Below, piece after piece: positions 1 through 35,127 of a DNA stretch of 35,127 bases (within the stretch, counting starts at the first letter, position 1; every line of letters starts with the position of its first letter). The DNA lies in assembly GCA_016188575.1 (NCBI GenBank), contig JACPHN010000065.1, positions 1 to 35,127 of the forward strand. The letters run 5' to 3'. The notes beneath the pieces are model-generated. The model ran no database searches and was not told the origin of the DNA. It saw nothing but the letters and a program-made list of their open reading frames with translations. This DNA comes from Candidatus Schekmanbacteria bacterium (lineage in GTDB: Bacteria; CSSED10-310; JACPHN01). Both the position numbers and the translations under genes were made by a program.

Positions 1-209
1 CCATCCGGCACGCACTGAGGGCGAAGCGGTTCATGGGGTTCGCGACCGGGGACCTCGTGCGGGCGGTGATCCCTACGGGCAAGCACCGCGGCGTCCACCT
101 CGGGCGGGTCGCGATCCGACACCGGCCGAGCTTCAAGCTCCGCGGGTTCGATGTCCACCCGAAGTACCTGACGCTCCTTCAGAAGGCAGACCGGTATGAG
201 TACGCGTAA
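1..209 (+). CDS. iscB: C-terminal end of an IscB-type RNA-guided nuclease (RRXRR/HNH family), 5' truncated by the window
   Basis: Frame 3 is open from the left edge to a TAA at 207-209, giving about 68 residues. It contains FATGDLVRAVIPTGKHRG, then HLGRVAIRH, PSFKL and a terminal ADRYEYA. This order (FxTGD-hVRAVhP-GK, GRVAhR, SFxh, GY/RYEY end) is what I know from the C-terminal target-interacting region of RRXRR/HNH proteins of the IscB group. IscB is an IS200/IS605-associated nickase or nuclease guided by an omegaRNA encoded just upstream of its gene. The RuvC and HNH parts, the omegaRNA and any tnpA lie outside the window, so activity cannot be judged. The last 14 nt overlap the longest reading of the next gene. 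The family call is from memory of the C-terminal pattern only. Confidence 0.68.
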   Translation, partial: IRHALRAKRFMGFATGDLVRAVIPTGKHRGVHLGRVAIRHRPSFKLRGFDVHPKYLTLLQKADRYEYA

Positions 210-2805
210 CGAAGGCAAGAGCGCCGCTTCCCCACCCCCCAACCGCGGCGCGGTATGGGGGGAGCACCCGCGGCGCGATCCGGTGGAGAGGTTACAGCTC
301 ACACTCGCGTTGGTTCTTGTTGCGCTGTTCGCGGGCCTGACGACCGCAGATGGCGCGGCGATCGGGGGCGCCGATCGGGTGGCGCCACAGCCGCCGGCCG
401 AGCTCACCGCTAGCGCCGTTGCCAACGGCGTGGCGCTGGCGTGGACCAGCAGCGACGGCGCGGCTCGCTACCATCTGTATCGGCGCGTCGACGAAAGCTC
501 GTCGGTGGCCGAGCGAATTGCTTCGCTGTCCGCGGCCGAGCTTGCATATACGGATCTGGAAGCCTATGCGGGGGTGCGCTACGCGTACTCCGTTTCGGCG
601 GAGTCGGCGGCGGGCGAGGAGGGCGAGCGCTCGCCGGAAGCGACCGTTACCGCCGGCGCGGTCACATTCAACGTCAGTGTCCTTCCGGTCGGCGAGGCGG
701 CTGCGCGCCCGGGTGCAGCGCTGTTTTTTCTCATCGTGAAATCCGAGAACGGGTTCACAGACACCGTCCAAATTGAAGCAATCGATTGGCCGGTCGGGGT
801 GCAGCCGTTTTTTGCCCCATCCCTGGTGCCGGTGACCGCAGCGTCGCCCTGGGGTCTTGCGGGTCTGTGGGTTTCGGTCAGTGAGGAGGCCACGGTGCAG
901 GGGTGGGTGGCACTGAAAGTCCGCGCTACGGGACGCACCAGCGCCCAGGTCGTGGAGGCGTCCGTCAATCTGTACGTGCTGGGCACCGGCGAGACGCGCG
1001 TATTTCTGTGGACATTTCCGGCCCGCGTGCCGCTCGGCGGGCACGCCCATCTTCTCGGGCGCGTCATTCCCGGCGCCGGTGGCGGCGTGGTCACCATCGA
1101 CGCGGTACGGCCCGATGGCTCCGCCTATCCGAGCAAGACCGCGACGACAGGCCCGTTTGGATGGTTCCTGACCGACATTCAGCCGGACCAGGTCGGCGGG
1201 CCATGGCGGGTCACGGCCACCGTGAATGATGCTTCTTCAGCGCCGGCCAGCTTCTCGGTCGGTCAGAGACGGACGCTGATGGGTCTCTACACCGATATTC
1301 AGCCCGGAGAAACCGCTGGTCAGGTCGCGGGTTGGATTTTTCCCAATCCGCACTGGTACGCCTACGAAGCGACGATACCTGACGTCATCCTGCACTACCT
1401 GCCCCCGAACACCAAGGAAGGGGAAGCAGGAGAAGTAGTGCGCTCCGTGCCTCTCAATCCCGACGGCACGTTTGTGGATAACTTTGATGTCTATGCCGGC
1501 GAGGTGGGGAAATGGAAGCTCGTCGCGGAGTGGAGCGGGAACGACGTCTACATGGGGGTAAAACGAGCGGTTCAGGTGCCGCTGCTGGTGAGTGTGGGCA
1601 AGGCGATCGTCCTTGGCGCACTGCCGTCCGGAACGAATCTGGACAGCGTCGCGGGCAACACCATGAAGCGGATGACCGACCTCGCGTATCGGGTGCTGCT
1701 GATGCGGGGCTTCACGGCGGCGGACATCGCCTTTCTGTCACCTGATCTCGCGGACCCGCGAGTCGCCGGCGCCCCCACGCTGCAAAATCTGAGCGCGGCG
1801 GTAGCCGCATTCGCCGGCGCGACCACAAACCAATCGCCACTCGTACTCTACGCCCACGGACGGGCGCCCGCGGGCGCCGCCACCGCTGGTCTGGATCTCG
1901 GAAATGGGGACGTGCTCACATCCGCGGCAGTCAACAGCGTGCTCGGCACCGAATCGACCGTGCTGCTGCTCGATATCGATCAGAGCGGCCGGTACATCGC
2001 CGAAGACCTGGAGCGCTGGAACATTCTGACGGGAGAATGGAGGGCGCTGGTTACGGCGACGAATGACACCAGCCCGGCCCATAGCATGGCGGACGGGAGG
2101 ATCTCGGCGTTCAGCTTTTTCTGGACCTGGACGCAGTATGGGGCGAGTCTTTACGAGGCCGGGTATCTCACCGAGGCAGCGCTCAACACGCTGCTTACGC
2201 CCGAGTTTGCGGCGCAGGATCCGCAGCTCGGGATTTTCCGCAACCGGCAGGGGAACGACGCGTTCGACCTGATTTTGGCCGCGAATGTGTGGATCGGTTA
2301 TCCGGCGCAGCTTCCCACGGCCCCGCCGATTGTTCTGGACACCACGCCGGACGCCACAGCAGAGCGGCTCGGCGGCAGCCGGGAGAGCTTGCGAGCAGGG
2401 CTCGTCCCGTTCTGGGTCAACACCGCGGAACATCTGCCGCCCGTCGCCGGAGCCCCGTCGCCGGCACGAGCGAGCAACTTGCGCGTCTGGGCGGTCCCGT
2501 ACGCCCCCGTGGCGGCGCGCCTGCCCGAGGCGACACGCGGGCCTTACCTTGGCGAGGAGGTCGTGGAGCTCGCTGACCAGGATGGTGACCAGCGCTACAC
2601 GGGAAGCGTGCCGGTGGCGACGGACGGCGCTACAGTGGTGATTTCCTTCGCCGAGAACGAGCTGGGCCTCGTGTCGGATCCCGGTCGCACCGTGATCGTC
2701 GGGCAGGAGGTTCCGGCAGTTCCATCCCCGGGAGCGGAGCTGCTGCTGCTGCTCGCCCTCGCTGCAGCCTGGCGACGCCTGCCGCCCCGGATGCAGGCGC
2801 GATGA
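196..2805 (+). CDS. Large secreted protein: fibronectin-III domain, Ig-like region, inactive C13/caspase-like peptidase domain, PEP-CTERM-like tail
   Basis: The reading is 869 aa from ATG 196. An alternative GTG at 283 gives a compact signal peptide (VERLQLTLALVLVALFAG) and clears the upstream iscB gene, so the true start is uncertain. A fibronectin-III domain covers about residues 65-152. Ig-like beta segments follow to about 460. Residues about 470-690 look like the C13-like caspase-fold domain of secreted bacterial proteins: AIVLGALPSG, AYRVLLMRGF, FLSPD, then the catalytic His in YAHG (H554). Where that family has DACQSG this protein has DIDQSG, so the nucleophilic Cys is Asp595. The fold is probably kept without peptidase activity. 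The C-terminus (PSPGAE, a Leu/Ala helix, then RR) resembles a PEP-CTERM sorting tail. A surface binding role is inference. Confidence 0.75.
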   Translation: MSTRNEGKSAASPPPNRGAVWGEHPRRDPVERLQLTLALVLVALFAGLTTADGAAIGGADRVAPQPPAELTASAVANGVALAWTSSDGAARYHLYRRVDESSSVAERIASLSAAELAYTDLEAYAGVRYAYSVSAESAAGEEGERSPEATVTAGAVTFNVSVLPVGEAAARPGAALFFLIVKSENGFTDTVQIEAIDWPVGVQPFFAPSLVPVTAASPWGLAGLWVSVSEEATVQGWVALKVRATGRTSAQVVEASVNLYVLGTGETRVFLWTFPARVPLGGHAHLLGRVIPGAGGGVVTIDAVRPDGSAYPSKTATTGPFGWFLTDIQPDQVGGPWRVTATVNDASSAPASFSVGQRRTLMGLYTDIQPGETAGQVAGWIFPNPHWYAYEATIPDVILHYLPPNTKEGEAGEVVRSVPLNPDGTFVDNFDVYAGEVGKWKLVAEWSGNDVYMGVKRAVQVPLLVSVGKAIVLGALPSGTNLDSVAGNTMKRMTDLAYRVLLMRGFTAADIAFLSPDLADPRVAGAPTLQNLSAAVAAFAGATTNQSPLVLYAHGRAPAGAATAGLDLGNGDVLTSAAVNSVLGTESTVLLLDIDQSGRYIAEDLERWNILTGEWRALVTATNDTSPAHSMADGRISAFSFFWTWTQYGASLYEAGYLTEAALNTLLTPEFAAQDPQLGIFRNRQGNDAFDLILAANVWIGYPAQLPTAPPIVLDTTPDATAERLGGSRESLRAGLVPFWVNTAEHLPPVAGAPSPARASNLRVWAVPYAPVAARLPEATRGPYLGEEVVELADQDGDQRYTGSVPVATDGATVVISFAENELGLVSDPGRTVIVGQEVPAVPSPGAELLLLLALAAAWRRLPPRMQAR
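210..282 (+). other. Possible right boundary of the iscB element: G/C inverted tracts and a 10-bp direct repeat
   Basis: Just past the iscB stop there is a C-rich tract (about 229-240) facing a G-rich tract (257-264), which could pair as a hairpin around a 16-nt loop. The 10-mer CCGCGGCGCG occurs at 243-252 and again at 268-277. IS200/IS605-type elements have subterminal hairpins rather than terminal inverted repeats, so this could be the right end. No cleavage site or matching left end can be seen here, so the boundary is inferred. Confidence 0.25.
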
Positions 2806-2863
2806 TGACAGCGGCCGCTGAGGCGACTAGCGGGCGCGGCGCGAGCGCGCGAGCGAGCGCCCC

Positions 2864-5386
2864 GTGCTAGGCGGCGGCAAGCGTAAGGCCGCGCTGTCCC
2901 GAATCGGCCCGTACGTGCTCGAAGACCGACTCGGTGAAGGCGGCATGGCGGAGGTCTTTCGCTGCCGGCACGAGGCCACCGGTGAGCGCTTTGCGGCGAA
3001 AATCCCGCACGACGACTGCGATGAGTCGTGGCAAATGCGCTTTCATCGCGAGTGGCGCATCGCTCTTCGCCTCGCGGAGACGTTTCCACGTCACGGCGGT
3101 TTTGTCAAAGCCCATGAAGTCATCGAGATCGGCGATGGGCGTCATGGGTTGATCATGGAGCTCGTCGAGGGTGGAGATGTCAAGACTTATTTTCAGTCGC
3201 TGCGCGGCCGCGAAGAGCTCGGCTTTTCGGAGAAAGCACAGCTCGCGCTGGAGCTCATTCGGCAGACACTGGTGTCGCTGGATCTGCTGCACCGCGAGGG
3301 TCTGATCCACCGCGACCTCAAGCCGAGCAACTTGTTGGTAAGCAGGTCTGGCGAGGTGAAGCTCGCGGACTTCGGTCTGGCGGGCGAGACTGTGGCCAGT
3401 GACTACACGATCATCACGGTCACGGGCGATGTGCTGGGAACTCCATCGCATTGTTCTCCCGAGCAGTTCGGAGATCCCCATAAGGTGGGGCCGGCAAGCG
3501 ACCTTTACTCCGTGGGGTGTGTGCTGTTCGACTTGCTCGCCGGCCGGCCGCCGTTTTGCGGCAACCTCTGGCAGGTGCGGGCGGGCCATCTGGGGCAGCC
3601 GGCTCCGCGCGTGTCGACATTCGCACCGGAGTGCCCCGCTGAGCTCGACGCGTGGGTGGCGGCGCTGCTCGAAAAGGAGCCGCAGGCGCGCCCGCGGTCG
3701 GCCGCTGAGCTGCTCCGGTCTCTACAGACGGTGGTGGCGTGTCTGGCGCGGCGCCACGCCGGTGTGGCCCCGACCCAGCCCCTGCAGCGCCTGGGTCAGG
3801 ATACCGAGACGCACGACCCGACGGAGGACAGGCGCCGCCGCAGCGAGCGCACGGAAGTCGCCGATCCCGGCCGACTCGCACATCGCTATCAGATCAGCGA
3901 GCTGATTGGAAGCGGCGGGATGGGCGCCGTCTTTCGCGCGGTCGACCGGGCGACCGGCGGCAATTTGGTGCTCAAGCTCCCCCACCCCTGGCTCTTGAAG
4001 GACGATGAGATGCGGCGGCGCTGGGACGTGGAGCGCAGCGTCCTGGAGACGCTGGAGCTTCCCGGCATTCCGCGCCTGCTCGACCATGGACCCCGTGCCG
4101 AGTGTGACGTGCCTTTCATCGCCATGGAGCTCGTGAGCGGTCTGCGAATCGACAGGCACTGCGCGCGGCTGGAGGGCGCGCCGGCGCCGGGCCGCGCGCC
4201 GACGTACGCATATCTGCGCGAGGTAGCGCGACTCGCGATCAGACTTTGCCGCATTCTCGTCGAGCTTCACCGCCACGGAATTCTGCATCGGGACGTAAAG
4301 CCCGCAAATATCATCGTGACCAATGACGATCGACCCGTACTGATCGACTTTGGGATTGCCGGGATCTTGCCGGCAAGCGATCCGAATCTGACCCAACGGC
4401 AGACGTCACCAGGCTGGCGAATGGGCTCGCCGCGGTATCAGGCGCGAGAAGCCATGGAGTCGCTGCGCAGCGCCTCGCAGGATAGCGACATTCAGTCGCT
4501 CGGGTTGACGCTGTACGAGCTCGCGACGGGAGTGCCGGTGATCGACCGCGACGCGCGACCGCGGCACCATCACGAGGACTTTCCGGAGGAGCTCGAGGAG
4601 ATCATTGTCTCCATGCTGGCGACGCAGCGGGAGCGGTGGTCGCCGATCAAGGTGGCGGCGCGGCTGGGAGCGTTTTTTGGGCTGGAGAGTCTCGTAGAGG
4701 CCATCTTTTCGCGCGCAGCGCTGACGTATCTCAAGACGCCGCCGTCGCTGGCCGGCCATGGAGAACCTGACCGGGACGCGTCGTCCGCCCTGACCGCCAT
4801 GCGCGGCCTGTTGTCCGCAGCTCCGCCGCAGGTGCTCGTCCTCTCCGGGCCTCGCGGGGGCGGGAAGACGCGGCTGGTGCGGCAGTTACGGACGGAGGCA
4901 GCGGCGAGCTCGCGCCCGGCCGGAGTCGTTCGCCTGGACTGGAGGTCGGTGCGCAGTGAGAAGCTTTCGCGGTTTCAGGCAAACGTCCGCGTGGTCGCGT
5001 TCGATGACGTTGCCGTAGGCACCGGCGAGGAGCGCCGGCGATTGGAGTCCATCCTGGAGTCGCTCGGGGGCTCCTGCTGTCTGATCCTGACATGCGACTC
5101 GGCAGCGGCGGGAGAGGTCGGCGCCATCGCCCGCGGAATCACGGGCGAGGCCGTGCGCGGCGCGGCGCTGCCGCCGCTGTCGGAAGAAGAAACGGCGCGG
5201 CTGGTGTCGTCTCTGCTCGGCGGCGACACCGCACCGGCGGGGCTCTTCCGTGCGGCGTATGCGCGGTCGCGGGGCATTCCCGGCGCCGCGATCACGTTTC
5301 TGGCCGAGAGCATCGGGCCGGAACCGGGGCGCGGGATGCTGAGCCGGGGACCCGATGCCGCCTGGCGAATCGACGCGGACGAGTAG
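2864..5386 (+). CDS. Tandem Ser/Thr protein kinase fused to a C-terminal P-loop ATPase domain
   Basis: The protein is 840 aa from GTG 2864, the first start after an in-frame TAG at 2828; no good Shine-Dalgarno is visible. Kinase 1 (about 17-285) has GEGGMAEVFR, Lys46, HRDLKPSN with Asp151, and DFG at Asp169. Kinase 2 (about 343-615) has GSGGMGAVFR, Lys371, HRDVKPAN with Asp477, and DFG at Asp495. Both keep the residues needed for catalysis. A low-complexity Arg-rich linker (about 300-338) joins them. A Walker A motif, GPRGGGKT, sits at 662-669 and a Walker B-like VVAFDDV has Asp714. Only about 170 residues follow Walker A, so this is a short AAA/STAND-like module without sensor repeats. There is no transmembrane segment, so it is cytoplasmic. 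The FHA protein just downstream is a plausible phosphothreonine-reading partner. Substrates are unknown. Confidence 0.88.
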   Translation: MLGGGKRKAALSRIGPYVLEDRLGEGGMAEVFRCRHEATGERFAAKIPHDDCDESWQMRFHREWRIALRLAETFPRHGGFVKAHEVIEIGDGRHGLIMELVEGGDVKTYFQSLRGREELGFSEKAQLALELIRQTLVSLDLLHREGLIHRDLKPSNLLVSRSGEVKLADFGLAGETVASDYTIITVTGDVLGTPSHCSPEQFGDPHKVGPASDLYSVGCVLFDLLAGRPPFCGNLWQVRAGHLGQPAPRVSTFAPECPAELDAWVAALLEKEPQARPRSAAELLRSLQTVVACLARRHAGVAPTQPLQRLGQDTETHDPTEDRRRRSERTEVADPGRLAHRYQISELIGSGGMGAVFRAVDRATGGNLVLKLPHPWLLKDDEMRRRWDVERSVLETLELPGIPRLLDHGPRAECDVPFIAMELVSGLRIDRHCARLEGAPAPGRAPTYAYLREVARLAIRLCRILVELHRHGILHRDVKPANIIVTNDDRPVLIDFGIAGILPASDPNLTQRQTSPGWRMGSPRYQAREAMESLRSASQDSDIQSLGLTLYELATGVPVIDRDARPRHHHEDFPEELEEIIVSMLATQRERWSPIKVAARLGAFFGLESLVEAIFSRAALTYLKTPPSLAGHGEPDRDASSALTAMRGLLSAAPPQVLVLSGPRGGGKTRLVRQLRTEAAASSRPAGVVRLDWRSVRSEKLSRFQANVRVVAFDDVAVGTGEERRRLESILESLGGSCCLILTCDSAAAGEVGAIARGITGEAVRGAALPPLSEEETARLVSSLLGGDTAPAGLFRAAYARSRGIPGAAITFLAESIGPEPGRGMLSRGPDAAWRIDADE

Positions 5387-5649
5387 TCGCACGGGCGGTC
5401 GCGCGGCGGATGGATCGGCGAACGAAGGCGATCGGGCGTTTTTCTTGCCAAGAATTTGCAGGATGAGTGATCTCGCGTGCGCGAGTGGCGTGGCGCGGGC
5501 AGGAGCGCCCCACCACACGGCCTCAGCCGCCGCTCCGGAGCGCTGCACCGCGCCGTCCGGGCGGAATCGAGGCCGGCACCAGATGCTGGCACCAGTCGTG
5601 CACAGTCAAGACCTCGGCGAGATTGAGCCCATAGCCCAGGAGGTCCGCG

Positions 5650-6039
5650 ATGTATTGCTATCTGGTCGTTGAACGTGCAATGGAAGCGCACGCGCTGTTT
5701 TGGCAGCTCCATCATCAGATCACGGTCGGCCGCGAGCCCCGGTGCGACATCGTGCTCGCCTCAGCCACCGCCAGCCGCCGCCATGCACTCTTCACGACTC
5801 AAAACGGGACCCCCCAGGTGGCTGATCTGTCGGCTAACCAGCTCACGTTCGTCAACGGACAGCGCCTCCGCACGCGCATGGCTGTGCCTCTGGACCACGG
5901 TGACACGGTTGGCTTCGGGCCTGACGGAGACGAGATCTGCTACCGCGTGATCCAGAGATCACGACCGCTCACTCGGGTTCTCGATCTGTTTGAAGATCTT
6001 GAGCAGAAGGATCACCTGAGCCCGGTGTTGGCGGCATGA
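5650..6039 (+). CDS. Small FHA-domain (phosphothreonine-binding) protein
   Basis: The protein is 129 aa. ATG 5650 is preceded by an AGGAGG Shine-Dalgarno at good spacing. The FHA core runs about residues 22-105: ITVGREPRCDIVL (the conserved Gly-Arg), SRRHA (the Ser/Arg/His phosphopeptide-binding turn) and FVNGQRL (the Asn-Gly turn), then LDHGDTVGFG. FHA domains bind phosphothreonine, so the protein may read marks made by the tandem kinase encoded 263 bp upstream; the functional link is inferred from position. No other domain or membrane segment is present. The last 71 nt overlap the 3' end of the converging acyltransferase gene. The 263-bp gap upstream holds no convincing gene. Confidence 0.85.
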   Translation: MYCYLVVERAMEAHALFWQLHHQITVGREPRCDIVLASATASRRHALFTTQNGTPQVADLSANQLTFVNGQRLRTRMAVPLDHGDTVGFGPDGDEICYRVIQRSRPLTRVLDLFEDLEQKDHLSPVLAA

Positions 6040-6556
6040 GGTCGGGGGGAACGAGGAGAGATAGGCCTGCCGCCGGGTGCGCCGGGAGCTCGCGAGCAGG
6101 GTTTCCTGCGACAGTCGCGCTGGCGGCGACGGACTTCGTGACGACGCTTCCGGCGCCGACAATGGCGGCGCGCCCGATTTCGACGCCCGGCAGCAGCACC
6201 GACCCGCCGCCGATTCTGGCGCCCGCGCGCACGATCGGCCCGCGCAGCTCCTTCCCGGTCATCGTCTTGTCGTTGAGCGTGATCACTCCTGGACCGACGA
6301 AGACGTCATGTTCGATCACCACGCCGCGGGTAATGTGGCAGCCGGTCTGAATGGAAACACGGTCACCAATCTGACACGTGCAGATGTTGCAGTGAGACCC
6401 GATCGTACAGCGCTCGCCAATGCGCGCACCGGCATGAATCAGCGAAAAGGAGCCGACGCGGCTGCCCGAACCGAGCTCCACGTCTTGCTGCACCTCGGTC
6501 AGATCCGGATTGTAGAAGTGCACGTCGGGGAAGCGACTGCGAAGTGGCTCAACCAT
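5969..6556 (-). CDS. Left-handed beta-helix (hexapeptide repeat) acyltransferase, WlbB/WbpD-like
   Basis: The protein is about 195 aa from ATG 6556, or 209 aa from ATG 6598. The shorter start is preferred because recognisable sequence begins near RFPDVHFYNP and the overlap with the upstream gene shrinks to 8 nt. Repeated I/V-G-x-x-x-x hexapeptides span most of the chain (IHAGARIGERCTIGSHCNI, VSIQTGCHI, ARIGGGSVLLPGVEIG, IVGAGSVV). It carries the GNPAR end typical of trimeric LbetaH acetyltransferases. The closest memory match is the group that N-acetylates UDP-amino sugars for surface polysaccharide. It is the last gene of the minus-strand MNIO cluster. Whether its substrate is a sugar or the cluster's peptide product cannot be told. 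The Pro-rich C-terminus overlaps the FHA gene antisense. Confidence 0.8.
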   Translation of the reverse strand: MVEPLRSRFPDVHFYNPDLTEVQQDVELGSGSRVGSFSLIHAGARIGERCTIGSHCNICTCQIGDRVSIQTGCHITRGVVIEHDVFVGPGVITLNDKTMTGKELRGPIVRAGARIGGGSVLLPGVEIGRAAIVGAGSVVTKSVAASATVAGNPARELPAHPAAGLSLLVPPDLMPPTPGSGDPSAQDLQTDREPE

Positions 6557-7436
6557 CCGCCACCGCCCGACCGCGCGGCGCCGCGGCGAGGAGACCATCA
6601 GTCAGCAGCTCGGCCCAGAGCTCCAAAGCTTCCTGGTTGCTGGCGCCCGCCCCCGCGGCCAGCTCGATCCAGTCCTCGCGGGACAGTGTCTGCCGTTCCG
6701 CAGCTTCGAGGAGATCGACGAGCGCCGGGGCTCCCATTTCGAGAGTCGGCCCCTCCGCGCCGCTTGGGAAGTCGACGATGATGGCGTCGGCGGCCGTCGC
6801 CTCCGGCGGCCCGCTCGGCGGGCGGGCAGGCAAGGCGAGGTCGGGGTCCACAACGGCGCCGATGGCACCTCTGGGGTGCGAGCGGACCACCGCCAGACAC
6901 TGGCCATAATAGTCGAGCAATCCAGGAGTGACGCGCAGCACGCGTGCGGTCGGCGCCAGTGAAACAGCCACCACCGCCGCGGCGGGGAGAAGCGGCGCGC
7001 GAGGCGCCCGCCGCACCTGGGCAATCGCGTGCTCGACGCGCGCGATCTCCGCAAGTGGACACGATTTCGGTGCGGGTCGAGCGGCGAGCGCGGCCAGGTA
7101 GTCACCGAACGCCAGTGCCATCGGGCGACCCGCGAATATCGACGAACAGAAGAACGCGGACGCGAAAAAGGCGTGTAACTCGTCGACGGAGCCGCTCTGC
7201 CGAGCAAGCAGGGTGCAAGAAACGGGGAATTCCTCCACGATGACGCCGAGCGCGCGCTCGCAGCGGTGGGGATCGGTGCGATACGCGCGCGGGTCCGAGC
7301 GGGTCACCCAGGTGCGCTCCTCTACCGTGAGGTCTACGCCGGCAAGAGTTTCTTCGGGCGCGCTGAAGACTCGCTCGGCGTAGGCGGCGTCGAAAAGCAT
7401 GCGGACCACGGTTTGCTGGGTTGCCGAGTGGCTCAT
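6549..7436 (-). CDS. Probable MNIO partner protein (DUF2063/HvfC- or MbnC-like role)
   Basis: The protein is 295 aa and its ATG overlaps the MNIO stop by 4 nt (ATGA), which implies co-translation. The N-terminal 80 residues are helical with LFDAAYAERVFSAPEETL, LTVEERTWV and several Arg/Asp-rich turns, resembling the small helical domain of MNIO partner proteins. The middle is Ala/Arg-rich with a beta-rich stretch (ARVLRVTPGLLDYYG). The C-terminus is again helical (LSREDWIELAAGAGAS, EALELWAELLTDGLL). There is no signal peptide, no membrane segment and no metal-binding Cys cluster. In characterised systems the gene next to a DUF692 enzyme encodes a protein that recruits the precursor peptide. 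I assign that role mainly from the neighbour and gene order; sequence support alone is weak. Confidence 0.55.
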   Translation of the reverse strand: MSHSATQQTVVRMLFDAAYAERVFSAPEETLAGVDLTVEERTWVTRSDPRAYRTDPHRCERALGVIVEEFPVSCTLLARQSGSVDELHAFFASAFFCSSIFAGRPMALAFGDYLAALAARPAPKSCPLAEIARVEHAIAQVRRAPRAPLLPAAAVVAVSLAPTARVLRVTPGLLDYYGQCLAVVRSHPRGAIGAVVDPDLALPARPPSGPPEATAADAIIVDFPSGAEGPTLEMGAPALVDLLEAAERQTLSREDWIELAAGAGASNQEALELWAELLTDGLLAAAPRGRAVADG

Positions 7437-8323
7437 CGGCGGCAGCTCCGAGCGGGGCTGCGGCTAACTGCATCCGCCAGGCGTCGAAACCCCGGCAAGA
7501 CGCTCTCGATCGCGTTTCGTTCGCACTCGAAAACAACCGCCTTGAGGTTGGGGGCTCGCTCCACGACGTGCTCGAAAATGCGCCACGTGTCGGGGAGGAC
7601 GTTCGGGGTATGGTCATCGTCGACGTACCGAAGCCCGTCATGCTCGCGCCCGCTGCCCCCGGCAACGTGCATTTCCACGACCCGGTCCAGGGGAAACCGC
7701 GCCAACCCCGCGAGCGCGTCCATTCCCGCGAGCTGCTGGTAGATCGCCAGGTGAGCGCAATCCAGCAACATCCCCGTGTCCGCCTCCTCCAAAACGATGC
7801 GAAAGTACTCGAGAAGGTGGAGGTCGCCGAGAAAAACGTGACCCGGCGGGTTTTCCGGGAAGACTTCGAGTCCGCTATCGGTGCGAAGCGCGCGAATGCC
7901 TTGGGCCATGTCGAAAGCGGATGCGGCGCAGAGGATTGGGGGAAGCAAGAGCATGTGACCGCGATCGCGCGGGCCGAAGTGCCACATACCGGCGTCGCCG
8001 CACAGGTATGCGGGGCGGATGCGGCGGACCAGGGCGCGTACGGCCGCGAGCCAGGCGGTGGTGAAGTCGGTCGGATCGTCGAGATTGATGTCCAGGAAAT
8101 GATAGGTGGTGGGCAAACCCGCGCGCAGCCAGGCCTCCGCGTCGGGATCGAGCCCCTTCGCCGTTTCGACGCCGATTTCAAGAAACGACAGCAGGTCCGG
8201 GTATTCTCGCTGCAGACGCAGCACGTCCACGGCCCCCGGCGTCTCGCCGGCGCCATACTCGGTGCTGATCCCGACACCGAGCGCGGGGATTCGCTGAATG
8301 CGCTCGAAAAAGCTGTCGGCCAT
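7433..8323 (-). CDS. MNIO (DUF692) multinuclear non-heme iron oxidative enzyme
   Basis: The protein is 296 aa, a normal length for the DUF692/MbnB-type TIM barrel. Recognisable family positions in order are GVGISTEYGA near the N-terminus, LEIGVET, TTYHFLDINLDD, CGDAGMWHFG, EVFPENPPG followed by FLGDLHLLEYF, LLDCAHLAI, VVEMHVAGG, and HDGLRYVDDDH. These His/Asp/Glu residues match where the family binds its two or three irons. MNIO enzymes oxidatively modify ribosomally made peptides at Cys, Asp or Asn, as in methanobactin, TglHI and ApyHI. This gene lies 45 bp downstream of the M14 peptidase and is coupled to the partner gene. No precursor peptide gene was found nearby. Confidence 0.85.
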   Translation of the reverse strand: MADSFFERIQRIPALGVGISTEYGAGETPGAVDVLRLQREYPDLLSFLEIGVETAKGLDPDAEAWLRAGLPTTYHFLDINLDDPTDFTTAWLAAVRALVRRIRPAYLCGDAGMWHFGPRDRGHMLLLPPILCAASAFDMAQGIRALRTDSGLEVFPENPPGHVFLGDLHLLEYFRIVLEEADTGMLLDCAHLAIYQQLAGMDALAGLARFPLDRVVEMHVAGGSGREHDGLRYVDDDHTPNVLPDTWRIFEHVVERAPNLKAVVFECERNAIESVLPGFRRLADAVSRSPARSCRR

Positions 8324-8368
8324 CGTCCAGTGTCGGTAGGAGCGGCGAGCGGGCGCGGCCGCTACCGT

Positions 8369-9628
8369 TTACTTCATGGCAACCGTACTGGTAGCCACTT
8401 CAGCCAGATAGAGCGCCGCGTCGAGGTTGTCAGCGCAGATCTGGTCGATCTTCGTAGCGCTTGGGGCAAACTCCTGGCCGAGCTCGATGGTGAATGACAG
8501 CGCACCGGCACCGCCGTAGCCCCAGTCATCCGACGTTCCCGTGGTCGGATAGAGATCGTAGCCTTGCAGGGGTTCGTAGGTTCCCCCAGAAAGCGAGGGA
8601 ATGCGCCGGGCGAGCTCGGTGCCGACGGCCTTGTAGCGCGCATCGTCGGGGGTCGGCCCCGCGGTGTATCCCCAGGGCCACAGCACCAGCTCGCCGTAGC
8701 TGTGGTAGGTCAGATAGCCGGACATGGGATGGCTCTTGAGCAGGTCACGGACGGCCTGGCTTTCGGGTTCGGAAAAGGCTTCCGTGCCGCAGTACGTTTC
8801 CGTCCACGGGACGTGAGAGGAGCCTTCACCGCCCCAGTCGCCGGCCGGATCGCCGCTCTGCGCGCCGTCGTAATTCCGATTAAGGTCGACGCCGCGTGAG
8901 CCGTCATAGTTTCCTTTTCGGTTCTTTCGCCACCAGGAATCCTGGGTCTGAGCGTAGATATAACCGTCCGGGTTCACCACGGGCGCAACCCAGATCTGTC
9001 GGGTGTTGACGATGTTCGTTATCCTCGCGTCTTGAGCGTATCCGCTCAGGAGCTGTTCCGCGATGTACAGCGGAACCTCGGCGGCAATCAGCTCGCGGGC
9101 GTGATGCAGACCATCGATGAGGACGTTGGCTTCGGTGGGCTCGTCGCTGGCAGCGTTGTCAGAAATCTTGAGGACGTAGATATCACGTCCCTCGACGCTC
9201 TCGCCGATGATCGAGAGCTGGGCGATGGCGGCGTATTGGGTGGCGAAGGTCGAGAGCTGCGCCACGATTTCGTCGTAGCTGTGGTAGCGCCCCAGACCTC
9301 GCTCGCGCTCGCGGCGGGCGATCTCGGCTTCGACTTGCGCGGTCAGGACGGAGGTGCGATAGCCGGCGAAGCGCCCGAGGAGGCCGCGGAGCTGGTCCGC
9401 GGTGACGATGAGGTCGAGGAGCCTTCCAGGGGAGTAGCCGGCGACATCGATAGCGGGGTCGCGCGCCAGCTCGGCGGCGAGGGTCGGGCCAGGGGCATGA
9501 ACGCGGACGAGCTCGACGGCGCGCGGGTTGGCGGCGGACGCCGGGCCTGCGAGCAGCGCACAGGTGGCGATCAAGACGGACGCGGAGAAAAAGAATGGCG
9601 TGAGGTGCAAGAGGCGGCGGCTGGTCAT
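8369..9628 (-). CDS. Secreted M14-family zinc carboxypeptidase
   Basis: The protein is 419 aa with a signal peptide ending near GPASAA (about residues 1-33). A GGGAG Shine-Dalgarno-like stretch precedes ATG 9628. An N-terminal propeptide-like region (about 34-115) is followed by the M14 fold. The zinc site is GLHHARE (His-x-x-Glu), with a further His in LTYHSYGELVLWPWG. RGVDLNRNY supplies the substrate-binding Asn-Arg, and FTIELG carries the catalytic Glu. It cleaves C-terminal residues from peptides outside the cytoplasm. It is the first gene of the minus-strand cluster leading to the MNIO gene. Trimming of a modified peptide is possible, but secreted M14 enzymes are also common nutritional peptidases, so that link is only inferred. 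Confidence 0.9.
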   Translation of the reverse strand: MTSRRLLHLTPFFFSASVLIATCALLAGPASAANPRAVELVRVHAPGPTLAAELARDPAIDVAGYSPGRLLDLIVTADQLRGLLGRFAGYRTSVLTAQVEAEIARRERERGLGRYHSYDEIVAQLSTFATQYAAIAQLSIIGESVEGRDIYVLKISDNAASDEPTEANVLIDGLHHARELIAAEVPLYIAEQLLSGYAQDARITNIVNTRQIWVAPVVNPDGYIYAQTQDSWWRKNRKGNYDGSRGVDLNRNYDGAQSGDPAGDWGGEGSSHVPWTETYCGTEAFSEPESQAVRDLLKSHPMSGYLTYHSYGELVLWPWGYTAGPTPDDARYKAVGTELARRIPSLSGGTYEPLQGYDLYPTTGTSDDWGYGGAGALSFTIELGQEFAPSATKIDQICADNLDAALYLAEVATSTVAMK

Positions 9629-9805
9629 GTTGAGCTCCCGGGAACCGATATCGCCACGCGTGGGGCGGCCTTCCGCAAGACAGATGCAAAAATCGCACCA
9701 TGGATACGGGCAGGCCGTCGTCTGCAGCGGCGCAAGAAAGTGCGTTAGCTATCGGGTTTCCGGCCAAACCGTGCGGGCGCGCGCGCCGCCGAGTGGCGGC
9801 CGAGA

Positions 9806-9870
9806 CGTGATTCGCACATCACACCGTGATCCGCCGGTGCAACGGCAAGCTGCGCGGTATGCGAATCACG
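9806..9870. repeat. 11-bp perfect inverted repeat with 43-nt spacer
   Basis: CGTGATTCGCA at 9806-9816 is the exact reverse complement of TGCGAATCACG at 9860-9870. The spacer itself contains a small TCAC-ACC-GTGA dyad. Pairing stops at both ends of the 11-mers. It could be a paired operator, a cruciform or the remains of a small mobile element. Confidence 0.55.
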
Positions 9871-10002
9871 AAAAGCGTCAGTCCAAAGCCGACGAGACCT
9901 TGGCGTTATGGACTTCAGATTTTGTCTCCAGAACGCGATTCAGGCCGGACCTTATGCGCGAGCTCGGCGAGGGCCGCGGCCGGGAAAAAGTCCGACGGCG
10001 GT

Positions 10003-10010
10003 GCTATCCT
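10003..10010 (+). promoter_or_regulatory. Extended -10 promoter for the Uma2 gene
   Basis: TGCTATCCT (TG-n-TATCCT, hexamer at 10005-10010) lies 32 nt before the TTG start. No clear -35 is seen, which fits an extended -10 promoter. A near-identical TGCTATCAT precedes the fumarase gene. Confidence 0.4.
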
Positions 10011-10041
10011 TGCATCAGCACCCGCACGAGAGGATCGGACG

Positions 10042-10596
10042 TTGAGCACGACCGCCATCCAAGAACGCCTCATCACCGCCGACGAATTCGAGCGCATCGC
10101 CCACCGCCTCGGGCGCTCCGAGCTCATCGATGGCAGGATCATCCAAATGAGCCCAACAGGAGCGAAGCATGGCGGTATAGAGGGAAACGTGTACGCCATG
10201 TTGCGAGACTTTGTACGCAAGCAAGAACTTGGCTACGTTGGTACCGGCGAGGTTGGTTGCAAGCTGCCCAACGGCCGTGTCCGCGCACCGGATGTTGCTT
10301 TCGTCAGAGCCGAGCAGGTTCCGCCGGATGGACCTCCCGATGGTTTTTGGCCTTTCGCTCCCGACCTGGCGGTCGAGATCGTCTCGCCCGACGAGAGCCC
10401 GCGAGAGGTCCGCGACAAGGCCAACGAGTGGATCGCCGCCGGTTCTCAGGCCGTCTGGACCGTCGACCCCGCTTCCCGCACCGTCACCGTCTACCAGCTC
10501 GCTCAGGTCCCCCGCGTCCTTGCCATCGGCGAGACCCTCGAAGGCGGAGACCTCCTGCCTGGCTTCGCTTGCCGGGTGGACGAAATCTTCGGCTAG
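10042..10596 (+). CDS. Uma2-family (DUF820) PD-(D/E)XK nuclease-fold protein
   Basis: The TTG start at 10042 is chosen because it has an AGAGGAT Shine-Dalgarno about 9 nt upstream and gives 184 aa, the usual Uma2 length; the frame stays open further upstream to 9826. Family features are ELIDGRIIQMSP near residue 30, APDVAFV (metal-binding Asp), DLAVEIVSPDESPREVRDK (Glu-x-Val and the Lys region) and AVWTVDP. The C-terminus GDLLPGF is typical. Uma2 proteins share the restriction-endonuclease fold, are abundant in cyanobacteria and environmental bacteria, and have no settled function. The gene is isolated and not part of a recognisable restriction system. Confidence 0.9.
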   Translation: MSTTAIQERLITADEFERIAHRLGRSELIDGRIIQMSPTGAKHGGIEGNVYAMLRDFVRKQELGYVGTGEVGCKLPNGRVRAPDVAFVRAEQVPPDGPPDGFWPFAPDLAVEIVSPDESPREVRDKANEWIAAGSQAVWTVDPASRTVTVYQLAQVPRVLAIGETLEGGDLLPGFACRVDEIFG

Positions 10597-10962
10597 GGCT
10601 GCAGGACCACCTTCGCCTCGAGCGGACCACCATCGTGGCCTCAGACGAGCACCACCCCACGAACGCCGCAGGACCGTCTCAGGCGCGGCGTCTTGCCAAG
10701 GGTAACGAGAATGCGCTCCATGCCTTCAAGGTACGCGTCGACGAGCGCGGCCATGAGGGGTCCCGCGCCCTCGTGCTCGGGATGTGCCGCCAGGAACGCC
10801 TCGCACGCCGCTATCCGCTGGGCTCCCTGGGGTGCTTCGAGCGCCACCTTGATGGGAGCCGATGTTGGCGCCGTGCCCCCGCCCGGTGCTACTGTCGAGA
10901 TGCAGTGGATTCGGAATGGATGTGTTGCCCCTCCCCATCGTTCGCCAAGAGAGCACGCAAGA
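10597..10962. other. 366-bp region with a possible decayed minus-strand coding segment
   Basis: No confident gene is present. On the minus strand, 10641-10905 is open and its C-terminal part reads like real helical protein (RIAACEAFLAAHPEHEGAG, then LMAALVDAYLEGMERIL), reminiscent of a TPR-like segment. It has no good start or Shine-Dalgarno and its upstream part runs into the promoter region of the nucleotidyltransferase. On the plus strand, TGCTACTGT (hexamer 10890-10895) is a possible extended -10 for the next gene. I read the minus-strand segment as a gene remnant or chance. Confidence 0.3.
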
Positions 10963-11709
10963 ATGGTCGCCGTGGATCGCGCCGTAGTCCTCGCAGCCGG
11001 AAAAGGCACCCGTCTGGGCTCCTTGACCGCGCAAGTTCCCAAGCCGCTCGTGTCGGTCGGCGGTCGCCCGCTGCTGGATCACATCCTTAGTGGCCTCGTG
11101 GCGGCAGGAGCACGCTCCTTCGCAATCATCACGGGCTACCTGGAAGACGCGGTTCACGACTTCATTTCCCAATGGAGCGACCGCAACGTGCCCCGCGAGT
11201 CACTGTTTGTTGAGTGCGTGTCGCAGGGAGACATGCTTGGCACGGGACACGCGCTGCTGCAGCTTCCGTCGTGGTGGCGAACGGCGCCCACGATCGTGGC
11301 TTTTGGCGACATCCTGGTCGCCGACGAGGAATACGTCCGGCTCCGCGAGGTCGCCGCGGAGCGCGCCGGCACCAGCGTGATGGCGGTCGCGACGGTGGAT
11401 GATCCGTGCGAGGGAGCGGCCGTCTACGTCGATGCTACTGGCCTGGTTACCCGGCTTGTCGAAAAACCGCCGCGCGGTACGTCGACCACGAAGTTCATTA
11501 ACGTGGGGCTTTTCAGCTTTCTTCCGGAGCTCTTTCCAATTCTGGAGGAAATTCAGCCGTCGGCTCGCGGTGAGATCGAGCTCACTTCAGCTCTGGACGT
11601 CCTGGCAGGCCGCCGGCGGCTGGCGGCATTGCCACTGGCGCGGGCATTCATCGACATCGGCACTCCGGAGCGGCTGGCGCTCGCCAATGACTGGGCGGCG
11701 TCGCGATGA
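10963..11709 (+). CDS. Sugar-nucleotide NTP transferase (GlmU/RmlA-like nucleotidyltransferase)
   Basis: The protein is 248 aa from ATG 10963, chosen because the conserved fold begins three residues later; the frame is open upstream but not protein-like. The signature AVVLAAGKGTRLG followed by VPKPLVSVGGRPLL is the nucleotide-binding GxGTR...PKP motif. FGDIL carries the Mg-binding Asp, and EKP with FINVGLF marks the sugar site. A closing IDIGTPERL is typical of hexose-1-phosphate nucleotidyltransferases. It has no acyltransferase extension, so it is not full-length GlmU. Its stop overlaps the murG start by 4 nt, so the two are translated together. A role in supplying an activated sugar for the cell wall or surface glycan is inference. 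Confidence 0.85.
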   Translation: MVAVDRAVVLAAGKGTRLGSLTAQVPKPLVSVGGRPLLDHILSGLVAAGARSFAIITGYLEDAVHDFISQWSDRNVPRESLFVECVSQGDMLGTGHALLQLPSWWRTAPTIVAFGDILVADEEYVRLREVAAERAGTSVMAVATVDDPCEGAAVYVDATGLVTRLVEKPPRGTSTTKFINVGLFSFLPELFPILEEIQPSARGEIELTSALDVLAGRRRLAALPLARAFIDIGTPERLALANDWAASR

Positions 11710-12857
11710 GGCCCAGGATCCTCTTCGCCGGAGGTGGCACCGGCGGTCACATCTACCCCGGCATCGCGGTTATCGATGAAATCCGCCAGATTGAGCCGGG
11801 CGCGTCCATTCGCTGGGTGGGGACAGCGAGGCGGATGGAGGCGACGATCATTCCCAAGAAGTCGATTCCGTTCGACTGCATTCACGTCGAAGGCTTCTCG
11901 CGCGAGAAAACGCTGCGGGCGCTGGCCCACAACGCGCTCAATATGGTGCGCCTGGCAACTCTCGGGCCGCTGTGGGAGGCGCTGCGGATCATCCGACGCT
12001 TTCGCCCCAACGCAGTGGTGGCAACGGGCGGCTACGTGTGCGGGCCGGTAGGGCTGGCGGCGCGGCTGAGCCGAGTGCCGCTGATCGTGCTCGAACAAAA
12101 CGCTCGGCCGGGCCTCACGACGCGGCTACTGTCGCGGGTGGCGACGTTCATCTGCGTTTCCGATTCAGAGACCGTCGATCTCTTGCCGCGGGGGGCACGA
12201 GCACGGGCGCTGCGCACCGGCAACCCGATCCGTAGAGCCATAGTCGAGGCCCAGCGCGATGCGGCTCGCAGGCGACTGCGCCTGGCCGACGACAAGATTC
12301 TGGTCGTGGTCGTTGGCGGCAGCCTTGGCGCCGGGATGTTGAACACCGCGGTTCGGGGTTGTCTGGACGGATTGCAACGGTGGCCGGAGATCGAGCTGAT
12401 TCACATCACGGGAGAGCGGTATCACGCGGAGCTGGAAAGCGCCGGGAGAGGCATCGCCAACTATCGAGCCGTGGCGTATGCCGATAACATGCCCGACCTG
12501 CTGGCCGCCGCCGAGCTGGTCGTGGCCCGTTCCGGAGCGACGACCACGGCGGAGCTCACAGCTCGCGGCGTGCCGTCGATCCTCGTGCCGTGGCCGGGAG
12601 CCGCGGCGAATCACCAGTTGCACAACGCCAAGGCCATTGCCGACCGCGGCGGTGCTGTGCTGGTGTGCGAACCCGAGCTCCAGGCGCAAGGGCTCGAGTC
12701 CGTCCTGCGTGGCGTGCTCTCTGCGAGGGATCGCTGGCAGGAGCTTGGCCGGCACGCGGCCGCTCTCGGCCGGCCCGAGGCCGCGCTCATCGTCGCGCAC
12801 GTCGTGTTCACGGCGTCGCGAGCTGCGGCGCGGCGGCCGCTAGCCGCGGCCGTCTAG
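11706..12857 (+). CDS. murG: MurG-type UDP-GlcNAc:lipid I N-acetylglucosaminyltransferase
   Basis: The protein is 383 aa, close to the usual 355-380. ILFAGGGTGGHIYPGIAV is the first glycine-rich loop, ATGGYVCGPVGLAA and LEQNARPG follow in the N-terminal domain, and VVGGSLGAGMLN is the second. ARSGATTTAEL and AANHQLHNAKAI form the UDP-GlcNAc site. MurG adds GlcNAc to lipid I to make lipid II on the inner face of the membrane. It is not in a division/cell-wall (dcw) cluster here; its only partner is the nucleotidyltransferase overlapping it by 4 nt. A paralogue acting on another lipid-linked sugar cannot be excluded without the rest of the genome. The final about 15 residues are low-complexity Ala/Arg. 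Confidence 0.88.
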   Translation: MRPRILFAGGGTGGHIYPGIAVIDEIRQIEPGASIRWVGTARRMEATIIPKKSIPFDCIHVEGFSREKTLRALAHNALNMVRLATLGPLWEALRIIRRFRPNAVVATGGYVCGPVGLAARLSRVPLIVLEQNARPGLTTRLLSRVATFICVSDSETVDLLPRGARARALRTGNPIRRAIVEAQRDAARRRLRLADDKILVVVVGGSLGAGMLNTAVRGCLDGLQRWPEIELIHITGERYHAELESAGRGIANYRAVAYADNMPDLLAAAELVVARSGATTTAELTARGVPSILVPWPGAAANHQLHNAKAIADRGGAVLVCEPELQAQGLESVLRGVLSARDRWQELGRHAAALGRPEAALIVAHVVFTASRAAARRPLAAAV

Positions 12858-12864
12858 CAACTCG

Positions 12865-12881
12865 CAGCGGCCAGGCCGCTG
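12865..12881 (+). terminator. Short hairpin after murG
   Basis: CAGCGGC and GCCGCTG form a 7-bp stem with a 3-nt loop, 8 nt after the murG stop. No T-tract follows, so an intrinsic terminator is only possible. Confidence 0.25.
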
Positions 12882-12943
12882 GCAGCGAACCGCCGTGCCC
12901 GCCGCGCGGCGCAGCGGCAGCGAGCGCTTGGCGCGGTGCGTTG

Positions 12944-12952
12944 GTGCTATCA
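12944..12952 (+). promoter_or_regulatory. Extended -10 promoter for fumarase
   Basis: TGCTATCAT (hexamer TATCAT at 12947-12952) sits 46 nt before the fumarase ATG. No convincing -35 at 17 nt is seen. It matches the extended -10 before the Uma2 gene. Confidence 0.4.
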
Positions 12953-12998
12953 TCAACCGTGTACGAGCTTTTCCAGTTGCTCCCAAGGCAGGTGTATC

Positions 12999-14606
12999 AT
13001 GGTTGCCTTTTCGTACGAAGAGCCGTTCCCACTCGCTACCGACGCGACTGAGTATCGATTCGTCACCAGCGACCACGTCGCGGTCCAGCCGCTCGGCGAC
13101 AAGGAGTTTCTCATCGTCGCTCCCGAGGGATTGACGCTGCTCGCGGAGACGGCCATGCGCGACATCTCGTTTCTCCTGCGCCCGTCGCACAACGAAAAGG
13201 TCGCCCGCATCCTGCGCGATGCCGAAGCCTCCGACAACGACCGCTTTGTCGCCCGAACCATGCTCAAGAACGCCGCCATCGCGGCCGAAGGCCAGCTTCC
13301 GCTGTGCCAGGACACGGGGACGGCGATCGTGGTCGCCAAGAAGGGCCAGTTCGTGCTGACGGAAGGAAACGACGCGAAGGCACTGAGCCACGGCGTCTTC
13401 AACACGTACACACGCGAAAACCTGCGCTACTCGCAGGTCGTGCCCCTCTCCCTGTATGAGGAGAAGAACTCCGGTTGTAACCTGCCTGCCCAGATCGACA
13501 TTTATGCGGTGCCGGGCCGGGAGTACAAGTTCCTCTTCATTGCCAAGGGGGGTGGTTCGGCAAACAAGACCTATCTCTATCAGGAAACCAAGGCGCTGCT
13601 CAATCCGCGGTCGCTGGTTCCCTTCCTCGTAGAAAAGGCGAGGTCGTTGGGCACTGCCGCGTGCCCGCCGTACCATCTCGCGTTCGTGGTCGGGGGCACC
13701 TCCGCGGAAGCTTGCCTGAAGACCGTCAAGCTGGCCTCGACTGGATACCTGGACGGCCTGCCCACCACCGGCAGCGAGAGCGGGAGGGCATTCCGCGACC
13801 TGGAGCTCGAAACGGAGCTCGGTGCGGCGGTGAACCGGCTGGGAATCGGCGCTCAGTTCGGTGGCAAGTACTTCGCGCACGATGTCCGCGTCGTCCGACT
13901 TCCTCGGCACGGCGCCTCCTGCCCGGTCGGCATCGGCGTTTCCTGTTCGGCGGACCGCAATGCCCTGGCAAAGATCGATCGCCACGGGATCTGGTTGGAG
14001 CAACTCGATGCAAACCCCGCGCGCTGGCTGGCCGGTGCAGAAGCCCAGGAAGGCTCCGCGCCAATCCCCGTGGACCTGAACCGACCGATGGCGGAGATTT
14101 TGGCCGAGCTGTCGAAGTACCCCGTGAGGACCCGGCTGTCGCTTTCCGGAAGGCTCGTCGTCGCTCGCGACATGGCGCACGCGCGGCTCAAAGAGCGCCT
14201 GGACCAAGGCGAAGGGCTGCCCGATTACTTCAAGAACTACCCGGTCTACTATGCTGGTCCTGCCAAGACCCCACCCGGAATGGCCTCGGGTTCGTTTGGC
14301 CCGACGACGGCAGGGAGGATGGATTCCTATGTAGACCTGTTCCAGTCCCATGGTGGGTCGATGGTGATGATCGCCAAGGGGAACCGTTCGCGTCAGGTTA
14401 CCGAGGCGTGCCAACGTCACGGCGGATTCTACCTGGGCAGTATGGGTGGTCCGGCCGCCATTCTCGCGAAGGAAAACATCCGCCAGGTCGTAGTTCGCGA
14501 TTTTGCCGAGCTCGGAATGGAAGCCGTCTGGGAGATAGACGTGGTCGATTTTCCTGTGTTCGTGCTCGTCGACGACAAGGGAAACGATTTCTTCCAGATG
14601 CTGTAG
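12999..14606 (+). CDS. fumA: Class I (4Fe-4S) fumarate hydratase, single-chain
   Basis: The protein is 535 aa from ATG 12999, with AAGGCAGG upstream as Shine-Dalgarno. It converts fumarate to malate in the TCA cycle. The three cluster ligands are visible: Cys103 in [12 protein letters not shown], Cys222 in AACPPYH and Cys316 in [10 protein letters not shown]. The 119- and 94-residue spacings equal those of E. coli FumA (105, 224, 318). The C-terminal part ([19 protein letters not shown], then GSMGGPAA) belongs to the fused beta-type domain, so both halves are on one chain. It faces the PHP gene tail to tail with 27 bp between them. The oxygen-sensitive class I type fits anaerobic or microaerobic conditions, though it is widespread. 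Confidence 0.95.
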
Positions 14607-14633
14607 CCCCGCAAGAGACTCGGGGCGGCGCTG

Positions 14634-16667
14634 TCAGGGACGCAGGTAGATCGGCGAGGTAACGGCGCGTCGCCCCGAAGTCGTCCACACCTCGGCGCGC
14701 ACGTATCCCGGCGCGTCTGCCGCGAGCATCCAGCGAACCTCGTTGCGCCCCACCGCACGTTCCGCTGGTTTGGCGGGCTCGCCCCAGTGCCACAGAGGGT
14801 CCGGAAGAGGTGTAGGGGTGGGCGTCGGCGTGGGCGTCGGCGAGGGAGTCCGCACTGGTCGACGCCCCGCGCGCGTCGGTACCGGGCTCGGCGTCGGCGC
14901 CGCCGGTGGCGGCACGCTCGTCGGCAGGCGCTCCGGAAGCAAGTATGGAACCCGGACCTCGTCGTCGTGCAGCACTCCCCAGTAGAGCTCGACGCGGAAT
15001 ACCTCACCGTGCTCGGTTCCATCCTCTGGAGCCCACGCCACGACGACCTCTACCGGACCGGGCGAGATCCCAGCGCCGGGTCCGCTGCCGATGAGCTGGT
15101 TTTCACGAAACGCCTGCAGCGTCACGAAAGGTCCGGAGCTCGCAACGGTGCGACTACCCTTGATCGCGTCAACCACCGCCGCGGGCTCCGGGGATTTCTC
15201 CGCGCTTCCGTCTGCCGCGGCGCGGATGTAGGTGAAACCAACTCCGACTTCCATGCAGTGAGCGTCGGAGTTGCCAATGGCGCTCAGCATGCGGCCGTCG
15301 ATCAGGTGGCGAACCCAGAGATCGATGGCGCGAGCGCTGAACCGATGGCCGACCACGCGCGTCCCGTAGCGGATGTAGTGCGCTCCGTTGAGAACTTCGA
15401 TGCCGTGGGCCACCGCCGCCAGACGACTCGAGCTCGCCATGTCGGCATCCCAGCTTTCAGGTTCCGGCCCATCGCCGTAAGGGTGAGCAAGGATGACTGC
15501 AGGTGACTTTTCGGCGTCCTCTTCGTGCTGTGAGGCGGTCGCCTGCTCCGCCATCCGCTCCAGGTCCTCCGCGACATCCAGCAAGGTGCGCGTTGGCGCG
15601 TATGCGTTGAGCAAGCTCCTGCCGGTCTGCAGAAGCCGCGGCGGGTCGAGGACCAGCAGGTGCGCGGAGTGGTCGACGGTGACCGATGGCAGGAAGAAGT
15701 CCTTGACCGCGACGTGCAGCTCTTCTCCGGCAACGCACGGGATCTCGACGGCCTTGCCGGGGACGCGCGAGCAGAGCTCGCGCACCAGTGCCCAGGAGCC
15801 GGGTCGGAGATCATACGCGTGGTCTGTGAACGCGACGTAATCGAGACCGCGGGCGCGGAGAAGCTCGGGGTAGCCGTCGAGCGGTAGACCGTACTCGTTA
15901 CTGTTGTCGGTCAGCTCGGTGTGGACATGCTGGTCTCCTCGCCACCACCCTCCGGGCGCCGGTCGCGCGCGCGTGCCGAGCTCGACGAGGAGCTGAGCGC
16001 GATCCACGCCGTGCAGCGTGCGTGTGGCTGGCCGGCCGTCCACCAGGACGCGGATCTCGACGGTGCGGCCTTCGTACGCTTTCAGATCCGCCCGGTCGAC
16101 ATAGAGCCAGGTGTGCCAGTCGGCGGCGAAGATCCCTTCGAGGGCCTGGTGGCGCGCGCCGAGCGCGTCCAGGAAGGGTAGAGGCTGGATTGCGCCACCT
16201 TCACGGCCAGCGCCGCTCGCGATCATGGGGTCAACGCTCTGTAGCTCGATGCGGTGCGCCTCGAAGCCGGACCGCCATCCCAGGTAGATCAGCGGGCCGC
16301 CGCGGCGCAGCAGGCAGAGCACGGGAATGCGACCCACGCCCGGTTCGACCCGGACAGGTGCATCCGCGACGACGTCCGGCTCTCCGAAGCTCCAATCGGC
16401 GCCGTCTTCCGAATAGGCGTGAACCATGCCGGCGCCGAGAGAGGCACCGAGGCTCGAGATGAGGATCAGTCGCGACCACGCCGACCGCGAATACGCGGGG
16501 CGCGAGCGACCGCGAGCCAGTCGCCACAGCAGCGCCGCGCAACAGGCTCCTACTGCGAAGAGCGGCACGTAGAGCACGGGCAGTCCCGTCATGTACGCTG
16601 TCCACCCTCCGGCGACCAGCATCAGTACGGCGAACGCGGCGCCGCACACGAAGAAGGCGGTCTGCAC
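14634..16667 (-). CDS. Membrane-anchored PHP-domain metallohydrolase-like protein with Pro/Thr linker
   Basis: The protein is 677 aa. Three hydrophobic segments lie at about 5-25, 29-50 and 67-85, followed by a beta-rich domain (about 90-235). The PHP domain begins with GDQHVHTELTDNSNEYG (His-x-His near 247-249). It continues with DYVAFTDHAYD, a Glu in GEELH, VILAHPYGDGPE and AIGNSDAHC, which matches the metal-ligand pattern of PHP phosphoesterases. A beta domain follows, then a Pro/Thr linker (PTPTPTPTPTP) and a short C-terminal beta domain. The topology suggests the PHP domain lies outside the cytoplasm. It starts 8 bp after the citrate synthase stop, so it is probably co-transcribed. The substrate is unknown. 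Confidence 0.8.
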   Translation of the reverse strand: MQTAFFVCGAAFAVLMLVAGGWTAYMTGLPVLYVPLFAVGACCAALLWRLARGRSRPAYSRSAWSRLILISSLGASLGAGMVHAYSEDGADWSFGEPDVVADAPVRVEPGVGRIPVLCLLRRGGPLIYLGWRSGFEAHRIELQSVDPMIASGAGREGGAIQPLPFLDALGARHQALEGIFAADWHTWLYVDRADLKAYEGRTVEIRVLVDGRPATRTLHGVDRAQLLVELGTRARPAPGGWWRGDQHVHTELTDNSNEYGLPLDGYPELLRARGLDYVAFTDHAYDLRPGSWALVRELCSRVPGKAVEIPCVAGEELHVAVKDFFLPSVTVDHSAHLLVLDPPRLLQTGRSLLNAYAPTRTLLDVAEDLERMAEQATASQHEEDAEKSPAVILAHPYGDGPEPESWDADMASSSRLAAVAHGIEVLNGAHYIRYGTRVVGHRFSARAIDLWVRHLIDGRMLSAIGNSDAHCMEVGVGFTYIRAAADGSAEKSPEPAAVVDAIKGSRTVASSGPFVTLQAFRENQLIGSGPGAGISPGPVEVVVAWAPEDGTEHGEVFRVELYWGVLHDDEVRVPYLLPERLPTSVPPPAAPTPSPVPTRAGRRPVRTPSPTPTPTPTPTPLPDPLWHWGEPAKPAERAVGRNEVRWMLAADAPGYVRAEVWTTSGRRAVTSPIYLRP
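14818..14841. repeat. Two exact 12-bp tandem copies coding the Pro-Thr linker
   Basis: GTGGGCGTCGGC occurs twice in tandem and encodes the PTPT repeat on the minus strand. Flanking degenerate copies extend the linker. The unit is a multiple of 3, so length changes would keep frame. Confidence 0.6.
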
Positions 16668-16674
16668 CGGTTCT

Positions 16675-17793
16675 TCATGCCCCCGGCCAGGTGAGACCGC
16701 GAGGTCCGACGTACTCCGCGCGTGGCCGAATCAGCGCGGCGTCGATGATCTGCTCGATGGCGTGGCCCACCCACCCGGCGGTCCTGCTGATGGCGAAGAT
16801 GGGAGTAAACAGGTCGCCGGGAATGCCAAGATAGTGATAGACCGAGGCAGAGTAGAAGTCGACGTTGCAGTTGAGGCCCTTGCGCTGCTTGACGATGCTC
16901 TCGATGCGCTCGGAAAGCGCAAACCACGTCTTGTTCCCCGTCGACTCGCCGAGCTCGGCGCTCATTTTTCGCAGCCACGTGGCGCGCGGATCGTCTCCTT
17001 TGTAGACGCGGTGCCCAAACCCCATGATCCGTTCGCCGGCACCCAGAAGCTTGTCGATCGCCGCTTCGGCGCGCGAGGCATCGCCGATTTCCTGCAGCAT
17101 CTTCATGACCGCCGTGTTGGCGCCTCCATGCAGCGGTCCTTTCAGCGAGCCGATGGCCGCCGTAATCGCCGAATACAGGTCGGAGCGGGTGGACATGACG
17201 ACCCGGGCCGTGAAGGTCGAGGCGTTGAACCCGTGGTCGGCGTGCAGAATGAGGCACCGGTCGAGAACGCGCTCCGCCACCTTGTCCGGGCGCTTGCCGG
17301 TGAGCGTCAGCAGAAAATTTCCGGCGATGGAGAGCGAAGGATCCGGCCGCAGCGGCTCGGACCAGGTGCGCAGCCGGTGAAATGCCGTCACGATGAATGG
17401 TATCTTTGCCTGAATGCGGAGCGCACGGCGGAGCGTCGCGTCGCGGCCGTCGTCGTCCTTGTTGCTGTCCGAGTACGCCAGGGCACTGACGGCCGTGCGC
17501 AGCGCCTCCATGGGCGTCGCACGCCGGGCACCCGAGCGCAGGATCTCGACAACCTCGACCGGAAGCTGCGCCTCCGCTGCCAGCGCTTCGCGGAGCTGCT
17601 GCGATTGCGCCTTGGTGGGTGCCTCGCCGTACCAGAGCAGGTGCACCACGTCCTCGAAGGTTGCTTTCTTGGTCAGCTCGTGAATATCATAGCCCCTGTA
17701 AATGAGCTCGCCTTTTTCGCCGTCGATGAAGCTCATGCGGCTCTGAGCCACGACAATTCCGGCCAGGCCGCGCGCAACACCCTCGTTGGACAT
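16675..17793 (-). CDS. gltA: Citrate synthase (short type I form)
   Basis: The protein is 372 aa, the length of the dimeric type I enzymes of Gram-positives, archaea and many deltaproteobacteria rather than the longer hexameric E. coli form. It condenses acetyl-CoA and oxaloacetate. Visible signatures are IYRGYDIHEL near the N-terminus, ILHADHGFNAST, GPLHGGAN (first catalytic His), GFGHRVYKGDDPR (second catalytic His) and NCNVDFYSASVYH (catalytic Asp). A 2-methylcitrate synthase has the same motifs and cannot be ruled out, but no prp genes are nearby. It has its own near-consensus promoter, divergent from metK, and is followed after 8 bp by the PHP gene. Confidence 0.93.
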   Translation of the reverse strand: MSNEGVARGLAGIVVAQSRMSFIDGEKGELIYRGYDIHELTKKATFEDVVHLLWYGEAPTKAQSQQLREALAAEAQLPVEVVEILRSGARRATPMEALRTAVSALAYSDSNKDDDGRDATLRRALRIQAKIPFIVTAFHRLRTWSEPLRPDPSLSIAGNFLLTLTGKRPDKVAERVLDRCLILHADHGFNASTFTARVVMSTRSDLYSAITAAIGSLKGPLHGGANTAVMKMLQEIGDASRAEAAIDKLLGAGERIMGFGHRVYKGDDPRATWLRKMSAELGESTGNKTWFALSERIESIVKQRKGLNCNVDFYSASVYHYLGIPGDLFTPIFAISRTAGWVGHAIEQIIDAALIRPRAEYVGPRGLTWPGA

Positions 17794-17844
17794 TTCGACC
17801 CATTCTTTCGCTGGTTAGACACGCCTTGACATTGGACTGCGGCA

Positions 17845-17873
17845 AGCATATCAGCGGCGGTGCCAGAGGTCAA
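17845..17873 (-). promoter_or_regulatory. Sigma70-type promoter for gltA
   Basis: On the minus strand, TTGACC (17873-17868) and TATGCT (17850-17845) are separated by exactly 17 nt. The predicted start near 17838 gives a leader of about 45 nt to the gltA ATG. Confidence 0.7.
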
Positions 17874-17931
17874 CTGCGGCCGGTTGCGGTGCGCGGCTCG
17901 GCGGAGGCCCGACCCTTGTGGGGTTCCGAGA

Positions 17932-17960
17932 TTGACTTTTCTCGGCACGCCTCCTATGGT
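17932..17960 (+). promoter_or_regulatory. Sigma70-type promoter for metK
   Basis: TTGACT (17932-17937) and TATGGT (17955-17960) are 17 nt apart. Transcription would begin near 17967, leaving about 54 nt before the metK ATG. That leader does not match any SAM riboswitch class I can recognise. Confidence 0.7.
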
Positions 17961-18020
17961 AGCCGATATTTGTGCCAAGCCGGCCCGACGCGTGCCGATC
18001 GTTGCCCTGGAGATTGATTC

Positions 18021-19196
18021 ATGCACCCCCGAAAGTATCTGTTTACGTCTGAATCTGTTACTGACGGCCATCCCGACAAGATGGCGGACCAGATCTCGGA
18101 CGCCATCCTTGATGCCGTTCTCGAGCAGGATGCGACCGGTCGCGTCGCCTGCGAGACCCTGCTGACGACTGGTCTCATCATGATCGCCGGAGAGGTCACT
18201 ACGAATGCCTTCGTGGATTATGGCCAGATTGCGCGCTCCGTCGTCAGAGATATCGGATATACCGATGCTGACGCTGGATTCGACGCCGAAACCTGTGCGG
18301 TAGTCACCGCCGTCGGCCGGCAGTCCACCGACATCGCGCTCGGCGTGGACACCGGCGGGGCGGGAGACCAAGGGTTGATGTTCGGCTACGCCTGCTCGCA
18401 AACCGAGGAGCTCATGCCCTTGCCGATTACCCTCGCGCATCGCCTGACGCGCCGCCTCCGCGAGGCACGCGTCACCCGCGTGCTCGATTTCTTGCGGCCA
18501 GATGGGAAGAGCCAGGTCACCGTGGAATATGAGGGCAACGACCCCGTTCGCATCGATACGGTGGTCGTATCCACCCAGCACTCCCCGGATGTCGATACGC
18601 CGACGCTGCGCGATGCGATCCTCGAAACCGTTATTCGCCCGGTGTTGCCAGCCGAGCTGTTGGATGGGCGGACGCGATATCACATCAACCCGACGGGGCG
18701 ATTCGTGACGGGCGGTCCGAAAGGAGACGCCGGTGTCACGGGCCGCAAGATCATCGTCGACACCTATGGCGGTATGGGCCATCACGGAGGTGGCGCTTTC
18801 AGTGGGAAGGATCCGACCAAGGTCGATCGCTCGGCGAGCTACGCCGCCCGCTGGGTCGCCAAGAATCTGGTGGCCGCCGGGCTCGCCGACAGCGTCGAGG
18901 TTCAAGTAGCCTACGCCATCGGTGTCGCGGACCCGGTATCGGTGCTCGTCAACAGCTTCGGCACCGGCCTGGTTTCGGATGAAGCGCTGGAGCGGTTGAT
19001 CCGGCGTCACTTCGACCTCACGCCGCGGGGAATTATCGAGACGCTCAACCTTCGGCGCCCCATCTATCGCCAGACGGCCGCGTTCGGTCATTTCGGGCGC
19101 TGCGAGCCGGACTTCCTTTGGGAGCAGACCAGCCGCGCACTGGAGCTCTCACAAGAGGCCGGCGTCGAGCCGCGACTGGCGGTGGCAGGTTCCTGA
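18021..19196 (+). CDS. metK: S-adenosylmethionine synthetase
   Basis: The protein is 391 aa, standard length, with a TGGAGA Shine-Dalgarno 7 nt before ATG 18021. It makes SAM from methionine and ATP. Motifs are [20 protein letters not shown] (ATP/Mg site), [12 protein letters not shown] (the MetK hallmark hexapeptide), [20 protein letters not shown], and [19 protein letters not shown] (P-loop-like GGGAFSGKD). FGHFGR near the C-terminus is also typical. It has its own promoter divergent from gltA and a strong hairpin after its stop, so it is probably monocistronic. SAM is used by TrmI and LipA encoded further along. Confidence 0.97.
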
Positions 19197-19216
19197 GCGC
19201 ACCGTGACAGGTTCTG

Positions 19217-19242
19217 GTCGCGGGGGCGAGTGTCCCCGCGAC
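19217..19242 (+). terminator. Strong GC hairpin downstream of metK
   Basis: GTCGCGGGG (19217-19225) pairs perfectly with CCCCGCGAC (19234-19242) around an 8-nt loop, 20 nt after the metK stop. No T-run follows, so it may act with Rho, protect the 3' end, or be a dispersed REP-like element. Confidence 0.5.
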
Positions 19243-19312
19243 AACCCCGCCGCCGATCACAGGCTCAGGGCATCCCGCGCTCCGTCGGCTGCCGGCGGCG
19301 CCTCGTTCTGAC

Positions 19313-20032
19313 ATGCTCGCGCGCGTCCGCCATACCGTCCGCAATACGTTCCTCGCTGGTATTCTGGTCATCCTGCCAGCGGTCATCACGTACTTCGTCC
19401 TCTCTTTCTTGTACGGGCTGACAACCGAATTCGTCTATCCCGCGCTGGACATCCTGGGGAGCCTCCTGAGCCGGCAAGGAATAGAGCTGCCGCGGTTTCT
19501 TTACCCTTTTCTCGCCGTTTCGGGGCTGGCGCTTCTGGTGATGGCGACAGGGTCGATGACGCGGAACTTTCTCGGCAAGCAGATCGTTCAAGCTGGTGAG
19601 CGCCTGGTCAACCGCATCCCGGTTGCCGGTTCCGTATACTCCGCCGCGAAGCAAACTCTCGTCGCCTTCGCGAATACCGATCGCGGCGCATTTCGCCGGA
19701 TTGCCGTCATTGAATATCCGCGTCCGGGAATGTATGCCATGGCGTTCATTACGTGCCAGCTCGGGGCGCCGCCAGGCAAGGACGCCCCGGGGAAGATGCT
19801 TTGCTGCTTCGTGCCCACCACGCCGAACCCCACGTCAGGGGTGCTCGTGTTGGTGCCGGAAGCGGACTGCGTATTTGTAGACATCACCGTGGACGAGGCG
19901 ATGCGCTTTGTGGTCTCAGCCGGCATTGCTGCCCCGGCCGGGTGGGTCAATGGCTCTTTTCCGGACCTTGTTAGCTTGTCCCGAAGGCGTGCGGCAGGGC
20001 CCGCAAGGAGGGACGTCAATGCGTACGAGTGA
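19313..20032 (+). CDS. DUF502 family membrane protein
   Basis: The protein is 239 aa. Two transmembrane helices are clear: about 12-36 (TFLAGILVILPAVITYFVLS) and about 63-82 (LYPFLAVSGLALLVMATGS). A soluble C-terminal part follows with RIPVAGSVYSAAKQ, AVIEYPRPGMYAMAFIT, and VPTTPNPTSGVLVLVPEAD. These are the hallmark stretches of DUF502 (COG2928), found in most proteobacteria and plants but without an established biochemical role. The C-terminal tail is Arg-rich. The gene overlaps the next one by 14 nt, so they are probably co-expressed. Confidence 0.9.
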   Translation: MLARVRHTVRNTFLAGILVILPAVITYFVLSFLYGLTTEFVYPALDILGSLLSRQGIELPRFLYPFLAVSGLALLVMATGSMTRNFLGKQIVQAGERLVNRIPVAGSVYSAAKQTLVAFANTDRGAFRRIAVIEYPRPGMYAMAFITCQLGAPPGKDAPGKMLCCFVPTTPNPTSGVLVLVPEADCVFVDITVDEAMRFVVSAGIAAPAGWVNGSFPDLVSLSRRRAAGPARRDVNAYE

Positions 20033-20540
20033 TACCACAGCCAGCGCGCTGGCTTCCTTGTTGCTCATCGGGGTCGCGCTGCTGGCGACACCGAGCCACG
20101 CGGCGGATGACGACCTGGACTTCGGAATCGGCGCGCGTGCGCTCTACCTTCAGAACTTCGGGACCTTGGCGACCGCCGGCTATGACAGGAGAGAGGTGGC
20201 CTGGGGCCTGGGCTTCATGGTGCCGTTCGCGCACTTTTTCGCGATCGACGTTTCGGCGTGCCGAAAGGATCTCCAGAGCTCACGCGGTTCTGTAGCTACT
20301 GCGGACCTGCGGGCGAGCTTCTCCGTACTGACCGCGGGCATCGGTCCCGCCTATGTCGTGGGCGCTGACGGGAGCGAGCGCTTCGGATGGAACGTCCGTG
20401 GCGGTCTTCGCGGCAGCATCGGACCGGTGGAGCTTTCCCTTGAAGGCCTGTATCTCGTGGACAATCTTTCCAGGGCCCGCGAGGAGTTTGACGCGGAGGA
20501 CGATTTGCTGGCCGCCGCCTCGGCCACTGTCCTGTTTTGA
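20019..20540 (+). CDS. Small exported beta-rich protein, probable outer-membrane/periplasmic
   Basis: The protein is 173 aa. The start at ATG 20019 is set by a strong AAGGAGG just upstream. The signal peptide ends at TPSHA-ADD (about residue 29). The mature part alternates hydrophobic and polar residues in short strands with Gly turns (IGARALYLQNFG, REVAWGLGFMVPFAHFFAI, ADLRASFSVLTAGIGPAYV, WNVRGGLRGSIGPVELSLEGLYLV). It ends in a C-terminal Phe (SATVLF), as outer-membrane beta-barrels do. It resembles small OmpW/OmpA-like barrels in style, but I cannot name a family. It overlaps the DUF502 gene and precedes the lipoprotein by 6 bp, so the three look like an envelope operon. Confidence 0.65.
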   Translation: MRTSDTTASALASLLLIGVALLATPSHAADDDLDFGIGARALYLQNFGTLATAGYDRREVAWGLGFMVPFAHFFAIDVSACRKDLQSSRGSVATADLRASFSVLTAGIGPAYVVGADGSERFGWNVRGGLRGSIGPVELSLEGLYLVDNLSRAREEFDAEDDLLAAASATVLF

Positions 20541-20546
20541 GGGAAC

Positions 20547-22019
20547 GTGACGCTCATGCCACAGATTTGGAGATCCGGCATCGCAGGGGTGACCTCTGGC
20601 GGCAGTGGACCCGCTGCCGCCGCGCTCCTCGCGGGAATTTTCCTGATCGCCTGTGGCAACAAGGCGGGGCTGATCGTGCCCCCCCTTCCGGATCCGGCGC
20701 CGATCGCCGATCTGACTGTGGCCGTCACCTGCGATGCGATACTCGTAGGATTCACGCCGCCCACCGTGACGGTGCGCGGCGAAGCCCTAAGAAAACCGCT
20801 TCGCATCGAGATTCAGCGACGTCAGGAGCCGGAGGTCGCGCGCGCGGGCGGCGCCGCGGCCGATGGCAGCGGCGACGACCCGTCCTTGCCTGCATCCGCA
20901 CCGGCCCAGGCCACACCAGGCAGCTCGCCAATGCCGGAATCCGTGACCGGCGAGGCAGCTCCGGCCGCTCTTGACGAGGAACCTGTCGCTGCGGCGGCGA
21001 GCTCGGAGTTTCTGACCATTGCCGAGCTGGAGCTGGCGCCGGGAGCTTCAGATCCCGTCCTGTACGTCGACCATGGCCCGCCTGCGCCGTCGGCAGTTCC
21101 CACGCCCGGCGGCCTCGAAGCAGAGGACAACGCCGCAGAAGCGGCGCTGGTGGTCGGTCACGCATACGGCTATCGCTTGCTCGTGCGCGGTCCGCTCGGC
21201 CGTTCGCTGCTCACGGCGGCGGTTGTCGCCTCCTACTATCGCCTCCCGGCGGCGCCGCAGCGCGTGGTGGCGACGCCGGGAATCGACCGCATCGACCTGC
21301 AATGGGCACCGGTGCTCACGGCTTGCAACGGCGAGCCGCTGTCACCGGCGGCGCCAAGCTATCGCATTTATCGCCAGAGCCTGGAGCCGGTTTCTGAGAA
21401 GACAGAGGAGACGCCGACCCCAACGACTGCTGCCGCCGGTGACGGGGGTCGAGACCAGGGCGCGTCGGTGAGGAGCTTGCGTGAAGCGGTCGACGCCGCA
21501 GGGATTGCGCTTCCCTTGGTTCCGGACCAATTTCGCCAGCTTGGCGTGGTCACCAGCGGGACAGAACGCGCCGCAGCAGGGCCGAAGACCTTTGCAGATA
21601 CCTCGCTCGAGGGTGAAGGAAGCTACGTCTACATCGTTCAGGGGGAGCTGGCGGCCGGTGAGCGCCGGGGTTTGGCATCGCCTCCGGCCCGCGTCGAGTA
21701 CGTCGACAAGGTGGCGCCCGCGGCGCCGGATGGGCTCATCGCCGTGGCCGCGCGAGGACGCATCAGCCTCGCCTGGAACCGCAGTGCCAGCGCCGACGCC
21801 GCGGGGTACCTCGTTTACCGTGCGCGCGGCCGAGTAACCGGCGCCGTGGGAATAGACTCCTTTTTCCTGCTGACGGAAACACCTATCAGCGGCACGACCT
21901 ATGAGGATCCCATATCGGGCCGCGGCGAAACCTATTCGTACGCCATAGTCGCGGTCGATGGTGCGGCCGTGCCCAATCGCAGCGAGCCGTCCCGGCCGGC
22001 ATCGGCCAGGTCCCCGTGA
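20547..22019 (+). CDS. Lipoprotein with fibronectin-III domains and an LptM-like N-terminus
   Basis: The protein is 490 aa from GTG 20547; ATG 20556 is an alternative, and a GAGGGA Shine-Dalgarno lies just upstream of both. The lipobox LIAC puts the lipidated Cys at residue 36. The following CGNKAGLIVPPLP resembles the CGxKGPLxxP start of LptM/YifL-type lipoproteins. Fibronectin-III-like regions are visible at about 49-215, about 230-385 and about 388-488 (LISLAWNRSASADAAGYLVYR-type strands near the end). The first is interrupted by a low-complexity Ala/Pro/Asp/Glu insert (about 95-150). It is likely an outer-membrane-anchored binding protein. It converges on csrA with 23 bp between the stops. 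Confidence 0.75.
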   Translation: MTLMPQIWRSGIAGVTSGGSGPAAAALLAGIFLIACGNKAGLIVPPLPDPAPIADLTVAVTCDAILVGFTPPTVTVRGEALRKPLRIEIQRRQEPEVARAGGAAADGSGDDPSLPASAPAQATPGSSPMPESVTGEAAPAALDEEPVAAAASSEFLTIAELELAPGASDPVLYVDHGPPAPSAVPTPGGLEAEDNAAEAALVVGHAYGYRLLVRGPLGRSLLTAAVVASYYRLPAAPQRVVATPGIDRIDLQWAPVLTACNGEPLSPAAPSYRIYRQSLEPVSEKTEETPTPTTAAAGDGGRDQGASVRSLREAVDAAGIALPLVPDQFRQLGVVTSGTERAAAGPKTFADTSLEGEGSYVYIVQGELAAGERRGLASPPARVEYVDKVAPAAPDGLIAVAARGRISLAWNRSASADAAGYLVYRARGRVTGAVGIDSFFLLTETPISGTTYEDPISGRGETYSYAIVAVDGAAVPNRSEPSRPASARSP

Positions 22020-22042
22020 GCCGACCCGAAAAGCCGGCGAGT

Positions 22043-22438
22043 CTATTCTCCAGGGTTTCGGCCCCCGCGGCCGGCGCGAATCCGCCGGCCGCGGCTGGGG
22101 GTGGACGTGGCAGGCCCTGCGGGCTTGCTCGATTCTTGTGCCGGTGGTTCCGCGGTAGCCTCGGGCGACTGCGGTGATGGTGGCACCGCCACCGGGGGAA
22201 CCGCGGCGGAGAGCTTCCCGAGCAAGCTCTGCAGCGCGCTGAGGTCTGGCACCTGCGAGCGCGCCGCCTGAACATTTTCGCGGCGAATCTCGTCAAAAAC
22301 TTCGTGGCGATGGACCGAAATGTGACGGGGAGCGATGATGCCGATCTTCACGCTATCTCGGCTGATCTCGAGGATCGCGATCTCGATTTCGTTGCCGATT
22401 ACGATGCGCTCTTCTTTCTTGCGCGTAAAAACGAGCAT
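22043..22438 (-). CDS. csrA: CsrA translational regulator with long C-terminal extension
   Basis: The protein is 131 aa. Residues 1-60 are CsrA: MLVFTRKKEERIVIGNEIEI, VKIGIIAPRHISVHRHEVFDEI. The RNA-contacting R/K and the VHRxEV element are kept. Position 4 is Phe rather than the usual Leu, and ER replaces the common GES. The remaining about 70 residues are Pro/Ala-rich and end in an Arg/Gly-rich patch (RGRRIRAGRGGRNPG), which could add RNA affinity; this is inference. CsrA binds GGA in mRNA leaders, and FliW sequesters it. It lies 27 bp after fliW. A GGGGA directly before its ATG could be both its Shine-Dalgarno and an autoregulatory site. Confidence 0.92.
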   Translation of the reverse strand: MLVFTRKKEERIVIGNEIEIAILEISRDSVKIGIIAPRHISVHRHEVFDEIRRENVQAARSQVPDLSALQSLLGKLSAAVPPVAVPPSPQSPEATAEPPAQESSKPAGPATSTPSRGRRIRAGRGGRNPGE

Positions 22439-22465
22439 GCGTCCCCGTTTCGTTAGCCGTGCGTG

Positions 22466-22954
22466 TCAGGCCATGGCCGATCGCGAAGAGGATGCCTTCG
22501 CCGCCGGAAGCAACCGCTCAATCAGGAGGTGTTTTGTCTTGAACGTGGCGTCCCGAAGGACGATCTGCTTGGCCAAGCGCGCGCGCAGGTTGGCGACCAG
22601 AGGAGCCTGGAGGTTTGCCGTCATTTCCCGGGGGTTCTCCGGGATCGTAACCAAGGTGAGCACCGTAGCATCGTCGGCCGCGGACAGGCGCAGAGAATCC
22701 GCGTCGTCGTCGGACAGCGAGAGGTCATACTCGGGAAAGGCGACAAACGGGTCCATCACCATAAAAGCGATGTAGGGATCGTCAACGGCTTGGAGCCACT
22801 TGAACAGCGGCGCGCTCTCCGGCCGCTCGAGCAACACGTAACGGCGGAGATGGGAGAATCCGAGCAGCCCCTCGCGAATTTCGATGACGCTCTCGGCGTC
22901 GACGGCGACCGGTCCGAAGAGATGGGTCTGGACGAGGAGAGGCTGAGAGGACAC
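22466..22954 (-). CDS. fliW: FliW flagellar assembly factor / CsrA antagonist
   Basis: The protein is 162 aa from GTG 22954, chosen because family sequence starts there (LVQTHLFGPVAVDAESVIEI) and GGAG lies upstream. A longer reading from 23089 overlaps the preceding gene and adds unrelated residues. Family features are EIREGLLGFSHLRRYVLLE, FKWLQAVDDPYIAFMVMDP, and VLTLVTIPENPREMTANLQAP with an LIVN-like end. FliW binds CsrA and is released when flagellin is bound, coupling flagellin synthesis to filament assembly. The order fliW-csrA on one strand is the classic arrangement and implies a flagellum, although no other flagellar gene is in the window. Confidence 0.92.
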   Translation of the reverse strand: MSSQPLLVQTHLFGPVAVDAESVIEIREGLLGFSHLRRYVLLERPESAPLFKWLQAVDDPYIAFMVMDPFVAFPEYDLSLSDDDADSLRLSAADDATVLTLVTIPENPREMTANLQAPLVANLRARLAKQIVLRDATFKTKHLLIERLLPAAKASSSRSAMA

Positions 22955-23022
22955 GGGGCTGCTCCACTCCGGGCTTCGAGCAACTGCCAGACGCGGCGAG
23001 ACCGCCCGCGTCTGACAGCGGC

Positions 23023-23367
23023 CTACACCGCCACCGGCTCCAGGGTCGCGGGCGTGGCCTCGGCCGTCGAGAACGCTACATTGAGCCACTCCGGGGCTCC
23101 TTGTAGCTCGATTTCCAGCGACGATCCGGGTTGAAACGTTACCTTACGTTCGATCGTTTTTGCGACGCGTACCGCGTCGTTGCTTCCGGAGACCTCATGG
23201 TAGAAAACGGACCGGATTCCGTGGCGGAGTCTTCCGCCTCCGAGCGATTCTTCGACACGCCTGCGGTCCGCCGGCGTGGTCAGCAGGACGTGCAACAGTT
23301 GTGGCCGAATATCTTTGAGCAGATCCTCGATTTTAGGATCGCCACCCCAAACAATCGTACGCCTCAT
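23023..23367 (-). CDS. Hypothetical 114-aa protein between lipA and fliW
   Basis: I do not recognise this family. The 114-residue protein has no signal peptide or membrane segment. The N-terminal half is alpha/beta (IVWGGDPKIEDLLKDIRPQL, LLHVLLTTPADRRRVEESL). The C-terminal half looks like beta strands (IRSVFYHEVS, ERKVTFQPGSSLEIELQG, WLNVAFST). An AAGGA lies about 12 nt before its ATG. It lies 21 bp after lipA and 68 bp before fliW on the same strand. Its place beside fliW-csrA makes a motility or stress-related role conceivable, but nothing in the sequence shows it. Confidence 0.6.
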   Translation of the reverse strand: MRRTIVWGGDPKIEDLLKDIRPQLLHVLLTTPADRRRVEESLGGGRLRHGIRSVFYHEVSGSNDAVRVAKTIERKVTFQPGSSLEIELQGAPEWLNVAFSTAEATPATLEPVAV

Positions 23368-23388
23368 CGGTCACCCAATCCTTCTCTA

Positions 23389-24336
23389 CTACAGTGACAT
23401 CATTGAACCGGAGAACCGCTCCGCGGTATCGACCCCGCGGAGACCGGGGCTCGGGGACCGATTCGTCCCGGCAGCCCCGCAGCCAACGTGCTCCTCGAAC
23501 AGCTCGCCTGCTCGATAGGAGCTTCGCACCCTGGGTCCCGCGGCGACCTGCGAAAAACCGAGGTCGCGAGCGACGTCGCGCAGCCGCAGGAAGCGCGCCG
23601 GGTGAACGTACTCGACGACGTCGAGGTGTCGCGGGGAGGGTTTCAGGTATTGTCCCAGCGTGACGATGTCCGTTCCGACCTGCCGTAGCGCGGCGAGGGT
23701 TTCGCGGATTTCCGCATCGGTTTCGCCGAGGCCGAGCATCAGAGAGCTCTTGGTAACGGCAGCGCCAAGCTCTTTTGCGGCGGCGAGAACGGCCAGGGAG
23801 CGCGCATAGCCGGCGCGACGATCGCGTACGCTCGGCGTCAGGCGGGCCACCGTTTCAACATTGTGAGCGAGCACATCGGGGTCACTGGCGACAACCGTTC
23901 GCAGGTCGTCGCGATTGCCCTGGAAGTCGGGAACGAGCACCTCGATGCGCGGGGCTGGCTGGAGGTTGCGGAGCGCGGCTACCGTTGCGGCGAAGTGCGC
24001 CGCGCCGCCGTCGCTCAGGTCGTCGCGATCGACGCTGGTCAGCACCACGTAGGTGAGCCGCAGCTCGCGGGAGGCCGTCGCGACGGACTCCGGCTCACCG
24101 GCGTCGACACCGCTCGGGTGGCCGCTCTTGACCGCACAAAACCGGCACCCTCTGGTGCAGACATCGCCGAGCAGCATGAACGTCGCGGTCCCACCGCCCC
24201 AGCACTCTCCAAGGTTAGGGCATCGCGCCTCTTCACAGACTGTGTGCAGGCGTCCGCGATGCAGCAACGTCTTGACGTTTGCATAGGCCCCCGCGCCGGG
24301 GAGCTGGACCTTGAGCCAGTCAGGTTTTCGGGGCAT
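23389..24336 (-). CDS. lipA: Lipoyl synthase (radical SAM)
   Basis: The protein is 315 aa. It inserts two sulfurs into octanoyl groups on lipoyl-dependent enzymes. Both clusters are visible: the auxiliary CEEARCPNLGEC (Cys34, 39, 45) and the radical-SAM CTRGCRFC (Cys60, 64, 67). DVLAHNVETV, SSLMLGLGE, and LGQYLKPSPRHL follow. PRVRSSY carries the Ser that ligates the auxiliary cluster near the C-terminus. About 35 extra residues follow the usual end (AGELF), rich in Gly/Ser/Arg. No lipB is adjacent. It is downstream of the glycosyltransferase-like gene with a 112-bp gap, which leaves room for its own promoter. No clear Shine-Dalgarno precedes ATG 24336. Confidence 0.96.
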   Translation of the reverse strand: MPRKPDWLKVQLPGAGAYANVKTLLHRGRLHTVCEEARCPNLGECWGGGTATFMLLGDVCTRGCRFCAVKSGHPSGVDAGEPESVATASRELRLTYVVLTSVDRDDLSDGGAAHFAATVAALRNLQPAPRIEVLVPDFQGNRDDLRTVVASDPDVLAHNVETVARLTPSVRDRRAGYARSLAVLAAAKELGAAVTKSSLMLGLGETDAEIRETLAALRQVGTDIVTLGQYLKPSPRHLDVVEYVHPARFLRLRDVARDLGFSQVAAGPRVRSSYRAGELFEEHVGCGAAGTNRSPSPGLRGVDTAERFSGSMMSL

Positions 24337-24448
24337 AGAACGTGGGATGGGATGACTCCCGCCAAAGCGTCTAATCCAGGGTCTCAGTTAGCATAACGCG
24401 TTGCGCCGTCGTTCGCCAGCCCTTGCAATCGTTCGCAGCCTCTTCGCA

Positions 24449-26503
24449 TTACCGCGACAGGCTCACGCGCAGGCCCCCGAGAAAAAAACCGAGGTGCCGG
24501 CCGTCGCGCTCGCTCTTCTGCTGCGACCGCGACATCTTCAAGACCAGGCGGTTGAGCCCCTCCCGGAGTGCAGAAGGCGGGATCGGCAGCGCCGCCTGGC
24601 ACCACTCCTTTTGCCCCGCCGCGAACCTGACCGTCCCGACCCGGGTGCCGCCGAGCGTTACTTCCAGAGCAACCGCCTCGGTCTCGCCGAGATACGCCGG
24701 CCGGCCGCGTAGCACGAGGTGCGGCGTCCCCGGCGGGACGTGCGCCAGGAGCGCCGGAGTCCCCGGGCAGGCTGGCAGCAGCGGAAAATCGGTTCGCGCG
24801 CTACCATCGGCATTCTCCAGCCGCCCGCGCGAACCCTTGCCCCAGTAGAAAACAATGTCACCCGGCACCCGGCCGAGCCAGCGTCCATCCGCTTCGGGGG
24901 GATAAAAGCCCGACACGAAATGCCGGACATCGGCAGCCGGATCGATGACGCCAGAGGCGCCCAGGAGGTAACGATGCGGAAACTTCGGCAACGGCACCGG
25001 CGGCCGATACGCGAGCATCACGTAGGCGATTTGACTGTCGCGCCAGTCCCAGAGGCGTTCTTGGTGCGTGTCCAGGTCCGGATCGCTGTCCCACAGCCCG
25101 TCGTTGTGAAAGGCTCCGGCCACATGAACCGCGACGGACGCCGCCCCGAGCACGACAAAGCCCAGCCGAAACGCCAGACGCCGCCCGTAGCGGCCAATCG
25201 CCTCGCACAACAGCACAATCAGCGCCGGCAACGCATCGGAAAGGTAGCGCGGACCGTAGCAATAACCGCCATACCAATGCGAGTAGCTCGCATGCAGCAG
25301 GAGCACTCCCAGAAAACCCAGCAGGCACGCCCATAGCAGGCGCCGCGGAATGATCGCTTGTGCGCTCGGCCCGGCGCTACTGGAGCGCCCGAATAGCGCC
25401 GGTAGTGCGCCCAAAGCGAGTAACACCAACGGGCTATAGACAAGAAGGCCGCGACTGGGCGCCACCAGCAGCCCCGGCAGTCCTACCCACAAGTGCTGCC
25501 ATGAAAAGGCATCCGAAGTCGTCGCGTAACCACCGAGCGGATCGCCGAATGTGTGCAGATGATACCCGACCACAGCAGCGATCGGCATGAAAAAACCCAG
25601 CAGCACCCTTCCAGCGCGCCACACGTCACTGCCGATCAGTCCCGCCACGAGCAGCGGCGAAACGAGCAGCAGGTTTTGCGTTCGCATCATGACGGCGCAA
25701 CCCAGAGCGAGCCCGGTCAGGACGTCGCTACCCGGCGGCGATTTTCCATCGCGAGCGCGCAGCAGCAGCAGGCCAAGCCCGGTGGCTACGAAAAACTGCG
25801 CCGGGCCGTGCTGCCACAGCGACTGGCTCGAGATGCTCAGGGTCGTCGTCCCGAACGCGTAGCCGAGGCCGAGAAGTAGCGCCCACAGCGTCCCCACGAA
25901 GGGCGCCGCGGCCCGCATCAAAGCCACCACGGAAAAGGCGCACAACATGGCGGCACAGCGCTTGCCGAGGCGAAAGTAGCGGGGCGCGTCGTGCCGGCCG
26001 CCGCGCCACGCGTTATACAGGTGAAAGGGCATCATCATGACGCTCGGACCGACCGGAAAGAGACTGTACAGGTGCTCCCCTGAGGTGCGCAAGAAATACT
26101 TCTGTCGCCCCGCGAAGGCGCGATCCATGTCAGCCGCGTATTCGTCGAGGTCGAAGTCCCCGTGGAAGGCCCCGCTCGCGCTGGTGTAGACGACCGGCAG
26201 CACGTCCCCACTCGGATCGAGGTTCCCAGTGTTCTCATAGGCGGCGTAGGCGCCCAGCCCAAGCATCAGAAACAGGAGGCTTGGCGGCCAGGTCCGTGGT
26301 GACAGGAATGAGAAGATTGCCGCGACCTTCCGTGCGGTGGGCGCCACGGCGGCGGCCGCGGGCGGTGCCGGAGCCGGTTGCCCAACGGGGTCGAGGGCAA
26401 GTTGCGCACGTTCCGCCGCGACTTCTGCTTCGACGGCCGCACCGACAGACAGAGGCATTACGAACCCACCGCGCGGCACGGAACCTTGACCCGTGATGGC
26501 CAC
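24449..26503 (-). CDS. Polytopic membrane protein, probable GT39/ArnT-like glycosyltransferase
   Basis: The protein is 684 aa from GTG 26503, which has a GGGAGGGG Shine-Dalgarno about 6 nt upstream; ATG 26458 is a shorter alternative. A cytoplasmic Ala/Pro-rich head (1-70) precedes about 10 hydrophobic segments up to about residue 470. Between the first two, the loop GDFDLDEYAADMDRAFAGRQ is acidic, where GT-C fold enzymes place catalytic acids. SHWYGGYCYGPRYLSDALPAL is a motif I associate with GT39/PMT-like membrane proteins in environmental bacteria. A soluble C-terminal beta domain (about 520-684) follows, with a jelly-roll-like look. It probably transfers a sugar from a polyprenyl donor; this is inference from topology. 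Confidence 0.65.
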   Translation of the reverse strand: MAITGQGSVPRGGFVMPLSVGAAVEAEVAAERAQLALDPVGQPAPAPPAAAAVAPTARKVAAIFSFLSPRTWPPSLLFLMLGLGAYAAYENTGNLDPSGDVLPVVYTSASGAFHGDFDLDEYAADMDRAFAGRQKYFLRTSGEHLYSLFPVGPSVMMMPFHLYNAWRGGRHDAPRYFRLGKRCAAMLCAFSVVALMRAAAPFVGTLWALLLGLGYAFGTTTLSISSQSLWQHGPAQFFVATGLGLLLLRARDGKSPPGSDVLTGLALGCAVMMRTQNLLLVSPLLVAGLIGSDVWRAGRVLLGFFMPIAAVVGYHLHTFGDPLGGYATTSDAFSWQHLWVGLPGLLVAPSRGLLVYSPLVLLALGALPALFGRSSSAGPSAQAIIPRRLLWACLLGFLGVLLLHASYSHWYGGYCYGPRYLSDALPALIVLLCEAIGRYGRRLAFRLGFVVLGAASVAVHVAGAFHNDGLWDSDPDLDTHQERLWDWRDSQIAYVMLAYRPPVPLPKFPHRYLLGASGVIDPAADVRHFVSGFYPPEADGRWLGRVPGDIVFYWGKGSRGRLENADGSARTDFPLLPACPGTPALLAHVPPGTPHLVLRGRPAYLGETEAVALEVTLGGTRVGTVRFAAGQKEWCQAALPIPPSALREGLNRLVLKMSRSQQKSERDGRHLGFFLGGLRVSLSR

Positions 26504-26775
26504 AATCGCCCCTCCCGCCGCCCGCCGGGAGCGGCGCAGTGGGAGGGCGCACCGCGGCGCCGTCGCCAGGCGGCGAGCTCGGGACTCAAGTCCGACTTCA
26601 AAAACGACTGATTTCCTGTCATGATGCGTCGTGAAAGACTGTGGCGCGGTTCGGTCACGCCTATCATGATCGAAGCGCTCACTCCTTTCAATGGGGAATC
26701 GCGGCTCGGGGCCGGCGGCGGACGTCCCTGCGGGCTGCGGGTCCCGGTCATCCTCAAGAGCGTGGACGGGAAAAG

Positions 26776-27603
26776 ATGAAAATCGAGCAGGATCAGCCGG
26801 TACTCCTGTTGATGGAGGATGGTAGGACCTTTCTGGTGCGGCCCCAGCCGGGCGGCACCTTTGCTACTCATCAGGGGATGGTGCGCTTCGACGACATGCT
26901 GGAGCGCGATTATGGCGAGGCGTTGACGCTGACTCGAGGCCGCCGTGCGCTCCTGCTGCGACCGACGGTGGAGGACTTCATGATGAAGGTCGAGCGCTCC
27001 ACCAACATCGTCTATCCCAAGGATGCGGGCGTCATCATGCTGAAAATCGGAGTTCGCCCGGGCGCGCGAGTGCTCGAGGTCGGTTGCGGCTCCGGGAGCA
27101 TGACCGTCGCCCTCTCGGCGGCCGTTGGCCCCACCGGCAAGGTGACGGCCTTTGACCGCACGGAGTCGACGCTCGAAGTGAATCAGCGCAACCTGAGACG
27201 GGCCGGCCTCGGCGACAATGTCGAGCTCCGGCAGCGCGCTGCCGATACCCCCCTGGCGGACGAGCCCGAAACCTACGATTGCGCCATCCTCGACATTGCC
27301 GAGCCGTGGACGGAGGTCCCGTGGGTGCGCGGTGCGCTCGTTTCCGGCGGGCGGATTGCCAGTCTCAACCCGACCTACAATCAGATCGAACGCACCGCCG
27401 AGTGCCTCGCTGAGGCTGGTTTTCTCATGATCGAGTGCATGGAAATCCTGTTTCGCCGCATCCTCGCCCGAACCGGCAAGACCCGGCCAGCGCAGCAGAT
27501 GGTCGGCCATACGGAGTTTCTCCTCTTCGCCATCCGCGGGCCGCAGGCGGGAGAGTTCATCTATGCGCCGGAACCCGACCGGGATGGAGGTCACAGGCCG
27601 TGA
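26776..27603 (+). CDS. trmI: tRNA (adenine-58-N1)-methyltransferase TrmI
   Basis: The protein is 275 aa from ATG 26776, after a GGGAAAAG stretch; the frame is open upstream to 26641 but is not protein-like. The N-terminal beta domain runs to about 75 (FATHQGMVRFDDML). STNIVYPKDAGVIML leads into motif I, VLEVGCGSGSMTVAL. AFDRTESTLEVNQRNL binds SAM, and ILDIAEPW carries the catalytic Asp of this family. It methylates N1 of A58 in the tRNA T-loop as a homotetramer in bacteria and archaea. Its stop overlaps the start of the sulfur-carrier gene (GTGA). The arrangement points to a T-loop modification operon with ttuA. It uses SAM. Confidence 0.93.
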   Translation: MKIEQDQPVLLLMEDGRTFLVRPQPGGTFATHQGMVRFDDMLERDYGEALTLTRGRRALLLRPTVEDFMMKVERSTNIVYPKDAGVIMLKIGVRPGARVLEVGCGSGSMTVALSAAVGPTGKVTAFDRTESTLEVNQRNLRRAGLGDNVELRQRAADTPLADEPETYDCAILDIAEPWTEVPWVRGALVSGGRIASLNPTYNQIERTAECLAEAGFLMIECMEILFRRILARTGKTRPAQQMVGHTEFLLFAIRGPQAGEFIYAPEPDRDGGHRP

Positions 27604-27797
27604 TCATTCGCTACCTCAATCGCCAACTCGAGCTCCCGGAGCGCGCATCCGTGCTCAAGGTGCTGCGCCACCTCGGCGTGCTGCCAGAAACCGTCGTGGT
27701 CATGCGCAACGGCGAGCTGGTCGCGCGCGACGAAATTCTCTACCCGGAGGATGACGTGGAGGTCATCCGCGTCATCTCCGGCGGCCGCCTCCCATGA
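27600..27797 (+). CDS. ThiS/MoaD/TtuB-like sulfur carrier with Gly-Gly followed by Arg-Leu-Pro
   Basis: The protein is 65 aa from GTG 27600, with GGAGG about 11 nt upstream. IIRYLNRQLELPERASVLKVL, then VVVMRNGELVARDEILYPEDDVEVIRVISGG is a standard ThiS-type beta-grasp fold. Such carriers are adenylated and thiocarboxylated at a C-terminal Gly-Gly. Here three residues (Arg-Leu-Pro) follow before TGA 27795-27797, so the tail would need removal or the protein would be inactive. The stop overlaps the ttuA ATG (ATGA), and its start overlaps the trmI stop (GTGA). The context with ttuA makes TtuB the best assignment over ThiS or MoaD. Confidence 0.85.
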   Translation: MIIRYLNRQLELPERASVLKVLRHLGVLPETVVVMRNGELVARDEILYPEDDVEVIRVISGGRLP

Positions 27798-28828
27798 AGT
27801 GCAAGATCTGCGGCGGTAAGGCGGTCGCCGAGGCCTCCCCGGAAAAGTGCCTGGCGCTGTGCGCACCTTGCTATGTGGACTGGTTTCCGCGGTTCATCGC
27901 CGAAACGATCCGCAAGTTCCGCATGTTTGCCGCCCAGGATCGCTTGCTTGTCGCCGTCAGCGGCGGGAAGGACAGCCTGGCGGTGTGGGAGGTGCTGTGC
28001 CGCCTGGGATACGCGGCGGAAGGGCTTCATGTAAACTTGTCGATCGGCGCGGAACACGGGTACTCGAGCGCCAGCCAGCGCCACTGCGAGGAGCTCGCCG
28101 CTCGACTCGGGAAAGCCCTGCACGTGGTGGATCTCAAGCAGCGCCATCAGCTCGAGATCGGCGACTTCCTGGACATGAAGGATCGCCCGGTATGCTCGTG
28201 CTGCGGCACCTTCAAGCGCCACTTCATGAATGCTGTCGCCGTCGAGCGGGGTGCTGACGTGCTCGTAACCGGGCACAACATGGACGACGAATGCGCCACG
28301 CTGCTCGGCAACGTGTTGCGTTGGGACCTGCACTACCTGAGCCGACAGGCACCGGTCCTGCCGGCTCGAACCGCCGGTCAGCTCGTCCGAAAGGTCAAGC
28401 CGTTGTGTCACCTGACCGAGCGAGAAACGACGCAGTATGCGATCTTGCGCGGCATCCCCTACGTGCGGGCGGAATGCCCGTTCAGCACGGGCGCCACGAC
28501 CATCAGCGGCAAGCACGCGCTGGACCTGCTCGAAAATCGCTCTCCGGGGACCAAGCGGCGATTCTATGACGGATACTTGAAAAACAGTGCGGTGTTTCGC
28601 CCTCCGGAGGCGGAGCTGGAGCAGGCGGCCGCCGAGCTTTCTTGCGTCGACTGCGGCATGCCATCGGCCCACGAGGTCTGCGGCTCGTGTCGGCTCGTGC
28701 GCTTCATGACCGAGCGCAAGGCCCAGGGGCAGACAACCGGCGGGCGACGCCGCCGGCGGCGCGCGGCGGCCGCGGTGGCCGCGGCGGCGATGCAAGCGGC
28801 GCTTGACACCGGTCCCGGTGCACCGTAG
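27794..28828 (+). CDS. ttuA: TtuA-type tRNA 2-thiolation enzyme (s2U/s2T at position 54)
   Basis: The protein is 344 aa. An N-terminal zinc motif (CKICGG with a further Cys pair near CAPCY) is followed by the PP-loop VAVSGGKDSLAVW near residue 54. The Fe-S cysteines are Cys134 and Cys137 in VCSCCGTFKR and Cys228 in AECPFS, close to 130/133/222 in Thermus TtuA. GHNMDDECATLLGN is the family signature. The C-terminal zinc finger CVDCG...CGSC follows. A basic Arg6 and Ala-rich tail is extra. TtuA activates U54 with ATP and adds sulfur from TtuB. It is translationally coupled to the carrier and to trmI. Its TAG stop also forms the first bases of the pilT -10 box. Confidence 0.92.
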   Translation: MKCKICGGKAVAEASPEKCLALCAPCYVDWFPRFIAETIRKFRMFAAQDRLLVAVSGGKDSLAVWEVLCRLGYAAEGLHVNLSIGAEHGYSSASQRHCEELAARLGKALHVVDLKQRHQLEIGDFLDMKDRPVCSCCGTFKRHFMNAVAVERGADVLVTGHNMDDECATLLGNVLRWDLHYLSRQAPVLPARTAGQLVRKVKPLCHLTERETTQYAILRGIPYVRAECPFSTGATTISGKHALDLLENRSPGTKRRFYDGYLKNSAVFRPPEAELEQAAAELSCVDCGMPSAHEVCGSCRLVRFMTERKAQGQTTGGRRRRRRAAAAVAAAAMQAALDTGPGAP

Positions 28829-28831
28829 ACT
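28803..28831 (+). promoter_or_regulatory. Near-consensus sigma70 promoter for pilT, overlapping the end of ttuA
   Basis: TTGACA (28803-28808, full consensus) and TAGACT (28826-28831) are 17 nt apart. The ttuA stop codon TAG is the first half of the -10. Transcription would begin near 28838, giving a 195-nt leader before pilT. Confidence 0.7.
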
Positions 28832-28837
28832 TCCTGT

Positions 28838-29032
28838 CCGTGCTGCCGAGTGGCTCGCCTCCACCGTCCATTGGGATAGAGGCGCGGAAACAGCCGGGAG
28901 CGCGCGCGGCATGTGCGGCGCCCGTTGGGCCACGCCAAGGGTTCAGAAGAGCTGTCGTCGGGCGGCTCGCTATCGTCGCCTCTGCACCCGCGAGGGGGGC
29001 AGGCCGCTCCGCCATAACACCCGTATAGGTCT
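28838..29032 (+). promoter_or_regulatory. Long pilT leader (about 195 nt)
   Basis: This stretch lies between the predicted transcription start and the pilT ATG. It has no ORF that looks real and no Shine-Dalgarno at its end. I do not recognise a riboswitch. A TATAGG at 29024-29029 directly before the ATG could be a second promoter producing a nearly leaderless mRNA. Confidence 0.35.
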
Positions 29033-30277
29033 ATGCAGATGGACATCAATGAGCTTCTCAGGGACGCGGCAGCGCGTAGCTCCTCCGACGTTCACCTCAA
29101 AGTCGGCTCGCCTCCGGTCTTCCGCATCGATGGACAACTCGTGCCGCAGGTCGACCGCAAGCGCCTGATGCAAGAGGATACGATATCCATGGCGTTCAAG
29201 CTCATGGATAACTTTCACAAGCAGCGATTCAAAGACGACCACGAGGTCGACCTCGCGTACAGTGTCCCAGGTCTGGGGCGGTTTCGCGTCAACGTGTTCC
29301 AGCAGCGCGGAACCGTGGGGCTCGTGCTGCGCTTGATCCCGATCAAGATTCGCTCCATCGGTGAGCTCTTCCTGCCCAAAGTGCTCGAACGGGTCGCCGA
29401 AGAAACGCGCGGCCTGATTCTCGTCACCGGCACGACGGGTAGCGGCAAATCGACAACGCTCGCCGCGATGATCGACGCGATCAACGCCAATCGCACGGTC
29501 CACATCGTCACGATCGAAGACCCCATCGAGTACCTGCACCGAGACAAACGCGGCCTGGTCAATCAGCGAGAGGTCGGCTCCGACACCAAGCACTTCTCCA
29601 TCGCGCTGCGCAACGCCCTGCGCCAGGACCCGGACGTGATCCTCGTGGGCGAAATGCGTGACTTCGAGACGATCGAAACCGCCTTGACAGCCGCCGAGAC
29701 CGGACACCTCGTGTTCAGCACGCTGCACACCGTCGACGCCGCCGAGACGATCAACCGCATCATCTCCGTTTTCCCGCCGTACCAGCAGAAGCAGATCCGG
29801 CTGCAGCTCGCCGGCGTGCTCAAGGCCGTCATCAGCCAGCGTCTGATGCCGCGCGCCGACGGCAAGGGCCGGGTGCCGGCGGTCGAGGTGATGATCTCCA
29901 CGCCGCTCATCCGCGATTGCATCATCGACGAAGACAAGACGCGGCTGATCACCGATTCGATCGAGCGCGGTCTGACGCAATACGGCATGCAGACCTTCGA
30001 CCAATCCCTGATGCGGCTGCTCAAGAAGGGGCTCATCACCTACGACGATGCCATGCGGTGGTCTTCCAACCCGGGCAATTTCAAGCTCAAGCTGAGCGGC
30101 ATCCAGTCGACAGCGGAGCTCGGTATGGAAGACGTGGAGATGAAGGAGCTCGACTCGCAGTATCAGCCCACCGGCGCCGCCGATGCGGAGGCCGAGCCGG
30201 AGGCGCGCCCGGAGAAGCCAGAAGAGAGCGCCGACGAAGACTCGATTTTTGATTTCAGCAATTCGATGTACGAATAG
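29033..30277 (+). CDS. pilT: Type IV pilus retraction ATPase PilT
   Basis: The protein is 414 aa. It powers pilus retraction as a cytoplasmic hexamer. ELLRDAAARSSSDVHLKVGSP is the PilT N-terminus. LVTGTTGSGKSTTLAAMID (near 130-148) is Walker A, and TIEDPIEYLH the Asp box. DPDVILVGEMRDFETIETAL is Walker B, and GHLVFSTLHTVDAAETI the His box. The C-terminal 60 residues are acidic and low-complexity (EAEPEARPEKPEESADEDS), longer than in typical 345-aa PilT. It starts at ATG 29033 or 29039, with no clear Shine-Dalgarno. It lies alone among housekeeping genes rather than beside pilB/pilC, and a strong hairpin separates it from alaS. Confidence 0.95.
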   Translation: MQMDINELLRDAAARSSSDVHLKVGSPPVFRIDGQLVPQVDRKRLMQEDTISMAFKLMDNFHKQRFKDDHEVDLAYSVPGLGRFRVNVFQQRGTVGLVLRLIPIKIRSIGELFLPKVLERVAEETRGLILVTGTTGSGKSTTLAAMIDAINANRTVHIVTIEDPIEYLHRDKRGLVNQREVGSDTKHFSIALRNALRQDPDVILVGEMRDFETIETALTAAETGHLVFSTLHTVDAAETINRIISVFPPYQQKQIRLQLAGVLKAVISQRLMPRADGKGRVPAVEVMISTPLIRDCIIDEDKTRLITDSIERGLTQYGMQTFDQSLMRLLKKGLITYDDAMRWSSNPGNFKLKLSGIQSTAELGMEDVEMKELDSQYQPTGAADAEAEPEARPEKPEESADEDSIFDFSNSMYE

Positions 30278-30284
30278 CACCGGG

Positions 30285-30313
30285 AATGGCGAGCACTGCT
30301 GGTGCTCGCCATT
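30285..30313 (+). terminator. 12-bp perfect hairpin between pilT and alaS
   Basis: AATGGCGAGCAC (30285-30296) pairs without mismatch with GTGCTCGCCATT (30302-30313) around a 5-nt loop. No T-run follows. It lies 8 nt after the pilT stop and 24 nt before the alaS ATG, so it may terminate pilT, block read-through or act in the alaS leader. Confidence 0.6.
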
Positions 30314-30337
30314 GCCACCTGCCCCGAGATTCCACCG

Positions 30338-33025
30338 ATGCGAAGCGACGAGCTGAGGCGAGCGTTCCTCGCCTACTTCGAGGCGAACGCCCATACCGTC
30401 CTACCCAGTTCTGCCCTGCTCCCCCAGGCGGACCCCACCTTACTGTTCACCAATGCGGGCATGAACCAGTTCAAGGACTATTTCCTCGGCACGCGCCCGG
30501 CGCCTTTCCCATCTGCCGCCACGTGCCAGAAATGCGCGCGCGCGGGCGGTAAGCACAACGATCTCGAAAACGTCGGCTACACCCGCCGGCACCTCACGTT
30601 CTTCGAGATGCTCGGGAACTTCTCCTTTGGCGACTACTTCAAGAAAAAGGCCATCTCCTACGCCTGGAGCTTCCTGGTGGGCGAGCTCGGCATGCCGCGC
30701 GAGCGCCTTTGGGTTACCGTGTATCACGAGGACGCCGAGGCGGCGCGGTTGTGGGCGGAAATCGCCGAGCTTCCCGAGGAGCGCGTCGTCGGGCTCGGCG
30801 TGAAGGACAATTTTTGGGCCATGGGCGACACCGGGCCGTGCGGTCCGTGCTCGGAAATCTATTATGACTTCGGGCCGGCGCTCGGCTGCGGGCGTCCCGA
30901 CTGCAAGCCGGGGTGCGATTGCGACCGCTTCTTTGAGATCTGGAACAACGTGTTCATGCAGTTCGAGCGCAGCGCGTCGGGGGAGATGACGCCGCTGCCG
31001 CGGCCCAGCATCGACACGGGAATGGGGCTCGAGCGGCTCTCAATGGTCATGCAGGGCGTGTTCTCCGTCTTCGACACCGACCTGTTCCGGCCGCTCATCG
31101 AGGCCACCGCCGGTCTTTGCGGCCGGACCTACGGCGCCGATGCGAACGCTGACGTGGCGATGCGGGTCATCGCCGATCACGCACGCGCCGGGGCGTTCCT
31201 CATCGCCGATGGTATCCTCCCAGGCAACGTTGGCCGGGAGTACGTGCTGCGCCGCATCATGCGCCGCGCCTTCCGCTACGGCAAGGTGCTCGGCTTCGAG
31301 GAACCTTTTCTATTCAAGGTCGCGGGTGTGGTCGTGGACACTATGGGCGGTCACTACGGCGAGCTCAAGAATTCTGCCAAGACCATCGCTGCGGCCATCC
31401 AGAGCGAGGAGGAGCGCTTCTTGAAAACTCTCGACCGCGGGCTCGTGGTTTTCCAGGAGGCTCTTTCCCGATGCCGCCAGGCCCGTCTGGCCGAGTTTCC
31501 CGGAGACGTCGCCTTCACGCTCAAGGACACCTACGGGCTCCCCCTCGATCTGCTGCGCGAGCTTGCGGACGAAGAAGGGATGGTCATCGGAGAGGGCGCT
31601 TTTGAGCAGGCGCTCACGGCGCAGCGCCAGCGCTCGAAAAAGGCAGGCGGCCACGCCGGCGGTGAGGAGGCGGCAGGGGGTGACGTGTATCGGGACATCC
31701 GCGAGCGGCTAGGCATGCCCACTTCCTTCGTCGGCTACGAGGAGCTTGACGTGCAAAGTCGCATCGCCGCGATCGTCAAGGATGGCCGGGATGCCGAGAG
31801 CGCGGGAGCCGGCGAGCAGTGCGAGCTGTTACTGGCGGCCACGCCTTTTTACGCGGAGAGTGGCGGGCAGGTGGGCGACGTCGGCACCATCGCCCTGGTT
31901 GCCGAGGAAGTGGGCAGAGGCGGCCTGATCGAGGTGGATGACACACGACGCCCAGTTGAAGGTATCGTGGTCCATCGAGGACGCGTCGCGAATGGCACCG
32001 TTCGCGTCACGGACATCGTTCGCGCTGCCGTGAACAGGCGCCTGCGCCTCGACACCACCCGCCACCACTCCGCCACGCACATCCTGCAGTGGGCGCTGCG
32101 CGAAGTCCTCGGCCCGCACGTCAAGCAAGCGGGGTCTCTGGTCGAGCCCAACCGGCTCCGCTTCGACTTCAGTCACTTTGCGCCCATGGCACCCGAGGAA
32201 ATTGCCGCCGTCGAAGACCTCGTCAACGAGAAGGTGTTGGAGGATTGCCAGGTCACGCATCGCACCATGGGCTACCGCGCCGCCTTACAACTGGGGGCGC
32301 TGGCATTCTTCGGCGAAAAGTATGGGGAAAGCGTTCGTGTCGTCGACATCGGTAGCTTCAGCGTCGAGCTTTGTGGTGGCACGCACGTTCGCGAGACCGG
32401 CGAAATCGGTTTGCTGCGGCTCGTCAGTGAGACCGGCGTGCAGGCCGGCGTCCGCCGCCTCGAGGCGGTGGTGGGCCGGCGCGCGCTGGAGACCTTTCGT
32501 CACCGGGATCGCCTGCTTGCCGGCCTGACCTCGGCGCTGGCCGCGCCGCGGGAGGAGCTGGTCGAGCGGGCCGAGAAGCTGCTCGCGGAGCTTCGTGCCA
32601 AGGACCGCCAGATCGAGACCCTGCAGGCCGCTCTCGGCAAGCAGCAGCTCACCGACGCCGCACTGAGCGCCACCGATGTCCACGGCGTCAAAGTCCTTGC
32701 CCGGCACGTCGCGCACGTCGACCAGGCGGGACTTCGCGACCTCGCCGATCAGCTCAAGCAAAAACTGGGGTCCGGTCTCATCGTGCTCGGAACGGCGATC
32801 GATGGCAGCGTGTTTTTTGTCGCGGCGGTCACCGCTGACCTCACCGATCGGCTCCACGCCGGTGACATCGTCAAGGAGGTTGCGAAGATCGCCGGCGGCG
32901 GTGGCGGAGGGCGCAGAGACATGGCGCTGGCCGGCGGCAAGAAGCCCGAGAAGCTGAGCGAGGCACTGGCGGCGGTCACCGCGGTGGCGGAACGGGCGCT
33001 GGCGGCGACCGGCGGATCCCGGTAG
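30338..33025 (+). CDS. alaS: Alanyl-tRNA synthetase
   Basis: The protein is 895 aa from ATG 30338, chosen because the conserved start RRAFLAYFEANAHTVLPSS follows it directly. A GTG 12 codons earlier lies inside the hairpin and adds non-conserved residues. It charges tRNA-Ala and edits Ser/Gly mischarging. The aminoacylation core has LLFTNAGMNQFKDYFLG and TGPCGPCSEIYYD. A Cys-rich insert in the catalytic domain (LGCGRPDCKPGCDCDRFFEIW) is a known AlaS variant. Editing-site HHSATHILQWALREVLG and CGGTHVRETGEIG supply the zinc ligands. The C-Ala domain with GGGGGGRRDMALAGG ends the protein. All parts are present and full-length. Confidence 0.98.
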   Translation: MRSDELRRAFLAYFEANAHTVLPSSALLPQADPTLLFTNAGMNQFKDYFLGTRPAPFPSAATCQKCARAGGKHNDLENVGYTRRHLTFFEMLGNFSFGDYFKKKAISYAWSFLVGELGMPRERLWVTVYHEDAEAARLWAEIAELPEERVVGLGVKDNFWAMGDTGPCGPCSEIYYDFGPALGCGRPDCKPGCDCDRFFEIWNNVFMQFERSASGEMTPLPRPSIDTGMGLERLSMVMQGVFSVFDTDLFRPLIEATAGLCGRTYGADANADVAMRVIADHARAGAFLIADGILPGNVGREYVLRRIMRRAFRYGKVLGFEEPFLFKVAGVVVDTMGGHYGELKNSAKTIAAAIQSEEERFLKTLDRGLVVFQEALSRCRQARLAEFPGDVAFTLKDTYGLPLDLLRELADEEGMVIGEGAFEQALTAQRQRSKKAGGHAGGEEAAGGDVYRDIRERLGMPTSFVGYEELDVQSRIAAIVKDGRDAESAGAGEQCELLLAATPFYAESGGQVGDVGTIALVAEEVGRGGLIEVDDTRRPVEGIVVHRGRVANGTVRVTDIVRAAVNRRLRLDTTRHHSATHILQWALREVLGPHVKQAGSLVEPNRLRFDFSHFAPMAPEEIAAVEDLVNEKVLEDCQVTHRTMGYRAALQLGALAFFGEKYGESVRVVDIGSFSVELCGGTHVRETGEIGLLRLVSETGVQAGVRRLEAVVGRRALETFRHRDRLLAGLTSALAAPREELVERAEKLLAELRAKDRQIETLQAALGKQQLTDAALSATDVHGVKVLARHVAHVDQAGLRDLADQLKQKLGSGLIVLGTAIDGSVFFVAAVTADLTDRLHAGDIVKEVAKIAGGGGGGRRDMALAGGKKPEKLSEALAAVTAVAERALAATGGSR

Positions 33026-33517
33026 AAAGTCCTCCGGGACAAAACGGTGTGCCCGCCACAGCCAGCTCGTGCGTCCAGGATGGGCGACCGGTTCGCGGCG
33101 ACGTACGCTCGCGTTTGCCGGCGCGGCGCGAGGCCGCCGTCGTTGTCATGTAGCTCGCCGTCGGGGTGACAACGGCCCTCTCCGTCCCTCTTTCATGGGT
33201 AGTGTTTCAAAGGAAGCGCGTGGAGCCATCCCAGTAGGCGTTGAGCGTTCTTCCGGGTCGCCCCGGACCTGCCCGTAGCCTTCGCCCTCGCCCCCACCCT
33301 CGGCGTGGCCGGGCGCGCGCCCGATGGCGGGATCTCATGGTGCGCTTATCTTCACCAGCAACGAGCCAGTGGACTATCGTGTTGCCTTCGGCGCACCTTG
33401 TCTTATGAATCGCCCGGACCCGCGCTGCGGCTTCTTGATGCCCGCCGGCGCCCGCGCTAGACTCGAGGATGCCGGCTCGTCACGACTGCTGGTCACAGCC
33501 AGAAGGAGGTTCTCGGG
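33026..33517. other. 492-bp intergenic region between alaS and the secreted gene
   Basis: No gene is supported; the short open frames here lack protein-like composition and start signals. It contains an 8-bp inverted repeat CGTTGTCA (33141-33148) / TGACAACG (33167-33174) with an 18-nt spacer, a 14-bp palindrome CGGGCGCGCGCCCG at 33310-33323, and the promoter of the next gene. Confidence 0.5.
33435..33463 (+). promoter_or_regulatory. Sigma70-type promoter for the terminal secreted gene
   Basis: TTGATG (33435-33440) and TAGACT (33458-33463) are 17 nt apart. The -10 is identical to that of pilT. The leader to ATG 33518 would be about 48 nt and contains AAGGAGG at 33503-33509. Confidence 0.6.
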
Positions 33518-33529
33518 ATGCGAGAGGTT

Positions 33530-33536
33530 GGGGGGG
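33530..33536 (+). repeat. G7 homopolymer just after the start codon of the secreted gene
   Basis: Seven consecutive G residues lie 12 nt into the reading frame of ATG 33518. Six G's would put the start in frame with the signal peptide; seven do not. Poly-G tracts are classic slipped-strand sites and also common sequencing-error sites. Confidence 0.8.
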
Positions 33537-33837
33537 TACGGCCGGATCGTCGTCGTAGCAGTGGCGGCGTGCTGCTGTGCGCTGCTCGCACTGGCGGCCA
33601 CCGGCGCGGCGGCGCAGGTGGATGAGAGCTTCGAGAGCGGCAGCCTCGGAGCGACCCTCAAGGCCGACATTGTGCTGCACGGCTTTTCGGGCGACGACCG
33701 GCAGACGGGGCACCAAGTGCAACCGGGGGGCAATCCCGTAGATGGCTCGGATTGTACGATAGACTGGGAGCTGACCTCGAAGGTGGAGATCAAGTCCCAC
33801 TGGCGCGCGCGGCTGGGCCGCGAGACGCCGCCGGATT

Positions 33838-33925
33838 ACCTGCCGGAAGGCGACATCGCCAGCCCCGGGAACCCGGCGGGGACCTGCCGGAAGGCGACAT
33901 CGCCAGCCCCGGGAACCCGGCGGGG
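33838..33925 (+). repeat. Exact 44-bp tandem duplication inside the secreted gene
   Basis: Positions 33838-33881 and 33882-33925 are identical, each starting ACCTGCCGGAAGG and ending AACCCGGCGGGG. The unit is not a multiple of 3, so one copy keeps the frame and two break it. The perfect identity implies a recent event. Confidence 0.95.
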
Positions 33926-35127
33926 CGCACGGTCGAATACGTGCTCGAGGCGCGCCCGAACTGGGCATTCGAGGCGGCCAAGCTCGAGCTGGGCTTCGGG
34001 AGCACGCGGTACCCCGGCATCGCGACGAACGAGCCGTACGCGACCCCGGTGCCGCTGCCGAACGTGGACGACATCGCGTATTCCCCGCCAACGGGCGGGC
34101 GGGCCACGGTGCCGTCCACGACCAAGTGGCCCGGTTGGATCGACCCGTTCCACGCCGGTGGCGCCGCCGGGGACAACGCGCATGCGTACTTCGACACCAG
34201 CTTCCTGTGGTACTGGGTCGTGACCTACGACCAGGCGCTTGTCGCCTCCGTCGCCCCGAAGATCACGGCGCGATCCACCGACTTCGGCGCGAAGGGCTTT
34301 TTCGCCGCCCGGTGGACGCCCAAATACCAGAGCGACATCGAGTACATCACGCTTTCGGGACCCGTCGCCGCCGGGGACACCAGCACGCGCAAGGTTTTCC
34401 AGATCCCGCGCGACGACGATGGGGACGCGTTTCCGGAGGCGCAGTGGCTGCCGATTTCGGTCAACCCGTGCCCCGGCCAGACGCTGCCGCTGATGCCGGA
34501 TTCCGACACCGATTGCCACACGGACCGGCTCAACGGCAAGCGCCCCGGCGATGGGTTGCTGGCGTACGATGAGTATCGGGGGCTGATTTTCCCACCGAAT
34601 CCCCAGAGCCCTCTGGTGCACGAGCGCACCGCGCCGTGGACCAAGGACGTGTTCGTAGTGTACGCAAAGGGGCGTGACGGGGTCACCAATGTCTCGGCCG
34701 ATCTCAAACCCGGCGCCGAATCCTTCGGAATCGGCGCTCAGGTAAACCTCCACGCCAGGGCGAATCCGAATATCCGCACGGAGCTCCAGGGGCAAGCGCT
34801 CATCACCAACCCGTATCGCACCGATCCACTCGCGGGAGAGCAGCGACTCGTCCAGGTGCTGCTGCCGCCGAAAATGGGGAATACGGCCTGGCGATGGGGA
34901 ACTACGCAAATCGGCAAGTTCCTCGCGAGGGTCGATGTCGAGCGCATCCGCAAGGACGTCGTCGATACGCCCCTCGGGCCCCAGGACGCGGCGATCGTCA
35001 ACCTCACCGGCAACGAGCTGACGCACGCGGTCGGCATCGACGACCACCAGCCCACCGCGGCCTGCCCGGTCCCACTGACCTGCGGCATGGTCCCGGTGCC
35101 GGCGCGGCCCCGAGCCGACCTGGGGCA

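Follow-up and report, generated by a model that had tools for sequence, protein, structure and literature searches.

The window, i.e. the whole 35,127-nt stretch of DNA analysed here, carries the following four genes:

8369..9628, minus strand: secreted M14 zinc carboxypeptidase (PF00246, 1.7e-76)
7433..8323, minus strand: MNIO (DUF692/PF05114), named P0001, 296 aa (PF05114, 5e-18; AF2 model; PDB matches)
6549..7436, minus strand: MNIO partner, named P0002, 295 aa, PME-type-2-like, with a helical DUF2063-like part and an RRE-like C-terminal part (AF2 model, Foldseek, pairing)
5969..6598, minus strand: LbetaH hexapeptide acyltransferase, NeuD/VioB-like (Hexapep, 1.3e-20; NeuD_NnaD, 6.9e-22, below cut-off)

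The coordinates of these tightly spaced minus-strand ORFs were as originally predicted, and so was the ATGA coupling between the MNIO and partner genes, which reads TCAT on the plus strand at positions 7433-7436. The M14 and MNIO genes are separated by 45 nt, and the LbetaH gene overlaps the partner gene by 50 nt at its annotated start, while a start at Met15 instead would leave a gap of about 8 nt. A Sec signal peptide, judged by eye, is obvious on the M14 protein, MNIO and partner having none.

P0001 scored 65.7 bits against PF05114 (MbnB_TglH_ChrH), above the curated cut-off of 25, and is the single PF05114 MNIO in the 9.2 Mb genome. Its AF2 model (pLDDT 93.3) has a TIM-barrel fold, and the closest PDB structures were TglH, 3bww and MbnB (Foldseek, E 1e-10 to 1e-14). 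Sugar epimerases and AP endonucleases were among the weaker-scoring Foldseek matches, as would be expected if P0001 were a different sort of TIM-barrel enzyme, of epimerase or endonuclease-IV type, and not a peptide oxidase. This is very improbable, given that the top structural matches are TglH, 3bww and MbnB, that every ligand position holds a possible iron ligand, that the strictly linked partner resembles TglI and NGO1945, and that P0001 clusters with StdE in a tree and has the PbsC ligand set in common (see below). Matches of P0001 in viral contigs were dismissed, as they were based on the chance peptide YVDDDHTP, and the two loci inspected were phage structural ones.

The partner P0002 was likewise modelled by AF2 as a single well-folded TglI-like protein (pLDDT 92.8), for which the top Foldseek matches were 8hi7_A/8hci_A (TglHI) and 3dee (NGO1945). 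No Pfam family, PF09836 included, matched its sequence. That is, P0002 is encoded downstream of an MNIO, lacks PF09836 and has an NGO1945/TglI-like fold, all of which are criteria for a PME-type 2 partner. Searches for P0002 gave no match in viral contigs or in plasmids, and among relatives returned P0002 alone. The C-terminal part corresponds to the following feature:

6579..6968, minus strand: RRE/winged-helix-like C-terminal part of the partner, approximately residues 157-286 (AF2 secondary structure; weak Foldseek matches to the RRE-bearing NisB and McbBCD)

A scan of a genome collection identified 59 proteins closely homologous to P0001 (44-65% identity), chiefly in Myxococcota, Planctomycetota and Acidobacteriota, with several carriers belonging to the Nannocystaceae, the family that includes the genus Plesiocystis. 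In at least 55 of these 59 loci the partner lies immediately downstream of the MNIO; it is fused to the MNIO in seven and shows an ATGA-type overlap in about 32 (with the start chosen by rule); the four loci not counted as having a partner comprise two with a DUF2461-like gene in its place (L045 and L049), one with a fragment (L065) and one with a frameshift (L107). MNIO and partner are thus a widely conserved two-gene unit. The original prediction had proposed a cassette that also included the carboxypeptidase and the acyltransferase, and had called for a neighbourhood comparison, the result of which speaks against both: no M14 or LbetaH gene was found near any of the 59 homologous pairs at E≤1e-4, and raising the limit to E = 1 yielded a single unconvincing LbetaH match (E = 0.024). 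Furthermore, of 95 neighbours, no more than 4 belonged to any one family. Because they are absent from the 59 loci, where no other gene is recurrent either, the M14 and LbetaH genes are chance neighbours outside the system, and the word cassette fits MNIO and partner only. The shared strand and tight spacing of the four genes might still be taken to indicate one operon or pathway, in which a peptide modified by the MNIO and its partner is acylated by the LbetaH protein and trimmed by the secreted M14 enzyme. This interpretation is already largely refuted, and we regard it as most unlikely: besides the neighbourhood data, both flanking families occur in all seven other genomes of the phylum that were examined, none of which has an MNIO, and the signal peptide of the M14 protein has no counterpart on MNIO or partner.

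At its N-terminus, the partner carries a second domain of interest:

7287..7421, minus strand: partner residues 6-50, a domain resembling an NHLP/Os1348 leader (NF038399, 8.7e-6)

The NF038399 score of P0002 (25.7 bits) is below the curated cut-off of 40. Matches at E≤0.01 were obtained for 19 of 50 partners, the best being 6.9e-9, and profile matches of the partner N-terminus to solved structures included 6lk7 (4.6e-5) and 4ob1 (0.0035), with nitrile hydratase alpha chains among them. The NHLP-like N-terminus also occurs on PME-type-2 partners of BufB-like MNIOs, and an NHLP match was looked for but not found on HvfC-type PME-1 partners. Such a leader-like N-terminus could suggest that the partner is its own substrate, a later segment serving as the modified core. 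This idea is very improbable, since P0002 is modelled as one well-folded TglI-like protein, the partner C-terminus is variable and lacks a conserved core motif, and the same N-terminus is found on the partners of BufB-like MNIOs. Neither this N-terminus nor the changed iron ligands described below were mentioned in the original prediction.

No conserved small ORF was detected beside the pair in any of the 59 loci by blastp with a 25-aa floor, a setting that could miss precursors that are very short or evolve fast. Applied to four Std-type loci as a positive control, this method recovered the StdA precursor in all four. Recurrent small ORFs that did appear were rejected, as they reflected shared synteny within Nannocystis or looked like antisense frames. 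The search therefore bears out the original prediction that no precursor is encoded next to the MNIO. The layout was also said to be unlike those of Mbn, Tgl, Chr or Buf systems, in agreement with which there is no adjacent precursor and P0001 falls below the NCBIfam equivalog thresholds for BufB (60.9 of 310 bits), ApyH (55.6 of 400), HvfB (45.2 of 360) and ChrH (20.1 of 600). The further suggestion that the substrate may be encoded elsewhere or be a larger protein is plausible.

The nine iron ligands of TglH are H71, H107, E151, D184, N187, H216, D229, H231 and E258 (PMC10880893). The corresponding positions in P0001 are as follows:

7526..8101, minus strand: nine predicted iron ligands, His75, Asp110, Glu157, Asp188, His191, His219, Asp236, His238 and Glu266
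7994..7996, minus strand: Asp110 codon, replacing the Fe1/Fe2-centre ligand His107 of TglH
7751..7753, minus strand: His191 codon, replacing the Fe3 ligand Asn187 of TglH

That is, P0001 keeps seven of the nine canonical ligands and has H107 exchanged for Asp and N187 for His (TglH numbering), and all nine positions are invariant in alignment A5. The resulting D/H pair is shared by P0001, all 57 relatives in which every ligand position is readable and 22 other MNIOs, the remainder comprising 27 MNIOs with the H/N pair and one H/H outlier. The residues published for PbsC (His97, Asp133, Glu178, Asp213, His216, His247, Asp260, His262 and Glu290; PMC12257519), which are those of an AlphaFold 3 model and not of a crystal structure, match the P0001 set, the +3 and +2 spacings being alike. 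StdE (L122, from S. thermodiastaticus JCM 4840) also has the D/H set. PbsC is a Phe ortho-hydroxylase (PMC12257519) and StdE a homocitrulline hydroxylase (PMC13174530), while the canonical H/N set is that of the Cys-modifying MbnB and TglH. As the exchange is present in two accepted MNIOs, the full canonical set cannot be considered family-defining. In a quick tree, computed without bootstrap, with the root undetermined and PbsC left out, the D/H branch including StdE had an SH-aLRT value of 99 and the P0001 family one of 100. The D/H set may thus represent a single evolutionary change, and the many sequences carrying it therefore do not amount to many independent events. Two characterised enzymes and possibly a single evolutionary change form the basis on which the D/H set is tentatively associated with hydroxylation of non-Cys residues. 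Moreover, the canonical set could serve non-Cys substrates too, the Asp-modifying ApyH, PflD and PesH lying outside the ligand comparison.

Taken together, we consider it slightly more probable than not that P0001 and P0002 associate as an MNIO-partner complex hydroxylating a non-Cys residue of a substrate encoded elsewhere, the M14 and LbetaH proteins being unrelated to it. The complex would resemble TglHI or MbnBC; the RRE-like part of the partner would hold a peptide or protein tail, and the MNIO would use O2 and a multi-iron centre to oxidise one residue of this tail. The predicted ligand set, of the StdE and modelled PbsC type and unlike that of the Cys-modifying MbnB and TglH, suggests C-H hydroxylation of a non-Cys residue as the likely reaction, and the substrate gene would lie elsewhere in the genome. 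Sequence, conservation and modelled folds support the identities of MNIO and partner, their pairing and fusions, the two exchanged ligand positions, the absence of a conserved precursor next to them and the unlinked status of the flanking genes; iron binding, formation of the complex, hydroxylation and a substrate acting in trans are inferences. The characterised MNIOs in the literature cited here all act on RiPP precursors, and the genome itself has NHLP-type precursor-like ORFs on two other contigs (C168 and C157), so that the pair could instead modify a small RiPP precursor in trans, perhaps on Cys, giving a metallophore or other small peptide. We think this unlikely, although less so than the alternatives above: the ORFs in question adjoin radical-SAM or caspase-like genes, away from the MNIO, and the iron ligands are of the PbsC/StdE type. 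Among 29 Nannocystales genomes, P0001-type MNIOs were found in 15 and NHLP matches in only eight, with most P0001-type genomes having none, and hence co-occurrence gives no support for NHLP precursors acting in trans. More speculatively, and in our estimation a little less likely again, the pair could be a D/H-ligand MNIO protein hydroxylase acting on a larger cellular protein and not on a RiPP, the NHLP-like domain being an MNIO-docking module that is located either on the substrate (PosA) or on the partner (PME-type 2).

The favoured reading, a complex that hydroxylates a non-Cys residue, concerns an MNIO-partner family that travels without a precursor, chiefly in Myxococcota, Planctomycetota and Acidobacteriota. 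The two-residue iron-site signature can be read in any MNIO sequence and so far marks hydroxylases of non-Cys residues; if it holds, it would sort uncharacterised MNIOs by likely chemistry ahead of bench work. In addition, the likeness of the partner N-terminus to NHLP leaders hints at a possible route for the evolution of enzyme, partner and substrate recognition.

Among known systems, TglHI is similar in pairing an MNIO with a partner that combines a DUF2063-like part and an RRE, and is the top structural match for both proteins. It differs, however, in having His107/Asn187 where P0001 has Asp110/His191, and in working on a C-terminal Cys of a TglA-like precursor that is absent from the P0001 locus. 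PbsC, which acts on biphenomycin-like peptides, has an identical modelled ligand set and spacing, including Asp133 and His216 (PMC12257519), but the pbs cluster also includes an arginase, further enzymes and a set of four precursors, all of them missing from the P0001 locus. Similarly, StdE of the StdDE system (homocitrulline bis-hydroxylation in S. thermodiastaticus) has the D/H set and belongs to the same larger clade as P0001, whereas StdA, the carbamoyltransferase and YcaO-TfuA have no counterpart at the P0001 locus, and the partner at a Std-related locus (L113) has no NHLP match, unlike P0002. PME-type 2 partners (Antoine et al. 2025, PMC12452194) are like P0002 in their DUF2063-like plus RRE fold, their lack of a Pfam signature and their gene position after the MNIO. 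That paper, in which model D is from Plesiocystis pacifica, is not known to describe a family of orphan pairs or the ligand exchange, and its main text contains no mention of an NHLP resemblance. Finally, the PosA/PflA leader (Os1348/Os17 NHLP), which goes with the MNIO-nitroreductase PosD/PflD (PMC12636437), resembles P0002 in placing an NHLP-type domain within an MNIO system, but there the domain is the leader of the substrate, whereas P0002 is a partner protein and has the domain at its own N-terminus.

The four genes are encoded on the minus strand between positions 5969 and 9628 of the window. ORF coordinates and Pfam matches bore out the arrangement originally predicted, including the ATGA at which the MNIO and partner genes overlap:

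8369-9628, minus strand, M14 zinc carboxypeptidase (Pfam)
7433-8323, minus strand, MNIO P0001 (Pfam MbnB_TglH_ChrH)
6549-7436, minus strand, partner P0002 (no Pfam match)
5969-6598, minus strand, LbetaH protein (Pfam Hexapep)

Nearby, a small FHA-domain protein (5650-6039) follows, on the same strand, a protein that combines two kinase domains with an ATPase-like portion (2864-5386). The window is an entire contig, and the 9.2-Mb genome contains a single PF05114 match; none was found in seven other genomes of the phylum.

Scanning 84,980 species genomes with an alignment of P0001 and three distant relatives gave 80 loci, 59 of which hold close relatives (44-65% identity) from Myxococcota (Nannocystis, Enhygromyxa and many MAGs), Planctomycetota, Acidobacteriota and Krumholzibacteriota. 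The partner lies directly downstream of the MNIO in at least 55 of the 59 loci and is fused to it in seven, counted without L045 and L049 (DUF2461-like ORF), L065 (fragment only) and L107 (frameshifted). In L045 and L049, both Myxococcota, the DUF2461-like ORF takes the partner's place with an ATGA overlap. In L107 (Nannocystis pusilla Na p29, 8001-8836) the MNIO is split over two overlapping frames and is therefore frameshifted or misassembled. Two MAG loci with family members, L059 and L083, are titled Bifidobacterium breve and Klebsiella pneumoniae, titles that look wrong for the DNA.

No M14 or LbetaH match was detected at 1e-4 in any of the 59 loci, and raising the limit to 1 yielded a single LbetaH match of 53 residues (0.024), about 6 kb away. 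No family occurred in more than four independent loci when flanking ORFs were compared all-against-all, nor in more than four cases in a Pfam scan of the 95 nearest neighbours, mostly housekeeping genes. Moreover, relatives of M14 and LbetaH are present in all seven phylum members lacking an MNIO. The two genes are not part of the MNIO-partner system, an outcome that the original prediction had itself given as refuting the larger cassette. Of that prediction, the pair without an adjacent precursor stands, and the larger cassette does not.

The lack of a visible precursor was upheld when small ORFs (25-150 aa) flanking the 59 pairs were matched against one another: none tracks the pair across lineages, although a very short or fast-changing precursor would escape this comparison. 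Applied to four Std-type loci, it ranked StdA top in all four, indicating that such precursors are found where present. Recurrent small ORFs were rejected as reflecting shared Nannocystis synteny or antisense-looking frames. The P0001 type is present in single copy (1e-115 or better) in 15 of 29 Nannocystales genomes, alongside several canonical MNIOs, and its distribution does not match that of NHLP peptides. NHLP ORFs in the window's own genome, on contigs C168 and C157, neighbour other enzymes. In the C168 locus (L130; 1825-2133, 2269-4473, 4583-5725, 7212-8660) an NHLP-like precursor ORF, with the segment ELSDDELEAAAGG, adjoins B12-type and other radical-SAM-like ORFs, and another radical-SAM-like ORF is NHLP-like at its N-terminus; in the C157 locus (L131) a caspase-like protein lies near such a precursor ORF (about 6000-6309 and 7093-9450).

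The AlphaFold2 model of P0002 (pLDDT 92.8) gave TglI (8hi7, 8hci) and NGO1945 (3dee) as best PDB matches in Foldseek, with weak matches to RRE-bearing NisB and McbBCD. The modelled protein fits the PME-type 2 partner as described in PMC12452194. Over its N-terminal 50 residues P0002 resembles the Os1348 NHLP leader family, with a score under the curated cut-off; 19 of 50 homologues match this family at E<=0.01 (best 6.9e-9). A profile of this region matched 6lk7 (85-residue chain, 4.6e-5) and nitrile hydratase alpha chains (0.0035 and weaker); a full-text search for MNIO, partner protein and nitrile hydratase jointly returned a general review only. The NHLP-like N-terminus also occurs in partners of other MNIOs with the D/H set (Asp for TglH His107, His for Asn187) and of two BufB-like MNIOs; neither of two partners of HvfC type gave a match, nor did one of Std type. 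In an MNIO-nitroreductase system the NHLP-type leader is borne by the substrate, PosA (PMC12636437), whereas here the similar region is on the partner; one might speculate that both serve a common docking role.

TglH binds Fe1/Fe2 through His71, His107, Glu151, Asp184, His216 and Glu258, and Fe3 through Asp184, Asn187, Asp229 and His231 (PMC10880893). The predicted P0001 counterparts are His75, Asp110, Glu157, Asp188, His219 and Glu266, with His191, Asp236 and His238 for the other Fe3 ligands; that is, His107 is exchanged for Asp and Asn187 for His. Both exchanges are found in P0001, in the 57 relatives whose ligand positions could all be read and in a further 22 MNIOs, and neither in 27 MNIOs. 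One very divergent protein, adjoining a hexapeptide-repeat protein (L031, 236-1153 and 1294-2487), has His at both positions. In a quick maximum-likelihood tree the D/H proteins group on one side of a branch (SH-aLRT 99; P0001 family, 100), suggesting that the exchange may have occurred once; since the scan pattern was also built from D/H sequences, these counts are not independent events.

D/H-type MNIOs occur in other settings. Three gammaproteobacterial loci (L104, 2569-8973; L105, 5815-12172; L110, 3082-9666) have the MNIO and partner between tgt and yajC-secD, with no precursor visible beside the pair; L108, L109 and L111 have the same pair in different surroundings. In Myxococcaceae (L036, 7584-9233; L114-L116) the MNIO reaches about 549 aa, and its extended C-terminus may represent a fused partner. 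On a Piscinibacter plasmid (NZ_CP136338.1; locus L006, 4729-12480) the MNIO accompanies TfuA and a carbamoyltransferase, an arrangement similar to the std cluster of Streptomyces but in a betaproteobacterium.

In MbnB the substrate Cys binds a ferric site carrying two His ligands (PMC13419390); a site with one His replaced by Asp need not depend on a thiolate. The two characterised D/H enzymes, PbsC and StdE, hydroxylate Phe and homocitrulline, respectively. From the His-to-Asp site and these two activities, a comparison that leaves aside the Asp-modifying ApyH, PflD and PesH, P0001 would be expected to catalyse C-H hydroxylation of a non-Cys residue.

The MNIO and its PME-2 partner thus form a conserved pair without a precursor, with an iron site of the PbsC/StdE type. 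The PbsC site modelled with AlphaFold 3 (His97, Asp133, Glu178, Asp213, His216, His247, Asp260, His262, Glu290) shares the ligand set and spacings of P0001; PMC12257519 presents this model as agreeing with other MNIO structures, and the available part of the paper makes no mention of the exchange. StdE, from Streptomyces thermodiastaticus JCM 4840 (L122), likewise has the exchanged ligands of P0001.

Follow-up and report, generated by a model that had tools for sequence, protein, structure and literature searches.

Introduction

The best-described cases of phase variation through repeat tracts come from host-adapted pathogens and commensals, and in the opa genes of Neisseria the tract is located within the leader-peptide region. 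The opa genes form a multi-copy surface-protein family with CTTCT repeats, distributed over some 4-12 loci whose near-identical copies cause trouble in assembly (PMC5953494). In Helicobacter pylori, oipA carries a CT dinucleotide tract within the signal-peptide coding region and is turned ON or OFF through its reading frame by slipped-strand mispairing (PMC10564699), and the phasevarion DNA methyltransferase M.MmyCI contains 12 AG repeats (PMC3498834).

Here we examine a window of 35,127 nt, the whole stretch of DNA analysed, which is the end of contig C181 in a draft genome of 9.2 Mb and 275 contigs, and which holds near its 3' end the beginning of a gene for a secreted protein that is truncated at 35127, where the contig ends. 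On the strength of sequence comparisons within this genome, we consider it about 80% probable that the gene is an OFF-frame copy of a large, modular secreted-protein family under repeat-tract phase variation. The family resembles oipA, and the other hop genes sabA and babA, in having a tract in the signal-peptide coding region (CT in H. pylori) that would act as a frame-based switch, and it differs in using G, CT and GT tracts at one position across about 37 module copies. The oipA, sabA and babA products are outer-membrane adhesins of a host-adapted pathogen, and we claim no homology to them. The likeness to opa lies in the many copies, each with a tract that may control expression, and in the attendant assembly trouble; opa, however, has a pentanucleotide unit and encodes beta-barrel proteins, whereas the present family has mono- and dinucleotide units and encodes large modular secreted proteins. 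Searches of the family proteins against Pfam, NCBIfam and PDB returned no relevant match, including to the opa or hop families, and yielded weak reprolysin-like matches only.

If this reading is true, some 37 modules in a sparsely sampled phylum would, in our judgement, be among the larger single-family phase-variable repertoires. They would also form a natural collection in which to study the origin of tracts and the exchange of one repeat unit for another, G, CT and GT being interchangeable at a single position. For annotation, automated pipelines would label most genes of the family as pseudogenes; the family also causes the assembly to fragment.

Structure of the window gene

The features of the window gene are collected in Table 1, together with exact duplications in two other family members. 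The original prediction had described a promoter, a strong Shine-Dalgarno and a signal peptide, a description that inspection of the sequence bore out base for base, and had placed frame breaks at a G7 run near the ATG and at an exact 44-bp duplication, both of which are present. Its further suggestion that the two breaks compensate one another is right as arithmetic (1 + 44 = 45) but is without translational effect, because the ATG frame has already ended at TGA 33623. An upstream start in the signal-peptide frame was also considered and is unlikely, since the ATG concerned sits inside the -35 box. Also identified 5' of the gene was a stretch of about 100 bp (window 33300-33399) that is a dispersed repeat, with 74-86% identity on contigs C177, C217, C185, C46, C234, C209, C255 and C275.

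Table 1. Coordinates of the window gene and of exact tandem duplications in other family members (window positions unless a contig is named)
Feature	Position	Strand	Remarks
Putative promoter, TTGATG (33435-33440)-N17-TAGACT (33458-33463), sigma-70-like	33435..33463	+	From sequence; similar TTGnnn-N17 boxes 5' of paralogous modules
Shine-Dalgarno AAGGAGG	33503..33509	+	From sequence; kept in 5/5 type-A copies
ATG	33518..33520		8 nt beyond the Shine-Dalgarno
ATG-frame ORF, 35 codons, then TGA 33623-33625	33518..33625	+	
TTG in signal-peptide frame, weak alternative start	33528..33530	+	18 nt past the Shine-Dalgarno
Poly-G tract, G7	33530..33536	+	G10, G10, G10 and T+G8 in the four closest paralogous modules
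Predicted signal peptide YGRIVVVAVAACCCALLALAATGAAA, then Q	33537..33614	+	Frame +1 relative to ATG; identical peptide in paralogs
Start of mature protein, QVDESFESGSL..., then C226-like body	33615..33837	+	
44-bp unit, copy 1	33838..33881	+	
44-bp unit, copy 2	33882..33925	+	Frame-breaking; missing in C226
Protein body in shifted frame, metzincin-like region with degenerate NELTHAVGIDDH	33926..35127	+	Truncated by contig end
Exact 82-bp tandem duplication	C214, L023 revcomp 212-374		Frame-breaking; family member
Exact 88-bp tandem duplication	C238, L228 294-462		Frame-breaking; family member

The two copies of the 44-bp unit are identical and constitute the sole exact tandem repeat of period 15-150 in the window. 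Paralog C226 is matched by the signal-peptide frame 5' of the repeat and by the next frame 3' of it, with window segments 33657-33884 and 33866-35092 matching overlapping query residues in this comparison, and C226 itself carries a single copy of the unit in an unbroken frame. Around the repeat no flanking microhomology was seen, the match run being exactly 44 for period 44, and neither the position nor the unit of the repeat is shared with the paralogs. Because of this repeat, the window copy does not keep an intact frame beyond its tract; its body gives dN/dS values of 0.20-0.27 against three paralogs (simple counting method). The family encodes large proteins of modular build; their linkers are rich in Thr and Pro, and some members contain a metzincin-like motif. 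At the zinc-motif site of the window copy, the first His has been lost relative to HExxHxxxxxH, while paralog C211 reads HEVGHAIGAAH and gives sub-threshold matches to Pfam Reprolysin.

A start module recurring with tracts of different unit and length

A DNA search of the same genome located region 33413-33648 at four other places with 93-96% identity, and each of these relatives, which with the window copy make up type A (tracts in Table 1), continues into different or cut-off sequence. A second, diverged poly-G module with the same order of elements (type B) has tracts of G7, G8 and G10. Across roughly 200 bp, the modules with G7 and G8 share 98% identity; the G7 module is out of frame, and G8 alone is in frame. 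Furthermore, the first mature domain (DESFESG..LPW) used as a query gave 48 matches in the genome, and the regions 5' of these matches contain (CT)n between the Shine-Dalgarno-ATG and the hydrophobic core. In total, the start module is present in about 37 copies of six types (A-F), a count that includes one degenerate copy, C102, and another, C205, that is truncated too early for its frame to be read. Types A and B have poly-G, and types C to F have CT, sometimes joined to GT; the gap between the ATG and the signal-peptide core is occupied by poly-G in 8 copies (G7, G8, G10), most of the remaining copies having (CT)n or (GT)n there, with n = 4-13. One member with a type-B module and G10, C240:17385 (L069), is joined to unrelated sequence past the signal peptide and represents a remnant or a rearranged copy.

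The family places, in the 5' coding region, a tract whose unit (G, CT or GT) is not a multiple of three. In comparisons of paralogous modules within this one genome, otherwise collinear copies differ mainly in tract length, other insertions and deletions being sparse in the module alignment; tract length varies among close copies and changes the frame in type B, and varies by multiples of 3 only in type A. The family was not found in seven genomes of the same phylum. Contig scans of other genomes gave no relatives with the gene body as query, and with the domain one weak Bacteroidota match without the module.

The gene start in this family follows one layout of promoter, Shine-Dalgarno, ATG, simple-sequence tract (G, CT or GT) and signal-peptide core. 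Slipped-strand mispairing during replication would alter the length of the tract, a change in length would bring the ATG into the frame of the signal peptide or take it out of that frame, and each copy would then be stochastically exported (ON) or end as a short peptide (OFF). This scheme presumes that translation begins at the ATG and that tract lengths switch within a population.

Enrichment at the module position is pronounced for CT. Of 19 separate (CT)6+ sites in the 9.2 Mb genome, 17 lie within the start module, and the CT-tract pattern gave 71 rows in this genome, 0-1 in the seven genomes from the same phylum and no more than 24 in other genomes searched; there were no CT or GA tracts of more than 4 units in 400 kb of control sequence from ten long contigs. 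(GT)6 occurs at two sites in the genome, one of which is a module copy. A G7 tract by itself is not rare, since 26 G or C runs of 7 or more occur in 400 kb of control sequence, and G9+ runs gave 86 rows genome-wide, so that enrichment over background is seen for CT tracts and not shown for G. Accordingly, the candidate poly-G switch is argued from its conserved position and its length differences, poly-G as such being less telling. A genome-wide poly-G regime was considered and set aside: sites with Shine-Dalgarno, ATG and G7 are mostly family members, and 30 sampled G9+ tracts lie mostly elsewhere.

Frame states of the copies

Counting as long any tract of CT6+, any GT tract and any G run of 7+, we could read the frame of 25 copies, and in 23 of them the ATG does not share the frame of the signal peptide. 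The two in frame are C246 and C77, the latter with its domain broken further on. A binomial test against an expectation of one third in frame gave 0.0035, a value to be read in the light of the shared ancestry of the copies. By comparison, the signal peptide is in frame in 7/7 type-C copies whose CT tract is short or absent, two of which (C4 and C67) are broken later. The out-of-frame copies are divided unevenly, with 18/23 in class +1 and 5/23 in class +2, and the five type-A tract lengths fall into a single frame class, differing by 0 or 3 nt. Free switching would be expected to give a more even distribution, and these two observations count against it, albeit among copies that are not independent.

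Alternative readings

Could the tracts and the duplication simply have inactivated the genes of a family that was duplicated and is now dying out? Among long-tract copies the majority are out of frame, further frame breaks or stops are found in the window copy, C4, C67, C77, C238 and C239, and the C240 module has been fused to unrelated sequence, all of which are in keeping with decay. However, OFF copies retain long ORFs in the signal-peptide frame (1129 codons in C143, 895 in C195 and 594 in C133), pairs of OFF copies in type D give dN/dS values of 0.25-0.37 (simple counting method), and the coding frame past the tract is kept intact and constrained. Moreover, the tracts, including 17 of the 19 CT tracts noted above, are confined to the sole place where they would act as a switch, with few indels elsewhere. 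We consider decay of the family unlikely; judged from these frames, simple decay does not account for the family, while decay of individual copies is real. The pseudogene alternative raised in the original prediction fits the 44-bp lesion better and the tract more poorly. It is also quite unlikely that type-A copies begin at the in-frame TTG (33528 in the window), leaving the ATG unused and the copies ON. The frame class is conserved in 5/5 type-A copies and the TTG is in frame in 4/5, but the TTG lies 18 nt from the Shine-Dalgarno as against 8 nt for the ATG, C44 has no TTG, and in types B, D and E the signal-peptide frame offers no suitably placed start codon. Because of this in-frame TTG, the OFF call is less certain for type A, the window copy included, than for types B, D and E.

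Repeat-tract phase variation, our preferred reading, leaves the 44-bp repeat to be explained. Long exact repeats gather in the start-module family, and all three are near contig ends, at distances of 1.2 kb for the 44-bp repeat, 0.2 kb for the 82-bp repeat and 0.3 kb for the 88-bp repeat, with microhomology of 0-2 bp. The draft is fragmented and breaks at the repeats of this family, and in 400 kb of interior sequence there were no two-copy exact repeats of period >21, except for a multiple of a 21-bp array. This pattern raises the prospect of an assembly artefact, which we regard as a serious one falling somewhat short of even odds, and which mainly concerns the 44-bp repeat rather than the tracts, although tract lengths could be consensus values or assembly errors, homopolymers possibly among them. 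Against it, 60 kb of unrelated contig starts contained no two-copy exact repeats of period >12, ordinary reads should suffice for the correct assembly of dinucleotide tracts as long as 26 bp, and lengths of 44, 82 and 88 bp are unlike common k-mer sizes. For the G tract, the approximately 37 paralogous modules lend strong support to the contingency locus put forward in the original prediction; the extension of that idea to two switches, with tract and 44-bp repeat both reversible, is very unlikely. Perfect tandem repeats can contract, and exact frame-breaking repeats occur in two other members, but a switch needs a recurrent site, whereas the position and unit of this repeat are unshared and it has no flanking microhomology, and the ATG frame ends 5' of it. 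Equally improbable is a two-layer system in which the tracts would switch export of some 25-37 proteins and the 44-, 82- and 88-bp duplications would form a second, slower, reversible layer. A second switch is the least likely reading of the 44-bp repeat, which is more likely a separate lesion of the window copy, or an assembly error, than part of the switch. These assessments are not mutually exclusive.

Repeat tracts outside the family

The other two (CT/GA)6+ sites of the genome lie in an N6/N4 DNA methyltransferase gene and directly after the ATG of an unrelated ORF. In the former (G000:C194, L206:2184-4167, + strand), (GA)8 at 3691-3706 splits the methyltransferase gene (PF01555, E 3e-34) between two frames, a layout like that of the phasevarion gene for M.MmyCI; the gene has the appearance of a phase-variable Type III mod gene, the Type III assignment being by resemblance only. 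In the latter (G000:C86:9974-9999, L197:2974-2999, + strand), (GA)13 comes straight after the ATG of an ORF beginning MSIMRERERERESKDDAV..., which has no Pfam match and is in frame in the assembly. Both tracts would fit the tract habit of the family. A (GT)11 tract was also found at G000:C58:10389-10410 (L263), with no clear gene there. Finally, loci L080, L088 and L089 have runs of G9-G15 after a common, CTCAAGAGCATGTAGCGC-like sequence, which is possibly the end of a mobile element.
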